A model generated the notes under the pieces. It saw only the letters and a program-made list of their open reading frames with translations, searched no databases and was not told where the DNA came from. Positions 1 through 64,000 of a stretch of 64,000 bases of DNA are shown piece by piece. Position numbers and translations under genes: made by a program. The stretch is taken from positions 124,001 through 188,000 of the forward strand of contig SHZT01000003.1 of the NCBI GenBank assembly GCA_009692185.1. Direction: 5' to 3'. The stretch is from Gemmatimonadota bacterium. GTDB taxonomy: Bacteria; Gemmatimonadota; Gemmatimonadetes; Gemmatimonadales; GWC2-71-9. The first letter of the stretch is position 1, and the number at the start of each line of letters is the position of its first letter.

Positions 1-41
1 CTCCAGGGATCAGTGGCCGGAAAGTAGTGAGGGGCCGCGCC

Positions 42-1457
42 TCAGCGCAGGCCTACCTGCCCCTTGATCGCATCCGTGAGCTTCACGGGATCGTAGCCCA
101 GGCCCTTCCGGAAAACGAGCATCACCTTCCGGATATCTCCCGGTGACGCCACCGGGTTCCCGTCGAGGACCACCAGGTCTGCCTGCTGTCCCCCGGCGAT
201 GGTCCCGACGCGGGCCGCTATACCTAAGATCTTCGCGCCGTTCGATGTCATGATCTGCATGGCCTGCTCGGGAGTGAAGCCGGCCTCGACCAGCAACTCG
301 TAGTTCCGCTGATCGCCATACCCCGCGATCTGGCTCAGGCAGCACGGGTCCGAGCCGGCGCCCATGAGGCCGCCCGCTTTGACGAACGCGCGCTCGAACT
401 CCATGGCCTTCTTGAGTGACGCGCGGTGGAACGAATCGGCGCGGGTTGGCGTCGCGCCGTCGTAGAACTTCCGCACCTGGTCCGCGCCTCCCGGATACAG
501 GGCATCCAGCACCCGCTGATCTCGCGGAACCCGTGTCGCGGACCCCAGCTCCCCGACGGCGAGCGTGGACGTCAGCGCCGTACGGTGCGACACCATCTCG
601 CGAATCGTCTGCTGCACTTCGGCGCCGTTGATATCCAGCGCGGCATACACCGAGTCGGCGTTTCCCGGCGGACACACGTCCGGCTGCTTCCCGGGCAGGA
701 ACTCCGTCGCGGTCGTGAGACCGTGCTCCAGGTTGTCGATACCGAGCGACACGGCTTCGCGGAACGTGACCGAGCAGAGGTGCCCGGTGACCTTCACGCC
801 GCGCTTGTGCGCCTCGTCGATCGCGGCGCCCAGTTCATCGCGCGTCACCAGGTTGTAGGCCTTGAACCACTGCACGCCCTCTTCGGACCAGTACCGCACG
901 AGGCGCCGGGCTTCGTCCGCGTTGTTGAGCGGATGCATCCACCCCACGGCCTGCCCCGCCCCCTGGACATACGGTCCGGTCACGAACACTTCCGGTCCCA
1001 CGACTTCGCCGGTGCTGACCCGGCGCCGCAGGTTGAGTTCCTGGTAGGAGTCCAAGCTTCCCGTGGACCGAATCGTCGTGACGCCCGCCGCGAGAAACAG
1101 CTTGGGGTAGCTGGTCATCATTACGGTCCCACCCCAATACAGGTGATCGTGGAGACCGATGATCCCCAGGATGACCGTGTGGCCGGTGTGGTCCAGCACT
1201 TGAGCGCCCTGGGAAATTGCGACCTGCCCGGTCTTGCCGACCGCCAGGATCGTCTCGCCCCGAATGACGATCGTCTGGTCCTCCCGTGCGGGCGCGCCGG
1301 TCCCATCCACCACGCGCGCGTGGGTGAGCGCGACCACCGGCGCGTTGACGGCGACGAAGCGTTCGACCTGGGGGTTGAGCACCCGGGGCTCCTGCCCGGA
1401 TGCGCTCGAGGCGAGAACGAAGACCAGGAGGACGGCTAGGCGACGAGACGCGTGCAT
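42..1457 (-). CDS. Secreted metal-dependent amidohydrolase
   Basis: Predicted periplasmic or secreted hydrolase of the amidohydrolase superfamily (imidazolonepropionase-like branch); the substrate cannot be told from sequence. The 471-residue product starts with a signal peptide (about residues 1-21, ending ASG-Q). Metal ligands are visible in order: HxH in GLHDH near residue 103, Lys in WFKAYN near 200, His in VTGHL and LEHG near 225 and 246, and Asp in GSDP near 370. A C-terminal ADLVVLDGNP stretch is the usual composite-domain ending. It is divergent from the S9 peptidase, with 72 bp between starts. A close paralogue lies at 59083-60492. Confidence 0.9.
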   Translation of the reverse strand: MHASRRLAVLLVFVLASSASGQEPRVLNPQVERFVAVNAPVVALTHARVVDGTGAPAREDQTIVIRGETILAVGKTGQVAISQGAQVLDHTGHTVILGIIGLHDHLYWGGTVMMTSYPKLFLAAGVTTIRSTGSLDSYQELNLRRRVSTGEVVGPEVFVTGPYVQGAGQAVGWMHPLNNADEARRLVRYWSEEGVQWFKAYNLVTRDELGAAIDEAHKRGVKVTGHLCSVTFREAVSLGIDNLEHGLTTATEFLPGKQPDVCPPGNADSVYAALDINGAEVQQTIREMVSHRTALTSTLAVGELGSATRVPRDQRVLDALYPGGADQVRKFYDGATPTRADSFHRASLKKAMEFERAFVKAGGLMGAGSDPCCLSQIAGYGDQRNYELLVEAGFTPEQAMQIMTSNGAKILGIAARVGTIAGGQQADLVVLDGNPVASPGDIRKVMLVFRKGLGYDPVKLTDAIKGQVGLR

Positions 1458-1529
1458 GGGACAATCGCTCCGGATGTCGGGGATTCGAAACTACCGGCGG
1501 CGGACGCACCCGGCTAGCGTCCGGCCACG

Positions 1530-3389
1530 ATGTCCGCTTTTCTTCCACCCGTGCCGCTTCCAGCCCTCATCCCCCGCGAAGTCCTCTTCGGCAACCCCGA
1601 GCGCGCCAGCCCGCAAATCTCGCCCGACGGAAAACGTATGGCCTACCTCGCGCCCGTGGACGGGGTGCTCAACGTCTGGGTCGGGTCCGTGGCCGGGGGC
1701 GACTACCAGCCGGTCACCAACGACCGGGACCGCGGTGTACGCGTGTACTCGTGGAGCCACGACGGCGAGAACCTGCTCTACCTGCAGGACGTCGGAGGCG
1801 ACGAGAACTGGCGGTTGTTCACGGTAAACCTCGCAACGCGCGCGGTCCGGGAAATGACCCCGTTCGAAAACGTGCAGGTCCAGGTCATCGATCACAACAA
1901 GCGCTTCCCGAACGAAGCCCTGATCGGCATGAACCGGGACGACCCCCGTTACCACGACGTGTATCACCTGGATCTCCGCTCCGGCACACTCCGCATGGTG
2001 GCCAAGAACCCGGGCGACGTGGTGGGCTGGGTGACGGATTCCGACCTGAAGGTGCGGGGCGCGACCGCGGCCACGGACGACGGCGGAACCGTTCTCCGGG
2101 TGCGCGACACCGAAGACGCCCCCTGGCGGACACTCGCGGTGTGGGGTGCGGAGGACAGCCTCACCAGCGGCCCGGTGGACTTTACGCTGGACGGCAAGGC
2201 GCTCTACGTGGAAGACTCCCGCAACGCGAACGCCGCCCGCCTCGTGAAAATGGACGCGGCGACGGGCAAGTCCCAGGTCGTCGCGGCCGACGCCGACTAC
2301 GACGTGAGCAGTGTGGTCATTCACCCGGACACCAAGATCGTTCAGATGGTGGCGTTCGTCCGCGCGCGTCGCGAATGGACGGTGCTCGACCCGGGTATCC
2401 GGGGCGACATCGAGAAGATCAGCGCGCTCCAGGCCGGTGATTTCTCGGTGTACGACCGCACCGACGCGGACGACGCCTGGCTCGTGGGCTACGACTCGGA
2501 CACCGGGCCGGCCGCCTACTACGCGTGGGACCGCAAGGCACAATCCGCCCGATTCCTGTTTCACACCCGGCCGGCCCTGGCCAGGTACACCCTGGCGCCC
2601 ATGGAGCCCATCTCGTTCAAGAGCCGGGATGGACTGACCGTCCACGGGTACCTCACCGTGCCGGCGGGTGCGGAGCGAAAGAACTTGCCGCTCGTCCTTA
2701 ACGTGCACGGGGGCCCGTGGCACCGCGACGTCTGGGGCTACGACCCCGAGGCCCAGTGGCTCGCAAACCGCGGGTACGCCTGCCTGCAGGTCAACTTCCG
2801 CGGCTCGACCGGGTACGGGAAGACGTTTCTCAACGCCGGCAACCGCGAATGGGGCGGGAAGATGCACGACGACCTGGTGGACGCCGTGCAGTGGGTCATC
2901 GGGCAGGGCGTGGCGGATCCCAAACGCGTGGCCATTTACGGCGGCTCGTACGGCGGCTACGCGGCACTCGCCGGCGCCACCTTCACGCCGGACCTGTTCC
3001 GGTGTTCAGTCGCGATCGTGGGCCCGTCCAACCTCCTGACGTTCATCAACACGATCCCGCCCTACTGGTCCACGTTCCTGGCCATGATGCACGAACGGGT
3101 CGGCCACCCGGAAAAAGACCGGGCGTTCCTGGAATCGCGCTCTCCCTTGTTCGCGGTGGACCGGATCAAGATTCCGCTCCTCATCGCTCAGGGCGCCAAT
3201 GACCCGCGCGTAAAGCAGGCCGAATCCGAGCAGATCGTCGCCGCGCTCCGCGCCAAGGGCATAGACCACGACTACATGCTGTTTCCCGACGAAGGGCACG
3301 GGTTCGCCAAGCCGGAGAACCGGCTCAAGTTCTACGCCGCGGCGGAGAAGTTCCTGGCGAAACACCTGGGGGGACGGTCTGAGGGCTAG
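1530..3389 (+). CDS. S9 family prolyl oligopeptidase-like peptidase
   Basis: Serine peptidase of family S9 (acylaminoacyl/dipeptidyl peptidase branch) that cleaves short peptides. The 619-residue protein has an N-terminal beta-propeller of WD-like repeats (ISPDGKRMAYL, YSWSHDGENLLYL) over roughly residues 20-350 and a C-terminal alpha/beta hydrolase. The nucleophile is in GGSYGGYAAL (Ser near 473), the acid in GANDPR (near 557), and the His in DEGHGF (near 589). No signal peptide is seen from this ATG, so it is probably cytoplasmic; no good ribosome binding site precedes it, so a different start is possible. The TauE permease starts 6 bp downstream, probably in the same transcript. Confidence 0.93.
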   Translation: MSAFLPPVPLPALIPREVLFGNPERASPQISPDGKRMAYLAPVDGVLNVWVGSVAGGDYQPVTNDRDRGVRVYSWSHDGENLLYLQDVGGDENWRLFTVNLATRAVREMTPFENVQVQVIDHNKRFPNEALIGMNRDDPRYHDVYHLDLRSGTLRMVAKNPGDVVGWVTDSDLKVRGATAATDDGGTVLRVRDTEDAPWRTLAVWGAEDSLTSGPVDFTLDGKALYVEDSRNANAARLVKMDAATGKSQVVAADADYDVSSVVIHPDTKIVQMVAFVRARREWTVLDPGIRGDIEKISALQAGDFSVYDRTDADDAWLVGYDSDTGPAAYYAWDRKAQSARFLFHTRPALARYTLAPMEPISFKSRDGLTVHGYLTVPAGAERKNLPLVLNVHGGPWHRDVWGYDPEAQWLANRGYACLQVNFRGSTGYGKTFLNAGNREWGGKMHDDLVDAVQWVIGQGVADPKRVAIYGGSYGGYAALAGATFTPDLFRCSVAIVGPSNLLTFINTIPPYWSTFLAMMHERVGHPEKDRAFLESRSPLFAVDRIKIPLLIAQGANDPRVKQAESEQIVAALRAKGIDHDYMLFPDEGHGFAKPENRLKFYAAAEKFLAKHLGGRSEG

Positions 3390-3395
3390 CCCGGC

Positions 3396-4157
3396 ATGAC
3401 TCCCGACAATCCATCGCTCTGGCTCATCCTGCTCGGGGCCGTCGCCGGCGGCGTCGGCACGCTGATCGGCGCGGGCGGCGGGTTCCTGCTCGTGCCGGCC
3501 CTCATCTTTCTCTACCCCGCGGCCGCTCCCGACACCATCACCAGTATTTCGCTCGCCGTCGTGGCCTGCAACGCTATTTCCGGCTCCATCGCCTACGCAC
3601 ACATGAAGCGCATCGACTACCCGCTCGGCTGGCGCCTCGCTCTGGCCGCTGCCCCCGCTTCAGTACTCGGCGCCCTCTCCACGTCGCTCCTCCCGCGAAG
3701 GATGTTCGATACCGCCTTCGGCGTGGTCCTTCTCGTGGCGGGCACCGCGATGCTCACCTGGCCGAAGGCGCCGGAAGGCGTCGGGGAAAAACGACGCACG
3801 GCACTCGGCATGACGTTTTCGGCTGGCGCCGCCTACGTGTCGAGCCTGTTCGGTATCGGCGGAGGAGGGCTGCATGTGCCCGTGCTCGTGTACGTGCTGG
3901 GGGTGCCGGCGCACATCGCCACGGCCACGGCAACGTTCATCCTGGCCGGCATGGCGCTCATCGCGACGGCAACACACCTCGTGACCGGGTCACTCGCGGG
4001 GGCGCTGTGGCCGACGCTCTACCTGGCGGCGGGGGCTCTCGTGGGCGCACAGGCGGGGGCGGCGTTCTCGAACAGGGTCCACGGCACGACGCTGATTCGC
4101 GGACTCGCCGTGGCGCTCGGCGTCGTGGGCGTCAGGATCCTGCTGCGGGCGCTTTAG
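3396..4157 (+). CDS. TauE/SafE family membrane permease
   Basis: Membrane transporter of the TauE/SafE (DUF81) family, whose members export sulfite, sulfoacetate or related anions. The 253-residue protein shows the two-repeat layout: a glycine-rich first helix (GTLIGAGGGFLLVPAL) and a second copy (SLFGIGGGGLHVPVLVYVLG) in the second half, with about eight hydrophobic segments. It follows the S9 peptidase by 6 bp and is likely co-transcribed. The substrate is not determinable. A second, more distant family member lies at 10487-11356. Confidence 0.9.
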   Translation: MTPDNPSLWLILLGAVAGGVGTLIGAGGGFLLVPALIFLYPAAAPDTITSISLAVVACNAISGSIAYAHMKRIDYPLGWRLALAAAPASVLGALSTSLLPRRMFDTAFGVVLLVAGTAMLTWPKAPEGVGEKRRTALGMTFSAGAAYVSSLFGIGGGGLHVPVLVYVLGVPAHIATATATFILAGMALIATATHLVTGSLAGALWPTLYLAAGALVGAQAGAAFSNRVHGTTLIRGLAVALGVVGVRILLRAL

Positions 4158-4232
4158 AGCGATCGTGGGTGGGGCGATTGTGACAGGGGCGATGGTGGGA
4201 ATGACGACGGTGCATGAAGCGATGGTGGAAAA
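4158..4232 (+). repeat. Five degenerate 15-bp tandem repeats
   Basis: Five consecutive 15-bp units fill exactly the gap between the TauE stop codon and the DUF402 reading frame: 4158-4172, 4173-4187, 4188-4202, 4203-4217 and 4218-4232. Each holds a core like RRCGAYNGTG. The repeat is in frame with DUF402, but unit 4 supplies a TGA at 4215-4217. It resembles a minisatellite. Function unknown. Confidence 0.7.
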
Positions 4233-4769
4233 CTGAACGTCCCGATTCGCTTCGCGTATCACCGGCCGGGCCGAGGGACGTCGGAGTACGACGAGCGGCT
4301 CGTCGTGGAGGAGCCGGACGTAAGCGTCCTGTTTCTCCCGTCGCACGCGGGCGAGGGTTACTCCGTGAACGGGACGGCTGTCCTGGAACGCGGCGCGCCG
4401 ATGGTGTGGTTCGTATTTCCCGACCAGTGGGCCAGCGTGGCGCGGTTTCACTTGGCGGACGGCACGTTCACCGGCTTCTACACAAACCTGTGTACGCCGG
4501 TAGAGCGGGACGGTAAACGGTGGTCGAGCACCGATCTGTTTCTGGATCTCTGGATACCGGCGAAGGGCAAGCCGCGCTGGCTGGATGAAGACGAGCTCGC
4601 GGAGGCCATCGCGGGGAAGGTGCTCGACAAGTGGACTGCGGAACGGATCAAGCGGGAAAGAGAGCGCCTCGAAGTATTGCTGGAGGCAGGCGCGTGGCCG
4701 CCGGTCGTGTGTCACCAAACGGACCTCGCGTTTATCCGCACCACCATGCACGAATCGGACGACACCTGA
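4233..4769 (+). CDS. DUF402 family protein
   Basis: Member of the DUF402 (FomD/YgaC-like) family, small beta-barrel proteins of which some are nucleoside-phosphate phosphatases. Typical features are the aromatic-rich barrel (WFVFPDQW, FYTNLCTPVE), the acidic metal-site region (STDLFLDLW) and the helical tail WLDEDELAEAI. The first ATG/GTG is the GTG at 4305, but recognisable family sequence (VPIRFAYHRPG) continues upstream in frame to about 4236, and the frame is closed by TGA at 4215. I therefore place the start at the CTG at 4233; a GTG start at 4305 would remove the first strand. The 15-bp repeat directly precedes it. Confidence 0.8.
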   Translation: MNVPIRFAYHRPGRGTSEYDERLVVEEPDVSVLFLPSHAGEGYSVNGTAVLERGAPMVWFVFPDQWASVARFHLADGTFTGFYTNLCTPVERDGKRWSSTDLFLDLWIPAKGKPRWLDEDELAEAIAGKVLDKWTAERIKRERERLEVLLEAGAWPPVVCHQTDLAFIRTTMHESDDT

Positions 4770-4774
4770 TCTGA

Positions 4775-5068
4775 CCTCGCCAGGCGGCGCTCAAGGGCGC
4801 GCGCCTGGCCGCCATCGGCGAGTTCGCGGTGACGATTCGCCACGAGGTCAACAACGCCCTGACCGCGATCGTCGCGGAGAGCCAACTCCTGTCGGAAACC
4901 GAGACCAATCTGTCGAGCGACGGGAAAGCGTCGGCCAAGACGATTCACGAAGCCGCGCTCCGGATCGCTGCAGATGTCCGGAAGCTCACCACGCTGGCCG
5001 ACGCGCCGGTAACCGAGTACGTCCCGGGCGTGCAGATGATCGACCTCAGGGCCGCGCGGTCTATCTAG
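4775..5068 (+). pseudogene. Orphan HisKA domain, probable truncated histidine kinase
   Basis: The frame opens right after a TGA at 4772 and begins in the middle of what is normally the coil between a sensor domain and the dimerisation helices (GARLAAIGEF). The phospho-acceptor motif RHEVNNALTAI follows, then the second helix, and it stops at 5068 without an ATPase domain. There is no ATG; GTG at 4829 or CTG at 4805 are the only plausible starts, and 4829 would cut into the motif. Most likely the remnant of a histidine kinase or of a HisKA-only protein that lost its 5' end at the junction with DUF402. Its stop overlaps the stop of the convergent phosphate transporter gene. Confidence 0.6.
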
Positions 5069-6099
5069 CGGATCAGCGCGTGCAGTAGCAGGTAGGAAAT
5101 CCCCGCGATACCCGCCGACGCAGGGATGGTCAGGACCCAGGCCCAGACGATCCGCCCCGCCACGCCCCACCGCACCGCCGAGAACCGCTGCGCCGAGCCC
5201 ACGCCGACGATTGAGCCCGTGATGGTGTGTGTGGTCGAGACCGGAATTCCCAGCGCCGAGGCCGTAAATACTGAAATGGCGCCCGCGGTTTCCGCGCAGA
5301 AGCCATGCACCGGCTGGAGTTTGGTGATGCGGCTTCCCATCGTCTTTACGATCCGCCACCCGCCAAAGAGGGTCCCCAGCGCGATCGCGGTGTGCGCGAA
5401 CAAGATCACCCAAACGGGTATTTCCTTTAGCGTCGTGAGGTGCAGCGCCTGCACGGGGAAGTCCACAAACGCCGCTTGGGAGGCCACCAGGAGGCCAACC
5501 ACGATGCCCATGGTCTTCTGCGCGTCATTGGTGCCGTGCGACAGGCTGTACGCGGCGGCAGAAACGAGTTGAAGCCGCCGAAACCAGCGGTCCACGTTGC
5601 GGGGCGTGGACCGACGGAACGTCCAGGCCGTCGCCACCATCAGGCCCAGGCCCAGCAGCATACCGATCAGCGGCGAAAGGAAAATGAACAGGATGGGTTT
5701 CACCCAGCCCCCCAGAATGAGCGCATTCACGCCGGCCTTTGCCACCGCCGCTCCGCCGTAGCCTCCAATGAGCGCGTGCGACGAACTCGACGGAATGCCG
5801 CCATACCAGGTGATGAGATCCCATGCGATCGCACCGATGAGACCGCCCAGGATCACCTGCGGATCCACGATCGAAATGTCGATCAGGCCACCGCCGACGG
5901 CCTTCGCCACCGCGGTCCCAAACCCGAACGCAGCAATGAAGTTGAAGAAAGCCGCCCACGCGACCGCAAACTTGGGGGATAGCACGCGCGTGGAGACCAC
6001 CGTCGCGATGCTGTTGGCGCTGTCGTGGAACCCGTTGATGAAATCGAAAATGAAGGCGACCAGCACGATCGCCAGTACGAACCAGACCGTACCGGTCAT
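5065..6099 (-). CDS. pit: PiT family inorganic phosphate transporter
   Basis: Low-affinity phosphate (metal-phosphate) transporter in the inner membrane. The 344-residue protein has the inverted PiT signature twice: DFINGFHDSANSIAT near the N terminus and LSHGTNDAQKTMGI in the second half, with about ten hydrophobic segments. The start is ATG 6099, which forms a TGATG overlap with the stop of the DUF47 gene; the frame stays open further upstream but that part lies inside DUF47. The DUF47-Pit pairing is a conserved one in bacteria and suggests DUF47 modulates Pit. Confidence 0.95.
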   Translation of the reverse strand: MTGTVWFVLAIVLVAFIFDFINGFHDSANSIATVVSTRVLSPKFAVAWAAFFNFIAAFGFGTAVAKAVGGGLIDISIVDPQVILGGLIGAIAWDLITWYGGIPSSSSHALIGGYGGAAVAKAGVNALILGGWVKPILFIFLSPLIGMLLGLGLMVATAWTFRRSTPRNVDRWFRRLQLVSAAAYSLSHGTNDAQKTMGIVVGLLVASQAAFVDFPVQALHLTTLKEIPVWVILFAHTAIALGTLFGGWRIVKTMGSRITKLQPVHGFCAETAGAISVFTASALGIPVSTTHTITGSIVGVGSAQRFSAVRWGVAGRIVWAWVLTIPASAGIAGISYLLLHALIR

Positions 6100-6719
6100 C
6101 AGGCGTGCTTCAGCGCGATGGATTCGAGGTCGTTGGCCACGTCTTCCGCCTGGTCGATCGTGTGCTCGAGGTTGTCGTAGATCTCTTTCCACTTGATGAG
6201 CTGGATGGCGTCTTTCTCCGTCTCGAACAGGCGGGCCAGGATATCCTGGTAGAGGGCGTCGCCCTCTTCCTCCAGCTGCTTGGCCTTGATGCTGTGGCTG
6301 ATCACCGCCTGGTGATCGTTCCGCAGCTTGCCGACGGCTTCTGTAATCACGGCGGTGATCCGGTGAATGACGTCGGTCAGCTCGATGACTCCCGGCGCCG
6401 GCGCCTCGGTCAGCTTGAAGATCTGGACCCGGCGCGCGGTGCCGTCGATCCGGTCAATGACGTCGTCCAGGTCTGACGCCAGGAGGTGAATGTCTTCCCG
6501 GTCGATCGGCGTGATGAACGTGCGGTCGAGCCGGTTGACCACCTCGTGCGTGATGTTGTCGCACTCGTGCTCGAGCCGCTTGATGGCCTCGATCGAGTAC
6601 GCCCATTTCTCCGCCTTGCCCGAAAACAGCTCCTTGAGGTGCCCGGCAGCTTCGTGACACTTCTGGGCGACCTGCTCGAAGAGATCGAAGAACTCTTCGT
6701 CGCGGGGCAACAGCCGCAT
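6099..6719 (-). CDS. DUF47 family PhoU-like regulator of Pit
   Basis: All-helical PhoU-like protein of the DUF47 family (206 residues, the usual size), normally encoded next to Pit and thought to regulate phosphate uptake. It begins with the characteristic LPRDEEFFDLFE, followed by heptad-like helices with conserved acidic residues (EHECDNITHEV, DREDIHLLASDLDDVIDRID). A strong AGGAGG lies 5 nt before the ATG at 6719, with a second ATG at 6722. The same frame is open upstream into the DUF72 sequence with no stop, so a fused product is also possible. Confidence 0.92.
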   Translation of the reverse strand: MRLLPRDEEFFDLFEQVAQKCHEAAGHLKELFSGKAEKWAYSIEAIKRLEHECDNITHEVVNRLDRTFITPIDREDIHLLASDLDDVIDRIDGTARRVQIFKLTEAPAPGVIELTDVIHRITAVITEAVGKLRNDHQAVISHSIKAKQLEEEGDALYQDILARLFETEKDAIQLIKWKEIYDNLEHTIDQAEDVANDLESIALKHA

Positions 6720-7403
6720 CATGACCTCCTCGAGTGGACTGAAAACGGAACGGCGGGTGAAAAGATAACCGCCGCGACCCCATTCATGTGACTCGGCCTG
6801 GTCCCGAAACCAGTTCTCGTAGTTCCGCCCGTGCAGCCGCACGTAGCCTACACCGGCCGTCACGCGGGCCTCGGGCTTGATCGAGTTCTGGAACACCGGC
6901 TGGTCTATATTCACGACCCCTACGCCCCGTTCGGTGAGGGACGAGTAAAAGGCGGGCTGGTTCCATGAGCTGTGCCGCACTTCTACGGAGAGCGGGAACT
7001 GCTCGAACGCCCGCAGGACGTCTCCCAGCCACTCCTCGTTCTCCGATGTGCGTTTGAAGCTCCAGGAAAACTGCGCCAGGACGCATCCCAGCCGGTCGCC
7101 ATCTGCCAGCGGCGCGAGCGATGCCCGCACCTGCTCGACATCGTCCAGCGACCAGGGCGTCTCCCGCTGGTGCGTGAAACGCTGCCACAGCTTCGCGGTG
7201 AACTTGAAGCGCTGGTTCTCCTGCACGCGGCGCACCCAGCCCTGTGACGCCTTGGGCGAGCCGACACCGTAGAAACTGGAATTGATTTCGATGGTGTCGA
7301 AGAAGCGGGAGAGGTAACTCAGCGGGTCGAAGCCCCGTGGGCGAACGGTGGGGTACACGGGGCCCCACCAGTCCTTGTAGTCCCAGCCGGCGACCCCGCA
7401 CAC
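6720..7403 (-). CDS. DUF72 protein lacking its C terminus, in frame with DUF47
   Basis: DUF72 (YecE-like) TIM-barrel protein of unknown function. Conserved family motifs appear in order: CGVAGWDYKDWWGPVYP, EINSSFYG, FKFTAK, LGCVLAQF, SVEVRHSSW and YVRLHGRN. The start is GTG 7403, two bases after the MgtE stop. After about residue 215 family similarity ends; the last stretch of a normal DUF72 (roughly 40-50 residues, with the YVYFNNH-type strand) is missing and the frame runs straight into DUF47 without a stop. It is either a truncated gene left by a deletion or a true DUF72-DUF47 fusion of 434 residues (6099-7403). Confidence 0.75.
6724..6731 (-). promoter_or_regulatory. Internal Shine-Dalgarno for DUF47
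   Basis: GAGGAGGT on the minus strand lies in the DUF72-DUF47 junction, 4 nt before the ATG at 6719. This allows DUF47 to be translated by itself although the upstream frame is continuous. Confidence 0.7.
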
Positions 7404-7405
7404 AT

Positions 7406-8758
7406 CTAGAGGAAACGCTGCAGCAATACGGCGAGGCCGAGGAAGCTCAGGAACCCGCCGCAGTCGGTGACCGTGGTGAGCACCACGGATGACGCCTGCG
7501 CGGGGTCCAGCCCCAGCTTCGTCAACACCATGGGCACCGAGGCGCCCGCGACGCTCGCGATGATCATGGAGCCAACCATGGATATGCCGATCACCACGGC
7601 GAGCCCGCCCGAACGGCTCCAGAGGTAGACGCCGATGGCCGTGACGATCGCAACACCCACACCGTTCATCGCGCCAGCCGCGAGTTCCTTGAGCGCGACC
7701 TTGGGCCAGTTCTTGACCCGGATTTCCCGGAGCGCCAGGCCGCGCAGCGTCACGGCCAGCGCCTGCATGCCCGTGTTGCCGGACTGGCCGGCCACGACGG
7801 GCAGGAGCACGGCGAGCGCCGTGTACTTGGCAATCGTGTCCTGAAAGAGCGCGACGACAGCCGACGCAAGAAAGGCGGTCGCGAGGTTGATCTGGAGCCA
7901 CGGGTGCCGAGCCCGCACCGAGAAAGACGCTGGTGAGAGCGCGCGCTCGTCCTTGCTCGCGCCGGTCATGGTCGCCAGGTCGGCGGTGACTTCGCGTTCC
8001 GTTGCCGCGACGAGCTGGTCGTTCCGGATGACGCCCAGCGGCCGGTCGTCGAAATCCACGACGGGAACCGTGGTACCGATGCCGCGCGCGAAGACCTCGA
8101 CCAGTTCCTCTTTCGATGACGTCGCCTGCACCCGCGCCGGGGAACGGAGCTTGAGCGACTCGATGACCGCCGAGGGCTCGGCAACCGCCAGTTCCTGGAG
8201 CGGGAGCGCGCCTACCAGCCGGCCGTCGCCATCCACGATGAACAGGTCGGCAACGGGCCGGCCTTTGAGCGCGCGAAGGCGGGCCATCGCCTCTTTCACG
8301 GTGGTGTCAGCCCGGAACGTCGTGATGATCGGATCCATGATCGACCCGGCGGTTTCCGGATCGTAGCTCATCAGGTCGCGGACTTCTTTCGCGGCGGCCG
8401 GCGCGAGGACGGCGAGGCGGCCTTCGCGTTTCTCCTCCGAGATCCGCGCCATGAGCGACGCGAACCGGACCGGTTCGAGCGTCTGGCTCAGGCGGACGAA
8501 CGCCTCGGTACTCATCGTGGAAAGCGCATCCGCGGCAAGGTCCGGCGTAAGCCGCTGGAGCACGCGTCCCGCGCCGCCCACTTCCTGCCCCTCGAGCAGT
8601 TGCACAACATCGCGCACGGGCATTCGCTCCATGGCGCGGGCAGCCTCGTCCGGATACACGCCGAAGTAGCGCTCGATGAGCGCGCTGACGGTGCGATTAG
8701 TATTTCGCGGCACTGGACCTGCGTGGGGGAAGTGCGGCACCGCCGGTGGCGCTGACAC
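7406..8758 (-). CDS. mgtE: Magnesium transporter MgtE, full length
   Basis: Mg2+ channel/transporter of the MgtE family, 450 residues in family order: N domain (about 25-125), two CBS domains (about 130-255) and five-helix membrane domain (about 285-450). Membrane motifs include VVAGQSGNTGMQALAVTLRG and TTVTDCGGFLSFLGLA, which contains the pore aspartate. The only start able to cover the N domain is GTG 8758, giving a 62-bp overlap with the upstream MgtE_N/CBS gene. Mg2+ binding between N and CBS domains closes the pore in characterised homologues. Confidence 0.93.
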   Translation of the reverse strand: MSAPPAVPHFPHAGPVPRNTNRTVSALIERYFGVYPDEAARAMERMPVRDVVQLLEGQEVGGAGRVLQRLTPDLAADALSTMSTEAFVRLSQTLEPVRFASLMARISEEKREGRLAVLAPAAAKEVRDLMSYDPETAGSIMDPIITTFRADTTVKEAMARLRALKGRPVADLFIVDGDGRLVGALPLQELAVAEPSAVIESLKLRSPARVQATSSKEELVEVFARGIGTTVPVVDFDDRPLGVIRNDQLVAATEREVTADLATMTGASKDERALSPASFSVRARHPWLQINLATAFLASAVVALFQDTIAKYTALAVLLPVVAGQSGNTGMQALAVTLRGLALREIRVKNWPKVALKELAAGAMNGVGVAIVTAIGVYLWSRSGGLAVVIGISMVGSMIIASVAGASVPMVLTKLGLDPAQASSVVLTTVTDCGGFLSFLGLAVLLQRFL

Positions 8759-9554
8759 CCGCCAGGAACGCGGCCATGCCCGTCCAGTAGAGCTCGCCCA
8801 GGTTCACCAGCGCGCTGACCACCGGCTCGACCTCGGCCTGCCCCCCAAGGTTCTGGGAGAGCTGGCGCACGGTGCGATGACGCACAATGCCGAAGAACAC
8901 GCCCTCGGTATCCACGACGGGCAGGGCGTCGAGGTCCCGCCAGCCGGGGTGCGTCAGCAGGGTCATGATGTCGGTGTTGGCCGGAAGGCGAACCAGTTCG
9001 CGACGCATCACTTCGGACAGGGGCTGTTTCCCCTGCGCCTGCATGAGTTCACGAATGTCGAGCGCCCCCACGAGGCGCTGCTCGCGATCCACCACGTAGA
9101 TGTAGTAGTAGGCCCGTTCGGCGGAGCGGTGCATGTGTTTCTCCGCTTCGGAGACCAGCATGTCCTGCGGGAGCGACAGCACCAGCGGGTCGGCCAGGTA
9201 GCCGGCCGTGCCGGGCGGGAACCGCAGCTTCCGCCGGAGCATTTCCCCGCGTTCGGCCGGCAGTGTGTTGAGCCACACCTCCCGCGTGTCGGTATCCGCG
9301 CGGCGCAGCATGCGCGCCGCGTAATCCAGCGGCAGGCGCTCCAGCAGGCCCGCGACCTGCGCGTTGTCCATCAGCTTGAGACTTTCCACGGCGAGCGTGG
9401 CGCTGATGCGGCCCACCGCGCGGCTGGCCAGCGAAGGATCCAGCAGGGCCAGGAGCGCCGCGGCCTCGCCGAACGTCACCTGTTCCAGGACCGACGCGGC
9501 GTCCGCCGGGTGGTCTTCGATGAACTGGCGGGCGAGATCGAGTTCCGCGCTCAC
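8697..9554 (-). CDS. MgtE N domain plus CBS pair without membrane domain
   Basis: A 285-residue soluble protein with an MgtE_N superhelical domain (about 1-125) and two CBS domains (about 130-250: ADPLVLSLPQDMLV, YYYIYVVDREQRLVGALDI, ALPVVDTEGVFFGIV). The membrane domain expected next is absent; a short region with one weak hydrophobic patch (LYWTGMAAFLAGVSA) ends the protein. Overlaps MscS by 4 bp (ATGA) and the full MgtE by 62 bp, so all three are translated together. Likely a separate Mg2+-sensing subunit or a degenerate MgtE copy; the first is inferred from the intact CBS region and conserved operon position. Confidence 0.85.
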   Translation of the reverse strand: MSAELDLARQFIEDHPADAASVLEQVTFGEAAALLALLDPSLASRAVGRISATLAVESLKLMDNAQVAGLLERLPLDYAARMLRRADTDTREVWLNTLPAERGEMLRRKLRFPPGTAGYLADPLVLSLPQDMLVSEAEKHMHRSAERAYYYIYVVDREQRLVGALDIRELMQAQGKQPLSEVMRRELVRLPANTDIMTLLTHPGWRDLDALPVVDTEGVFFGIVRHRTVRQLSQNLGGQAEVEPVVSALVNLGELYWTGMAAFLAGVSATGGAALPPRRSSAAKY

Positions 9555-10342
9555 GCAGAAAGCTCAGTGACGAGAATCGAGGGCTCCTCGGCAAAGAGGC
9601 GCGCGGGCACGGAGACCTGCCCACCCTTGTTGTCGAGCACGACCGTTGTAGCGGTGGTACGGACGATGCGGCCTTCGAAGTCGCCGACCCGCACCGTCTG
9701 GCCGACGCGGTAGGTCTGCGCGACGTAGTACGCGCCCACGATGTTGCTGACCGCCGTGCGCGCGCCCAGCCCGAAGGCGAGCGCGGCACCGGCAAGCCCG
9801 ACGCCGATCACGACGATGAGCAGCGTGACCAGCAGCTCGCCGTGGATCCCGACCTGTTCCAGGCTGACCAGTGCGGCGAGCACCAGGAGAATGCCCTGCA
9901 CCGCGCGGCCCACGGCTCCAGCGTACGCCGTCCCGGCGGAAGCGGAGGCCGCGGCGGCGATTCCGCCGCCCAGGCTCGCGATCACCACGCCAACGAAGAA
10001 GATCGCGACGGCCGTGAGCACGCCCGGCAGGTACGCGAGCATGCGATCGGAAACGCGGCTGACCACCGGGAGGCCCAGCACTTCTACGGCAGCGCCTGCT
10101 GCGATCAGGAACAGTATCCAGTAGACGAGCCGGCCAACGAGCACCGGCACCGATCGGGCGACTGCCGCGGCGCTTACTGCGCCCGCGCCAACGCTCCGCC
10201 CGCCGAGTCGGTCGAGCAGGGCCTGCGCGGCGCGACGGCCTCCACGTTCCAGGTACCGGCCGAAGACCGAGCCAACCAGCATGATGGCGGCGGCCTTTAG
10301 AATGTCGATCAGGTATGGGCGGATTGACTGCCAAACGTCCAC
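9551..10342 (-). CDS. MscS-like small-conductance channel
   Basis: Inner-membrane protein of 263 residues with repeated conserved transmembrane helices (GGRRAAQALLDRLGG, then SDRMLAYLPGVLTAVAIFFVG) and an MscS-type pore helix and beta domain (ALAFGLGARTAVSNIVGAYYV, VGDFEGRIVRTTATTVVLDNKG). It belongs to the MscS-like group with 'conserved TM helix' repeats rather than classical MscS. It starts at GTG 10342 and is the first gene of the minus-strand ion operon; no strong ribosome binding site is visible. Confidence 0.85.
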   Translation of the reverse strand: MDVWQSIRPYLIDILKAAAIMLVGSVFGRYLERGGRRAAQALLDRLGGRSVGAGAVSAAAVARSVPVLVGRLVYWILFLIAAGAAVEVLGLPVVSRVSDRMLAYLPGVLTAVAIFFVGVVIASLGGGIAAAASASAGTAYAGAVGRAVQGILLVLAALVSLEQVGIHGELLVTLLIVVIGVGLAGAALAFGLGARTAVSNIVGAYYVAQTYRVGQTVRVGDFEGRIVRTTATTVVLDNKGGQVSVPARLFAEEPSILVTELSA

Positions 10343-10428
10343 GGAGGTAAAACCCCGTTGTAGATGTGATCAGAAATTACGCTGTCCGGGTCTTCCGCGC
10401 GACGCGCAACCCGTTTCTGGACCTACCC

Positions 10429-10457
10429 TTGCCCCGGTCGTCGGGGAGCGGTATCTA
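10429..10457 (+). promoter_or_regulatory. Candidate sigma-70 promoter for TauE gene
   Basis: TTGCCC at 10429-10434 and TATCTA at 10452-10457 are separated by 17 bp. They would place the transcript start about 23 bp before the ATG at 10487, which has GGAG 7 nt upstream. The match is moderate. Confidence 0.4.
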
Positions 10458-10486
10458 GGCACGACCTTCCCCAGCCTGGAGCTGCC

Positions 10487-11356
10487 ATGAACATTCGTCT
10501 CGGCCTGTTTACCGCCCTAGCCGTTTTTGGGACCTACTACATGGCGGTGTTCGTTCGTGGCCTTCGGGCCGATGGATCCGGAAAACCAACTCCCACCGGC
10601 CCCGGTTTGGCAATCGGGTTCGTGACCAATTTTTTCGACACACTTGGCATAGGTTCTTTTGCCACAACGACTTCTGCGTACCGATTCATGAAAATGGTAC
10701 GCGACGAATTGATCCCCGGGACGTTGAATGTCGGTCACACGCTCCCCACCATCGCCCAGGCCTTCATCTATACCGCAATCGTCCCGGTAGACGCGATGAC
10801 CCTTGTCGTCCTCATTGCAGCGGCAACGGCGGGTTCTTGGCTGGGGGCCGGAGTGGTGGCGGGTCTCCCGAGGCGGATGGTCCAGTTCGGCATGGGCGGC
10901 GCGTTGCTGGTTGCAGCGACGCTCATGCTCATGACCAACCTGGGCGCATTCCCCGGTGGCGGCGAGGCGATCTCGCTGTCCGGGCCACTGCTGATAGCGG
11001 CGATTGCCGGGAACTTCCTGCTCGGCGCGTTGATGACACTCGGTATCGGCCTTTACGCACCGTGCATGATCATGATCAGCCTGCTGGGCATGAACCCGAC
11101 GGCGGCATTTCCGATCATGATGGGCTCCTGCGCATTCCTGATGCCCATGGCAAGCGCGCGGTTCATCGAGAAGAAAAAGTGGGATGCCAAGGCCGCGCTG
11201 GGGCTCGCGATCGGCGGTATTCCGGCGGTCCTGATCGCCGCGTTCATCGTGAAATCTTTGCCGCTCACGACAGTGCGGTGGCTCGTAGTGGTCGTGGTGC
11301 TCTACGCGGCGCAGGGGTTGTTGCGGGCGGGGTTGAAAGAACCGGCGACCGCGTAG
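10487..11356 (+). CDS. TauE/SafE family permease, second type
   Basis: A 289-residue integral membrane protein with about eight to nine helices and the two family repeats: GPGLAIGFVTNFFDTLGIGS in the first half and AIAGNFLLGALMTLGIGLYAP in the second. It is longer and clearly different from the TauE protein at 3396-4157. Substrate is unknown; the family exports sulfite and organosulfonates. Transcribed alone between its own promoter candidate and a strong terminator. Confidence 0.88.
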   Translation: MNIRLGLFTALAVFGTYYMAVFVRGLRADGSGKPTPTGPGLAIGFVTNFFDTLGIGSFATTTSAYRFMKMVRDELIPGTLNVGHTLPTIAQAFIYTAIVPVDAMTLVVLIAAATAGSWLGAGVVAGLPRRMVQFGMGGALLVAATLMLMTNLGAFPGGGEAISLSGPLLIAAIAGNFLLGALMTLGIGLYAPCMIMISLLGMNPTAAFPIMMGSCAFLMPMASARFIEKKKWDAKAALGLAIGGIPAVLIAAFIVKSLPLTTVRWLVVVVVLYAAQGLLRAGLKEPATA

Positions 11357-11375
11357 TTCCGAAGGGTTGCTCCAA

Positions 11376-11415
11376 AAACGAAAAGGCCGAGGACGAATCC
11401 TCGGCCTTTTCGTTT
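11376..11415 (+). terminator. Strong intrinsic terminator, 18-bp stem
   Basis: A perfect inverted repeat, arms 11376-11393 and 11398-11415 around the loop CGAA. The GC-rich core GGCCGAGGA is flanked by A- and T-runs on both sides, so it can act in either direction. It ends the TauE permease transcript 19 bp after the stop and could also end the transcript of the tRNA on the other strand. Confidence 0.9.
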
Positions 11416-11507
11416 CGAACGTGGCGAATGGCCACGCGAGGCCCCGCAAGTCTTTCTACGTTACGCTCGGCTCGGCGGCCGAGTCAAGCGCCAAGTTGGC
11501 GCGGCGC

Positions 11508-11590
11508 TGCCGGCGGCCGGATTCGAACCGACAAGGGCCGAAGCCCAGAGGCTTGCGGGGCCTCCGCGTTTGCCATTTCGCCACGCCGGC
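11508..11590 (-). tRNA. Class II tRNA, Leu-like body with CGC anticodon loop
   Basis: A complete cloverleaf can be folded on the minus strand: 7-bp acceptor (GCCGGCG with CGCCGGC), D stem GCG/CGC with GG in the loop, 5-bp anticodon stem GAGGC/GCCTC, a long variable arm with GGGC-TTCG-GCCC, T stem GTCGG/CCGGC and loop TTCGAAT, discriminator A. No CCA is encoded. The body resembles tRNA-Leu. The seven-base anticodon loop reads CCCGCAA, which puts C at position 33 (normally U) and CGC at 34-36, the anticodon for Ala codon GCG. So this is either an unusual tRNA or a decayed tRNA-Leu. Confidence 0.75.
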
Positions 11591-11732
11591 AGCTATCCGG
11601 TTGCGAACCAGGCAAGCCCGAGGGCCCAGACGGGAGACCCCACAAGTGCTACCACCGCCGGGAACACGATTGCATAACAGAGAGGGCACCGCGTAACCAA
11701 CATGACGCCCACGAGGTGCAGAAAAACGCGTT

Positions 11733-11860
11733 CTAGATCGCCCGCATGATGTCGAGCGGGTTGGCTCGGTTGGCCCTGATAGCCGGGATCATGCACGCGG
11801 CAAAGCACGCGAGCAGAAGAAGTGCCTCGCTCGAGATCAGCGGAATATCCAAGGGTTCTC
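11733..11860 (-). pseudogene. C-terminal remnant of ABC transporter permease (FtsX/MacB type)
   Basis: About 40 codons ending at 11733 encode a last transmembrane helix and tail (LLLLACFAACMIPAIRANRA then NPLDIMRAI) typical of the end of MacB/FtsX-like permeases, including the orphan permeases common in Acidobacteria and Gemmatimonadota. Upstream the frame runs into A+T-rich DNA without similarity, so the gene is truncated. It marks a deletion or insertion boundary between the tRNA and the imuB cassette. The bases 11591-11732 hold nothing I can recognise. Confidence 0.65.
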
Positions 11861-12068
11861 TAGTCCTCTTATAATAAGGAATAGAGGATGGATTCGTGCC
11901 AACGCCAACAAATTGATACAAGTGATTATATGTAAATGACTTAAGCTGCTGTTTCCGACGAAAACTGCCTCGGTTTCGTTCGGGCATGGGAAGAGGAAAT
12001 CCCATTTCCGAAACCCATTGGCATCGGCGTGATCTTCGGGATATATTCGGGTCCATTTTGCCGGACCT
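11861..12068 (+). promoter_or_regulatory. A+T-rich leader of the mutasome operon
   Basis: This 200-bp stretch is much richer in A+T than the surrounding DNA. It contains TATAAT at 11870-11875 and a dyad ACGAAA (11958-11963) / TTTCGT (11974-11979) with a 10-bp spacer. The position upstream of imuB makes it the likely promoter region, and the dyad is a weak candidate for an SOS-type operator. No imuA or lexA gene is here. Confidence 0.35.
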
Positions 12069-13361
12069 ATGACAGAATCCACGCTTACCAGCGATCTCGC
12101 CGCCTGCGTCTGGATCCCTCTCTTCGCGCTCCGCTGCGAAGAAAGCCGCCGGCCCGAGCTCTCCCATAAACCCAACGCGGTTCTCTCTCCGGAAGATTCG
12201 CGGCGCGTGTGGCAAGTCTCTCCCCGGGCCCGCCACCAGGGCGTGCGCCCCGGCATGACCATCGGCCAGGCCATCGGCCTCTGCGGCTCGCTCGCCGTGT
12301 TCGAACCCGACCCGATCTACTACGACGACCAGTTCGCGCGCCTGTTGCTGGCGCTGAGCAACATCAGTCCGGTGGTCGAACCCGCAGAACTGGGAAGAGT
12401 GTTTGTAGGGGTTGATGGACTGGAAGGCTTGTATGGAAGTCCTGAAGAGCAACTGAAAATTATTCTTGCAGCCGTACGTTCCCCCTCTCCCGTATGGGAG
12501 AGGGGGACAGGGGGAGAGGAACAACGACCGGCGAAGGAGAGAGGGGACAGGGGTGAGGCTCGGTTGGGGTGGGGTAGAGGCAAGTTCGTCGCCTGGGTCG
12601 CTGCCTCCCGCGCAAAGCCCGGCGAAGGTCTCGTCATCCGTGACGGTGAGGAAAAAAAGTTCTTGGCGTCCCAGCCCATCGCTGTCCTCCCCATGGATCC
12701 CGACTCACATCACCGATTGTGGAGACTTGGCCTGAAGACTTTGGGCCAGCTCATCGCCATCCCGGAATCCGCCGTGGTCTCGCAGTTCGGCAAGGAAGGA
12801 CGCGCCGCGTGGCAGCTCGCCGCCGGCCTGGTCAAAGACCCGGTCATCGGCACCGCCAAGCCCCAGCCGATCGTCGCCGGGCTCGAGTTCTCCTCCCCGA
12901 TCGCCGACCGCACCATCCTGGCCGGCACCCTGGAGCGGCTCATTGACCAGGCCCTCCGTCACCCGCGCCGGATCGGCTGGCGGGTGGTGACGGCTCGCGT
13001 CCGCGCGGTCCTCGAGCAGGGCGCGTCATGGATGATCGACGCCACCCTCAAGGATCCGTCGGCCGAGCGCGCGCGGATCGCCGCGCCGTTGCTGGTGAAG
13101 CTCGAGCAGTCTCCGCCAACCGGCGCGGTAGAGAAAATCATCGTGTCGTTCACCGCGTTCGCGCCCGGCACCACTGAACTCCAGCTCTTCGCCCGGGATG
13201 CCCAGTCCGCCGCGCGCGCCGGCCGCCGCCGCGCCCTCCGCTCCGCCGCCGGGGAAATCAAGACCCGTTTGAACCACTCGAACCTTTATCGCGTCATCGA
13301 GGTGCACCCATGGTCCCGGTTACCGGAACGCCGCTTCGCACTCATCGACTTCGACCCGTAA
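12069..13361 (+). CDS. imuB: ImuB-like catalytically inactive Y-family polymerase
   Basis: Accessory subunit of the ImuA/ImuB/DnaE2 mutagenic translesion system, 430 residues. N-terminal Y-family fold (CVWIPLFALR, ARHQGVRPGMTIGQAIGL, VFVGVDGLEGLYG) lacks the acidic catalytic residues, as ImuB does. A fingers/little-finger region follows (RLWRLGLKTLGQLIAIP, then LIDQALRHPRRIGWRV). Residues about 136-170 are encoded by an in-frame palindromic repeat (12481-12562) that has no counterpart in the family. First gene of the cassette; no imuA precedes it. Start ATG 12069 has no clear ribosome binding site. Confidence 0.88.
   Translation: MTESTLTSDLAACVWIPLFALRCEESRRPELSHKPNAVLSPEDSRRVWQVSPRARHQGVRPGMTIGQAIGLCGSLAVFEPDPIYYDDQFARLLLALSNISPVVEPAELGRVFVGVDGLEGLYGSPEEQLKIILAAVRSPSPVWERGTGGEEQRPAKERGDRGEARLGWGRGKFVAWVAASRAKPGEGLVIRDGEEKKFLASQPIAVLPMDPDSHHRLWRLGLKTLGQLIAIPESAVVSQFGKEGRAAWQLAAGLVKDPVIGTAKPQPIVAGLEFSSPIADRTILAGTLERLIDQALRHPRRIGWRVVTARVRAVLEQGASWMIDATLKDPSAERARIAAPLLVKLEQSPPTGAVEKIIVSFTAFAPGTTELQLFARDAQSAARAGRRRALRSAAGEIKTRLNHSNLYRVIEVHPWSRLPERRFALIDFDP
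12481..12562 (+). repeat. Palindromic element inside imuB, copy 1
   Basis: A perfect 11-bp palindrome (12481-12491 and 12496-12506, loop GTAT) is followed by G-rich tails ACAGGGGGAGAGGAAC and, at 12541-12557, GAGGGGACAGGGGTGAG. The element is read in frame as SPVWERGTGGEE. A second copy sits in the next gene (13428-13466), and the tail motif recurs in the non-coding DNA near 59023-59039. Confidence 0.85.
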
Positions 13362-13627
13362 ATGTCCCGCGACGCGTGTTTGTGGAGTTGAATCAGCGCG
13401 GCCTCCCCGTCGCGGTTTCAAGTTCCTCCTCTCCCGTATGGGAGAGGGGGTCAGGGGGTGAGGAACACTTATCCGTCTCTTCCATCGGCGAGGTGTGGCG
13501 CGTCTACGACGAATGGTGGAGGAACCCCATCATGCGCCGCTACTTCGAAATCGTGCTCGTGGGCGGTAAGCACACGATCATCTACCAGGACGAAGTGTCC
13601 GGCGAGTGGTTCGAGCAGACACCCTGA
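13310..13627 (+). CDS. DUF6504-type small protein of the mutasome cassette
   Basis: A 105-residue protein of the small family often found between imuB and dnaE2. Family sequence: RRVFVELNQRGLPVAV, then EVWRVYDEWWRNPIMRRYFEIV and YQDEVSGEWFEQ. Between the two parts an in-frame palindromic repeat supplies SSPVWERGSGGEE, which interrupts the domain. ATG 13310 overlaps imuB by 52 bp; GTG 13376 is an alternative start closer to the conserved core. The stop overlaps the dnaE2 start as TGATG. Function unknown. Confidence 0.8.
   Translation: MVPVTGTPLRTHRLRPVNVPRRVFVELNQRGLPVAVSSSSSPVWERGSGGEEHLSVSSIGEVWRVYDEWWRNPIMRRYFEIVLVGGKHTIIYQDEVSGEWFEQTP
13428..13466 (+). repeat. Palindromic element inside DUF6504 gene, copy 2
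   Basis: CCTCTCCC (13428-13435), loop GTAT, GGGAGAGG (13440-13447) and a G-rich tail ending GGTGAGGAAC. It matches copy 1 in imuB almost base for base through the tail and is read in the same frame (SPVWERGSGGEE). Confidence 0.85.
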
Positions 13628-16600
13628 TGTACGTCGAGTTGCATTGCCATTCGGCGTTTTCATTTCTCGATGGCGCGTCTTTACCAGAACACCTGCTGCT
13701 CGAGGCCCAGGCCCAGGGCTACCCTGCCCTTGGCCTGACCGATCACCATGGCCTCTACGGCTCCATGGCCTTCGCCCAGGCGGCGAAGCAAATGGGCATG
13801 CAGGCCATTACCGGCGCGGAAATGACGTTGCTCGACGGCTCGCATATCACCCTGCTGGCCGAAACACCCACCGGCTACGCCAACCTGTGCCGGCTCATTA
13901 CCGAGGCGCACCTCGCACGCGAAGACCGCCGCGACCCGCGGCTCGACTTCGCCTCGCTGGAACAACGGCACGAAGGTTTGATCATCCTCTCGGGGTGCCG
14001 CGAGGGCCTCCTTCCGAAAGTTCTGAAAAACGAGGGCTACTCCGCCGCCCGGCGCTTCGCCGACCGGTGCCGCAGCACGTTCGGCCATGAGAACTTCTTC
14101 GTCGAGCTCCAGCGGAACTCGGTCCGCGGCGACCAGGCGTTGAGCCACACCCTCGCCGACATCGCCGATCTCGCAAATATCTCGGTGGTCGCGACCGGCA
14201 ACGTCCATTACCACGCGCAAAAACGACACCGCCTGCACGATACGCTGGTGGCGATTCGCCACCGGCTGACACTCGACGGCTCGCACACCGTCCGCCGCGC
14301 CAACAGCGAGTTCTACCTGCGGCCGCCCGCCGACGTTGCCGCCATTTTCCGGGACCGGCCCGACGCCATTGCCAACACGACGGCCATAGCCGAACGGTGC
14401 CGGTCGTTCGATATCACCCGGGACCTGGGCTACACGTTCCCCGATTTCCGTGGGAGCGAGAAACACACCGCCCCCCAGGCCCTGGGCGAGTTGTGCCGCA
14501 CCCGCATGGACGAGCTCTACCCGGTGGGTTCATCCATGCGCCGGGACGCCGAAGCCCGCCTCGCGGAAGAACTGCGGCTCATTCAGCACCACAAGCTGTG
14601 CGGGTTCTTCCTGGTCTATCACGATCTCTTCGACCTGGCCCGCGAGGTCGCCGCCGATATCCGCAAAGGCACTCGGCGGGTACACGGCAACCTCCTGCCC
14701 GGCCGCGGACGCGGGTCGTCCGTCTCGTCCATCGTCTGCTACTTCCTGGGGCTCTCCCACATTGACCCGATCGCCAACCGGCTCTTCCTCGGCCGGTTCC
14801 TGAACGAAACCCTCGCCTCCGTTCCGGATATCGACCTCGATTTCCCCCGCGAGATCCGCGAGGAACTGTTTCGCCGGGTCTATGCCCGCTACGGCGGCGA
14901 GCACGCGGCCCTGGTTTGCGCGTTCCCCACCTATCGCCTTCGCTCGGCGGTCCGCGAAATCGGCAAAGCGCTGGATCTCCCCATGGGCGAACTGGAGCAG
15001 GTGGCCAAGCTGGCCAGCCACTATTCGGGAGCCGGAAGCCTGCGCGACGAAATCGAGACCATTCCCGGCTTCGCCGGTCGCAGCCAGGCCCCACTCTGGC
15101 GGGAGTTGTGCGACATCGCGGAGGAAATCGCCGGCCTGCCCCGCCACGTGTCCCAGCACGTCGGCGGCATGATCATCTCCAGCCGGCCGCTGGTGGAAAT
15201 TGTGCCGCTCGAACGCTCCGCCATGCCCGACCGCGTCGTGTGCCAGTGGGACAAGGATTCCTGCGACGATGCGCGGTTCATCAAGATCGACTTCCTGGCC
15301 CTGGGCATGCTTTCACTGGTCGAGGAAACCGTCGAGTTGGTGGCGCAGAAAGAAGGCCGCTCGCCAGACCTGACCCGCATCGATTACAACGACGTGAAGA
15401 TCTACGACTCCATCTGCACGGGTGACACGATCGGCCTCTTTCAAATCGAGAGCCGGGCCCAGATCCAGATGCTCCGCCGCACCCGGCCGCAAAACCTGGA
15501 CGACCTCTCGGTCGAAGTCGCCATCGTCCGGCCCGGCCCCATCGTGGGCGGCGCGGTAAATCCCTACGTGCGCCGCCGCGAAGACCAGCGCGCCGCGCGC
15601 GCGGCCGGCAAGCCGTACAAGCCCCCGCTTGACCATCCGCTTCTCGCCGAGGCGCTGGAAGAAACCCTGGGCGTCATTCTCTACCAGGACCAGGTGCTCC
15701 AGGTGTGCCAGGCGCTCGCGGGGTTCACCGCCGGCCAGGCCGAAGCCCTGCGCCGCGCCATGAGCCGGCGGCGGAGCCGGGAATTAATGGAAGGATTCTG
15801 GGGCGAGTTCCGCGACGGCGCGGCGGCCAAGGGCGTCCGGGAGCCCACGGCCAAGCGCGTGTTTGAGCAGGTGACCGCGTTTTCAGAATTCGGGTTCCCC
15901 AAGTCCCACGCCGCCGCGTTCGGCCTGCTCGCGTACCAGTCCGCGTGGCTCAAGCAGTACCACCCGGTCGAGTATTACGTCGGGCTGTTCAACAACCAGC
16001 CCATGGGGTTCTACTCGCTGGATGCACTAGGTCGGGATGCGCGCAGGCACGGCGTGGAGATCGTGTTGCCGGATATCACCCGAAGCGATGTCTGGTGCAC
16101 GGTGGAAAAGGCGGATAGGCGGATAGGCGGATGGGCGGATGGTGGTCCACCGAAGGATTCATCCGCTCATCCGCCTATCCGCTCATCCGCCCGTGTGGGC
16201 CTAGGCTTCGTGCGTGATTGGGGAGAAGACGTAGCTGAGCAAGTAGTTGTCGAGAGAGAGAAGAACGGCCCGTATCGAAGCCTCGGCGATCTCGTCCGCC
16301 GCTCTCCTCCGAAATTGTCTCGCCTGGCGATCGACAATCTTGTCTGGGTCGGCGGCTGCGACGAGTTCGGCCTCACGCGCCGGGAGTTGCTGTGGCAAGC
16401 CGGCCTTTTGCTTCCGCCAAAAAAAGAACAGACAAACCCCGCGCGCGTCCGCCACCAGCTCGAGCTGTCGCTCAACCACCCCTACGAGGGTCTGCGGTTT
16501 GGCGACCTCGCCGCCAATGAACGCCTTCTGGCTGAATACAGCATGCTGGGATTCGCGCCAAGCGGCCATCCACTTTCGCTTCTGCGTGGATCGTTGCCGC

Positions 16601-16992
16601 CCAATGTGGTCCGGAGCGACACGCTTCCGTCGCTCGAGCACAACGCCCGCGTCGAGGTGGTGGGCATGGTGGTCGCCCGCCAGCGCCCGCAGACCGCCAA
16701 GGGTTTTGTATTCGTATTGATGGAAGACGAGGGCGGCATGATCAACGCCATTGTCCGGCCTGATATTTTCGACCGCGACCGGATTGCCGTGCGGGGAGAA
16801 CCGTTCCTCTGGATCACCGGCCGGCTGGCCAAGGACGACGGCTCGTTTAACGTGATCGCGGAAGAGGTGCGGCCGCTGAAGGTACGCGCGGCCTTCAATG
16901 CGACGGACGACTCACAACCCTCGGGCCCTTCCCCTTATTCTTTCCTGCGCAGTCTTCGCCAGAACGCGCCCGACTCCAAGGACTGGGGATGA
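13627..16992 (+). CDS. dnaE2: Error-prone DNA polymerase DnaE2
   Basis: C-family polymerase used in mutagenic lesion bypass, 1121 residues. N-terminal PHP domain (YVELHCHSAFSFLDGAS, LTDHHGLYG), then the polymerase core with the catalytic aspartates in PDIDLDFPRE and the upstream GRGRGSSVSS motif, the HhH-containing fingers region, and a C-terminal OB fold (VEVVGMVVARQRPQTAKG). It ends without the long beta-clamp tail of DnaE1. Residues about 828-855 are encoded by a 31-bp inverted repeat inserted in frame (16110-16191). Start ATG 13627 is part of a TGATG junction. Confidence 0.95.
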   Translation: MYVELHCHSAFSFLDGASLPEHLLLEAQAQGYPALGLTDHHGLYGSMAFAQAAKQMGMQAITGAEMTLLDGSHITLLAETPTGYANLCRLITEAHLAREDRRDPRLDFASLEQRHEGLIILSGCREGLLPKVLKNEGYSAARRFADRCRSTFGHENFFVELQRNSVRGDQALSHTLADIADLANISVVATGNVHYHAQKRHRLHDTLVAIRHRLTLDGSHTVRRANSEFYLRPPADVAAIFRDRPDAIANTTAIAERCRSFDITRDLGYTFPDFRGSEKHTAPQALGELCRTRMDELYPVGSSMRRDAEARLAEELRLIQHHKLCGFFLVYHDLFDLAREVAADIRKGTRRVHGNLLPGRGRGSSVSSIVCYFLGLSHIDPIANRLFLGRFLNETLASVPDIDLDFPREIREELFRRVYARYGGEHAALVCAFPTYRLRSAVREIGKALDLPMGELEQVAKLASHYSGAGSLRDEIETIPGFAGRSQAPLWRELCDIAEEIAGLPRHVSQHVGGMIISSRPLVEIVPLERSAMPDRVVCQWDKDSCDDARFIKIDFLALGMLSLVEETVELVAQKEGRSPDLTRIDYNDVKIYDSICTGDTIGLFQIESRAQIQMLRRTRPQNLDDLSVEVAIVRPGPIVGGAVNPYVRRREDQRAARAAGKPYKPPLDHPLLAEALEETLGVILYQDQVLQVCQALAGFTAGQAEALRRAMSRRRSRELMEGFWGEFRDGAAAKGVREPTAKRVFEQVTAFSEFGFPKSHAAAFGLLAYQSAWLKQYHPVEYYVGLFNNQPMGFYSLDALGRDARRHGVEIVLPDITRSDVWCTVEKADRRIGGWADGGPPKDSSAHPPIRSSARVGLGFVRDWGEDVAEQVVVEREKNGPYRSLGDLVRRSPPKLSRLAIDNLVWVGGCDEFGLTRRELLWQAGLLLPPKKEQTNPARVRHQLELSLNHPYEGLRFGDLAANERLLAEYSMLGFAPSGHPLSLLRGSLPPNVVRSDTLPSLEHNARVEVVGMVVARQRPQTAKGFVFVLMEDEGGMINAIVRPDIFDRDRIAVRGEPFLWITGRLAKDDGSFNVIAEEVRPLKVRAAFNATDDSQPSGPSPYSFLRSLRQNAPDSKDWG
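16110..16191 (+). repeat. 31-bp inverted repeat inserted in frame in dnaE2
   Basis: Arms 16110-16140 and 16161-16191 pair at 28 of 31 positions and are built from a GGCGGATA/GGCGGATG unit. The 20-bp loop holds a smaller palindrome (GGTGG-T-CCACC, 16141-16151). It is read through as a Arg/Gly/Pro/Ser-rich peptide (ADRRIGGWADGG, SSAHPPIRSSAR). It is a different family from the elements in imuB and the DUF6504 gene. Confidence 0.85.
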
Positions 16993-17345
16993 GCCGAACC
17001 GCCGTACTTGCATTCCGCGCCGCGTTTGTCGCCTTGTTGGTCGCGGCGACGTGGCTGTCGCTTACCCCCAGCCCGATCCAATTGGGCCCATCCGACAAAC
17101 TCGATCACCTCGCAGCGTACTTCGTCCTGGCCCTCGCCGCGGATTTCTCATTTCCAATGGCGGGCTACCTCGTGCGGAAGGGTGCACCGCTGTTTCTGTA
17201 TGGTTTGCTGATGGAAGTTCTTCAGCGCTACGTGCTGGGAAGGACCTACGAGGTTTGGGACCTGGCGGCGAATGCCACCGGGCTGATGATCTATGCGCTC
17301 GTGTCGCGATTTCTCAAGAGGCTTACCAGCCCTCGCGCTCCCTGA
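16989..17345 (+). CDS. VanZ family membrane protein
   Basis: A 118-residue VanZ-like protein with about four transmembrane segments. The family signature is seen in SDKLDHLAAYFVLALAADFSF and the second half GLLMEVLQRYV and DLAANATGLMIYA. ATGA overlap with dnaE2 makes it the last gene of the cassette, though a role in DNA repair is not implied. Its 3' end overlaps the convergent DinB gene by 23 bp. Confidence 0.85.
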   Translation: MSRTAVLAFRAAFVALLVAATWLSLTPSPIQLGPSDKLDHLAAYFVLALAADFSFPMAGYLVRKGAPLFLYGLLMEVLQRYVLGRTYEVWDLAANATGLMIYALVSRFLKRLTSPRAP

Positions 17346-17847
17346 GCTTCGTGATGTGCGCGATGTGATGCTTTCCATGCCAGCCGTACATCGCGACCGA
17401 CTGGTCCAGCCTCCAGCTTCCACTCTCCGGATGCGTGAACGTCCGGTTGAACTGCTCCGGCTTGAGCGCCTTGAGAAACGTCACCCAGCGTGAGTGCAGC
17501 GTCTCCAGCAGTTGCACGGACACCGCCACCGGCGCCGACTTCCCATCCGTCAGGTCCGCCCACAACGCTTCCTCGTAGGGCTTGATCGTCGGGTTGTCTT
17601 CCGTCACGGTCAGCTTGTGCCGCACGTAGGCGTTCATGTGGCTGTCGGGCAGATGGTGAACCACTTGCCGAACGGTCCAGCCCTCCGGCCGATATGGCGT
17701 ATCGAGTTGCTTTTCGGAGAGCCCGGCGAGGGCGGCCTTGAGCTTCGCCGGCGCCTCCTCGATGTCCCGAATGAGCGCCGCGCGCTCGACGGGCGTGACG
17801 CTGGCAGGCTTTGAGAACTTGCCGATGGGGTAACGGAGGTCGGTCAT
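17323..17847 (-). CDS. DinB/YfiT-like putative metal-dependent hydrolase
   Basis: A 174-residue four-helix DinB-superfamily protein of the YfiT type (bacillithiol transferase or metal hydrolase group). The three metal-binding histidines fit: VVHHLPDSHMN (first His, helix 2) and GWHGKHHIAHI near the C terminus. ATG 17847 overlaps the ispH stop as ATGA. The substrate is not known; thiol-S-transferase activity is a family-based guess. Confidence 0.88.
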   Translation of the reverse strand: MTDLRYPIGKFSKPASVTPVERAALIRDIEEAPAKLKAALAGLSEKQLDTPYRPEGWTVRQVVHHLPDSHMNAYVRHKLTVTEDNPTIKPYEEALWADLTDGKSAPVAVSVQLLETLHSRWVTFLKALKPEQFNRTFTHPESGSWRLDQSVAMYGWHGKHHIAHITKLREREGW

Positions 17848-19040
17848 GATATCCGCAGTCCTCTCATTCGAAGCACCCGCTCGACCGCTTCGCCGATCTT
17901 GTTGTTCGGCGTGGATGCCCCCGCCGTAACACCGATCGTCCGCGGCCCCGGCTCCAGCCACGCGGTCGCCGTGATTTCCTGCTTGGAGCCCACCGGCTGG
18001 TGCCGCATTGCCCCGCTCTCGGGATCGATGCAGGCCGCATCTTCGATGTGATACGACGTCACCTGCTGGCCACAGAGACGGGCCAGCGACACCGTGTTGG
18101 ACGAGTTGTACCCGCCGATCACCAGCATCGCGTCCATCGGTTCGTTCATCAGCTCGAGCACGGCATCCTGCCGCTCCTGCGTGGCGGAGCAGATCGTGTC
18201 GAACGACCGGAACCGCTCCCCGACCGCCGGCGCCCCGTAGCGCGTGGCAATCGCCTGGCGCACGCGGTCCGCAATGGCCAGCGATTCCTTGGCCAGCATG
18301 GTCGTCTGGTTCGCAACACCGATCCGCTCGAGATCGCGCGTGAAATCGAATCCGGGTGACACCGCGGCCGCGAAGTGCTTCGCCAGCGCCGTCGCATCGC
18401 CGCCGTGTTCCACGTAGCGGCAGATCTGCTCGGCTTCTTCCATGTCCTTCACGATCACGTATTTGCCGCCGGTGAACCGGGTCACCTGGCTCACGGTCGC
18501 GCGAGTCTCTTCGTGGTAATACTTCCCATGCACCAGCGCGGTGAAGCCTTCCTTTGCGTACCGCTCGACCCGCTTCCATACGTTGAGTACCGACCCGCAC
18601 GTCGTATCCACGAGAACGCAGCCGACTTTCTTGAGCCGGTCGAAATCGGGAACGGTGACGCCGAACGCCGGCAAAATCACGGCGTCCTCCGGCTTCACCG
18701 ACGAGAAGTCGAACTCTCCGCCGTGCGCCCGCTCGAGGATCGTGACACCCTTCTCCTCCAGGCGCCGGTTCACGTGGGGGTTGTGAATGATCTCGCCGAC
18801 CAGGAACAGGCGTCGCTCAGGAAACTTCTCGCGCGTCTCGTAGGCGTATTCCACGGCGCGGTCCACGCCGTAGCAGAATCCGAACTCCCTGGCCAGCCGG
18901 AACGTGAGGTCCCCAACGACGAGGCGGTTGTCCGAATCTCGCATGCGCGCGAGGAGCTGGCTGTGATAGTCAGCCGACAGGGCCCCCTCGATCTCCTGCT
19001 TGAGACCGAACCCTTTGCGGAAATACGTGACGTCAGTCAT
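17844..19040 (-). CDS. ispH: 4-Hydroxy-3-methylbut-2-enyl diphosphate reductase
   Basis: Last enzyme of the MEP isoprenoid pathway, an iron-sulfur protein making IPP and DMAPP from HMBPP. 398 residues, the longer form of the family (short form about 310). Cluster cysteines in FGFCYGVDRA, VDTTCGSV and DTICSATQERQ; substrate residues in HNPHV, GYNSSNT and TAGASTP. It is first of a two-gene unit with the DinB gene. The N-terminal extension (about 35 residues) resembles that of long-form homologues. Confidence 0.96.
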   Translation of the reverse strand: MTDVTYFRKGFGLKQEIEGALSADYHSQLLARMRDSDNRLVVGDLTFRLAREFGFCYGVDRAVEYAYETREKFPERRLFLVGEIIHNPHVNRRLEEKGVTILERAHGGEFDFSSVKPEDAVILPAFGVTVPDFDRLKKVGCVLVDTTCGSVLNVWKRVERYAKEGFTALVHGKYYHEETRATVSQVTRFTGGKYVIVKDMEEAEQICRYVEHGGDATALAKHFAAAVSPGFDFTRDLERIGVANQTTMLAKESLAIADRVRQAIATRYGAPAVGERFRSFDTICSATQERQDAVLELMNEPMDAMLVIGGYNSSNTVSLARLCGQQVTSYHIEDAACIDPESGAMRHQPVGSKQEITATAWLEPGPRTIGVTAGASTPNNKIGEAVERVLRMRGLRIS

Positions 19041-19092
19041 TGGTGAGAATCTACCAGCGATTGTCCTTCAGGACATGCTTTTCATAGCCGAG

Positions 19093-19110
19093 CCCGGGCT
19101 TGAGCCCGGG
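19093..19110. repeat. Short palindrome between lipoprotein and ispH
   Basis: CCCGGGCT-TG-AGCCCGGG, perfect 8-bp arms. It sits between the stop of the upstream lipoprotein gene and the start of ispH on the minus strand, so it may act as a weak terminator or be a REP-like sequence. Confidence 0.5.
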
Positions 19111-19120
19111 ACGGGTGAGG

Positions 19121-19726
19121 CTACGGCCGCGCCCGCGACGCCGAGTCCGCCACCGCACAATACGACTTGTCCATCTCCTTGATCGGTATCTCCCGGAACG
19201 CACCGGCGTATCGAATCCGGTCATTCGAGCTGATCTGCCGCATCGTTACCGCAAACCGGCCGCTCACCGCCTTCTCATAGGCATAGATCTCCACCGAGCC
19301 TTCCGACGCCTGGTAGGCGGCCGGGCCGGACTTCCGGAAAACCTGCACGCCGATCTGAGACGCGGGAGCGGCGGGCAAACCGGTACCGGTCGCGATCTTG
19401 ATCGGATAGTCCGTGACGCGATCCTTCTCAGGCAACGCCAGCAAGACGATCGTCCCGGTTCCCTCGACCTGGGCCACCACCTGCAGCATGGACGGCTGGT
19501 CGCAGACCCCTGCCTCAGCCTTCCATTCGCCCTCGATTTCCAGCGGGGCGCCGGCGCTTACGGCCGCAAGCCTCCCACGAGCGGGCGAGGGAAACCCCGG
19601 CATCGGCGGGAGGGATTCCACCGCCGCGTTCGTCGGGGGTATCTCCGCCGGGGCGGCTTCGGCCTTGGGGGCGTCCTTGCCCCTGCACGCCATGACAACG
19701 AGAGACAGCAGAACGAGAGACCTCAT
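19121..19726 (-). CDS. Putative lipoprotein of unknown function
   Basis: A 201-residue protein with a short lipoprotein signal (LVVMAC, Cys at residue 14). The mature part has an Ala/Pro-rich linker (about 20-50) and a beta-rich domain (about 60-190) without recognisable motifs; two cysteines (VCDQP, YCAV) could form a disulfide. ATGA overlap with the thioesterase gene suggests joint translation, but no shared function is evident. Confidence 0.8.
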   Translation of the reverse strand: MRSLVLLSLVVMACRGKDAPKAEAAPAEIPPTNAAVESLPPMPGFPSPARGRLAAVSAGAPLEIEGEWKAEAGVCDQPSMLQVVAQVEGTGTIVLLALPEKDRVTDYPIKIATGTGLPAAPASQIGVQVFRKSGPAAYQASEGSVEIYAYEKAVSGRFAVTMRQISSNDRIRYAGAFREIPIKEMDKSYCAVADSASRARP

Positions 19727-20187
19727 GCGCCACCCTTCAGGCCGAGCCCTGCCCTGGCCACGGTTTCAGTGCAAGCAAACTGCTGGAGGATCTTCTTGAG
19801 CTCTTCCGGAATTGGCTTCGGCTTGAGTGTCTTTCGGTCCGTGCACACCAGCACCTCGTGCCCGGTTGCCGCCAGTACACCCTTTTCCGGAATGGCTACA
19901 TCGAACTGCACGCCGATGGACGTGCGCCCGAACTTGGTGAAGTACGCCGCCACCCTAAGGTTGTCGTCGAGGCGCGCCGGGTATTCAAAATCACAGTCCA
20001 TGTGGGCGCGCGGCAGCCACACATCGAACCGGTCAAAGACCGAGGCGTACGGTATGCCCGCCGAGCGGAACATCTCGGTTTCGGCGATCTCGAAGAACCG
20101 GACATACGCCCCGTAGAAAATGATCCCGGCCATGTCCACGTCCGACCAGCGGACATACTCGTCTATAAGGAACGGTTTCGCCGACAT
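19723..20187 (-). CDS. Acyl-CoA thioesterase, hotdog fold (4HBT type)
   Basis: A 154-residue single-hotdog thioesterase of the 4-hydroxybenzoyl-CoA/YbgC type, hydrolysing acyl-CoAs in the cytoplasm. The family motif with catalytic Asp is VRWSDVDMAGIIFYGAY, followed by RFFEIAETEMF. Overlaps the lipoprotein gene by 4 bp. The exact acyl substrate is unknown. Confidence 0.9.
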   Translation of the reverse strand: MSAKPFLIDEYVRWSDVDMAGIIFYGAYVRFFEIAETEMFRSAGIPYASVFDRFDVWLPRAHMDCDFEYPARLDDNLRVAAYFTKFGRTSIGVQFDVAIPEKGVLAATGHEVLVCTDRKTLKPKPIPEELKKILQQFACTETVARAGLGLKGGA

Positions 20188-20207
20188 TGCGGGTGGAACG
20201 TAGGGAA

Positions 20208-22382
20208 CTAGCGGGGTGCGCGAAAGAGCAGATCGAACCGGACTGGCGTATCGGGATTAAGGCCCTTGGCGACGTTGAAGCGCATGATGCCGCTGAAGAA
20301 GGAAAGCCCGGCGCCAACACCCACCAGGGGGTCACCTGCCCCGCCCCACCGGATGATGTTCCCCACGTCGGCAAACAACACCGGAGACACCGCCGACCGG
20401 CGCGAAACGCCGAAATCCAGCTGCGCCGCCCACATTCCGGGTCCGGAGCGCGTGCCGTAGTCGTACCCGCGCACGGTCTGGGGGCCGCCGACCCGCGACT
20501 GGAGTTGTGAAATCAGGTCCCCCGCCATGCCCGCGGCTTTGAGGCTGAGCGCGCCGGACCGGCCGGCCAGGGCGAACGGTAGTTTCGCAGAGGCAAACCC
20601 TCGGACACCCTTGGAATCCGGATTCAGGAGCGCGTCGGCGCCGACGGTGAAGCTCGCCGGGCCGGTGCGCCACGGTCGCGTTGCGGCGAGGCGGACAAAG
20701 TCGCCGGCGGACACGAACGGGTTCACCTGGAACACACCCGTACCGCCAAGTACGTCGTTCAGCGCCGAATGCGTGGCCCGAAGCATCGTGCGATGCCGTT
20801 CGTAGCCGGCCGAAAGCTCAAAGTCGCGCAACAACCCGCGGTTGGCCGCGAAGGCGAGGCCGGCGCCCTGCGAGATGTAGTAGTCCGCGTCGTCGTGGCC
20901 GGCGAGCAGCGCGTTGAATGAGTTCCCCGTGGTGAGACCCATCGTCCATAACTCGAATTCCCTCACGTCGCGCCACGCGCCCAGGTCCAGCCGCCCCGCG
21001 GGACCGTCGCGCCGGAGCGTGAGCGACCCGGTCACACGGTGATCCGAGAATCCGAAACGCCAGGCACCAAGAACTGACGTGAACGCACCCGGCTGAAGCC
21101 GGAAACCGGCCCCGACGGATGCGCCCTGCACCCGGTTGAACCGCCACAGGTCGGAAAACCGCTCCCACATGAGGCCGAGGTTCTGGCGCCCAACCCACGC
21201 GCCGGGCAATCGGCTGCCGATCGTGGCCAGTGTGGCCGCGGTCTCCCGAATCATTTCTTCAGCGGCTGGGTCTGGCGCGAGTTTGAGCTCGTCGGGCCAG
21301 GCATACGAAGTGAGCGAGTTCCGGGGCGGGACGGTGATCTCCCAGCGCCCTCCGGTCTCGAACTTCTCGGCACGCGTGTAGCCCTTCTCGATCCGGTCGC
21401 GCCGGTTGCGGTACCCGGCGGGACAGTCGGTCCGGGTGGAGTCTTCATCGCGGCAGCGAGCCCAGCGGCGGGTGGAGTCTTCAGGCGGCTTCACGGTGTC
21501 GGGCGCAATGGTGAACAGGGGAGTGGCGCCGGTGTTGATCCGGTACTCGCTGAACGTGCTCAGGAAATGCACGGGGATCCGGGCGCTGATGAACCAGGGG
21601 ATCTCCATCGTCAGCGTGACCAATTGCCGGTACGGCATCCAGTAGCGGGACTCGTGCAGACCGTACTCAAGCTCGGCTTCGATCTTGACGATCCGGTTGG
21701 CCCATTTGTTGTCGTTGATCGCCTTGGCGGTGTCCACCGCGGTCGCGCTGTCCGGCGTGGCCCAGAGGAACTGGCCAACGAAGACAATCGTCATCCGCAC
21801 AACCTCGAACGTCTCGGCATCGAGCCAGATGTTGCCGGCCACCAGGGAAGGGGCGAGGTGTTTGGGCTCCACCCGGAGCCCGACGGCGCGCACGGTGCGC
21901 TCCGGGAGCGTGATCGTCAGCGAGTCGGTGATGGTGTAGCGATAGTGCTCCGGTCCCTGCGCCGAGAGCGGGTGCAGGGCCCCGGTCTCCGGTAGTTCGT
22001 CCAGGAACCGGATGCTGTCGCCCAGGCCACGGGGAATGAACCACGGGTCGTTGAACGTGCTCGAGACCTTCACCCCGCGAATGGACGACGCGGCGCGGGC
22101 GCCCACGATGTCCACCTTGAGGTTGTTGGGCCGCTCCCAGGTGAGCCGGGCGGCGGTCTCCGTGGCAACGAATGGCGGGATGATCGCAAAACGGCGTTTG
22201 CCGAACCCGGCGTCTAACCGGGTCCGGACCAAAGCCGTGTAATCATGTACCAGCGTGTCCTGGACGGCGTGACGCGCCTGCGCCCGGGCCACCAATTGCT
22301 CAGTCGCCCGGTCCTTGTACGTGCTGCCATCGCCTTGCTGGAAAGTGAGTGCGAGAAGCGCCGCTACGAGGGGTTGGACCAT
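20208..22382 (-). CDS. Outer-membrane protein with C-terminal BamA-type barrel
   Basis: A 724-residue exported protein. The N terminus has a signal peptide (VQPLVAALLALTFQQ), then a soluble region (about 40-330) resembling the DUF5686-type domain of carboxypeptidase-like outer-membrane proteins, and a C-terminal beta barrel (about 400-724) with alternating strands. The GGPQTVRGYDYGTRSGPGMW stretch matches the RGY loop of BamA/Omp85 barrels. Start ATG 22382 overlaps the PAS-Fis gene by 19 bp. Role unknown; it may assemble or transport at the outer membrane. Confidence 0.75.
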   Translation of the reverse strand: MVQPLVAALLALTFQQGDGSTYKDRATEQLVARAQARHAVQDTLVHDYTALVRTRLDAGFGKRRFAIIPPFVATETAARLTWERPNNLKVDIVGARAASSIRGVKVSSTFNDPWFIPRGLGDSIRFLDELPETGALHPLSAQGPEHYRYTITDSLTITLPERTVRAVGLRVEPKHLAPSLVAGNIWLDAETFEVVRMTIVFVGQFLWATPDSATAVDTAKAINDNKWANRIVKIEAELEYGLHESRYWMPYRQLVTLTMEIPWFISARIPVHFLSTFSEYRINTGATPLFTIAPDTVKPPEDSTRRWARCRDEDSTRTDCPAGYRNRRDRIEKGYTRAEKFETGGRWEITVPPRNSLTSYAWPDELKLAPDPAAEEMIRETAATLATIGSRLPGAWVGRQNLGLMWERFSDLWRFNRVQGASVGAGFRLQPGAFTSVLGAWRFGFSDHRVTGSLTLRRDGPAGRLDLGAWRDVREFELWTMGLTTGNSFNALLAGHDDADYYISQGAGLAFAANRGLLRDFELSAGYERHRTMLRATHSALNDVLGGTGVFQVNPFVSAGDFVRLAATRPWRTGPASFTVGADALLNPDSKGVRGFASAKLPFALAGRSGALSLKAAGMAGDLISQLQSRVGGPQTVRGYDYGTRSGPGMWAAQLDFGVSRRSAVSPVLFADVGNIIRWGGAGDPLVGVGAGLSFFSGIMRFNVAKGLNPDTPVRFDLLFRAPR

Positions 22383-22807
22383 CTGCTGCGGCCGTCCCGG
22401 TTGTGCCCGTAGCGCTTGAGTCTGCGCCAAAGGGTCGTCCGGGAGATCCCCAGCCGCCGCGCCGCCGCCGTAAGACGCCAGCCGGTGGCGTTCAGCGTAT
22501 CGATAATGGCCTTCCGCTCCCGTTCAGCTAGGGTATCAGGACCCTCGGCCCGCGGCAAGACCATGATCTCACCAACCTTGGTTTCGCCAATCCAGAGCGG
22601 CTTGACCGTAGACCCCATGGTCGCCAGCCGCGTCATGAGCTGCGGGCCGTTGACGCCATTGTCGAGGTTCGCGGTGGTCGCCAGCGAGGAGCGCGCCGCC
22701 TGGTTCGCGAAAACCAGCCGGCCGACGGAATCGAATACCACGGCGGGTTCGGTGAACGCGTCCAGGATCGAGCGGGCGAACGGGGTGAGCGCGTCGGACT
22801 GTATCAT
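22364..22807 (-). CDS. PAS domain plus Fis-type HTH regulator
   Basis: A 147-residue regulator: PAS domain (about 8-80, EPAVVFDSVGRLVFANQAAR) and a Fis-type helix-turn-helix (about 95-135, IDTLNATGWRLTAAARRLGI then SRTTLWRRLKRYG). The sigma-54 AAA+ domain that such regulators often carry between these parts is missing, so it cannot activate sigma-54 alone. It overlaps the outer-membrane protein gene and is probably co-transcribed with it. Confidence 0.85.
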   Translation of the reverse strand: MIQSDALTPFARSILDAFTEPAVVFDSVGRLVFANQAARSSLATTANLDNGVNGPQLMTRLATMGSTVKPLWIGETKVGEIMVLPRAEGPDTLAERERKAIIDTLNATGWRLTAAARRLGISRTTLWRRLKRYGHNRDGRSRWSNPS

Positions 22808-22965
22808 GGAATGCTCTTACGATGGGGACGCAACGGCGGTTTCACGGCCAGGCAGGGAGGCCCTCTCCTCACTGCGGCCGGCACCGAAGCACCCGTTCAG
22901 TTTGGTTAGATGCCTCCGACGGGCGAAATGGTTTCAGCCGTTGCCGAACGTCGCTGGTTGTCTAT

Positions 22966-22987
22966 ATTGACTGTTCAACCAGTCAAT
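22966..22987 (+). promoter_or_regulatory. Palindromic operator at the TetR start
   Basis: ATTGACTG (22966-22973) and CAGTCAAT (22980-22987) are perfect 8-bp arms around TTCAAC. It ends one base before the ATG of the TetR gene and lies just after TATATT (22963-22968), a possible -10. The size and place are those of a TetR autoregulatory operator. Confidence 0.75.
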
Positions 22988-22988
22988 A

Positions 22989-23582
22989 ATGTCCAGACCA
23001 AGCTCCGACGCGCGAGACCGCGTCCTGACAACCGCCGCCCGACACCTCAAGCGTGCCGGCATTTCGGGTTTCACGCTGGACGAGATCGCCGAAGAAGCCG
23101 GCTGCGCCAAGGGTCTCATCACGTATCATTTCGGGTCGAAAGACGAGCTGATTCACGCCGCCACCGAGGAGATTCTGCGCGGCAATGAAACCCAGTGGCT
23201 CACGACACTTCGCGCGGATTCTTTCGAGACCGCCGTCCGCCAGACCTGGCAAACACTCCTCGCCGAGGTGCGGGACGGGTACTGGCGAGCCTGGTTATCT
23301 CTCGCAGTGTCCCGCGACAAGGTTATTGTCCAGTTGGTCAGTAATCACGCGGCGGGACTCTCGGAGAAACTCCAGGCCGGGATCGAATCCCAGTTCCGGA
23401 CGATGGGTCTGGAGCCAACCGTAACTGTCGCGGAACTGGGACAGTTTCTGGCGGTAGGACTCCAGGGGCTTGGCCTTCAGCTGGCAACCGGAGTCAAACC
23501 GGAACTCCTGGAAGGGGCGCACTCGGCGCTCTGGGTCGCTGTCCTCGGAATGACACGCCCGGCCGGGAGGCGCGGAAGCTAG
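22989..23582 (+). CDS. TetR family transcriptional regulator
   Basis: A 197-residue repressor. The N-terminal TetR HTH is clear (LTTAARHLKRAGISGFTLDE, EEAGCAKGLITYHFGSKDEL); the C-terminal ligand domain is all-helical and of the TetR_C group, ligand unknown. A perfect dyad directly before the start indicates autoregulation; the lack of a Shine-Dalgarno and the tiny leader suggest near-leaderless translation. Its stop overlaps the convergent helicase gene by 4 bp. No obvious target operon adjoins it apart from the divergent PAS-Fis gene. Confidence 0.9.
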   Translation: MSRPSSDARDRVLTTAARHLKRAGISGFTLDEIAEEAGCAKGLITYHFGSKDELIHAATEEILRGNETQWLTTLRADSFETAVRQTWQTLLAEVRDGYWRAWLSLAVSRDKVIVQLVSNHAAGLSEKLQAGIESQFRTMGLEPTVTVAELGQFLAVGLQGLGLQLATGVKPELLEGAHSALWVAVLGMTRPAGRRGS

Positions 23583-26143
23583 CGGCGCCGGCGCCGCTGG
23601 TGGCGCTGTTTCTGATGCGGCTGTTTTGCAGAGGGCAGGGAAGTCAGCACCTTCCTCAGCGCCTCGATGGACTCCGCCTTGATCTCCCCGCCATTCTTTC
23701 GGCTCACCGCGAACCGCAACGGCCGGTCCAGGGGCGGCAAGTCTGCTTCCCGCAGGCGGCGCGCTTGCCCCTCGCGCATCCGCACCCGCGCCACGCCAAT
23801 GCCACCCTCGATTTCATAGGTCAGCGGCACCCGATCCCCCAGCACCGGCAGCGACGACGGCAACGCGTCCCACTCGGCGCGCGCCTCTGTCGCGACCATC
23901 GAATCCACGTCTATGTCGAGACGCGTACCAAGGAAATCGTTGGCGCCGTTGACGGCGGCCAGTTGCTTCCGGATCAACTCCCGCACCTTGTCGGGAGCGG
24001 CCTGGGGGAGTTTCCCGCCCGAACGTCTCCAGTATTCATCCAGCCGCATGCGGGCGCGGGACAGTTTGCGTTGATCAGGATGCGACGTCCGGTCCTCGAT
24101 AAGCGCGCCCGTGAGCGCCTCCCTCGCCGCGTCCACCAGGTCTTCCGGGAACGGGTCCGGCACCGCGCTGCGCAGGCGCTCCAGCTCGAACCCGGCGTAT
24201 TCCGTCTTCTGTGCGACCACCAGCCCACGGGTCTTTCGGTCCTCGCGATACTCGATCATCCGGCCGCTGTGCACCGCGTGCCGCTTGATGACCTCAAAGG
24301 GAATGTTCGTCCCCTCGATCGCCGCGCGCGCCACACCGTTGGGGTCCGCGAAGTACCGCACCGTGCCGGCCACCGCCCCGAACGCACCACACATGGACCC
24401 TCGGGAAATGCGCACCGGCCGGCCGTCGGCCAGTTCCTGCTCGATGGCCAGGTCGAACGGCATGATGCCCGCCAGCAGCTCCCGGAATCCCTTCACCGCC
24501 TGCGCGCCCGCGTAGGGGAACCGCTCGGGGAGCGGAAGCTCGAGCGTCCGGTACACCGACGCCGTTCCCAGCGCGATGTCCTCGATCGCCTTGACCAGGA
24601 CCCCGCGTCCCTCCGCCCACTCGTCCAGCAGGTCAGTGAAGAGATGCCGCGGCAGGTCGTACACCATGCCCAGGTGCCCGTACTTGTTCACCGCCTCGGC
24701 AAACACGTTGTACGCCGTGAGATGATCGCTGCCCGCCACCGTGAGACCGCTGAGATCCCGCGGGTCGCGCGTCATGCGATGGAGCGAATCGATATTCGCC
24801 GACACCGCGACAAACGGAATCAGTTCCGGCCCGGCGTGGTACAGCAGCTCGCCCCACTGCCGGTCCACCGGCATCGCCTCGACCGCACGGCCGTACGCCG
24901 TGAGCCGCCCGTTCTCCACCACGCCTCGGCGTTCCAGCCGGGCAATGGATTCGCGATAGGAACGCCGGTCGAGCGGCACCGGCAGGTCGAGTTCGGTGAG
25001 ATCAATCCCCAGCGCCGCCGCGGTGAGCGCCACGCGTTCCGTGTCCCCGGCCAGCTGGAACTCGGGCGGCGTGGGCCTCAGGGAAGCAAAGTCCACGTTG
25101 CGGTCGGTGAGTATGTAGACCTCGCCGTTCGGCACCCGCCCGTGCACCCGGCCGGCCATCTGAAGAATCTCGTTCGCGCCCAGGTACTGTCGGGTCAGCA
25201 CGTTCCGGCCGCCCTGCACCAGGTTTCCGTACCGTGCGTCGTAGATCACCACCGTGTCGAGCCCGCGAATGTTGAGCGCCGATTGCCCCGCGGCCGTCAT
25301 CGCGAGCAGGAACGGCTTCTTCGTTTCGCCTTCGAGGAACGGGCGAATGACCCGTATCGGCTCACCGCCGTGATAGAACGCCGTCGTGAGCCGTGGCCAC
25401 TTTTCCCCTAGCTCGGCCGCGACCTTCTCAACCTCGGCGCGCGTCGGCACGAACACGGCGACGCCCCGCTTGTCGTGCATCACGCGCTTTACGAACCGCT
25501 CGCTCAGAAAGTCGAGCGGCTGGAGCATCCGCGTATCCACGCGCGCCGCCATGGCGGGGTCGAATGCCGATGTCTCCAGCACTTCGGCTGAATTCAGGTA
25601 GCGGGCGTAGAACTCGGGATCCACCGTCGCCGACAGCCACACGAACCGCGAGCCCACCCGTTTTCCGAGTGCCAGGCACAGCTCCAGCTCGGCCGAGGTC
25701 TGGTGGATCTCGTCTACGATGAGCGTGTCGGCGCGGGTGATGAGATTGTCCTGGAACCACCGCCGAGCGATGCCGGTCGTCACGATGACGACGTTCCAGG
25801 TCGGTGTTTCGGGCGTCGCTTCACGCTCGCGGTTGACGACCCCGACTTTGAGAGGGGCCTTGAGAATCACCTCGGCGATCGGCCGGATCGCGAGCGTCTT
25901 GCCGGTGCCCGTGCCGGCCACGATTCCGAACCCGAGACCCCGCCGGGCGAAGTCACGAATCTCTTCGCCATGCTCGCGCTCGAGCACCGTCTCCAGCTGG
26001 AGTCTGAGGGCAAGTTCGATGGTCTCGCAGGCCGCCCGCGTCGGGGCGATGACGATGACCCGGCCGGTAGCCGGTTCGGCCCGGCGAAATGCTTCCGGGT
26101 CGGGTGGGAGGTAGTGGTCGCGGACGTGTCGCTCTTCAGCCAT
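23579..26143 (-). CDS. Atypical DEAH-like (HrpA/HrpB-type) helicase
   Basis: An 854-residue superfamily 2 helicase of the DEAH/RHA group. Walker A GTGTGKT, motif II DEIH instead of DEAH, motif III SATVD, and motif VI QMAGRVHGR in place of QRxGRxGR. The ATPase core is preceded by about 60 unusual residues with VIVIAPTRAA, and followed by winged-helix, ratchet-like and C-terminal regions. The tail is highly basic (HQKQRHQRRRRR). ATG 26143 is preferred; GTG 26146 and TTG 26152 are also in frame and no ribosome binding site is visible. Probable RNA substrate; role not known. Confidence 0.82.
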   Translation of the reverse strand: MAEERHVRDHYLPPDPEAFRRAEPATGRVIVIAPTRAACETIELALRLQLETVLEREHGEEIRDFARRGLGFGIVAGTGTGKTLAIRPIAEVILKAPLKVGVVNREREATPETPTWNVVIVTTGIARRWFQDNLITRADTLIVDEIHQTSAELELCLALGKRVGSRFVWLSATVDPEFYARYLNSAEVLETSAFDPAMAARVDTRMLQPLDFLSERFVKRVMHDKRGVAVFVPTRAEVEKVAAELGEKWPRLTTAFYHGGEPIRVIRPFLEGETKKPFLLAMTAAGQSALNIRGLDTVVIYDARYGNLVQGGRNVLTRQYLGANEILQMAGRVHGRVPNGEVYILTDRNVDFASLRPTPPEFQLAGDTERVALTAAALGIDLTELDLPVPLDRRSYRESIARLERRGVVENGRLTAYGRAVEAMPVDRQWGELLYHAGPELIPFVAVSANIDSLHRMTRDPRDLSGLTVAGSDHLTAYNVFAEAVNKYGHLGMVYDLPRHLFTDLLDEWAEGRGVLVKAIEDIALGTASVYRTLELPLPERFPYAGAQAVKGFRELLAGIMPFDLAIEQELADGRPVRISRGSMCGAFGAVAGTVRYFADPNGVARAAIEGTNIPFEVIKRHAVHSGRMIEYREDRKTRGLVVAQKTEYAGFELERLRSAVPDPFPEDLVDAAREALTGALIEDRTSHPDQRKLSRARMRLDEYWRRSGGKLPQAAPDKVRELIRKQLAAVNGANDFLGTRLDIDVDSMVATEARAEWDALPSSLPVLGDRVPLTYEIEGGIGVARVRMREGQARRLREADLPPLDRPLRFAVSRKNGGEIKAESIEALRKVLTSLPSAKQPHQKQRHQRRRRR

Positions 26144-26158
26144 CACTGACAAAAGTAC

Positions 26159-26195
26159 AACGGCAGGACCTGCACGCGTTTCAGGTCCTGCCGTT
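26159..26195. terminator. Intrinsic terminator, 14-bp stem
   Basis: Arms 26159-26172 and 26182-26195 (AACGGCAGGACCTG and its complement) with a 9-bp loop, followed by TTTTC on the plus strand and by a weaker T-run on the minus strand. It separates the secreted-protein gene from the helicase gene. Confidence 0.75.
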
Positions 26196-26237
26196 TTCGC
26201 TGCGATCTATGCTTTCACACGGCTTGCGCCGCAGTTG

Positions 26238-26555
26238 TTACCGGTGACGATATACCCGGTGATTGTTCCGGTGAATGATCACGACCGGCGCCGGCCGGTA
26301 CACCCGCACGACCTGCACGCGGGGCGCGGCGTAGCGGTAACCACGATAGGAATTCGAGTAGCGATAGGAATTGGAATAGTTGTAGTGGTACTGGCCGTAC
26401 GACGCGCGAGGCGTATACGCGTACACGCGCTGCACGTAGCCATGGCGATGACCGCCATCCACGCGAACTGAGACTCGAACCTGGGCATTGCCAGCTTCGG
26501 GAGCCGCAACCGCCAGCGCGAGAGCCGCGAGACCTGCCAACATGAGCCGTTTCAT
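26238..26555 (-). CDS. Small secreted Tyr/Arg/His-rich protein
   Basis: A 105-residue protein with a signal peptide (about 1-25, ending AGNA-Q). The mature region is low complexity and very rich in Tyr, Arg, Ser and His, with repeats such as NSYRYSNSYRGYRYA and a C-terminal half with Val-Arg-Val strands and HRNNHRVYRHR. ATG 26555 has GGAGGG 6 nt upstream. Small basic secreted proteins of this look occur in several soil phyla without known role. It lies downstream of the selenoprotein gene on the same strand. Confidence 0.8.
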   Translation of the reverse strand: MKRLMLAGLAALALAVAAPEAGNAQVRVSVRVDGGHRHGYVQRVYAYTPRASYGQYHYNYSNSYRYSNSYRGYRYAAPRVQVVRVYRPAPVVIIHRNNHRVYRHR

Positions 26556-26687
26556 GAGTCCCTCCGTTGAGTTCCCGATGGTTAGACAACGGAAGAACCA
26601 TGCCAGTTGCCTTGGCAATGCAAGACGTTGATTTAATTCACGTTACCTGACTGATGAATCTGGAGAGTGTCTTCTGGCGAGGACGAT

Positions 26688-26915
26688 CTAAGGGCGGGAA
26701 CCGATCAGCTTGAGTACCTCGCCTGGCTTGGCGTGCCGTCCGGTTTGAAGCTTAGAATAGATAAGGGTTCCATCAACGGTCACTTCGAACGCGCCGCCGG
26801 AGCTCTGGACGAGCTTCACCGTCGCGTCGGGGTGCGCCTGCTGGATCTCGGCCGCCAGACCGGCGGCCCGGGGTTCATAGTGTCAGACGACGCAATACTG
26901 AATGGCGACGTGCAT
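26688..26915 (-). CDS. SelW/Rdx family selenoprotein (in-frame TGA = Sec)
   Basis: A 75-residue thioredoxin-like redox protein of the SelW/Rdx family. Reading from ATG 26915 (GGAG 8 nt upstream) the frame gives MHVAIQYCVV, then TGA at 26885-26883, then HYEPRAAGLAAEIQQ, SSGGAFEVTVDGTLIYSK and a stop at 26688. With TGA as selenocysteine the product has the family redox motif Cys-x-x-Sec (C8, U11), at the exact place of CxxC/CxxU in homologues, and the conserved GGAFEV core. A SECIS-like hairpin follows the TGA. Gene callers would miss or truncate this gene. No selA, selB or selD is in the window. Confidence 0.88.
26850..26868 (-). promoter_or_regulatory. Bacterial SECIS hairpin in the SelW-like gene
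   Basis: GGCCGCC-GGTCT-GGCGGCC on the minus strand: a perfect 7-bp stem and a 5-base loop GGUCU starting 22 nt after the UGA. The loop contains the GGUCU seen in the E. coli fdhF SECIS, where the G and U contact SelB, and the spacing is in the bacterial range. Confidence 0.8.
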
Positions 26916-27025
26916 CACCGCTCTCCGTTACTTTCGCCCACAAGTTAACTCTAAACCCAAGCACCTGCATGCTGGCTAACTGGCTGTGGCTTGCGGATTT
27001 GGACCGGTTTACCCACATTGCCTAC

Positions 27026-27045
27026 CCCCGGCGAACACGCCGGGG
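27026..27045 (+). promoter_or_regulatory. Leader hairpin before the OmpA gene
   Basis: CCCCGGCG-AACA-CGCCGGGG, perfect 8-bp stem, 13 bp before the ATG at 27059. It lies in the probable 5' untranslated region; it could stabilise the transcript or control translation. There is no T-run after it, so it is not an ordinary terminator. Confidence 0.4.
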
Positions 27046-27058
27046 ACCTTGAGGCCGT

Positions 27059-28636
27059 ATGTCCGTTGCCTGTCGTCGTTTGTCGTCGCTCTTCGTCGCG
27101 CTCGTGGTTTGGGCGGCGGCGACCATTCCGGCGTCCGCTCAATCAGGTCGGGGCGGCCAGATCGAAGTCGGCACCTACGGCTCCGTCGCCATGTACGACA
27201 ACACGGCCCTCGGCCTCCAGCGCGAATTCGGCGCCGGCGGGCGATACGGAATTTTCTTGAGCCGCGTTCTCCAAGTTGAAGGAAGCGGCGACTACACCAT
27301 GACCCACCAGACACTCACGGGTCAGGCGGTGAACGTCGCACGAGTCGGCGGCACACTTCTGCTCAACGCGCGGCTCGGCGGCATCGGCTCCCTTTACTTT
27401 GGCGCCGGCGCCGAGCAGCAGGCATATCGCGGCGCGCTGAGCTTCAACGATGTCGCGTTCCACGGCGTCATCGGCGATCGACTTTCGCTGGGCGGACGCA
27501 CTGCCCTCCGCATCGAAGGGCGCGCGGCCTACGTCCCCACGAGCAACGCGCCTCTTTCGCCTGGCAAGTCGTTGAATCTTTCCGCGACGGCCGGCCTCTC
27601 GATTTTTGCATTCGGTGGCCCGCCGCGTGACGACGACAAGGACGCTGTCGGCAACAAGCGCGACAAATGCCCCGCCACGCCCACCGGCGCTACAGTGGAC
27701 AACACCGGTTGCCCGGGCGACGGCGACACCGACCAGGTTCTCAACGGCCTCGACGCCTGCCCCGATACGCCCAAGGGTGCAACGGTTGACGCCAAGGGCT
27801 GCCCCTCCGACGCCGACAACGACAAAGTCTTCGACGGCATCGACGTCTGTCCCGACACGCCCGTGGGCGCGACGGTAGACGCCAACGGCTGCCCCGGCGA
27901 CACCGATGCCGACAAGGTGTTCGATGGCCTCGATCAGTGCGCCGACACACCGTCCGGCGCGATCGTTGACACGACGGGCTGCCCCAAGGACACCGACGGC
28001 GACAGGGTCTTCGACGGCCTCGATCAGTGCGCCGACACGCCGCCTGCCACCGAGGTCGATCCCCGTGGCTGCGCGGTCATCAAGGACCAGGACGGCGATG
28101 GCGTGGGCGATCCCAGCGATCTCTGCCCCAACACGCCGCCCGGAACCAAGATCGACGCGACCGGTTGCCCGGCTGACGCAGACGGCGACGGCGACGGCGT
28201 AGACAACTCCGTTGACCGCTGCCCTAACACGGCACGCGGCACGAAGGTGGACGCGGTGGGCTGCCCGATCCTCTTCGAAATCGTCGAGGGCAAGGCGCGG
28301 CCGATCATCTTGAAGGGCGTCACGTTCGCGGCCGGCCGCTCGGCGCTCACGCCGCAGTCCTATGCGGTGCTCGACGAGGTCGCGTCCTCCCTGGTGGCGA
28401 ACCCCATGGTGCGCGTCGAGATCCAGGGCCACACCGACTCGACCGGCGTCCGGGCGAAGAACGTCGCGCTGTCCCAGTCGCGGGCAGCCGCGGTTCGCGC
28501 GTACCTGGCCAGCAAGGGCGTGGCCGGAGACCGCCTCGTGGCCAAGGGCTACGGGCCCGACAAGCCGATTGCAACCAACAAGACGCCAGCCGGCCGGGCG
28601 CAGAATCGCCGAGTCGAGCTGAACATGATCCCGTAG
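27059..28636 (+). CDS. OmpA family protein with thrombospondin type 3 repeats
   Basis: Outer-membrane-anchored peptidoglycan-binding protein, 525 residues. Signal peptide 1-28 (PASA-Q), an N-terminal beta-rich region (about 30-190), seven to eight TSP3-type calcium-binding repeats (about 195-405, units like DTDADKVFDGLDQCADTP with a Cys pair per unit), and a C-terminal OmpA domain (about 415-525: VRVEIQGHTDSTG, LSQSRAAAVRAYL, GRAQNRRVEL). GAGG precedes the start by 4 nt. The stop overlaps the next gene's start. Confidence 0.93.
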   Translation: MSVACRRLSSLFVALVVWAAATIPASAQSGRGGQIEVGTYGSVAMYDNTALGLQREFGAGGRYGIFLSRVLQVEGSGDYTMTHQTLTGQAVNVARVGGTLLLNARLGGIGSLYFGAGAEQQAYRGALSFNDVAFHGVIGDRLSLGGRTALRIEGRAAYVPTSNAPLSPGKSLNLSATAGLSIFAFGGPPRDDDKDAVGNKRDKCPATPTGATVDNTGCPGDGDTDQVLNGLDACPDTPKGATVDAKGCPSDADNDKVFDGIDVCPDTPVGATVDANGCPGDTDADKVFDGLDQCADTPSGAIVDTTGCPKDTDGDRVFDGLDQCADTPPATEVDPRGCAVIKDQDGDGVGDPSDLCPNTPPGTKIDATGCPADADGDGDGVDNSVDRCPNTARGTKVDAVGCPILFEIVEGKARPIILKGVTFAAGRSALTPQSYAVLDEVASSLVANPMVRVEIQGHTDSTGVRAKNVALSQSRAAAVRAYLASKGVAGDRLVAKGYGPDKPIATNKTPAGRAQNRRVELNMIP

Positions 28637-29883
28637 TGAGAGCCCCGCGCCGCATCGGGCTCGCCGTTGTTGCGGCGCTCGGCTTGTCGCTGGTCCCTCG
28701 CGGGGCCGCCGCCCAGCAGTCGGATACCACGGTGTGGTACGCGCTCCTGCACCACGACGAGCGGCGCCCCGACTACGCCCGCCAGGAGACCACCAGGGAG
28801 GCGATTCCCCTTCCACCGCCGCCCCCGGGAGAGCCGCCGGCCGCCGTGCGGGGACTCTATCTCAACGCGTATGTCTTCGGCTCGAAGCGTTTCTACGATA
28901 TCCTGCGGCTGGTAGACAGCACCGAGATCAACACCTTCGTCATCGATGTGAAGGACGACACCGGCTACCTCACGTATCCGTCCGCCGTCCCGACCGCAAT
29001 CGAAATCGGGGCGAATGGCAAGATTCGCGCGCGCGACCTGCACCAACGGCTCGCGTTGCTCAAGGAGAAGGGCATCCATCCGGTCGCCCGCATCGTCGTG
29101 GCGAAGGACCCGTTGCTGGCGCGCGGAAAGGACAACTGGGCGGTGCGCGATCGCCGCGGCGGGCTCTGGCACGACCGCATCAACACCGCGTGGGTGGACG
29201 CCTATCAGGATTCCGTCTGGATTTACGCCGCTGACCTCGCGGCCGAGGCCGTGTTGCAGGGATTCGCCGAAGTGCAGTTCGATTACCTGCGCTTCCCTGA
29301 CGAGCCGCGCGAGGTTCTGGACTATGCCATTTTCTCCGGGAAACGGGCAGGCGAAAAACCCCACCAGGCGATTCGCCGAAACGTGGCGCTGATGCGAGAC
29401 CGGTTGGCCCCGCTGGGCGTCCCGTTCACCATTGATATTTTCGGGCTTACGACCAGCGCCGACGGCGACCTCGGCATCGGCCAGGTGTGGGAAGACCTGG
29501 CCCCGCTGGCCGACGCGGTTCTGCCCATGGTGTATCCCAGCCACTACGGCCGTGGCGCCTACGGCATCAGCCACCCGAACGCCTCACCGTATGCCGTCGT
29601 GCGCCGCGCGCTGGAAGACGGCGTCGCCCGCAATGCCAAGCTGGCAAAGCCGCCGCGTATCCGGCCATACCTCCAGGCGTTCTCGATTTATCGGGTGCGG
29701 TATCGCGCGGAGGAAATCCGGGCGCAGATCAAAGCAGTGGAAGACGTGGGCTTGCAGGACTGGGTGCTGTGGAACGCCCGGGGCGTGTATCCCGCGGCGG
29801 CATTGCGGCGGTTGCCTGAACCGTCAGTCGGCATGAGCGACGCGTCATCCGTGAGTACAGACAGGGGCGCCACCCGCCAGTAG
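28636..29883 (+). CDS. DUF4015 putative glycoside hydrolase
   Basis: A 415-residue exported protein of the DUF4015 (GH13-like TIM barrel) family. Signal peptide about 1-26 (GAAA-Q). Family motifs: RGLYLNAYVFGSKRF, NTFVIDVKDDTGYL, GFAEVQFDYLRFPDEP (acidic residues in the barrel) and DAVLPMVYPSHYG. GTG 28636 overlaps the ompA stop (TAGTG), so both are translated from one transcript. Enzyme activity is not established for the family. Confidence 0.85.
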   Translation: MRAPRRIGLAVVAALGLSLVPRGAAAQQSDTTVWYALLHHDERRPDYARQETTREAIPLPPPPPGEPPAAVRGLYLNAYVFGSKRFYDILRLVDSTEINTFVIDVKDDTGYLTYPSAVPTAIEIGANGKIRARDLHQRLALLKEKGIHPVARIVVAKDPLLARGKDNWAVRDRRGGLWHDRINTAWVDAYQDSVWIYAADLAAEAVLQGFAEVQFDYLRFPDEPREVLDYAIFSGKRAGEKPHQAIRRNVALMRDRLAPLGVPFTIDIFGLTTSADGDLGIGQVWEDLAPLADAVLPMVYPSHYGRGAYGISHPNASPYAVVRRALEDGVARNAKLAKPPRIRPYLQAFSIYRVRYRAEEIRAQIKAVEDVGLQDWVLWNARGVYPAAALRRLPEPSVGMSDASSVSTDRGATRQ

Positions 29884-29887
29884 GCGT

Positions 29888-31930
29888 CTACTTCCCCACC
29901 AGCGCCGCGTCGGATTCCCACGCGGCAATGTGCCCCGCAATCGCGCTCGCCGCCGTCGTGTAGGGACTCGCCAGGTAGAGCTGTCCCGGACCTGAGCGCC
30001 CCGGAAAGTTTCGGTTGATGGCGCTGATGGACACCGTGTCCTTGTCGTACGACACGCCCGGCCCCGCATTGATGCACGCCCCGCACGACGGTTCGATGAA
30101 CTCCGCCCCGACATTCCGGAAAATGTCCAGGTACCCCTGGTCTTCGCAGTACCGTTTCACTTCCTGGGAGCCGCACTGGATGTAGCACTTCACGTCGGGG
30201 TGCACCCGCTCGCCCCGCTCGAGCGCCTCGCGGAATACCTGCGCGTACATGTCCATATCTGACTTCTTCCCCGCCGTGCACGAACCCGCATATGCAATGG
30301 ACACTTTCACGGAACCGGTCAGCTCGTGCATGAACAATCCGTTGCCCGGGTCGCCGGGCAGGGCCACCATGGGTTCCAGCTCTGACGCATTGATGTCAAT
30401 GACGATCTCATGCTCGGCATCGGGATCGGAGAAGAGCCCTTCGAGCATGGGCCGAACGTCGGCGGCGCGCATGCCGCGCTCCCGCGCCAGGAACTCGACC
30501 GCCTTCTCGTCCGGCCGCACGATACCCGTAAAAGCTCCCACTTCGGCGGCCATGTTGGTCATCGTGGCCCGCTCATCAATGTCCAGCGCCTCGACGGCCT
30601 CGCCGGCATACTCCACGATCTTCCCGATCGCGTTGCCGTTTCGCACGTATGGGTGGCGCAGGATCTGGAGCATGAAGTCCTTCGCCGTGACGTTCGCGGG
30701 CTTCTTGCCGAAAACGCGGATCAGCACGGAAGGCGGCACCTGGAGCCGCACGTCCTTCGTGAGCCAAGAGTTGAAAATGGCCGTCGTGCCGACCCCGAAC
30801 GCGATGCTCCCGATTGCGCCGGCATGCGGCGTGTGTGAATCGCTGCCGATGATCAGGTGCCCGGGGAGCGCGTGCGCCTCGAGAATCTTCGAATGGCAAA
30901 TGGCCTCCGAGCCCGCGGGCAGCCCCATGTGGCCGAGCGGCTGGCGGGGAAGCTCGTTGTAAAGCTTCACGCCCTGCTCGGCGGCGAACTCTTCCTGTTT
31001 CTTCTTGAGTTCCAGCGCTACGTCCAGCAGGCCATCGGCCTTCCGCTGGTCCGTCATGGCCAGCTCGAGGAACGTCAGGTGATCGCGGAAGAAGAACACC
31101 GAGGCGGGGTCAACGATCTTCTCGTCTGCCCCGACATAGTCGCGCCAGAAAATGGCGGACATCGGCGTCACGTACTCGTGGCTGAACCGGATATCGGTCC
31201 GCACGAAACCCTCGTTCCCGGGCTTGAGATACGGCACGCCGACCTGGCCACGGGACACATCCTGCACCCAGTGCCGGGCGATGATCTTCTCGCCGAGCGT
31301 CATGGGCCGGCGGGGCGTCGTGATGTCGGGCGGCCGGACTTTTCCCTGGAGCCGCGCCACATTGTACTGGAACAGCCCACCGTATTCGATGATGCCCTTG
31401 GTTATGTCACCCTCGCCGGCGGTGAACTCGGCCAGCGGAATATCTTCGCCGCGGCGCAGGCGCTCGATGAGGGAGAAATCGGTGCTGGTCAGGACACCGA
31501 GGTTCTGGCAGTTCTCGCGATAGATGCGCTCAATGCTCTCGGCGATCACCAGGTGAACGCCGGCGCACATTTCCGCGTAGGGTGACTGCTCCCGCGACGA
31601 CCCTTTCCCGCGCCGCTTGCCGCTCACCGAGCAGACAAACCCGCCCGCCTTGACGCTCCCGCGTTCCACCGGGAACTCCGACCCCGCCTTGAGGCCGAGG
31701 TAGGGGAATTCGCCGAGCGTTTCATCGTAGTAGTAACAGATGTAGGCGGGGGTGATTTCGTCGGTCGAGATGTTGTCGCGGAGTACGGCCGTAGCCGGCC
31801 AGGCCAGGTCCTCACCGGCGAGTTGTCGCCGCATCAGGGCCGGGTCGTCTACCAGGAAGAGGATTCGGCCGGAAAGACGGACGTGGTCGGGGCGCCGGTG
31901 GACGGGCTGCGAAGCGAGACTCTTGATCAT
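29888..31930 (-). CDS. Aconitase family hydratase with N-terminal swivel domain
   Basis: A 680-residue [4Fe-4S] hydro-lyase of the aconitase/isopropylmalate isomerase superfamily. Domain order is permuted relative to AcnA: the swivel domain (AVLRDNISTDEITPAYICYY, FVCSVSGKRRGKGSSREQSP) comes first, and the catalytic domains follow. Substrate loops SDSHTPHAGAIG; cluster cysteines in AGSCTAGKKSDM and SCGACINAG. ATG 31930 is chosen because upstream residues look non-conserved. Likely aconitate hydratase, but methylcitrate, homoaconitate or related substrates cannot be excluded. Confidence 0.85.
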   Translation of the reverse strand: MIKSLASQPVHRRPDHVRLSGRILFLVDDPALMRRQLAGEDLAWPATAVLRDNISTDEITPAYICYYYDETLGEFPYLGLKAGSEFPVERGSVKAGGFVCSVSGKRRGKGSSREQSPYAEMCAGVHLVIAESIERIYRENCQNLGVLTSTDFSLIERLRRGEDIPLAEFTAGEGDITKGIIEYGGLFQYNVARLQGKVRPPDITTPRRPMTLGEKIIARHWVQDVSRGQVGVPYLKPGNEGFVRTDIRFSHEYVTPMSAIFWRDYVGADEKIVDPASVFFFRDHLTFLELAMTDQRKADGLLDVALELKKKQEEFAAEQGVKLYNELPRQPLGHMGLPAGSEAICHSKILEAHALPGHLIIGSDSHTPHAGAIGSIAFGVGTTAIFNSWLTKDVRLQVPPSVLIRVFGKKPANVTAKDFMLQILRHPYVRNGNAIGKIVEYAGEAVEALDIDERATMTNMAAEVGAFTGIVRPDEKAVEFLARERGMRAADVRPMLEGLFSDPDAEHEIVIDINASELEPMVALPGDPGNGLFMHELTGSVKVSIAYAGSCTAGKKSDMDMYAQVFREALERGERVHPDVKCYIQCGSQEVKRYCEDQGYLDIFRNVGAEFIEPSCGACINAGPGVSYDKDTVSISAINRNFPGRSGPGQLYLASPYTTAASAIAGHIAAWESDAALVGK

Positions 31931-31992
31931 TCGAAATGAAAGTTGTCCGCTCACTCCACCGTGGGCAAGCGCAACGCTACATTCCGAAGACA

Positions 31993-32895
31993 ATGCATTT
32001 CTCGCCGAGAATCGTGCTGTGGTTGGCCACTGCGCTCGTGGCCGGGCCGGCCGTCGCGCAGGACTCACTGCCTGCCAGTGTCGAGCGCGTGGGAACGTTG
32101 CGGGACCCGCGGCTCCGCGAGAGCTCCGGCATCACGGTGAGCCGGGCGCACCCCGGCGTGTTCTGGACTCACCAGGACTCAGGCGACAGCGCGACCGTCT
32201 ACGCCATCAACATCGCGGGCGACCTGCTGGCCGTGTACCGCGTCCTAGGCGCATCGGCGTTCGACTGGGAAGACATCGCGCTGGCTCCTTGCCCGGCTCT
32301 GCCGGGGGACTGTCTCTACATCGCGGATACCGGAGACAACGCTGAACGGCGCAAAGCTCCCGCGATCTACGTGGTCCCGGAGCCCGAACCGCCGACAAAG
32401 CCCCGGGCTGACACGTTGACAACTCGGCGCGCGCGGAAGTTGCTTGTGCGCTACCCCGACGGCCCGCACGATATCGAGGCGCTGGCGGTCGATCGCCAGG
32501 GAAATGCACTGCTCATCTCCAAGGGCCGGAGCGGCCCGATCACAGCGTATCGCATGCCGCGGGCCGCGTTCGCGCGCGATTCGGCATTGGCGGTTCTCTC
32601 GGATACGCTCCAGATCGTCCCTGACCCCACCATGGGCCGATGGGTGACGGGCGCGGCTTTTTCTCCCTCGGGCAACCGGCTCGTGGTTCGCACGTACACC
32701 GAGCTCAACTTCCTGCGCCGGTCGAAGGACGGCCGGTTCCGCCCCGACGGGCCGGCGTGCTGGCTCGGTGCGGTGGAACCGCAAGGTGAGGCGGTGGACT
32801 TTCTCGACGAGCACCTGGTTGTGCTGACAAGCGAGTCACTCGCGAACCAGTTTGGGCCCGTGTTGCGCGTGTCGTGCGAGAAGAAGGCGCCGTGA
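31993..32895 (+). CDS. Secreted beta-propeller-like protein
   Basis: A 300-residue exported protein: signal peptide about 1-23 (GPAVA-Q), then a repeated strand pattern (SGITVSRAHPGVFWTHQDSG, FDWEDIALAP, LYIADTGDNAERRKAPAIYVV, DIEALAVDRQGNALLISKG) typical of six-bladed propellers such as the SdiA-regulated and phytase-like groups. Activity unknown. Divergent from the aconitase gene (62 bp). Its stop overlaps the next gene as GTGA. Confidence 0.82.
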   Translation: MHFSPRIVLWLATALVAGPAVAQDSLPASVERVGTLRDPRLRESSGITVSRAHPGVFWTHQDSGDSATVYAINIAGDLLAVYRVLGASAFDWEDIALAPCPALPGDCLYIADTGDNAERRKAPAIYVVPEPEPPTKPRADTLTTRRARKLLVRYPDGPHDIEALAVDRQGNALLISKGRSGPITAYRMPRAAFARDSALAVLSDTLQIVPDPTMGRWVTGAAFSPSGNRLVVRTYTELNFLRRSKDGRFRPDGPACWLGAVEPQGEAVDFLDEHLVVLTSESLANQFGPVLRVSCEKKAP

Positions 32896-34400
32896 TTTCG
32901 CGCACCTTCTGTCTCGCCACGTTGGTTCTGATGGCGGCGCCGCCACTGGCCGCCCAGCGGCCGCGGCCGATCGCGCCATCACCGCTAACGCCTGCGCTCG
33001 CGGCCGCGACACCCCAAGTCATGAGCGCCGTCAGCACGTTTCTCGCCGACTCGCTTCTCCGTGGCCGAGTCCCCGGGACTCCCGGCGGCACGCTCGCCGC
33101 CCGTTTCCTCGCGGCCCAGTTCCAGGCACTCGGCCTTTCCCCCGGCAGTGCCACCGGCACCTACTACCAGACAGTGCCCATGCTTCGGGTGCGCGCCAAG
33201 CTCTCCACGATATTCGGCGCGGGGCGGGAAACAATTTCGCCGCGCGCACCCGACGAATTGGTGATCTGGCCCCTGACGACCGACTCCGTGACCAGCATGG
33301 ACGGCGAGCTGGTGTTCGCCGGCTACGGCATCGAGGCGCCCGAGCTCCGCTGGGACGACTACAAGGGCGTACCGCAGACCGGCCGCATCGTGCTCGTGCT
33401 CGCGGGCGACCCCGGCCTCCAGGACTCCACGGCGTTCGGCAGACGGAAACGCACACGCTACGGAAGTCTCGCTTACAAGATTGATCAGGCGGCGAGGATG
33501 GGCGCCGCCGGCGTCCTGGTCATCCATTCCGTGGAAGGCACCGGGCTGAACTGGGACCGCCTCACGGCACCCATCGCCGGCGACCAGCTATGGCTCGAAC
33601 AACAAGTGCGCTCGACATCGCTCAAGTTTGCCGGGTGGGTCCGTGAGGACCTGGCGAAGAAACTCCTCCAGACGGCCGGCCGCGACTACCAGTTGCTGGT
33701 GAAACGGGCCCTCCGCCCAGAATCGAGCCCGCTGAACACCGGCATCCACGCCGCCGTAGACATCGAGACCGACATCACGCGAATGCAGGGACTCAACGTC
33801 ATGGCCCGGCTGGAGGGATCTGACCCCGCCGCACAGCAGGAACCCATCGTGATCGCAGCCCCCTATGTGCGATTGGAGTCAGACGCCGCGTTCTGGCGCG
33901 ACAGCGGCGCGACTGCTGCCAGCGAAACCGCCGCTTCCGCAACGCTCGTCGCCGCAGCGGCGGGCGCCGTTCGACTGGCACCCACGCCACGCCGCCCCAT
34001 GGTGTTTCTCGCGACCGTCGGCCGGCCCGGGGCGGAGTTCTATGCTACGCACGCGAGGGAGCGAACGGTTGCCGTGCTCCACCTGGAGGGAACACCGCCA
34101 AAGAACGCGGGTGGCACAATGACGCTCGGAACCGATCGCTCGAACCTCGGCGATATCGTGCGCGCCGCGGCGATAGCGGAAGAGATCTCGCTCGAGATAT
34201 CCGCCGATCTTGAATCGCAGTTCCTTGTTTCGGGGGCGTTTCCGTACTCACAAGCCGCTCCGGTCGTGAGTTTCCGACCCGACGGAAGCCCCGCACCTGC
34301 CCGCCTCGCGCTCCGCTTCCTCTGGACGATCGCCACCAGCCCCCAGTTCCCGACCTGGTTACCGGGATTCGAGCCCGCCACGGCCCGGGAAAAGCCCTAG
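32892..34400 (+). CDS. M28-like peptidase homologue without metal ligands
   Basis: A 502-residue exported protein from GTG 32892, with signal peptide (LATLVLMAAPPLAA-Q). An inserted PA domain (about 100-260: GELVFAGYGIEAPELRWDDY, GAAGVLVIHS) and an M28-like fold (GLNVMARLEG then EPIVIAAPY) are clear. The usual zinc site is gone: IGAHYDH is replaced by IAAPYVR and GADDNASG by SGATAASETAAS. So the peptidase activity is probably lost and it may bind peptides or act as a regulator. GTGA overlap with the propeller gene links them. Confidence 0.8.
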   Translation: MISRTFCLATLVLMAAPPLAAQRPRPIAPSPLTPALAAATPQVMSAVSTFLADSLLRGRVPGTPGGTLAARFLAAQFQALGLSPGSATGTYYQTVPMLRVRAKLSTIFGAGRETISPRAPDELVIWPLTTDSVTSMDGELVFAGYGIEAPELRWDDYKGVPQTGRIVLVLAGDPGLQDSTAFGRRKRTRYGSLAYKIDQAARMGAAGVLVIHSVEGTGLNWDRLTAPIAGDQLWLEQQVRSTSLKFAGWVREDLAKKLLQTAGRDYQLLVKRALRPESSPLNTGIHAAVDIETDITRMQGLNVMARLEGSDPAAQQEPIVIAAPYVRLESDAAFWRDSGATAASETAASATLVAAAAGAVRLAPTPRRPMVFLATVGRPGAEFYATHARERTVAVLHLEGTPPKNAGGTMTLGTDRSNLGDIVRAAAIAEEISLEISADLESQFLVSGAFPYSQAAPVVSFRPDGSPAPARLALRFLWTIATSPQFPTWLPGFEPATAREKP

Positions 34401-34497
34401 AAAGGCCAAAAGACCTACTGGCCTAATCCCGGGTCCCAAGCTAAGTTCCCGCCCGATTTCCCAGCCCCAAAGACCTGACCAGCCAACGAGGGAACGT

Positions 34498-35604
34498 TTG
34501 GACCTTCCAACCTCGCATCGCGTTCCAGTATCATGGCTTAGAGAGCACGCGTCGGTGCCGATTCGGTGGCGCACGGTGCGGGATATCCTGCCTGCCGGCG
34601 CCGCCAATGAGGCAGATACCCTGGCTTTGCGGGACGAACTACTGCTGTACAAGCCGGTAGCCCAGGCATTCCGGAAGCAAAAGAAGAATGGCACCTGGGG
34701 CGACGGGATCCTGGGACCCGGTGTCATGCGCGGCGCAACCGCCAAGAACGTCGGGACAATCTCACAATACCGGCACCTGGTCGAGCTCGGCGTGCCGAAC
34801 GACCAGCGCGCATTTCGCCTCGCCGATCGCGTGCTGTTCCGGCTTTTGTCGCGTGACGAAGACCCAAGCCTGTTCTTTGAATTCGCCAAGACCGCGAAGG
34901 GCAGCCCGGAGTTCACGCTCTGGATCCGGAGCCTTACTCGACAGGCCGCCGCGGCCGCGCTGGCCTCGGCCGGCCACTTCGACGACCCTCGCGTGCGCGG
35001 CGCCGCACACCGCGTAGCGTCGGATATTTCGCAGTTCCTCCGGAGCGAAGTCGCCGAGAAGCTGTTCGTGCGCAAAGGCTCGCGCACGGTCCTGCACCCC
35101 GACGCAATTCCCCCGACGATTCACGCCGTGGCGACCATCGCGTACATGCCGAGTCTCCAGCGGGAACGCGCCGGTTTCGTCGAGCGGCTCTGCACATTCC
35201 TCGCGAGCCCCAGTCCGAAGCGCCGCTATGCGATCCTCGTGGGCAAGCGCGTCGTGAAGCCCACGACGCAACTTCTCGGCGATCCGCTCCTCGCCGACAG
35301 CCACGGGCGCCCGAAGGATCTCGCGCTCGCATTGTACTGGATTGAACTGCTCGCGCGCCTCGGCTCGCTGAACAGTTCGCCCATGGCGCAGAAAATTCTT
35401 TCGCGCTTGCTCTCTGAGTGTGACGCGAACGGCGTCTGGAACCCCGGAAGCCTCCGCGGCCTGCCGAAAGGCACCTCAGGCCTCGCCGAATTCGTGCTTC
35501 CGCTCGAGATCGACGCGAAAAACCCCGCTAGTCGCCAGGCCGATGTGACCTTCCGCCTGGCCCTCATCGCCAAGCTCGCCGGCTGGACACTGGAGCACGT
35601 GTAG
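34498..35604 (+). CDS. Conserved-looking protein of unknown function
   Basis: A 368-residue protein without recognised domain. Mostly helical, basic, with one motif reminiscent of prenyltransferase/cyclase repeats (QKKNGTWGDGILGPG) and helical repeats through the middle. TTG 34498 is preferred because GAGGGAA lies 5 nt before it. No signal peptide or transmembrane segment. It is preceded by a 97-bp non-coding gap and followed by the TrmB-TetR unit. Coding is supported by strong third-position G+C and lack of competing frames. Confidence 0.75.
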   Translation: MDLPTSHRVPVSWLREHASVPIRWRTVRDILPAGAANEADTLALRDELLLYKPVAQAFRKQKKNGTWGDGILGPGVMRGATAKNVGTISQYRHLVELGVPNDQRAFRLADRVLFRLLSRDEDPSLFFEFAKTAKGSPEFTLWIRSLTRQAAAAALASAGHFDDPRVRGAAHRVASDISQFLRSEVAEKLFVRKGSRTVLHPDAIPPTIHAVATIAYMPSLQRERAGFVERLCTFLASPSPKRRYAILVGKRVVKPTTQLLGDPLLADSHGRPKDLALALYWIELLARLGSLNSSPMAQKILSRLLSECDANGVWNPGSLRGLPKGTSGLAEFVLPLEIDAKNPASRQADVTFRLALIAKLAGWTLEHV

Positions 35605-35641
35605 GGGAACCTCCTAGACGCATAGTCTGCCGTCACTTATA

Positions 35642-35661
35642 GTAGTAGCTGTGGCTACTAC
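35642..35661 (+). promoter_or_regulatory. Dyad across the TrmB start codon
   Basis: GTAGTAGC (35642-35649) and GCTACTAC (35654-35661), perfect 8-bp arms, loop TGTG. The GTG start codon at 35651 is inside it. TATAGT at 35638-35643 may be the -10, giving a leaderless message starting at or near 35650. Likely an autoregulatory operator. Confidence 0.6.
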
Positions 35662-36370
35662 CCAATATCGTGCTGACCTGACACCGTTCGGATTCACCCC
35701 CACCGAGACCTCTGTCTACTTCTCCCTCCTCGCTCGTGGCCCTTCGAGCGGGTACGCCATTGCCCGGGACATTTCCGTCGCGCGGGCCAATGCCTACCAG
35801 GCCCTGCGCGGGCTCGTGGCCAAGGGCGCCGCGCACGTGCTCAGCGAATCTCCCCAGAAATTCCGCGCGATTCGGCCAGAAGCGTTGTACGCCCAGATCG
35901 TAGACGCACACGCGCGAAAGCTCGACACGCTCGAGGCTGATCTCGCGAAATCTCCCGAGCCCGGGGCCGAGCCCGTCGTGCGCGTGACCGGGAAACGCGC
36001 GGTGCTCGAGCTCATGACGCGCACGCTGGCAAGAGAGAACGGCGTCGTCAAACTCCTCGCCCCACTCTCTGTCCTTTCGACTCTGGTGCCAGTGCTGAGA
36101 AAACGCGCCGCCGACGCAGCCGATACCACCGTGTGGGTGGTGGGCGCCGGCGGTCAATTGCCGGTTCCCATCGTGGATGCGATCCCGGAAGCACGCGTTC
36201 GAGAGTTCTTCCCGACAGATGTCGCGCTGTTGATCACCGATACCGGCGCCATGGTCGCTCGGCAGGGCGACGACCCCGCCGAGCTGCAGGCCCTCTGGTC
36301 CGGCGACCTGGGATTCGTCGGCATCGCCCGGGCGGGGCTTCATGCGCTGACCGCGGGGGCCGCGTCATGA
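35651..36370 (+). CDS. TrmB family transcriptional regulator
   Basis: A 239-residue regulator with an N-terminal winged helix of the TrmB type (LTPFGFTPTETSVYFSLLAR, ISVARANAYQALRGLVAKGA), a short coil (about 85-105) and a C-terminal PLD-like effector domain (KLLAPLSVLSTLVPVLRKRA, VALLITDTGAMVARQGDD). GTG start; no ribosome binding site, consistent with leaderless translation. ATGA overlap with a TetR gene. Sugar-type ligands are known for archaeal TrmB; none can be assigned here. Confidence 0.85.
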   Translation: MATTQYRADLTPFGFTPTETSVYFSLLARGPSSGYAIARDISVARANAYQALRGLVAKGAAHVLSESPQKFRAIRPEALYAQIVDAHARKLDTLEADLAKSPEPGAEPVVRVTGKRAVLELMTRTLARENGVVKLLAPLSVLSTLVPVLRKRAADAADTTVWVVGAGGQLPVPIVDAIPEARVREFFPTDVALLITDTGAMVARQGDDPAELQALWSGDLGFVGIARAGLHALTAGAAS

Positions 36371-36939
36371 AATCGCGGGATTCGCGAGGGCTCATAGCCG
36401 CGGCGGCGCGGAGCGAGTTCGCGGCGCATGGCTACGCCGGCGCGCGGGTGGATCGCATCGCGCGCCGCGCCGGGGTGAACAAGCAGCTGCTTTTCTACTA
36501 TTTCGGGTCGAAAAAGGGGTTATACCAGAAGGTCGTCGAGGGAGCGGCGGGCGAAGCCACCAAGCCAACCGAGTCCGCTAAACCATCCCACGCCGCCGCG
36601 CAGCTGAGACATGCGTTCAACGGCATGTTCGACCTGTTGTCGGCCCGGCCCGACGTAGCGCGCCTGTTGTTGTTCGATAACCAGCAAACTGAGGCGGGCC
36701 CGTCGCGGCAGGCGCTCCAGGACCTGGTTGCGCGGATCCGGGACGTGATCACGGAAGGGCAGGGACACGGGTATTTCCGGGATGACATCGACCCCGACCG
36801 GACGGCGAAGCAGGCGCTGGTACTGGCCGTAGGCTATTTCGCCCTGGAACCGGTGTTTGGTGATGCACCGGCCCCAGGGCGAATAGCCGACTGGCGGGAT
36901 GGAGCGCTGGACTTGCTACTGCGGGCGCTGGCCTGGTAG
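36367..36939 (+). CDS. TetR family transcriptional regulator
   Basis: A 190-residue regulator: TetR HTH (AAARSEFAAHGYAGARVDRI, AGVNKQLLFYYFGSKKGLY) and a helical ligand domain of the AcrR/RutR-like type. Starts at ATG 36367 inside the TrmB stop (ATGA). Two regulators in one operon with no enzyme gene between suggests a cascade or shared ligand. Its 3' end overlaps the convergent lon gene by 24 bp. Confidence 0.9.
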   Translation: MKSRDSRGLIAAAARSEFAAHGYAGARVDRIARRAGVNKQLLFYYFGSKKGLYQKVVEGAAGEATKPTESAKPSHAAAQLRHAFNGMFDLLSARPDVARLLLFDNQQTEAGPSRQALQDLVARIRDVITEGQGHGYFRDDIDPDRTAKQALVLAVGYFALEPVFGDAPAPGRIADWRDGALDLLLRALAW

Positions 36940-39426
36940 CCCCTTAGCCATCGAGCCGACGAACTCCGGGAGCGGGGCAATCGAACCGCCCTGCTTCCAT
37001 TTCGGCGGCCGCCTGAGCGCTATGTCCAGCACATCGCTCAAGTCTTCCACGGCGTGAACCGTCAGGCGCGACCGTACCTCTTCACCCAGGTCCTCCAGGT
37101 CGGCCTCGTTTTCCTTGGGCAGAATGATCGTGGTAATGCCCGCCCGCACCGCGCCCAGCACTTTTTCCTTCAAGCCGCCGATCGGCAGGACCCGCCCGGA
37201 CAGCGTCACTTCGCCGGTCATGGCTACGTCGTGCCGCGCGGGGGCACCGGACAAGGCACTCACCAAGGCGGTTGCCATGGTGACACCCGCCGAAGGACCG
37301 TCCTTCGGGATCGCTCCCGCCGGTACGTGGACGTGCACATCTCGCCCGAGGAACATCCGCTCCGGAATTCCCAGAGCGTCGGCGTGGGTCTTCGCATATG
37401 TCAGCGCGGCGCGCGCGGATTCCTTCATGACGTCGCCGAGTTGGCCGGTAAGGAGCAACTCGCCCTTGCCGCGCATCACTGATACCTCGACAAACATGAT
37501 GTCGCCGCCTGCCGGCGTGTAGTACATGCCGGTAGCGATGCCCACCTTGTCTCCCGTTGCCGCCCGCTCGGGGTGCACCGTGGGGCGACCCGCGAACTTC
37601 CCGATGTCGGCGATGGTCACTTCGACCTTCGATGCGTCGCCCGTCGCAATTTGCCGAGCGACCTTGCGGGCCACCTTCCCCAGTGCCCGCTCCAGCTGCC
37701 GCACGCCGGACTCCCTCGTGTAGCCGCTGATGAGGTCCCGGATAGCCGGGTCGTTAATGACGAACTGCTCGTCTGTCAGGCCGGCCTCGCTCATCTGCCG
37801 CGGCACAAGGTAGCGCCGCGCGATGGAGAGCTTCTCGTCCTCGGTGTAACCCGAGAACTGCACCACTTCCATCCGGTCGAGCAGCGGCGCCGGAATCTCT
37901 TGTATGAAATTCGCCGTCGCGATGAACATCACCTCGGAAAGATCGAACGGCACGCCGAGGTAGTGATCGGTGAAGCTGTCGTTCTGCGCCGGGTCCAGCA
38001 CCTCGAGCAGGGCCGAGGCCGGGTCTCCCTGGAACGACACGCCGAGCTTGTCCACTTCGTCCAGCAGGAACACGGGGTTCCGGGTACCTGCCTTCTTCAT
38101 GCCCTGGATGATCCGTCCCGGCAACGCGCCGACGTACGTCCGGCGATGGCCGCGAATGTCGGCCTCGTCCCGGGCGCCGCCCAGCGAAATGCGCACGTAC
38201 TCCCGTCCCATGGACCGTGCGATGGACTTGGCAATGGATGTCTTGCCCACGCCGGGAGGGCCCGCGAACAACAGAATGGAGCCCTTGGCCCGCCGGTCAT
38301 CGTCATTGCCGACCTTCTCGGACGTGTCGGACTTCTCCGACGTCTCGGCCCCTTCGACTTTCGCCTCGGCGGGCGCCGCGGGAATCTTCGCTCTTCTGAG
38401 CTGGCGAACCGCCAGGAACTCGAGCACGCGGTCCTTCACGTCCTTGAGCCCGTAGTGATCCTCTTCGAGCGTCGTGGCCGCCTGCTTGAGATCCAGCTTC
38501 TCCTCGCTGCGCTTGGTCCACGGCAATTCCGCGATCGTTTCGAGATACGTCCGGATCACCTGGGATTCCATGGAATCCCGGGATGCCCGTTCGAGCCGCT
38601 TGAGCTCCCGGTCCACTTCCTTCCGCGCTTCCTCGGGCAGGTCGAGCTTGGCCAGGCGCTCGCGGAGTTCGTCCACGTCGCCGCCATCGTCCTCATCGCC
38701 CAGTTCGCGGCGAATGTGCTTGAGCTGTTCCCGGAGGAACATCTCGCGCTGACGTTCGCCAAGCTCTTCCTGCACCTTCGACTTGATCTCTTCGCGCGTA
38801 TCCTGCTGGAGGATCTGCCGCTGGACATGCACCAGCACTCGGCGCAGCCGCTCTTCGACGCCGAGCGTTTCGAGCAGGGCCTGCCGTTCCCTGGGCGCGA
38901 TTTCCAGGTAGCCGGCCACAAGGTCGGCGAACCGGCCTGGGTCGGTGACGCTGTCCACCACCTGCTGAATCACGTCGTCCGGCAGGCCCGACTTCTGGCC
39001 GAGCTCGGTGGCCTGCTCCCGCACTTCCTTATAGAGAGCAAGGAACGCCGGGTCGTTGGCGTCGATGGGCTGAAGGTCGTCGGTCTCGTGAACCACGGCC
39101 TCGATGTAGCCGTCGCCCTCTACGTACTGAAGGACCGCGGCGCGATTCTCGCCGTGGAGCAGGAGCTGCACGCCGCCCAGGCCGCGCTGCAGCTGGCCGA
39201 TGCGGGCGATGGTTCCAGTGGTTTGGAGTCCGCCGGGCTCGACGGATTCGGTGTTCTCGCGCTGTGACACGGCGAAAATCAGCCGCTGGTCTCCCTTGAG
39301 CGCCGCTTCGATCGCGCGCAGCGTGCCGGGGCGACCCGCCCCGATCGGCGACGTTACGCCCGGAAACAAAACCATTTCGCGCAGAGGAAGGACCGGCAAC
39401 CGGTGACGCTTCGCATTCTGTTCCAT
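36916..39426 (-). CDS. lon: ATP-dependent protease Lon
   Basis: AAA+ protease degrading misfolded and regulatory proteins, 836 residues. Lon N domain (about 5-200), coiled-coil linker, AAA+ module with Walker A GPPGVGKTSIAKSIA and sensor residues, and C-terminal peptidase domain with the Ser in PKDGPSAGVTMA and Lys in GGLKEKVLGA. A charged insertion EGAETSEKSDTSEK precedes Walker A. ATG 39426 is chosen since AAGGAG lies 6 nt upstream; ATG 39432 is too close to it. Heat-shock control is usual in the family but no clear element is seen upstream. Confidence 0.97.
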   Translation of the reverse strand: MEQNAKRHRLPVLPLREMVLFPGVTSPIGAGRPGTLRAIEAALKGDQRLIFAVSQRENTESVEPGGLQTTGTIARIGQLQRGLGGVQLLLHGENRAAVLQYVEGDGYIEAVVHETDDLQPIDANDPAFLALYKEVREQATELGQKSGLPDDVIQQVVDSVTDPGRFADLVAGYLEIAPRERQALLETLGVEERLRRVLVHVQRQILQQDTREEIKSKVQEELGERQREMFLREQLKHIRRELGDEDDGGDVDELRERLAKLDLPEEARKEVDRELKRLERASRDSMESQVIRTYLETIAELPWTKRSEEKLDLKQAATTLEEDHYGLKDVKDRVLEFLAVRQLRRAKIPAAPAEAKVEGAETSEKSDTSEKVGNDDDRRAKGSILLFAGPPGVGKTSIAKSIARSMGREYVRISLGGARDEADIRGHRRTYVGALPGRIIQGMKKAGTRNPVFLLDEVDKLGVSFQGDPASALLEVLDPAQNDSFTDHYLGVPFDLSEVMFIATANFIQEIPAPLLDRMEVVQFSGYTEDEKLSIARRYLVPRQMSEAGLTDEQFVINDPAIRDLISGYTRESGVRQLERALGKVARKVARQIATGDASKVEVTIADIGKFAGRPTVHPERAATGDKVGIATGMYYTPAGGDIMFVEVSVMRGKGELLLTGQLGDVMKESARAALTYAKTHADALGIPERMFLGRDVHVHVPAGAIPKDGPSAGVTMATALVSALSGAPARHDVAMTGEVTLSGRVLPIGGLKEKVLGAVRAGITTIILPKENEADLEDLGEEVRSRLTVHAVEDLSDVLDIALRRPPKWKQGGSIAPLPEFVGSMAKGLPGQRPQ

Positions 39427-39576
39427 CGTCATCTCCTTCGTAAACGGCGGGCGACAAAACATGGGACAGTAGGGGGGGTCGCAGCTATCGTGCCACCTTG
39501 CAGTGTCCCTTAGGCAGGAAAACAACTGGCGCGGTGCCGCCGTTCCGACACCGCTGTCAACTTGGCAGGGAAGGGC

Positions 39577-39864
39577 TCAGTCGCCTGGGGCGCGGGGCGC
39601 GATGTTCAGCAGCGCGCGGAGTTCGCTATCGGAGAGTTGTTCGAGGAGTCCCGCGCGGGTTGCTGTTTCGCGAGCCGGCTCGGAACGATCGGACTCGCAC
39701 GCGAACCGGACGATGTCGGCAGGCTCGGGGAATCCTGCTGACTTTCCCTTGGGTGGCACGATGCCGGATGTGCGACCCACGCGCTCGACACTCCAACGAC
39801 GCCCGGCGGCGTCGGTCAGCCAGCGAACGGCCTGCTCTCCGGGTCGTACCTTTCCGGTTGCCAT
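39577..39864 (-). CDS. Small protein of unknown function
   Basis: A 95-residue protein from ATG 39864. Charged, with a proline/glycine-rich first half (AGRRWSVERVGRTSG, PPKGKSAGFPEPADIVRF) and a helical C terminus (EQLSDSELRALLNIAPR). No homologue recognised. It is divergent to the kinase gene (47 bp between starts) and 150 bp upstream of lon on the same strand; it may form part of that transcript. Confidence 0.6.
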   Translation of the reverse strand: MATGKVRPGEQAVRWLTDAAGRRWSVERVGRTSGIVPPKGKSAGFPEPADIVRFACESDRSEPARETATRAGLLEQLSDSELRALLNIAPRAPGD

Positions 39865-39911
39865 GAGGTTACACGCTGACTAATCTATGGCCAGTCGAGA
39901 CTCGGCGGCAA

Positions 39912-41774
39912 ATGGAAGACGCTCAGAACCGCGCCCTCGTTACCCGTCTGGCTGAGGTCCTTCGCGGCGCGTACGAGATCGATGGAGAAATTGGGCGCGG
40001 CGGCATGGGTATCGTCTACAGCGCGCGGGACCTGAAGCTCAACCGCCGCGTCGCGATCAAGCTCCTCCCTCCAGACCTCGCGTTCCGCGACGAAAATCGC
40101 ACCCGCTTCTTGCGGGAGGCCCAGACCGCTGCCAGGCTGTCCCACCCGCACATCGTCCCGATTCATGCCGTCGGCGATGATGGCGGCCTCGTGTATTTCG
40201 TCATGGGGTTTGTGGACGGCGAGTCCCTGGGCGCGCGGCTCCGCCGCCGTGGCCGTCTCCCGCCCGAAGAAGTGCGCCGCATCATGAAAGAGACGGCCGA
40301 TGCGCTTGGCCTCGCGCACGCCATGGGCGTCATCCACCGCGACATCAAGCCGGACAACATCCTCCTCGAAGGCACTCGGGGCCGGGTGATGGTCACCGAC
40401 TTCGGTATCGCGAAGGCGCTGTCCGACGCCAGCGGCGCGGGGCTCACCGGGACCGGTGTCGCCATCGGGACGCCGTCCTACATGAGCCCCGAGCAGGCCG
40501 CAGGCGACGGCGAAGTGGACGCGCGGAGCGACCTCTACTCGCTCGGCGTCGTGGCCTTCGAGTCCCTGATCGGCGAGAACCCGTTCCATGCCCCCACCGT
40601 GCCGGGCATCTTGATGAAGCACATCGCCGAGCCGGCGCCGGAAGTACTCATGCGCCGGCCCGACTGCCCCGAGGATCTTGGCTGGACGATCCAGCGCTGC
40701 CTGGAGAAGCCGCCCGAATCTCGCTGGCCCACGGCCGATGCCCTGCGCCGCGCGCTCGAGACGCGCAAGTCACAACCGGTCGCGCGGCCCAGCCCGGCGG
40801 CACTGCGCCGGCCCGTCGCACCGGCCCCCGCGTCACCGCGAGGCCCGCGGGCCTCGGACGTGGGCCGCCGGCCCGTCGGCCTGGAGAAACGCGAAAGCCG
40901 CCGGCCCGAGCGGGCCCGCTCGTCGGTGCCCGCCGAGTCCAGCGAACACAAAGAGCCGCACATCGTCACGGCGTTCAGGAAGCACTTTGCTTCCTATGTG
41001 TCGGTGAACTGTTGCCTCCTGCTCCTCAACGTCGCCACCGGCATCGCCGAACCCTGGTTCCTGTTCCCGGCCATCGGCTGGGGGTTTGCGCTGTCGGCGC
41101 AGTACGCGAAGCTCTGGCAAGCGGGATACAGCTGGAAGGACGTGATCTACCGGCCGCCAGCGAAGGACTCGATCGGCGCGACCGGGACATTCCCCGCGAG
41201 CAGCAAGGCGGCGCCCGCCCTGGTCGGCGCCGTGTCAGGGGAGTTTGGCAAGCTGGGCTCGCAAATCGATTTGATGAAAAACGACCGCCTGGCGGTCGTG
41301 AAAATCATGGAGCGACTTCCCAAATCTGAGCGGCAGCTGCTTCCGGAGATCATCCCCACCGTGGACGCCCTGATGAGCCGCGCGGTGGAACTCGCGCGCA
41401 CGCTCCAGGCCATGGAAGGCGACGTGGACGCGACCGCGCTGGCCCGTTTGGACCAGCGGGTCGAATCGGTGAAGGCGGAAGCCGCGTCACCCGAGCAGGA
41501 CCGGCGGGTGGACCTGATCCGGCGGCAGCGGCAGACGCTGGCCCAGTTGATCGAGCGGCGCTCACATGTCGAGGGACAATTCGAGTCGTGCGTGCTGGCG
41601 GTGCAGAACGTGCGGTTTGATTTGCTGCGCCTGCGCTCAGCCGGCGTGGCCGCCGTGCTGGACGACCTTACGAGCGCCACCCAGCAGGCGCGGGCGTTGT
41701 CGGTGGATGTCGAGGCCGCGATCAGCGCCGCCGGGGAAATCAAGGCGGCGCTGGCGAAAGACGCGGGGCGCTAG
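39912..41774 (+). CDS. Membrane Ser/Thr protein kinase with 2TM domain
   Basis: A 620-residue Hanks-type kinase. Kinase domain about 20-285: GRGGMGIVY glycine loop, VAIKLL lysine, catalytic [20 protein letters not shown] equivalent MSPEQ. A Pro/Arg-rich linker (about 290-345) leads to a 2TM domain (about 360-410: [24 protein letters not shown]), then a long coiled C-terminal region (about 430-615) with many charged heptads. The kinase is therefore cytoplasmic and membrane-attached, with the helical tail also predicted cytoplasmic. Stop overlaps the convergent E1 gene. Confidence 0.93.
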
Positions 41775-43903
41775 AAGTTCAGCACCCCGCGCATGGCCGC
41801 CGCGAGATCAGGAATCTGCGGCAACGTGACGTCTTCGATTTGCGGTGAGTAGGACACGAACGCATCGGCTGACCCAATACGCTTGACCGGCGCATCCAGC
41901 CACGCAAAACACTCGTCACCCACCTTCGCCGCGATTTCCGCGCCATACCCCCACGACAGCGAGTCTTCGTAGGCAACCAGGACCCGGCTGGTCTTCCGGA
42001 CCGACTCCATGATCGTGTTCCAGTCCACCGGGCTCAGCGAGCGGAGGTCAATCACCTCGACGCTCACACCGTCGGTCTCTTCCAGTTCCCTGGCCGCCTG
42101 GATCGACCGTTGCACTACCGCGCCGTACGTGATCACGGTGAGGTCCGTTCCCGGGCGAACGACTTTCGCCTTGCCGAACGGGATCATGAAATTGGGACCG
42201 GGGTACGGCGCCTTGTTGTACGTCTGTCGGTAGAGATGCTTGTGCTCGAGGAAAATGACCGGGTCATCACAACGAATGGCGGTTCTCAGCAGCCCGTTGG
42301 CATCGAGCGCCGTTGAGGGGCAAATGACCCTGAGGCCGGGAATGCTCGTGTAGACCACCGCGCCCGTCTGGGAGTGGTATGGACCGCCACCCTTCAGGTA
42401 CCCGCCGTACGTGACCCGTATAACCGCCGGCGCGCTGAACGCGCCGTTCGAGCGCCAGCGCATCGTCGCCAGCTCGTCGCGGATCTGCATGTACGCGGGC
42501 CAGATGTAGTCGAAGAACTGGATCTCTGCGACCGGCTTGATGCCGCGCACCGCGAGCCCGATTGCCCGACCGACGATGTTCGCTTCGGCCAGCGGCGAGT
42601 TGTACACGCGGTCACTGCCGAATTCCTTCTGCAGCCCCCAGGTCACCTTGAATACCCCGCCCTTGCCTTTGACCTTGGCGAGGTGCTCCGAGCGGGAGAC
42701 ATCCGCAACGTCTTCTCCGAACACGACGATGCGGGAATCCCGCGACATCTCATCCTTCAGGCACCGGTTCAGCAAGTCCACCATGGTCGTGGGCTCGCCG
42801 CTGAACTGGGGGTCGTCCTCGGTGTCGAACTGCTCGCTGGTCGGGTCGACGTCCTGCGAATAGATGTGGTGATAGAGTGTGTCGGCCGCCGGCTGGGGCG
42901 CGGCGAGCGCTATGCCCGACGCCAGCTCAACATCCTCCTCGACCTGCTTCTTGATCTCGGCGATCTCGGCCTCGGTCGCATGACCTTCCGCGATCAGCCG
43001 AGCGGGGAACGCGATCAGCGGATCACGAGTCGCTTCCGCGGCCCGCTCCTCCGACGATTTGTACATCGCTTCGTCGTCCGACAGCGAATGCGAATACGGG
43101 CGGATGACCTTGGCATGAACCAGCGCGGGGCCTTTCCGCGCGCGGCACCAGGCGGCCGCGCGCGTCATGGCATCGAACGACGCCACCGGGTCACAGCCGT
43201 CCACTTGCTCGATCAGCAGGTCCGGGAAGTTCGATACCAGCTTGGATACCGAGCCGCCGGCGGTCTGCACCTCGACCGGCACCGAAATAGCGAACCCGTT
43301 GTCTTCGATGAGGAACAACACCGGGAGCTTCAGGTTCGAGGCGGTGTTCATCGCCTCCCAGAACTCGCCCTCGCTCGTGGCGCCTTCGCCCGATGAGCTG
43401 AAGACGATTTCGTCGCTCTGGGCGAGCGTCTCGCGATCGGGAATACCCTTGAGCCGGTCGTACTTCTGCCACGCCTCGGCGCAGCCAACCGCGGGCAGGA
43501 ACTGCGTGGCCGTGGGACTCGACTGGCTCACGATGTTGAGCGCCTTGTGCCCCCAGTGAGACGGCATTTGCCGGCCGCCTGAATTCGGGTCGTCCGCCGC
43601 GGCCACCGCGGAGAGAAACATTTCAGTCGGGGTCATGCCGAGGGCGAGACAGAGCGCGCGGTCGCGATAGTAGGGGAAGAACCAGTCGTACGCGGGGCGA
43701 AGCACGCGCGCCGCGGCGACGAGGATGCCTTCGTGACCCGCGCCGGATATCTGGAAGAAGATTTTGTTCTGGCGCTTGAGCTGGATCTCGCGGTCGTCGA
43801 TGCGGCGTGACAGCAGCATCAGGCGGTACATGTCGAGGAGATCGGGCTTTTCGAGTCTGGTGGACGAATTGCGCCGCGCGCGGGGCTTGGTCTCGGTAGG
43901 CAT
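41771..43903 (-). CDS. Fused alpha/beta E1 2-oxo acid dehydrogenase
   Basis: Thiamine-diphosphate E1 component of a branched-chain 2-oxo acid or pyruvate dehydrogenase complex, alpha and beta subunits in one 710-residue chain. Alpha part about 20-330: SGAGHEG, TDP motif [15 protein letters not shown] with IEDN; beta part about 365-710: [49 protein letters not shown]. No E2 or E3 gene is adjacent. Substrate is undecided; the fused form is common in Bacteroidetes-like and Gemmatimonadota genomes for branched-chain acids. Confidence 0.9.
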
Positions 43904-43942
43904 GTCCCGAAAAATAGCCGGTTATCCGGCCATCGGCGAGCG

Positions 43943-44191
43943 TTACTTCTGGGCCAGTCGCCGGAGCGCAGCCAGCTTCTCGATCGCCCCGCCGCCGCTC
44001 GGGGCCTTGGTCTCAACCTTCACGGCGTCGCGGATATCCATGAGCACTTCGAGCAGGAGTTGCTCCCGCTGATAGGCGGCGTCCAGGTCCAGCATGCGCA
44101 CCTTGTCGCCGGCCTTGTCGGCGCGATCGTAGGCGTCGCGGTAGATCGCCTCGAGGTTGGCGAGTATGCGGTCTCGTGAGCGTTGGGTCAT
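43943..44191 (-). CDS. Small helical protein paired with retropepsin-like gene
   Basis: An 82-residue mostly helical, charged protein (ILANLEAIYRDAYDRADKAG, LDAAYQREQLLLEVLMDIRD) likely to form a coiled coil. No family recognised. Its ATG (44191) overlaps the stop of the retropepsin-like gene by 4 bp, so the two are translated together. 39 bp separate its stop from the E1 start. Confidence 0.7.
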   Translation of the reverse strand: MTQRSRDRILANLEAIYRDAYDRADKAGDKVRMLDLDAAYQREQLLLEVLMDIRDAVKVETKAPSGGGAIEKLAALRRLAQK

Positions 44192-44574
44192 ACGGCGACC
44201 TCCGCCGGGGCAGGACCGGCATCTACCAGCTGCTTCGTCACGGGTTCGACACGGAAGTTGAGGCCCTCGAGGCTCCGGGACCCGAACAGCACGAGGTCGC
44301 GCTGCTCTCCAAACACTACTTCGTCTCCAGCTCGCTTCCCGGCAACATGAATGACCACCGTACCCGTTGACCGCTCAAGGATGGTCCCGTCTGCCTGCCG
44401 GAAACGCCACGTGCTGTTGCGTTCGACGCCCAGGGACTCGAGGACTTCGGCGGGAAACCACGACAACTCCGCTCCCGTGTCAACCAGCACGGACCTGAGG
44501 GTCCGGGTTTCCCCCGGGCGCGCCGGGTTCTCGATTTCGATGTCTACTCTGAATGGGCCAATTTCGTCGGACAT
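44188..44574 (-). CDS. Retropepsin-like aspartic protease domain protein
   Basis: A 128-residue single-domain protein of the clan AA (retropepsin-like) group. The catalytic motif is VDTGAELSW near residue 31, in a beta-rich context (FRQADGTILERSTGTVVIHV). No signal peptide. As in retropepsins, activity would need dimerisation. Overlaps the small helical gene. Known bacterial members process a range of proteins; the target here is unknown. Confidence 0.82.
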   Translation of the reverse strand: MSDEIGPFRVDIEIENPARPGETRTLRSVLVDTGAELSWFPAEVLESLGVERNSTWRFRQADGTILERSTGTVVIHVAGKRAGDEVVFGEQRDLVLFGSRSLEGLNFRVEPVTKQLVDAGPAPAEVAV

Positions 44575-44588
44575 AGTACCTCCTGAGG

Positions 44589-45557
44589 CTAGTCGCTCGG
44601 AAGCCGGTGCTCACGAAAGAACGCCCACATCAGGCTTGACGCGTCAATGCTGCGGGTGGTGCGGCCGACGAACCATTCCGGCATCGGCCCGCCGCCGGGC
44701 CAGGTGTGACCACCTCCGTGAATGGTGTAGAGCACCACGTCTGCGCCGTCGGCGCAAGGCGTGAACGTGCGACGCGTGACGTCCGCCGCCACGGCGGAGT
44801 CGACTGGGTTCGGCACGCAGCCATTCCTCTGCGCCCAGTTCGCCGTCCACGTCAGTTGGCTCGGAAAGCGCTTGTGGTCAGGCACTACCCAGGACGTACC
44901 GCCGTTGTACGGTGCCGCCACGTCCGACGTGCCATGAAAGTTGATCATCGGCATGGGGCGAGGGTCGGGACACCACTTGAACGGCACTAGCTGGGCCGAC
45001 CCAACCAGCCCGACTGCCGCGATACGATCCCGGAGCGTGCAGGAGAGGGCGAACGACATCCCGCCCCCGTTGGAAAGCCCATTGGCATAGACTCGCGCCG
45101 GATCGATGTTGAAGTGCGCCGAGATGGTGTCAATGAGCGCCGAAACAAACTTTACGTCTGGCGAGAGACCGGGACGTATTCCTTCCTCATGCCACACGCG
45201 GACGCCTCGTCCACCCACGCCCGACGGGTATACAATGATGAGGCCCTCGCGGTCCGCCACGTCATTCCAGCGACTCATGTCCCGCTGCGCGGCGCCCCAG
45301 AGGCCGGCGCCATGCAGGCTGATGACCAGCGGAGTGGGCTTGGAGCGGTCATACGCCTTCGGGACATACAGCAGGTACTCGCGCTTCACTCCCGATGACA
45401 CGAAAGAGCCGTTGTGGCGATTCGCCGCGAACCACGACACGGCCTCGATCGGAACCACGGCCACCGGCAGGCCGATGAGCGCCAGGGCCGCGAGGAGGGC
45501 ACGCCGTCCTCGCGATTCCTTCCCCCTTCCTCCTTCCTCCTCCCTTCTCTCGGTCAT
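44589..45557 (-). CDS. PHB depolymerase-like / LpqC-type esterase
   Basis: A 322-residue alpha/beta hydrolase of the polyhydroxybutyrate depolymerase/feruloyl esterase group. Triad in GLSNGGGMS (Ser), HGTSDVAAPY (Asp) and HGGGHTWPGG (His); an oxyanion HGAG after PLVISL. The N terminus has a low-complexity segment (RREEEGGRGKESRGRR) encoded by a G/A-rich tract, followed by a membrane or signal segment (ALLAALALIGLPVAVVP). ATG 45557 overlaps the ABC permease stop (ATGA). Confidence 0.87.
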   Translation of the reverse strand: MTERREEEGGRGKESRGRRALLAALALIGLPVAVVPIEAVSWFAANRHNGSFVSSGVKREYLLYVPKAYDRSKPTPLVISLHGAGLWGAAQRDMSRWNDVADREGLIIVYPSGVGGRGVRVWHEEGIRPGLSPDVKFVSALIDTISAHFNIDPARVYANGLSNGGGMSFALSCTLRDRIAAVGLVGSAQLVPFKWCPDPRPMPMINFHGTSDVAAPYNGGTSWVVPDHKRFPSQLTWTANWAQRNGCVPNPVDSAVAADVTRRTFTPCADGADVVLYTIHGGGHTWPGGGPMPEWFVGRTTRSIDASSLMWAFFREHRLPSD

Positions 45558-47185
45558 CGATGCCTGTTCCACGCCAGCGCCAGCGGCGCGGCCGACAACC
45601 GCGCGAGCGGGATCGCCAGGATCGCCAGGAGCATGAGCAGGTAGTGCCCAACGTGCGGCGTATCGAGAAACCACCTGAGCACTCCGTACAACCCGAAAAC
45701 GGCAATGCACCAACTGGCCGCGCCGATCACCAAGGTGCGATCGCGCACGAGACGCTCACGATACAGGCGCACTACGATCCACGCAGCCGCGATCATCTTG
45801 AGGCAAACGAGCACGGCGAACACCACGGGCAACGCGCTCCACACGGCACCCACGCGACTCGAGTCGACGATCCATATCGCCAGCGGACCCAGGCAGGACA
45901 TGACCGCCAGCGTGCCAAACACCGTCCCCTTGATCAGCCACTCGCGGCCCGTGAGCCCGATGTAGAGACTCTGCACCAGTTGTTTCCACGTTGACGCTGC
46001 GAACCACGCCACGACCAGCAGCAGGAATACCGCCACACGCGGCGTCCCCGTGACACCGGCCAGCCGCCGCAACCGGTCGACGAACAGGGGCATCTCGCCG
46101 GAGAGCTCCAGTCCGAGCGGGATGGCGATGAGTACAAGGAGCCAAGCGAGCGCGGTGCTCCACATGGTCATCTTGAGTTTGGCCGTGATGAGCTGCGCGT
46201 TGGTCAGCGGCCGCGCCGCGATGAACGGCGACAGAGCGTACGACGCGGCCTCGGTTCCGCCGGCCTTGCTCACCGTCAGCGCGCCAAAGGTCGCCATGAC
46301 AACGGGAGTGACGCCCGCGCCGAGCAGGATCACGACGACGAGCGAGATCGACGGGCCAGCGATCCAGAGCAACAACAGCTCGAGCGGGAGCAGAATCGCG
46401 ACCCACACCGGAAGCGGCCAGCCGTTGCGCCGCCATTCGAACCACGACTGCGCGCTCGCGGGCGATTCGAAATGCGCGCGTGGCCGCGACGCGCCCGCGA
46501 GATTCGCGAGCCAGGTGAATCCGCCGCTCCAATCGGGGACGTCGCCACGACGGGCGCGCGCGACGGCCGAGCGGCCCGCGACCCACGCGAGCGGAATCAG
46601 CGGCAGGAGAATGGCCGCCATCACCGGCTCCGACAATCTGAATTCGATCGCGACAAGGACGGTGGCGTCGATGACCACCAGCCACAGCATCACCACGAAC
46701 ACGCGCACGCCCCGCAATCCGTACGGCATCCATGTGAGCGCTTGCGTCCACCCGATGTGCGCGACCGCGAGTATGCCGGGCCAGATCACCGGGACCTGAA
46801 CGGATGGCGGCCACGTGCCAAGCGTCTGGAATGCAAGCCAGAGGAGCGCTACCGCTGAGGCGGCGTACAGCATCGGCCAGCCCGCGAGCGCCGCGGTGGT
46901 CACCGGCCGGGTGAGCATCCGCGCCGGAAACATCGACTGCCGGGCTGCCAAGTCGCCGTCGAGCCCGAACGTGAACACCGCGAGGAAATAGATGAACACG
47001 AAGGTGAATGGGCCGGTGGCCATGAGCGCGAATCCCAGCCCATCGTCGAAGGCGGTCGGGAACCCCTTCGCGCGAACCAAGACCTTGAGCGCGACGAGGG
47101 CGCACATGAGCACTGCGATCGCCACCAGGCCCCAGCGATGGCGCCGGCGGAATTCCCACGCGATCGCAGCCGCGGGCGTTGTCAT
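45554..47185 (-). CDS. ABC transporter permease (ABC-2 type)
   Basis: A 543-residue membrane protein with about twelve hydrophobic segments in two groups separated by a cytoplasmic loop (ASRPRAHFESPASAQSWFEW). Partner of the ATPase at 47182-47925, forming an ABC exporter; substrate unknown. ATG 47185 and the ATPase stop overlap as ATGA within a dispersed repeat sequence. The downstream esterase overlaps too. Confidence 0.85.
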   Translation of the reverse strand: MTTPAAAIAWEFRRRHRWGLVAIAVLMCALVALKVLVRAKGFPTAFDDGLGFALMATGPFTFVFIYFLAVFTFGLDGDLAARQSMFPARMLTRPVTTAALAGWPMLYAASAVALLWLAFQTLGTWPPSVQVPVIWPGILAVAHIGWTQALTWMPYGLRGVRVFVVMLWLVVIDATVLVAIEFRLSEPVMAAILLPLIPLAWVAGRSAVARARRGDVPDWSGGFTWLANLAGASRPRAHFESPASAQSWFEWRRNGWPLPVWVAILLPLELLLLWIAGPSISLVVVILLGAGVTPVVMATFGALTVSKAGGTEAASYALSPFIAARPLTNAQLITAKLKMTMWSTALAWLLVLIAIPLGLELSGEMPLFVDRLRRLAGVTGTPRVAVFLLLVVAWFAASTWKQLVQSLYIGLTGREWLIKGTVFGTLAVMSCLGPLAIWIVDSSRVGAVWSALPVVFAVLVCLKMIAAAWIVVRLYRERLVRDRTLVIGAASWCIAVFGLYGVLRWFLDTPHVGHYLLMLLAILAIPLARLSAAPLALAWNRHR

Positions 47186-47210
47186 TCTGAGCGAAGCGTG
47201 GAATCTGCTG
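47175..47210 (-). repeat. Dispersed TGTCATTCTGAGCGAAG-type repeat
   Basis: GTTGTCATTCTGAGCGAAGC on the plus strand (47180 onward) followed by GTGGAATCTGCTGG matches a short sequence common as a dispersed repeat in many bacterial genomes. Here it spans the stop of the ATPase gene and the start of the permease gene: the GAATGACA core supplies both codons. Confidence 0.6.
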
Positions 47211-47925
47211 GAGTTCCGACGAGTGCCACGAAGATCTCGTCGAGCGACGCGCCGCCGTGCGATTCCTTGACGGCGCCCAGGGGCCCGCTCAGGACGATCT
47301 TGCCCTGGTGAATCATGGTGACGTGATCGGCGACCTCTTCCACTTCCTCCAGCAAATGTGACGAAAAGAGCACCGTGCGCCCCTCGTGGGCGATGGTGCG
47401 GATGACGGCGCCGAGTATGTCCCGGCGAACGATGGGGTCGAGGCCGGACGACGGTTCGTCGAGCACCAGCAGCTCGGGCCGATACGCCAGCGCGATCAGC
47501 AGTCCTGCGCGCGCCTTCTGGCCCTTGGAGAGTGTCTTGATCTTCGCCGTGGGGTCGAGCGCGAACTTCTGCCGCAGCTCCTCGGCGTAGGCATCGTCCC
47601 AAGCGGGATAAAACGCGCGCGAGTAGCGTATGAGCTCGTCCACGCGCATCCAGCCGGGAAGGTCGTTTTCCTCGGAGAGGTAGCCGATCCGCGACAGGAC
47701 GCCGACCGGATCGGCGACCGGATCGATGCCAAACACGCGCACCGAGCCGCTTTCCGCCCGGAGCAGGCCCAGAATGTGCTTGATGAGCGTGGTCTTGCCG
47801 GCGCCGTTTGCGCCGACGAGCCCATAGACCGCCCCGCGTGGCAGGGACAAGCTCACCGACGCCAGGGCCGTCTTGCTACCGAAGCGGCGCGTCAGCTCCG
47901 ACACACTGATGACTGATTCACTCAC
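47182..47925 (-). CDS. ABC transporter ATP-binding protein
   Basis: A 247-residue ATPase of an ABC-2 type exporter. Walker A GANGAGKTTLIKHIL, Q-loop (GYLSEENDLPGW), signature LSKGQKARAGLLIAL, Walker B LLVLDEPSSGLD, switch His in SSHLLEEVEEV. Likely works with the following permease. The last residues (STLRSE) come from a dispersed repeat. The gene starts at ATG 47925, 17 bp downstream of the DUF1015 stop. Confidence 0.95.
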   Translation of the reverse strand: MSESVISVSELTRRFGSKTALASVSLSLPRGAVYGLVGANGAGKTTLIKHILGLLRAESGSVRVFGIDPVADPVGVLSRIGYLSEENDLPGWMRVDELIRYSRAFYPAWDDAYAEELRQKFALDPTAKIKTLSKGQKARAGLLIALAYRPELLVLDEPSSGLDPIVRRDILGAVIRTIAHEGRTVLFSSHLLEEVEEVADHVTMIHQGKIVLSGPLGAVKESHGGASLDEIFVALVGTPADSTLRSE

Positions 47926-47942
47926 CAGCGAACCCCCAATCG

Positions 47943-49169
47943 TCAGCCGACCGGCAAGAGAACCAGCCCGGACGGAACCTTGGGCACGAAATACGTGGAC
48001 TTCTGTGGCATGAACTCGCCCGCATCGGCAACGGCAATCACGTCTTCGACCCGCGTGGGCGCGAGCATCACACCCGCTGCGGCCCGCCCTGATCCCACTT
48101 CGTCCAGCACCTCTGCCGCGGAGGCCGAGTAGCCGACAGTCGCGCCAGCACCAGCGATGGCCTTCATCGGGCCAACGGCCAGCGCGTCAACCAGGGCGAC
48201 GTCGAGCTTGGCCGCCATCCCGGTGCCCGCCGCCTGCACGTCGGCCCCCGGCTTGAGCGTGGCCAGGAGCGTTCGCCCGCCCGGCAAGACCACGATGCAG
48301 GACGTGCCCGACCGGCGTCGGTCGGCCAGCAGGGCCATGGGATCGAGTTCGGGCTCGATGGATTCAACGGAAAAGGCGCCATCCAGGGCGCCCGCGAGCC
48401 GGTCCGGCGGGATCATGTCCCCACGAATGAGCCGGTGCGTCGCCAGGACGATCAGTCCGGGGTCTACGAGCGGCACGATCAACCCCGCGGTGCGATCGGC
48501 TTTCGGGTTCCCGCCCCGGTATGCCACGGCGGTCTCGAACCGGTGATGTCCGTCCGCGATATAGAGTGTCCCGCCAGCCGCCGCCGTGAGCGCGGTCGCG
48601 CCGGGCCCGGATACGCGCCACAGCCTGATCTGGACGCCGTCGAGAACGGCACGCGCCCGCGGCTCACGCAGCGTTACATCGGCTAGGGCCCGCGACAATG
48701 CGCCACCCTTGTCCGGCGCCAGGAAGAACAGCGACTCGAACATCGTGCGCGTCGCCGTCATGAGCGCCAGCCGGTCCACCTTGGGGCCGGCGTGCGTCTT
48801 TTCGTGGGGACGCACGCGGCCGGCCGAGTAGGGCTCAACCGAGACGCCCGCGAGGAGCCCGGTCCGGACATGGGTCCGCTTGTCCGGCGTGGTGAATTCC
48901 TGGGCCAGCACATACGCAGCCGGCTCATCGTCCCGAACGAGCGTGCCGTCCGCCCGCCAGCCGCCGAGGGTCCTGGCGGCGGCCGCGTAGCGGTCGCCGT
49001 TACCGTCGGGGAGAATCAGATGTACGATGTTGTGCGGGTTCCGCGCGAGCCGCGCGCGCTCGGCGTCAGCAATCACGTCGTATGGCGGCGCGATCAGATC
49101 ACTCAGCCCGCCAAGGTCGGCGAAATGCTCACCCACGATCGGGGCGACTAACGGAGATTCCTGCGACAT
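47943..49169 (-). CDS. DUF1015 family protein
   Basis: A 408-residue cytoplasmic protein of the DUF1015 family, function unknown (often called HTH-containing, but it is not a regulator). Family features: APPYDVIADAER near the N terminus, ILPDGNGDRY, RPHEKTHAGPKVDRL, and the metal-site-like YIADGHHRFETA. ATG 49169 is chosen; GTG 49175 is also open. The start shares bases with that of csaA on the opposite strand. Confidence 0.85.
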   Translation of the reverse strand: MSQESPLVAPIVGEHFADLGGLSDLIAPPYDVIADAERARLARNPHNIVHLILPDGNGDRYAAAARTLGGWRADGTLVRDDEPAAYVLAQEFTTPDKRTHVRTGLLAGVSVEPYSAGRVRPHEKTHAGPKVDRLALMTATRTMFESLFFLAPDKGGALSRALADVTLREPRARAVLDGVQIRLWRVSGPGATALTAAAGGTLYIADGHHRFETAVAYRGGNPKADRTAGLIVPLVDPGLIVLATHRLIRGDMIPPDRLAGALDGAFSVESIEPELDPMALLADRRRSGTSCIVVLPGGRTLLATLKPGADVQAAGTGMAAKLDVALVDALAVGPMKAIAGAGATVGYSASAAEVLDEVGSGRAAAGVMLAPTRVEDVIAVADAGEFMPQKSTYFVPKVPSGLVLLPVG

Positions 49170-49497
49170 GCCCACTTTCGAAGAGTTTCAGGGGTTCGAC
49201 GTCCGGGTGGGCACGGTGGTGTCCGCCCGGATCCATCCGACCGCCAAGAAACCGGCGTTTCAGATGGAGATTGATTTTGGTCCTGCGGGAATCAAGCGGT
49301 CCAGCGCGCAGTTGACCACGCGCTACGAACCAGCCGGGCTCGTGGGCCGGCAGGTTGCGGCCGTGCTGGGCTTCCCGCCGCGCCGCATTGGCGACTTCAC
49401 GTCCGAGGTGCTGGTGCTCGGAGCGATCCTGCCCGGCAACGAAGTCGTCCTGCTGGCGATCGATGCGCCCGTGCCGAACGGTTCCCCGGTCGCCTGA
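49168..49497 (+). CDS. csaA: CsaA-type tRNA-binding domain protein
   Basis: A 109-residue EMAP/OB-fold protein of the CsaA family, a dimeric tRNA-binding protein also reported as a secretion chaperone. Motifs: FDVRVGTVVSARIHPTAKKP, IKRSSAQLTTRY, VAAVLGFPPRRIGDFTSEVL. ATG 49168 overlaps the minus-strand ATG of the DUF1015 gene on the sequence CATG; GGAG lies about 12 nt upstream inside that gene. Confidence 0.92.
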   Translation: MPTFEEFQGFDVRVGTVVSARIHPTAKKPAFQMEIDFGPAGIKRSSAQLTTRYEPAGLVGRQVAAVLGFPPRRIGDFTSEVLVLGAILPGNEVVLLAIDAPVPNGSPVA

Positions 49498-49503
49498 CGC
49501 CGC

Positions 49504-50979
49504 TCAGGATTTCTGCTTCACCGCCCGCGTCTCTTCGCCACCGCGCCGCAACACGAGGCCGGACACGCCGCCCTCGCCATCCATCAGGAACCCGATGCGT
49601 TCAGACGCCATCGTGAGAAAGAAATCGGTCTGCGATTCGAGGAACACCGGGGCCCGATCGTGGTCCGGCGTCTCGATGAACAACCGGTCCCCGTCGCGCG
49701 TGACGGTAAACACCTGGTTCGGACCGACCTCGTATTCGCCGACGTAGCGGTCGTACACCCGCGGGTCCATCTGCGCGAGCGGCTTGGGATCGGCCGAGTA
49801 GTCCGGCCAGAGATACACGGCAGCCACGGCGTTGATGATTTCCGACAGGAGCCCTCCGCCGGTGTCGGAGTTCGTCATCACTACGGCGCCCTGGCCGTGG
49901 TGCACGAACGCGATGAACTCCACCCGGAAGCCCTCGTTGGCCCCTGAGTGACCGAAGCGAATCGAGGAGCCGCTGCCCCGGAGGAAGAGGCCCAGCCCGA
50001 CCGGCCCGCCGCGCTGGGGCGTGAGCATCTCGGTGATCGTTCCCTGGGAAACTACCTTGGAAGAGCGCCCCGCGGCCGCCTGCTGAATCTCGATGGCAAA
50101 CCGCGCCAGGTCCGACGGCGTGGCCCACAATCCCGCGGCCGCCAGTTCGGGATACACGTTCCAGTGACCCGGGATCGCCCGGCCACTGCTCCGGTGTCCG
50201 CTCGCGGCAAACTTCCGGGCCTTCTTGGAAAGCGGTTGCTCATACGTGCTGTGTGTCATCTGGAGGGGCGTCAGCACCGTCTTCTTCATGAACTCCGGGA
50301 ACCGCTGATGCGTGACGTCGGCGATAACCTGCTGGAGGATCGTGTAGCCGCCGCCGGAATAGTGAAACCCCTGGCCGTGCAGCTCGTCCACCGAAATCGC
50401 CGGCGTGTTGGCTGGCTTGGCGCCCTCCAGCACCTGCGCGAGGCTCGGCAACTTGATCCCGCTGGCGTAGCCGACGTACCCCGTGGGCGTGAGCCCCGAG
50501 GTGTGGCTCATCAGGCCGCGCACGGTGACCAGGAAGTTGGGGACGGAGTCGCTCTTGGGGACTTTCCACGATGTCAGGACGTCGTTGACGTCCCGGTCCA
50601 GGTCCAGCTCACCGCGCTGAATCAGGGCGAGTGTGGCCAGCGCGGTTACCGGCTTGGAGACCGACGCCGCCTGAAACAGCGTGCTCGTGTCCACCGGCGT
50701 CCGCCGATCCACCTCGAGCACGCCGTACCCCTTGGCCCACTCGATCTTGCCGTCGTTGATCACGGCGATGCTGACGCCCGGAACTCCGTAATACGCCATC
50801 CGCTCCGGCAGCGTCATACGCAGACCCCGGCCCGCGACTTCGATAATGGGGGTCAAGCCAGACTCGACGGCGCTGATGCGCTCGGCGATATCCACCACGG
50901 AAGACTGCGCGGCGCTCGTCGAAACAACTCCTAGAAACATGCCGACGCCCAGCCACTGCATTCTGACGAAAACTTTCAA
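49504..50979 (-). CDS. Secreted serine hydrolase (beta-lactamase/DD-peptidase type)
   Basis: A 491-residue exported penicillin-binding-like hydrolase (family S12). Signal peptide about 1-24 (GVVSTSAA-Q); catalytic SVSKPVTAL (SxxK), YSGGGY (Tyr), FGHSGANEG (HxG). The last 100 residues add a small domain of DUF3471 type (YVGEYEVGPNQ). TTG 50979 is chosen: GGGAGG lies 5 nt upstream, and the peptide MKVFVR gives the usual positive n-region; ATG 50961 has no ribosome binding site. Substrate unknown. Confidence 0.9.
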   Translation of the reverse strand: MKVFVRMQWLGVGMFLGVVSTSAAQSSVVDIAERISAVESGLTPIIEVAGRGLRMTLPERMAYYGVPGVSIAVINDGKIEWAKGYGVLEVDRRTPVDTSTLFQAASVSKPVTALATLALIQRGELDLDRDVNDVLTSWKVPKSDSVPNFLVTVRGLMSHTSGLTPTGYVGYASGIKLPSLAQVLEGAKPANTPAISVDELHGQGFHYSGGGYTILQQVIADVTHQRFPEFMKKTVLTPLQMTHSTYEQPLSKKARKFAASGHRSSGRAIPGHWNVYPELAAAGLWATPSDLARFAIEIQQAAAGRSSKVVSQGTITEMLTPQRGGPVGLGLFLRGSGSSIRFGHSGANEGFRVEFIAFVHHGQGAVVMTNSDTGGGLLSEIINAVAAVYLWPDYSADPKPLAQMDPRVYDRYVGEYEVGPNQVFTVTRDGDRLFIETPDHDRAPVFLESQTDFFLTMASERIGFLMDGEGGVSGLVLRRGGEETRAVKQKS

Positions 50980-50984
50980 CGCGG

Positions 50985-50990
50985 CCTCCC
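50985..50990 (-). promoter_or_regulatory. Shine-Dalgarno deciding a TTG start
   Basis: GGGAGG on the minus strand with 5-nt spacing to TTG 50979; it fixes the start of the serine hydrolase over the downstream ATG. Confidence 0.7.
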
Positions 50991-51037
50991 TGGCAGATGG
51001 GCGTTCAAGTTGCGCCCAAGTCGCAATTCGGCGCAAG

Positions 51038-51946
51038 CTAGCGCCAAGGCCGAGCGGCCTCGTGGGCTTCCAGCAGGAGCCGCCGGTAGGACTCGAGCCG
51101 GGCGATGGCAATTTCGCCTCCCTCGGTGGCGGCCTTCACCGCGCATTTCGGTTCTTCCACGTGCCGACAATTGTCGAACTTGCACTTCCCGGCATAAACC
51201 CGAAACTCGGGGAAGGCATCGGCCACCTCTTCCGGCGCCACGCCCCAGAGCCCGATATCCCTGAGACCCGGCGTATCTACCAAGAACCCGCCGCCCGTCA
51301 GCGCGTGCATCTCCGCCGACACCGTCGTGTGACGTCCTGCTCCCGCTCGACGGCTGACTTCACCCGTCCGGAGACTCAGGCCGGGCTGGATGGCGTTCAG
51401 CAGGCTCGATTTCCCGGCCCCCGTGGGGCCGGTAAAGAGCGACACGTGCCCCGCCAGTTTCTCACGAAGCGCCGCGATGCCTTCACCGTTGATCGTGCTG
51501 GTTGCGAGCGTCTGATACCCGGCGCGCTTGTACGGCTCGAGCAGGGCCGCCGAGTCTCCGGCAAGGTCCGACTTGTTGGCCACGATGAGGGCGGACAGTT
51601 GATTCGCTTCGGCAACAACCAGAAAGCGGTCCATCAGGAAGGAGTCCCAGTCGGGGCGCTGCACCGCGCCAACGGCCACGACCTGGTCGAGATTGGCCGC
51701 CACCGCGCGAACGCCGCGCCCGCCGCCTGGACTCCGGCGCTTGAGCAGCGACCTCCGGGGCAACACGCCTTCGATCGTGGCCCCGCCGTCCTCCTGCATG
51801 CTCACGGTCACGCGATCGCCAACCAACACCTTGAGCTTGGACCGGTCTTTGACCCGGCCCCGCAGGGACGCCACGACCGTCTCGCCCTCACACAACAGGT
51901 GGTAGCGGCCGCCGACGCCCGAAAGCACGAGTCCTTCCTTGGTCAC
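51038..51946 (-). CDS. rsgA: Ribosome small subunit GTPase RsgA
   Basis: Circularly permuted GTPase that helps 30S subunit maturation, 302 residues. OB fold (about 1-75), then permuted G motifs: NKSDLAG (G4) before GPTGAGKSSLLNAI (G1) and DTPGLRD (G3), and C-terminal zinc region (KCKFDNCRHVEEPKCAV). Overlaps the upstream small gene by 4 bp. Confidence 0.95.
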   Translation of the reverse strand: MTKEGLVLSGVGGRYHLLCEGETVVASLRGRVKDRSKLKVLVGDRVTVSMQEDGGATIEGVLPRRSLLKRRSPGGGRGVRAVAANLDQVVAVGAVQRPDWDSFLMDRFLVVAEANQLSALIVANKSDLAGDSAALLEPYKRAGYQTLATSTINGEGIAALREKLAGHVSLFTGPTGAGKSSLLNAIQPGLSLRTGEVSRRAGAGRHTTVSAEMHALTGGGFLVDTPGLRDIGLWGVAPEEVADAFPEFRVYAGKCKFDNCRHVEEPKCAVKAATEGGEIAIARLESYRRLLLEAHEAARPWR

Positions 51947-52269
51947 CCCCAGGCGGGTCGCTCGGCGGCGCGCTGAATCGAACGATCCAGCTCTTCCTTG
52001 ACCTGGTGCAACGTCAGCGCGTTCAGCTGCTCTTCGGCCTCTTTGACGCTCTGGCCATAGGCGAGGTAGTCTGTCTCCACATGCCCCTCGGGCTGGTCCC
52101 CGGCCGCACTCCAGCGCACAAACACCAGGGCGCCCCCGAAGCGTCCATCCGGCCCGGGATCTTCATCCATATACACGGCGACCGAATACGCCGACCCATC
52201 CGCGCCCTCGAATGCCGGAGCGCGCGAGTGGATGCGGAAATAGCCGCCCAGTGTCGTGTCGTCGGTCAA
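51943..52269 (-). CDS. Small conserved-looking protein of unknown function
   Basis: A 108-residue protein with a beta-rich N-terminal part (YFRIHSRAPAFEGADGSAYS, FGGALVFVRW) and a helical end (EAEEQLNALTLHQVKEELDR). Overlaps both fadJ (52266-52269) and rsgA (51943-51946), so it is firmly embedded in the operon. No family assigned. Confidence 0.8.
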   Translation of the reverse strand: MTDDTTLGGYFRIHSRAPAFEGADGSAYSVAVYMDEDPGPDGRFGGALVFVRWSAAGDQPEGHVETDYLAYGQSVKEAEEQLNALTLHQVKEELDRSIQRAAERPAWG

Positions 52270-54407
52270 CGGCGCGCGTCTCCGTAGAACGTTCCGCCCG
52301 TCTTCGCCATGCGCCTCAATGACGGCGCGGCCTCGAACCGGTTTCCATGCTCCTGCTTGAGCCGGTCGAGCGTCTCAACTACCCGGGCCGCGCCCAGGTC
52401 GTCAGCGTAGCGGAGCGGACCGCCGCGGAAGGGCGGGAACCCAAACCCGAAGATCGCCGCGATGTCGCCATCCCGCGGCGAACGTACCACGCCTTCGTCC
52501 AGCGCCATCGCCGCTTCATTGAGCAGAGCATAGACCAGCCGGTCGAAAACCACCTCAGCGGACGGCCGGGCGCCAAGCCAACCGCCGAACAGCTTCGCGG
52601 ACTCCGGATCGGGGCCCTGTTTCTTGCCGTCCGCGTATCTATAGAACCCGCGACCGCTTTTTCGTCCCAGCCGGCCCTCGGTCACCATGCGCGCGATACC
52701 ATCGAGCGGCGCCAACCGGTCACCGAACGCCTGGTGCATGACCGCGGATGCCTTGTGAACGACATCAATGCCAACCTCGTCCATGAGCGTCACCGGGCCG
52801 ACCGGAAACCCGAACCGCACCGCCACCTTGTCTATGTGTTCGACGCTGACGCCTTCGGCTATCAGGCGGCCCGCTTCGGCGATGTACGGAGCGAGGACGC
52901 GATTCACCCAGAACCCCGGGCGGTCACGTACCACGATGACGGTCTTCCCGATACGCCGGCCGAACGCCACCGCGGTGACAACAGCCCAGGGCGCTGTTTG
53001 CTCGCCGGCGATCACCTCGAGGAGCGGCATCCGGTCTACCGGGGAGAAGAAATGCATGCCGATGACCCGTTCGGGATGCTTCGCGCCCTGGGCGATACGA
53101 GTGATCGGGATCGTGCTGGTGTTGGACGCCACCACGCACTCGGAGCCGACCTGCGCCTCGATTTCCGCGAACACCTTGTGCTTGACCGCCAAGTCTTCGA
53201 ACACCGCTTCGATCACGAGGTCCGTATCGCCGAACCCGGCCCAATCGGTGCCGCCGGAGAGCAGGCCATCTTCGCGGGGAAACTCGTACTTGGTAATGCG
53301 CCGCCGCTTTAACCGGTCCTGGAGAATCCGCCGCGCCGCTTCCAAACCCTTGGCCACGCGCGCCAGGTCGGTGTCTCGCACACGCGCGTCCACGTGACCC
53401 TGCGCGACGGCAACCCCGGCGATCGCGGCGCCCATGAACCCCGCCCCGATCACGGCGAGCCGACTGACTGCGCGCGGCTCGGGTGCCGGCGCCGGCACAC
53501 CGGGGTCCTTCTTGAGCGAGGTCGTAGCAAAGAATATCTGGACCAGTTTGCGGGATACGTCGCCGACGGCGAGGCGGCCGAACGCCACTGCCTCCCGCTC
53601 GAGCCCCGCGGGTATCCCCTGTGAAAGCCCGTGCCGCACGGCATCCAGCGCCGCGAGTGGCGCGGGGTAGTGCCCGCCTGACTTGGCCGTGACCTGGCGG
53701 CCGGCGGCCCCGAACACCACCCACCGCCCAATGGGATTCCCTTCGAGCAGCCAGCCCATCACGCCTTGCCGCCGCCGGGGACGCTTCCAGCCATCAGCGA
53801 GACGGCGCGCAGCCGCGACCGCCACGGTTTCGAGTATCGAGGGGTGAACCAGCTCATCCACCATGCTCATTCGGAACGCGCGGCTCGCCGGAACCGTCTT
53901 TCCCGCGAGTATGATGTCCAGCGCCGCACGAACGCCGATGAGCCGAGGCAGGCGTTGGCACCCGCCGGCCGCCGGAATGATGCCGAGCTGCACCTCGGGA
54001 AGGCCAAGCGTCGTCTTGGGGTGGTCCGTCGCGACACGATACGTGCAGGCCAGCGCAGATTCGAGGCCGCCGCCGAGGCAGGCTCCGTGGATCGCGGCGA
54101 CCACCGGCTTCCCGATCTCCCCGAACCGGCTCACCAGCTTCTGGCCGTCGCGCACCAGCGCCTCGGCAGCGGCCGCGGACGTGAGCGCCACGAACTCTTC
54201 TATGTCCGCGCCGGCGATGAACGTGTCGGGCTTCCCCGAGATCAGGACGACTGCGCGAACCGCGTTGTCGTTCTGGAGGCGGGTCAGCATCGCCTCGATT
54301 TCCCCGCGCACGCCCCGGGTGATCTTGTTCACCGGCTCGCCCGGCAGGTCCAGGACCAGCCGTGCAATGCCATCGGCAACCGTGAGGCGAAGCGCCGCGT
54401 CGCTCAC
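52266..54407 (-). CDS. fadJ: Fatty acid oxidation complex alpha subunit
   Basis: Bifunctional enoyl-CoA hydratase / 3-hydroxyacyl-CoA dehydrogenase, 713 residues. Hydratase about 1-190 with oxyanion and Glu motifs (GADIEEF, HGACLGGGLE, GLPEVQLGIIPAAGG); NAD-binding GAGFMGAAIAGVA near 320; dehydrogenase His in GMHFFSPVDRMPLLEVI; C-terminal dehydrogenase domain repeated to 713 with FGFPPFRGGPLRYAD. ATGA overlap with the thiolase gene gives the classic fadI-fadJ pair. Confidence 0.95.
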   Translation of the reverse strand: MSDAALRLTVADGIARLVLDLPGEPVNKITRGVRGEIEAMLTRLQNDNAVRAVVLISGKPDTFIAGADIEEFVALTSAAAAEALVRDGQKLVSRFGEIGKPVVAAIHGACLGGGLESALACTYRVATDHPKTTLGLPEVQLGIIPAAGGCQRLPRLIGVRAALDIILAGKTVPASRAFRMSMVDELVHPSILETVAVAAARRLADGWKRPRRRQGVMGWLLEGNPIGRWVVFGAAGRQVTAKSGGHYPAPLAALDAVRHGLSQGIPAGLEREAVAFGRLAVGDVSRKLVQIFFATTSLKKDPGVPAPAPEPRAVSRLAVIGAGFMGAAIAGVAVAQGHVDARVRDTDLARVAKGLEAARRILQDRLKRRRITKYEFPREDGLLSGGTDWAGFGDTDLVIEAVFEDLAVKHKVFAEIEAQVGSECVVASNTSTIPITRIAQGAKHPERVIGMHFFSPVDRMPLLEVIAGEQTAPWAVVTAVAFGRRIGKTVIVVRDRPGFWVNRVLAPYIAEAGRLIAEGVSVEHIDKVAVRFGFPVGPVTLMDEVGIDVVHKASAVMHQAFGDRLAPLDGIARMVTEGRLGRKSGRGFYRYADGKKQGPDPESAKLFGGWLGARPSAEVVFDRLVYALLNEAAMALDEGVVRSPRDGDIAAIFGFGFPPFRGGPLRYADDLGAARVVETLDRLKQEHGNRFEAAPSLRRMAKTGGTFYGDARR

Positions 54408-55663
54408 CGGCGCTCCAGGACCATCGCGAAGGCCTGCCCGCCTTGTGCGCAGACGGATATCAGGCCGAACTGGACATCACGCCGCACCATTTCATTAGAG
54501 AGCGTCGTGACCAGCCGGCCGCCGGTTGCGCCGAACGGGTGACCGATGGCGATGGACCCGCCCATGACGTTGATGATATCATGATTGATCTCCCAGCCGA
54601 GCCGCTCGAAACCCTGGAGGTTCGAGAGCACCTGCGAGGCGAAGGCCTCGTGGATCTCGACCAGGCCAAGGTCCTTCCACGCGAGTCCCGCCCGTTCGAG
54701 CGCCTTGGGGACGGCCTTGACCGGCGCCTGGAGCAGTTGCCACCCCGGGTCCACGGCCGCAACGGCGTATGAGCGGATGAACGACAGCGGTTTGTGCCCT
54801 GCCGCGCGAGCAGCGTCCTCGCTCATTAGGAGAACCGCAGACGCACCGTCGGTGAGCGGGGACGCATTGGCTGCCGTGACAGTCCCGTACTTCCGGTCAA
54901 AGACCGGACTGAGCTTCGACATCTGCTCGAATGTCGAATCCGTTCGAATGCCGTTGTCGCTTGTGGCCGGGGGCTGGTCTGGTCGCTGCGGAAACCACGG
55001 GGCGATCTCCGCGGTAAGGCGGCCGTCGGCCGTTCCCTTCGCCGCGAGCTGGTGGCTCCGCAGGGCCCAGCGGTCCTGGGCCTCGCGGGAGATCTTGTTC
55101 TCCTTTGCCATCTTCTCCGCCGACTGGCCCATCGTCTCGCCGGTGGACGGCTCCGAAATCGCGGGCGATACCGGTATGAGGTCGCGGGGGCGGATCCGGG
55201 CGAACGCGGCCAAGCGCGCTCCCAGCGACTTGGCGCGGCTCGCGGTTACCAGGATTTCGGACAGGCGCCGCCCAGCGAGTATCGGGATGTCCGACAGCAC
55301 CTCGACCCCGCCGGCGATGATGACGTTGGCGTGTCCCAGCGCTATCTGATCATGCGCGGCGGCCACGGCCTGCGTCGCCGAAGCGCACGCGCGGTTCAGT
55401 GTGTAGGCCGGGATCTCCCTGGGGAACTGCGGAAGCAGGCTGACTTCGCGTGCGACGTTAGGGATAAGCGCCGAGGGCACGACCTGCCCGAAAATGACCT
55501 CGTCTACGGTTGCGGGATCGAGGTTGCTGCGGTGCACCAGCTCGCGGGTCGCCAGCCGCGCGAGATCAACGCCGCGCGCGTCCTTGAGCGTGGTGCCCGC
55601 CTTGCAGAAGGGGGTGCGACACCCCGAGACCACCGCGACTCGGCGGCGGCCGCTTTCCGTCAT
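54404..55663 (-). CDS. fadI: Acetyl-CoA C-acyltransferase (3-ketoacyl-CoA thiolase)
   Basis: Thiolase partner of FadJ, 419 residues, completing beta-oxidation. Nucleophilic Cys in NRACASATQ (near 90), His in EIHEAFASQ, GGSIAIGHPFGATGGR, second Cys in SVCAQGGQ. Longer than FadA and closest in length to FadI. Start ATG 55663. Together with fadJ this supports fatty acid degradation. Confidence 0.95.
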   Translation of the reverse strand: MTESGRRRVAVVSGCRTPFCKAGTTLKDARGVDLARLATRELVHRSNLDPATVDEVIFGQVVPSALIPNVAREVSLLPQFPREIPAYTLNRACASATQAVAAAHDQIALGHANVIIAGGVEVLSDIPILAGRRLSEILVTASRAKSLGARLAAFARIRPRDLIPVSPAISEPSTGETMGQSAEKMAKENKISREAQDRWALRSHQLAAKGTADGRLTAEIAPWFPQRPDQPPATSDNGIRTDSTFEQMSKLSPVFDRKYGTVTAANASPLTDGASAVLLMSEDAARAAGHKPLSFIRSYAVAAVDPGWQLLQAPVKAVPKALERAGLAWKDLGLVEIHEAFASQVLSNLQGFERLGWEINHDIINVMGGSIAIGHPFGATGGRLVTTLSNEMVRRDVQFGLISVCAQGGQAFAMVLERR

Positions 55664-55700
55664 TCACCCTCCTCTTGTGGTGCGCCTCCAGGGCCACGCA

Positions 55701-56267
55701 TCATTCCGCGACCCGTTGAGCCACCACGCTGGCGACCGACATGGGGCGGCCGCCGTGAAAGTCGAGCGCTTCCCGCGACTGGACGATCTCGAGCGGGCGA
55801 ACCAGCAGCGCGAGTTCTCCGGGTCGCAGGAGGTGGTCGTCCGACTTGGGGCCCCACCCGTGGTCGCGCTGGCTTTCGAGAAACGTTTCCGCCAGCAGGA
55901 ACCCGCCGGGCTTGATGGCGCGCAGGATTTCGGGCATGCGCTGGCGGACGAGATAGTTGAAAACCATCACTACGTCGAATTCACCCACGGGGAGCGGATA
56001 CCGCTCGAGGTCGGCCTGTACCCACTCTACCGAAACGTTGCGCTGGTCCGCGGCTTTCCGCCCCGCCTTGAGCTTGGCGGCGTCCGAGTCCACCGCGACC
56101 ACCGACGCGCCCAGCTCGGCGGCGGCCAGAGCGTGACGGCCCGTCCCGCACGCGAGATCGAGCACCCGGACGTTTCCGCGCACGAGGTCGGAATGCCAGG
56201 TAAACCATGTGCTCGGGCGTTCGACGGGCGGGCTGGCGCCGAATGCGCCGCTGATCCGGCCTAACAC
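55701..56267 (-). CDS. Class I SAM-dependent methyltransferase
   Basis: A 188-residue Rossmann methyltransferase of the TehB/UbiE type. SAM motif VLDLACGTGRHALAAAELGA, acidic VVAVDSD, motif IV FDVVMVFNYLV, and KPGGFLLAETF. Substrate unknown. The GTG start (56267) is only 3 bp from the divergent glpD start. Confidence 0.88.
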   Translation of the reverse strand: MLGRISGAFGASPPVERPSTWFTWHSDLVRGNVRVLDLACGTGRHALAAAELGASVVAVDSDAAKLKAGRKAADQRNVSVEWVQADLERYPLPVGEFDVVMVFNYLVRQRMPEILRAIKPGGFLLAETFLESQRDHGWGPKSDDHLLRPGELALLVRPLEIVQSREALDFHGGRPMSVASVVAQRVAE

Positions 56268-56270
56268 CTC

Positions 56271-57956
56271 GTGGACACCCCCTTCTCGCTCTCGACCAGG
56301 ACCCAGGACATCGTCTCGATGATGCGCGAGCCGGTGGACCTGCTCATCATCGGCGGCGGCATCACCGGCGGGGCGATTGCGCGCGACGCCGCCATGCGGG
56401 GCCTCAGGACAGCGCTAGTGGACAAAGGGGACTTCGGCTGGGGCACCAGCGGACGGTCCTCCCGCCTCATTCACGGCGGGCTCCGCTACCTCGAGCACGG
56501 CAACCTCCGGCTGGTATTCGAAGCCAGCCGCGAGCGCCGCACGCTCCTCCGCATCGCTCCGCACCTCGTCTGGCCCCGGTCATTCGTGTTCCCGCTCTAC
56601 GCGGGCGGCCGGGTACCCACGTGGAAGCTAGCCGCGGGGCTGTGGCTGTACGATGCCCTGTCCCTGTTTCGGAATGTGAAACGGCACCGCATGCTCAGCA
56701 AGCGGGCCCTGCTGCGCGCCGAACCGGGCCTCCGCGAGCGCGGCCTCTTGGGCGGCGCCCGCTATTTCGACGCCCAGTGCGACGATGCGCGGCTGACCCT
56801 CGCGCAGGCCCGCGACGCGAAGCGCCACGGCGCCCTCGTCGCCAACCACGCGCGGGTCGAGCGCCTCGAGGTCGCCGACGGCCGGGTACGTGGCGCCACG
56901 CTCACGGATGAGCTGAGCGGAGACCGGTTCACCGTCCGCGCGCTGGTCGTGGTGAACGCTACGGGACCCTGGGCCGATTCCCTCCGGGCCATGGCCGGCG
57001 ACCCGGCGGCGCTCCGCCTCACCAAGGGGGCGCATGTCGCGGTCCTCAGGGGCCGCATAGGTAATAATGAAGCGGTAACCGTCATTTCCCCGCTGGATGG
57101 CCGCGTCATGTTCGTGATCCCGTGGGGTGAGTTGACCTACATCGGGACCACGGACACGGACTTCGCGGGGACGGCGGACGACGTCGTCCCGGATGCCACC
57201 GACGTGCTCTATCTCCTGCGGTCGGCCAACGCACTCTTCCCGCACGCCCGGCTCCGGGCCGACGATGTGGTGAGCGCCTGGGCGGGACTCCGGCCCCTGC
57301 TCCGGACCAACGACAACCGTGACCCCGCCGCAGTGTCCCGCGAGCACAAGATTCTGGAAGGAACAACGGGACTGGTGTCGGTCCTGGGTGGCAAACTCAC
57401 CACCCACCGTTCGATGGCAGCCGAGGCGGTTGACGCGGTCCTCCGAAGGTTGAACCGCCTCGATGGCCGGCCGGCGTCGGTCCCGTGTCGCACGGATCAG
57501 GAGCCCTTGCTGGGCGGTGAAGTGCGCGATCTCGAGCTCCTGGTGCAGGAATCTGTCCGAGAGGGTGCGGAGGAAGGTGAGGCGCGGAGACTGGCCCGGA
57601 TCTACGGCTCCGAATCCGTGGCCCTGGTGCGAGCCGGCCGCGCCGACCCCAAGCTTGCCGAGCCGATCGTCCGGGGGCACCCGGCCACAAAGGCACAACT
57701 GCTCCACGCGGCACGGCGGGAAATGGCGGCTACCCTGACCGACCTGCTGGTGCGACGCGTGCCGGTGTTTCACGAAGCGGCGGGTCATGGGGCGGGGGAA
57801 GCGGCGGGTATCGTGGATTTCGTGGCCCCGGAACTCGGGTGGGACGCGGCCCGCCAGGCGGCCGAGCTCAGCGCCTATCTCGAACTCGTGTCTCACATGC
57901 TCGAGTTTCGCGCCGAGCTGCGTCAGCGCTTTAGCCGGGCGTCGACCCTGGAGTAG
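56271..57956 (+). CDS. glpD: Aerobic glycerol-3-phosphate dehydrogenase
   Basis: FAD-dependent membrane-associated enzyme oxidising glycerol-3-phosphate, 561 residues. FAD motif LIIGGGITGGAIARDAAMRG, RSSRLIHGGLRYLEHGN, WGELTYIGTTDTDF, and the GKLTTHRSMA region; C-terminal DAO_C helical domain. GTG 56271 is kept since residues FSLSTRTQDIV resemble N termini of other long GlpDs; ATG 56319 is an alternative. Not linked to other glycerol genes here. Confidence 0.95.
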   Translation: MDTPFSLSTRTQDIVSMMREPVDLLIIGGGITGGAIARDAAMRGLRTALVDKGDFGWGTSGRSSRLIHGGLRYLEHGNLRLVFEASRERRTLLRIAPHLVWPRSFVFPLYAGGRVPTWKLAAGLWLYDALSLFRNVKRHRMLSKRALLRAEPGLRERGLLGGARYFDAQCDDARLTLAQARDAKRHGALVANHARVERLEVADGRVRGATLTDELSGDRFTVRALVVVNATGPWADSLRAMAGDPAALRLTKGAHVAVLRGRIGNNEAVTVISPLDGRVMFVIPWGELTYIGTTDTDFAGTADDVVPDATDVLYLLRSANALFPHARLRADDVVSAWAGLRPLLRTNDNRDPAAVSREHKILEGTTGLVSVLGGKLTTHRSMAAEAVDAVLRRLNRLDGRPASVPCRTDQEPLLGGEVRDLELLVQESVREGAEEGEARRLARIYGSESVALVRAGRADPKLAEPIVRGHPATKAQLLHAARREMAATLTDLLVRRVPVFHEAAGHGAGEAAGIVDFVAPELGWDAARQAAELSAYLELVSHMLEFRAELRQRFSRASTLE

Positions 57957-58010
57957 TTCCTCAGAGGCAACGGACCACCAGGGGGCGGATCGGCGGGCGA
58001 AAACCGCGTG

Positions 58011-58514
58011 TTACGGCCGTGCGGCCGGGACCACCGGCGCCGCGGCCCGCGGCGGCGGCACATTCGCCTCGTGCGCCTGCACGATCCACCACTGCCCGCC
58101 CCTCCGCTGATACACCAGCGTCCAGATCTTCCCGTTCGGCCAGATCACCGCGCCGGTCGTGTCCGCGCCCGTCACCTGCATGACGCCGGTGAACGCCCCG
58201 GCATCCGGCCCCGTCACCACGATCTTCACCGGGTTCCACGTGGCCTTGAATGTCTTGATCCGACCGAAAAAGCCCGCTCCCGCCGCCCGGAGCGCTGCGC
58301 GGTCAGGGTAGATCCGCCCGGCATCCACATAGATGAAGTCGGGGTCGGGCATGAACAGGCTCACAAACTGGTCTATGTCCCGGCTCGCCAGCGCCCCGAT
58401 GAACCGCTCAGCCTGGTATCGAATGGAATCGGCCACGGCCTGCTGGGCGGATGCGTGGTGCGCGGGCAGGGCCAGCAACGCGAGCGACAATCGGGCGATG
58501 GTGGATGCGTTCAC
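58011..58514 (-). CDS. Secreted SnoaL/DUF4440-like protein
   Basis: A 167-residue NTF2-like protein with signal peptide (ALLALPAHHASA-Q). SnoaL fold: RYQAERFIGALASRDIDQFV, FIYVDAGRIYPDRAALR, RIKTFKATWNPVKIVV, WPNGKIWTLVYQRRGGQWWI. Ends with an Ala/Pro-rich tail. Role unknown. Starts 68 bp from the divergent Smr gene. Confidence 0.82.
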   Translation of the reverse strand: MNASTIARLSLALLALPAHHASAQQAVADSIRYQAERFIGALASRDIDQFVSLFMPDPDFIYVDAGRIYPDRAALRAAGAGFFGRIKTFKATWNPVKIVVTGPDAGAFTGVMQVTGADTTGAVIWPNGKIWTLVYQRRGGQWWIVQAHEANVPPPRAAAPVVPAARP

Positions 58515-58582
58515 GAGAGCCTCGGAAGAGGGTGTGCGGGAGAATGTGGCGTGGCCGGATTGCCGGGGCTAGTCTTGCCTCC

Positions 58583-58903
58583 ATGGGCAAACGGCGCATC
58601 CCCCTCAAGGGTTCGACCGACCCCATTGATAGCCTGCTGGCCAAGCCCATCGAGGCCGAGACGGACCTTCACGGCCTCGACGCCCGCAGCGCCGAGATGA
58701 AGTTGGAAAGTTTCTTGCAACGCATGGCCCATATGAAGCCGGGGACGGTGGTGCGCATCATCACCGGCCGCGGCAACCGCTCCGAGAGCGGGCCGGTGTT
58801 GAAGCCGCTCGTCTGGGATCTGCTCGACGGCCGCCTGGCCAGGCACGTCGAGCGATACACGATGGAAACGGGAGGCGGGGCGTACCTGATCAAGGTGCGT
58901 TGA
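58583..58903 (+). CDS. Smr domain protein
   Basis: A 106-residue Smr domain protein (MutS2 C-terminal-like nuclease domain). Motifs: ETDLHGLDARSAEMKLESFL, PGTVVRIITGRGNRSESGP, TGGGAYLIKV. Start ATG 58583; no clear ribosome binding site. Smr domains cleave or bind nucleic acid, often branched or structured RNA. Confidence 0.88.
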   Translation: MGKRRIPLKGSTDPIDSLLAKPIEAETDLHGLDARSAEMKLESFLQRMAHMKPGTVVRIITGRGNRSESGPVLKPLVWDLLDGRLARHVERYTMETGGGAYLIKVR

Positions 58904-58959
58904 ACCTGCAAGAGGAACCGCTTCGGGGCCACAGCGCTCGGGGGCATCGGTGCGCAATC

Positions 58960-59045
58960 CACGCCGATCCCTCGCCGCTCCGCGGCTCGGGATGACGACA
59001 GCGTTTTGTCAGGAAACAGTGGTGAGGGGACAGGGGTGAGAGTAA
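58960..59045. repeat. Short dispersed-type repeats before second amidohydrolase
   Basis: The gap 58904-59082 contains an imperfect hairpin ATCCCTCGCCGC-TCC-GCGGCTCGGGAT near 58970-58996 and GAGGGGACAGGGGTGAG near 59023-59039, the latter identical to part of the repeat in imuB. No gene is seen. Likely REP-like sequences. Confidence 0.55.
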
Positions 59046-59082
59046 ACGCTATCTTCTCTCCACTCCAATCCACCGAGCTCCT

Positions 59083-60492
59083 ATGCGCCTCTTCAGACTC
59101 GCCCTCGTGGGCCTAGCATTCGCCTCCACCGCAAACGCCCAGGCCCCGCAACTCTCCGACACGGTGCGCAACTACGTCACGGTGGACGCACCGGTCATCG
59201 CCCTCACGCATGTCCGGCTGATTGACGGCACCGGCAGCCCGCCGGCCGAAGACCAGACAGTCGTGATTGCGAACGGACGAATTCAGTCCGTGGGGGCCGG
59301 CGTTGCCGTGCCGGCGGATGCCCGCGTGATGGACCTGACGGGCCACACGGTCATTCCCGGTATCGTCGGCCTGCACGATCACACGTTCTACACGACGTCC
59401 GGCGGCCGGCGCACCCAGCTCAACTTCAGCGCGCCGCGGCTCTACCTCGCGAGCGGCGTTACCACGGTGCGCACCACCGGCGCCATTTCGCCCTACAGCG
59501 AGATCACGATCAAGTCGCGGGTTGATAAGGGAGAGATCCCGGGCCCGCGCATGTTCATCACCGGTCCTTATATCACCGGTCCCGACGCGACGGCCGAGCG
59601 TGCCCACGTCAACACTCCGGCACAGGCGCGGATGGTGGTGGCGTACTGGGCCGAGGAAGGCGTCACCTGGTTCAAGGTGTACGCCGGCATCAAGCGGGCC
59701 GAGCTGGCGGCGGTGACGGACGAGGCCCACAAGCACGGGGCCAAAGTCACCGGTCACCTGTGCTCGGTCGGGTTCCGGGAGGCGGTGGCTGCCGGGATAG
59801 ACGGTCTCGAGCATGGGCTCATGGCCAACTCGGAGTTCGACCCGAAGAAGAAGCTGGACGAGTGCCCCAATGGATTCGCCCAAGTAAATGCGGACCTCGA
59901 TCTCAACAGTCCGGCCGTGCAGGCGTCCATCAAGGACATCGTGAGCCACGGCGTGGCCATGACTACGACGCTGGACGTGTACGAAACCAGCGTTCCCGGG
60001 CGGGTAAAGGTCACGCCGCGCATGCGGGCCGCCATGGACCCGACCGCAGCGGCCGAGGTGGATTCCGCCCTCGCGCGCGTTGCGCGGAGCACCAACCCGC
60101 TCGCGGCGAAGATGTTCAAGAAGGAAATGGAATACGAAATGGCGTTCGTGAAGGCGGGCGGCATACTGGGTGCGGGCGAAGACCCCACCGGCAACGGCGC
60201 GGCGCTTCCCGGCTTCGGCGACCAGCGGAACTACGTCCTCCTGCGGGAGGCGGGCTTCTCCGCCCCGCAAGCCGTGCAGATCATGACCGCCAACGGGGCA
60301 AAGATCCTGGGCGCCACCGACCTGTTCGGCACGGTAACGCCGGGAAAACAAGCCGACCTGGTGGTAATCAAAGGCGACCCGGTTACGACGCCCGGCGATA
60401 TCGAGAACGTCACGATCGTGTTCAAGCAGGGCGTGGGCTACGACTCGGCCAAGTTGATCGAGTCGGTGAAGGGGCAGGTGGGGGTCAGATAA
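59083..60492 (+). CDS. Secreted metal-dependent amidohydrolase, second copy
   Basis: A 469-residue paralogue of the first gene of the window. Signal peptide about 1-19 (FASTANA-Q). Ligands: IVGLHDH (HxH), WFKVY Lys, KVTGHLCS, LEHGL and Asp in GEDP, where the first copy has GSDP. The same overall architecture and C-terminal ADLVVIKGDPV. GAGCTCCT precedes the start. Substrates of both are unknown; divergence in the region between the Lys and Asp suggests different specificity. Confidence 0.9.
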   Translation: MRLFRLALVGLAFASTANAQAPQLSDTVRNYVTVDAPVIALTHVRLIDGTGSPPAEDQTVVIANGRIQSVGAGVAVPADARVMDLTGHTVIPGIVGLHDHTFYTTSGGRRTQLNFSAPRLYLASGVTTVRTTGAISPYSEITIKSRVDKGEIPGPRMFITGPYITGPDATAERAHVNTPAQARMVVAYWAEEGVTWFKVYAGIKRAELAAVTDEAHKHGAKVTGHLCSVGFREAVAAGIDGLEHGLMANSEFDPKKKLDECPNGFAQVNADLDLNSPAVQASIKDIVSHGVAMTTTLDVYETSVPGRVKVTPRMRAAMDPTAAAEVDSALARVARSTNPLAAKMFKKEMEYEMAFVKAGGILGAGEDPTGNGAALPGFGDQRNYVLLREAGFSAPQAVQIMTANGAKILGATDLFGTVTPGKQADLVVIKGDPVTTPGDIENVTIVFKQGVGYDSAKLIESVKGQVGVR

Positions 60493-60496
60493 CGAA

Positions 60497-60518
60497 GCGG
60501 CCGCCTAGCGGCGGCCGC
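60497..60518 (+). terminator. GC-rich hairpin after the second amidohydrolase
   Basis: GCGGCCGCC-TAGC-GGCGGCCGC, perfect 9-bp stem 5 bp after the stop. It lacks a T-run, so it is a weak or factor-dependent terminator, and it lies just 3' of the tRNA-Gln gene on the opposite strand. Confidence 0.5.
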
Positions 60519-60523
60519 TCGAG

Positions 60524-60596
60524 TTGCCCCTCCTGGGATCGAACCAGGACTCTCCTGATCCAGAGTCAGGCGTGTTGCCAGTTACACCAAGGGGCA
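60524..60596 (-). tRNA. tRNA-Gln (anticodon CTG)
   Basis: Minus-strand cloverleaf: acceptor TGCCCCT/AGGGGCA, anticodon stem CCTGA/TCAGG with loop CTCTGGA (anticodon CTG), T arm with TTCGATC loop, discriminator A, no encoded CCA. All positions are normal, including U33. Confidence 0.93.
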
Positions 60597-60645
60597 GTGT
60601 CTTTGTGCGTGGGTCAACGTAGAGGTGGAGGCGACAGGGGTCAAC

Positions 60646-61773
60646 TCAGTCCCGGGCCGCCACCGCCCGGGCATCCCGCGTAGCCCGCGCTTCCTTGTAC
60701 GCCGCTTCGAGTTGCTTCATCAACTCGCCCCGACGGTCATACAGCCTCTTGAGTTTGCGGGGTTTCCGGCGGGCCAGTGAATACGCGGCGAGCACCGGCA
60801 GCGCGATTGTCGAGTCCGTGTAGCACACCACGGCGTCCGGCAGCTTGTCGGGATCCACCTTGCCCCAACTCACCGCTTCGCCGGGCGTCGCACCCGAAAG
60901 ACCGCCCGTGTCCGGGCGTGCGTCGGTGATCTGCAGGAAGTAGTCGTGACCCCTCGAGTCGATCCCCAGCACCTCCTGGATCTGCGGCTCGGTTTGCAGG
61001 ACGAAGTTCTTGGGACTGCCCCCGCCCACGATCAGGATCGCGCTCTCGCCCTTCCGCTTGGCCTCGAGCACGATCGCCGCGGTTTCGTTCACATCCGCCG
61101 AGACATCGAACCGGAGCTGGCTCCCCGCGAGGGCCTGTTCCGCGACGTTCATGCCGATTGACGAGTCCCCTGGGGACGACGTGTAGACCGGCACCCCGCA
61201 TTCATGCGCCACAGCCAGGACCGACTTTCCCTTGAGCCCAAGGACTTTCTCGCGCTCCTTCACATACCCACCCAGCAGGTAGTGATACTCGGCGGTGGAC
61301 ATCGGCCGCTGGAACTCGGGACGGGCCGACACCTCACGCACGAACAGGTCCGTGGACAGCAGGACCTTGTAGTCGAAGAAAATGTCGTAAATGCGAACGA
61401 CCCCGTGGTCCCTGAGCTCCACATCGTCCGCGAACGGCGACCCCCGGTGCATCGCGAGCCCGAGCCCGAAATGGGCGTCATGGTAGAGATTGGCGCCGGT
61501 AGAGACGATCCAGTCCACGAACCCGGCCTCGATCAGCGGTATGAGCGTGGACATGCCGAGCCCGGCCGGAGTCATGGCGCCCGTCAGGCTCATGCCCACC
61601 GTCGAGGAGTCCGCGAGCATCCGGTCAGTGTAAAGCCGACACCCATCCCGCAGGCGCCCCGCGTTGTACGCCAGGAAAGCATTGTCCACCAACTCGGCCA
61701 CGGTTTCGCGGCCCGTGATCGGGGTCGGCAGTATGCGTGCGCCCCGGAGGAACGCGCTGCTGTCTTCCGCCAT
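60646..61773 (-). CDS. Deoxyhypusine synthase-like protein
   Basis: A 375-residue protein of the deoxyhypusine synthase family. NAD-binding fold features: [53 protein letters not shown]; the catalytic Lys region [11 protein letters not shown]. Bacteria lack eIF5A hypusine, and bacterial relatives include homospermidine synthase, so the reaction here probably concerns spermidine and another acceptor. It is last in an operon with LOG and aminotransferase genes (TAATG junction with LOG). Confidence 0.85.
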
Positions 61774-62543
61774 TACTGCGCCTTTCGGGTTGCGGCCATC
61801 ATGCGCCGCCGCGCGTCAACGATGATCCGCACCGCGTCCTGGGGATCGTCGGTGACATGGAACAGGAGCAGGTCTTCCGGCGAGATATTCCGCTCGGCCG
61901 CCACGGTGTTCTCCAACCAGTCTACCAGGCCCTTCCAGTACTTGGTGCCGATCAGCACGACCGGAAAGTTCTTCACCTTCCCGGTCTGGATGAGTGTCAG
62001 CGCCTCGAACAGTTCGTCCATGCTGCCATACCCGCCTGGAAAAACTACGAATGCGCAGGCGTATTTCACGAACATGGTCTTTCGGACGAAGAAGTACCGG
62101 AAGTCGATTTCCCGATCGAGGTACGGATTCGCGTATTGCTCGTGCGGCAGCTCGATGTTGAGCCCGATGGATTCGGTGCCCGACTCCTTGGCGCCCTTGT
62201 TCGCGGCTTCCATGATCCCGGGGCCGCCCCCGGTGATGATCGCGAACTTCTCCTTGCCCAGCAGCTTGGCCGTCTCGACCGCCCGCAGGTACCACGGCGC
62301 TTCCCGCGGCGTGCGCGCAGACCCGAACACCACGACCGCCCATTCCACGTCGGCCAGTTCGTCGAACCCTTGGACGAATTCGCCGGTGATCCTGAGCACC
62401 CGCCACGGATCGGTGTGTGTAAACTCGTCGCGGTCCGGGACGGGCGTGGACTCGAACAGGCGCTCGTCTTCGGTCGTCCGCTGACCGATCGGCTTGGGGC
62501 TGGCCTTGGGCTCAGGACGTGAGGGCTTCGATCGCCGCGGCAT
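61773..62543 (-). CDS. LOG family (TIGR00730) Rossmann protein
   Basis: A 256-residue protein of the LOG/lysine decarboxylase-like family. Motif [16 protein letters not shown] and upstream [23 protein letters not shown] enzymes release cytokinin bases from nucleotide monophosphates or hydrolyse AMP. ATG 62543 has GAGG 4 nt upstream and overlaps the aminotransferase gene by 32 bp. A basic N-terminal tail ([13 protein letters not shown]) precedes the domain. Confidence 0.9.
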
Positions 62544-63663
62544 TGTCCTCGAATGTGTTGTAGAAGTAAGGGGACAGACGAACATGTCCCGGTCGCGCAT
62601 CCACCACGATCCCGGCATCCGCCAGCTGACGAACCACCGCTGGCGGGTCGGCCGAAGGAATCATCACGATCGCCGTCCGGTCCTCGGGCCGCGCCGCCAC
62701 CTTGGGACGGAGCCCGCGCGCCCGCGCCCGGCTGATCAGGTCTTCGGTGAGATCACTCACCACTTCGCGAATCGCCGTCGTGCCGATCTCCCGGACGATC
62801 TCGAGTCCACCGATCTGGGTGTACACCGCCGCAAGGGCCGGCGTCCCCTGCTCGAACCGCTTCGCCCCATCATGCCACTCGACGTTGCGGGGGTCGAACC
62901 CGAACTGATGTTTGTGCGCAAACCAGCCCGTGACCGTCGGCTCGAGTCGTGCGGCCACGTCGTCGCGCACATAAAGGAATACGATTCCCGGTCCGCCCAG
63001 GAGCCACTTGAGCCCGCCCGCCGTCAGGAAGTCCACGCCGCTCGCGTGCACGTCAACCGGCATCTGGCCGACGCTCTGGTATCCATCGATGTAGCACAAG
63101 GCGCCGTGGGCGTGCGCCGCGGCCGCCACGGCGGTGATGTCCTGGACAGCCCCCGAGGTGAAATACACATGGGATGTCGCAACCAGGGCCGTTCGGCCAT
63201 CCACGGCCCGGGCGATCATCTCCGGCGGAACTGTGATGCCATCGGGGCTCTCGACCATCACGACCTCGACCCCCAGCGGCCGCTTCGCCAGCCACTGATA
63301 TGCGACGGTGGGGAAGTCCAGGGACGTCGTGACGACCTTCGGACGGCGCTGGTAGTCGAGCGCGCTCGCCAGCACGGCGGTGGCGGTTGAAACGGAGGCA
63401 TGCAGCGCGATCTCCGAGGCCTTCGCACCGACTACCGCCGCGTAGCCGCCCCGCACCTGGTCGAGCGCGCCCCACCACACGTCGTACCACGCGGCCGCGC
63501 CGCGCCGGTCCCACTGATCCAGGTACTCTCCCACCCGCGCCCTCGAACGGGTCGAAAGCGCGCCCAGGGAGCAGGAGTTCAGATAGGTCTTTTCCCGGAA
63601 AATGGGAAACTCGGCGCGGTAACGCGCCAAGGCGTGGGTCCGCACGATGTTTGCGCCGGTCAT
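62512..63663 (-). CDS. Class V aminotransferase family PLP enzyme
   Basis: A 383-residue PLP enzyme of the class V family (cysteine desulfurase/isopenicillin N epimerase-like). PLP lysine in FLTAGGLKWLLGGPG (near 218), His in ATSHVYFTSG, Asp in YIDGYQSVG. No Cys loop of the desulfurase type is obvious, so it is more likely an aminotransferase, lyase or epimerase. Overlaps the LOG gene. Confidence 0.88.
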   Translation of the reverse strand: MTGANIVRTHALARYRAEFPIFREKTYLNSCSLGALSTRSRARVGEYLDQWDRRGAAAWYDVWWGALDQVRGGYAAVVGAKASEIALHASVSTATAVLASALDYQRRPKVVTTSLDFPTVAYQWLAKRPLGVEVVMVESPDGITVPPEMIARAVDGRTALVATSHVYFTSGAVQDITAVAAAAHAHGALCYIDGYQSVGQMPVDVHASGVDFLTAGGLKWLLGGPGIVFLYVRDDVAARLEPTVTGWFAHKHQFGFDPRNVEWHDGAKRFEQGTPALAAVYTQIGGLEIVREIGTTAIREVVSDLTEDLISRARARGLRPKVAARPEDRTAIVMIPSADPPAVVRQLADAGIVVDARPGHVRLSPYFYNTFEDNAAAIEALTS

Positions 63664-63697
63664 CGGTACGCAATATACAGGTGGCTGCGGAGCCCGA

Positions 63698-63943
63698 TCA
63701 GGCGGCCGAGCGCCGCGGGCGGAGAACGGAAATCAGGCTCACGATCGCCCAGACGCCCTCGAGCAGGACGAATCCGGCCCGGCGGTCCCACGCGCCAACC
63801 ACGGTGAGCGCCGTCGAGCCGAGTAGATTGGCCCACAGGTACGCGGGCGTGTTGCTCAACCAGCGGCCGCGCTGAAGCAGCACGAACGCGACCAGCACCA
63901 GCACCGCACCGAGGAGCGACAGCACTTGAATAACGTTGTTCAC
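63698..63943 (-). CDS. Small membrane protein (CBU_0592-like)
   Basis: An 81-residue protein with three hydrophobic segments (VLSLLGAVLVLVAFVLLQ, YLWANLLGSTALTVVGA, VLLEGVWAIVSLISVL) and a basic end, resembling the CBU_0592-type domain. GTG 63943 overlaps the stop of an upstream gene as GTGA. Function unknown. Confidence 0.75.
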   Translation of the reverse strand: MNNVIQVLSLLGAVLVLVAFVLLQRGRWLSNTPAYLWANLLGSTALTVVGAWDRRAGFVLLEGVWAIVSLISVLRPRRSAA

Positions 63944-64000
63944 GGTTCTTCACCCCATGCCGCCGGCAGTTGGCCCGGCTTGGCCTTGTCGTTGTCTGTG
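63940..64000 (-). CDS. 3' end of a gene running off the window
   Basis: Minus-strand frame open from the edge to TGA 63942-63940, encoding a C terminus ending PGQLPAAWGEEP. It overlaps the small membrane gene by 4 bp (GTGA), which is the only support besides the open frame. Product unknown. Confidence 0.5.
   Translation of the reverse strand, partial: TDNDKAKPGQLPAAWGEEP

Follow-up and report, generated by a model that had tools for sequence, protein, structure and literature searches.

In E. coli, the SECIS element of fdhF has a GGUCU apical loop and lies a short distance after the UGA codon; formate dehydrogenase is a common bacterial selenoprotein. Selenoprotein W (SelW)-like proteins with a CxxU motif and a bacterial SECIS element were reported in Sargasso Sea data (PMC1088965), and the SelW-like family was the most numerous one in the GOS survey, with 427 selenocysteine (Sec) and 56 cysteine forms (PMC2398784). 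Known since 2005, SelW-like selenoproteins of bacteria rank among the most common. No report dedicated to SelW in Gemmatimonadota was found in a literature search that covered few subscription journals. On the basis of sequence comparisons, the window (the whole stretch of 64,000 nucleotides that was analyzed) almost certainly contains a bacterial SelW-like selenoprotein gene of the Rdx family, in which UGA would be read as Sec by means of a hairpin together with SelB and tRNA-Sec.

The selW-like gene and the selenocysteine machinery

The gene occupies a minus-strand frame that starts with an ATG at 26915-26913, ends with a TAG at 26690-26688, and has the TGA as its sole interruption (Table 1). 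With the TGA read as U, the 75-residue protein is MHVAIQYCVVUHYEPRAAGLAAEIQQAHPDATVKLVQSSGGAFEVTVDGTLIYSKLQTGRHAKPGEVLKLIGSRP, which places a CxxU redox motif, C8-V-V-U11, near the N terminus. The original prediction of a 75-codon frame with a good start, of an in-frame TGA three codons after Cys8, and of Rdx/SelW sequence on both sides of that TGA was confirmed in each respect: a Shine-Dalgarno-like GGAG precedes the ATG by 7 nt, the TGA is codon 11, and the Pfam Rdx profile (PF10262) matches residues 2-71, spanning the whole protein, with an E value of 8.7e-22 and a score of 77.6 bits against a cut-off of 22.6. The NCBIfam model NF041051 (SelTWH_Campy) was also matched above its cut-off (93.8 bits versus 88). 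The suggestion that ordinary gene calling would miss the gene holds for a plain ORF listing, which shows no gene here, but not for NF041051, a "(seleno)protein" model that already matches it. The gene is the only Rdx match in its genome. The solved Rdx structures related to it by sequence (2fa8, 2obk, 3dex, 2oka, 2ojl, and 2ljk) are distant and mostly of uncharacterized proteins; the similarity to 2fa8 has an E value of 2.1e-10.

Table 1. Features of the selW-like locus, in window coordinates
Feature	Position	Strand	Basis
selW-like gene, 75 codons, TGA as predicted selenocysteine, stop TAG	26688..26915	minus	translation, Pfam Rdx, NF041051, homologues
In-frame TGA, codon 11, predicted Sec of CxxU motif	26883..26885	minus	direct reading; TGA in 80/80 nearest relatives
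Cys8, putative resolving partner of Sec in CVVU	26892..26894	minus	translation; kept in all relatives listed
Shine-Dalgarno-like GGAG, 7 nt 5' of ATG	26923..26926	minus	read directly
SECIS hairpin, 7-bp stem GGCCGCC/GGCGGCC, loop GGUCU, start 15 nt after TGA	26850..26868	minus	third-position covariation and GGT excess, 78 distinct sequences

The source genome (2.63 Mb in 30 contigs, 99.9% complete) was checked for selA, selB, selC, and selD, and all four were found, including selB and tRNA-Sec, without which the selenoprotein assignment could not stand. The scores were 514.9 bits for selA, 351.5 bits for selB (over the curated cut-off), 71.1 bits for tRNA-Sec (selC, anticodon UCA), and 379.1 bits for selD, which has no internal stop. 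When formate dehydrogenase was sought in this genome as a second selenoprotein, no match exceeded the cut-off and no stop was present inside the matches.

The next gene downstream (26238-26555, minus strand) encodes a small protein rich in Tyr, Arg, and Ser that has a signal-like N terminus and no Pfam match. The divergent neighbor (27059-28636, plus strand) combines thrombospondin type 3 repeats and an OmpA domain with a weak β-barrel match, and genes related to it seem to be found again close to selW in certain other Gemmatimonadota. No strictly conserved operon partner emerged, phosphofructokinase-like and OmpA-type genes being found near some relatives by a crude ORF clustering that includes spurious antisense frames. 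A scan for promoters and terminators gave nothing above chance.

Conservation of the TGA and the cysteine forms

Relatives were collected from one genome per species with a query that had cysteine at residue 11, so nothing favored relatives with a TGA. The scan found 145 relatives, of which the best 80 were kept. All 80 carry a TGA at the same codon and, rather than stopping there, read on into conserved Rdx sequence. These nearest relatives belong to at least eight phyla (Gemmatimonadota, Acidobacteriota, Chloroflexota, Planctomycetota, Myxococcota, Pseudomonadota, Thermodesulfobacteriota, and Krumholzibacteriota). Substitutions after the TGA are concentrated in third positions (149, 119, and 304 at codon positions 1, 2, and 3, respectively), a pattern indicating that the frame downstream of the TGA is under coding constraint. 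Within the phylum, 150 of 298 genomes had an Rdx match, and among the matches listed 145 of the 150 contained TGA, with one TGA in 144, two in one, and none in five. Full selB was present in 135 of the 144 TGA-SelW genomes versus about 84 of the remaining 154 genomes (Fisher p about 2e-15). Eight of the nine TGA-SelW genomes without full selB carry a tRNA-Sec of at least 70 bits; the ninth, G286, lacks both full selB and a strong tRNA-Sec, probably because this genome is incomplete (85%). In the genomes of the nearest relatives, selB over the cut-off was absent from three of 20, and those three are draft assemblies.

Four of the five TGA-less matches (G051, G070, G195, and G212) scored far higher than the rest, and G051, G070, and G212, read individually, represent a different cysteine subfamily. 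This CTQC/CTGC subfamily, which also comprises the gammaproteobacterial sequences L139-L168, has the same Pfam domain as the window gene but forms a separate clade (100/100 support), has RAAWxAQE where the window clade has RAAGLAAE, and lacks the hairpin. The only cysteine form inside the Sec clade comes from the single-contig genome G128, in which the SelW motif is C-V-G-C, TGA is absent, no SelB exceeded the cut-off, and no tRNA-Sec match exceeded the gathering score. Cysteine occupies the Sec position in this homologue, whose genome lacks a full SelB and a good tRNA-Sec. In the tree, G128 lies on a long branch within the Gemmatimonadota selenocysteine group (group support 99/98), a nesting that suggests that Cys replaced Sec secondarily. 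In the G128 gene (L133, 3211-2980, minus strand), the loop codon has changed from Gly to Ala and five of the seven stem pairs are left; a phosphofructokinase-like frame directly follows it.

Two other readings of the TGA were weighed against these data. If it were a true stop, or a sequencing error or pseudogene in which one base change had broken a CxxC Rdx gene, plain ORF calling would yield no gene, as is the case, and TGA is one base away from both TGC and TGT. This account is already refuted because the TGA is conserved across phyla; its prevalence among the phylum matches listed, the coding constraint downstream, and the selection on the SECIS likewise stand against it, and we regard its probability as negligible. 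UGA is reassigned in some bacteria, and the codon might specify an amino acid other than Sec, such as Trp carried by a near-cognate or recoded tRNA. Against such decoding are the UCA anticodon of tRNA-Sec, the presence of SelA, SelB, and SelD, and the alignment of the position with a cysteine in G128, a genome without full SelB or a Sec-quality tRNA-Sec; we give it hardly any chance. The data favor Sec at codon 11.

The hairpin after the TGA

A hairpin with a GGUCU loop was found with the position and sequence originally predicted, and its proposed identity as a SECIS is backed by covariation across species. Its folding energy is ordinary for GC-rich DNA (z of -0.01); folding energy was dropped as evidence for a SECIS since it gives no signal in such DNA. 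Moreover, the Ala codons of AAGLAA by themselves fix four of the seven stem pairs. Both properties would be expected if the hairpin simply reflected the RAAGLAAE peptide motif and some other element directed Sec insertion, and for the same reasons only a comparison between species can show selection on the hairpin. We compared 78 distinct sequences with 2000 shuffles, which do not correct for shared ancestry between the sequences. The three stem pairs left free by the codons join third positions, and one of them is nearly fixed (C-G in 77 of 78). The R5.3-A11.3 pair is Watson-Crick in 66 of 78 sequences (shuffle mean 37, maximum 48), as G-C in 47, A-T in 10, C-G in seven, and T-A in two. For A6.3-A10.3, 70 of 78 are Watson-Crick (shuffle mean 54, maximum 62), comprising 61 C-G, five G-C, three T-A, and one A-T, with six further T-G pairs. 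None of the 2000 shuffles reached the observed counts, and, despite the uncorrected ancestry, the same pair changes occur in distant phyla.

The loop gave a parallel result. Its glycine is encoded by GGT in 64 of 66 cases versus 59 of 503 Gly codons in the rest of these genes (p about 3e-47), where GGC is usual, and where Ser replaces this glycine the codon is AGT in 11 of 12. The GGT bias and the retention of AGT argue that the loop G-U is selected at the RNA level. Gamma-type cysteine homologues could not serve to control for codon choice at the loop glycine, having no Gly there; a complete hairpin in the same register was found in none of 23 cysteine homologues. Because the freely varying pairs covary and the loop codons depart from usage, a by-product of the peptide motif is very improbable, if marginally less so than the two alternative readings of the TGA. 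We conclude from the comparison between species that the hairpin is a genuine, selected bacterial SECIS. A more tentative idea, which we consider somewhat less likely to be right than wrong, is that the RAAGLAA motif in this SelW clade is maintained by the SECIS RNA no less than by the protein, such that loss of selB and the change from U to C in G128 would have led to the Gly-to-Ala change in the loop and to decay of the stem.

By analogy with established bacterial Sec insertion, SelA would make Sec on its tRNA using selenophosphate from SelD, and SelB with selenocysteyl-tRNA-Sec would bind the GGUCU-loop hairpin just after the UGA. SelB would then deliver selenocysteine in this organism in place of chain termination by release factor 2. 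The 75-residue product probably has a thioredoxin-like fold with C8-x-x-U11 as its redox pair. Its most likely function is that of a small thiol/selenol oxidoreductase that would cycle via a Se-S bond.

Leucine-type tRNAs and relation to known systems

A further observation, which is no part of the selenoprotein finding, concerns a tRNA at window positions 11506-11591 (minus strand) that was called as tRNA-Ala(CGC), yet is class II and tRNA-Leu-like. It has a long variable arm, G1-C72, A73, and the anticodon CGC (Ala), with C33 in place of U33. A second leucine-type tRNA in the same genome (contig C19, L198) has the anticodon GTC (Asp). Similar tRNAs were found in 21 of 101 genomes of the bacterial family, 19 of them examined, with the anticodons CGC, GGC, CAC, GAC, GGT, CTC, or GTC; the relatives carrying them are L176-L192, L196, and L197. 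The anticodon identities in the family are Ala, Val, Thr, Glu, and Asp, all the tRNAs have A73 and 7-bp acceptor stems, and the anticodon arms pair in the rows cut in register. They resemble the nev-tRNAs of nematodes, which accept leucine in vitro although their anticodons read Gly or Ile codons (PMC4300185). The leucine-type tRNAs appear to be a bacterial equivalent of these molecules and might place leucine at codons for other amino acids. This observation may merit more attention.

For the selW-like locus, the analysis shows that the gene is real even though plain ORF calling skips it, and that SelW is as a rule UGA-coded in a phylum for which few descriptions of it exist. The comparison between species also proves an in-frame bacterial SECIS with unusual clarity. 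The window hairpin is like the E. coli fdhF SECIS in its GGUCU apical loop, which lies 21 nt from the UGA in the window, and differs from it in having a plain, unbulged 7-bp GC stem. With the SelW-like family of the Sargasso Sea and GOS data (PMC1088965, PMC2398784), the window gene has in common the CxxU motif, the short Rdx domain, the SECIS just after the UGA, and the apical-loop G, whereas its origin in a Gemmatimonadota-type genome, a placement based on the closest relatives that carry a name, sets it apart. The general picture of selenoproteins is unchanged by the window gene, which adds a member to this family with no difference in kind.
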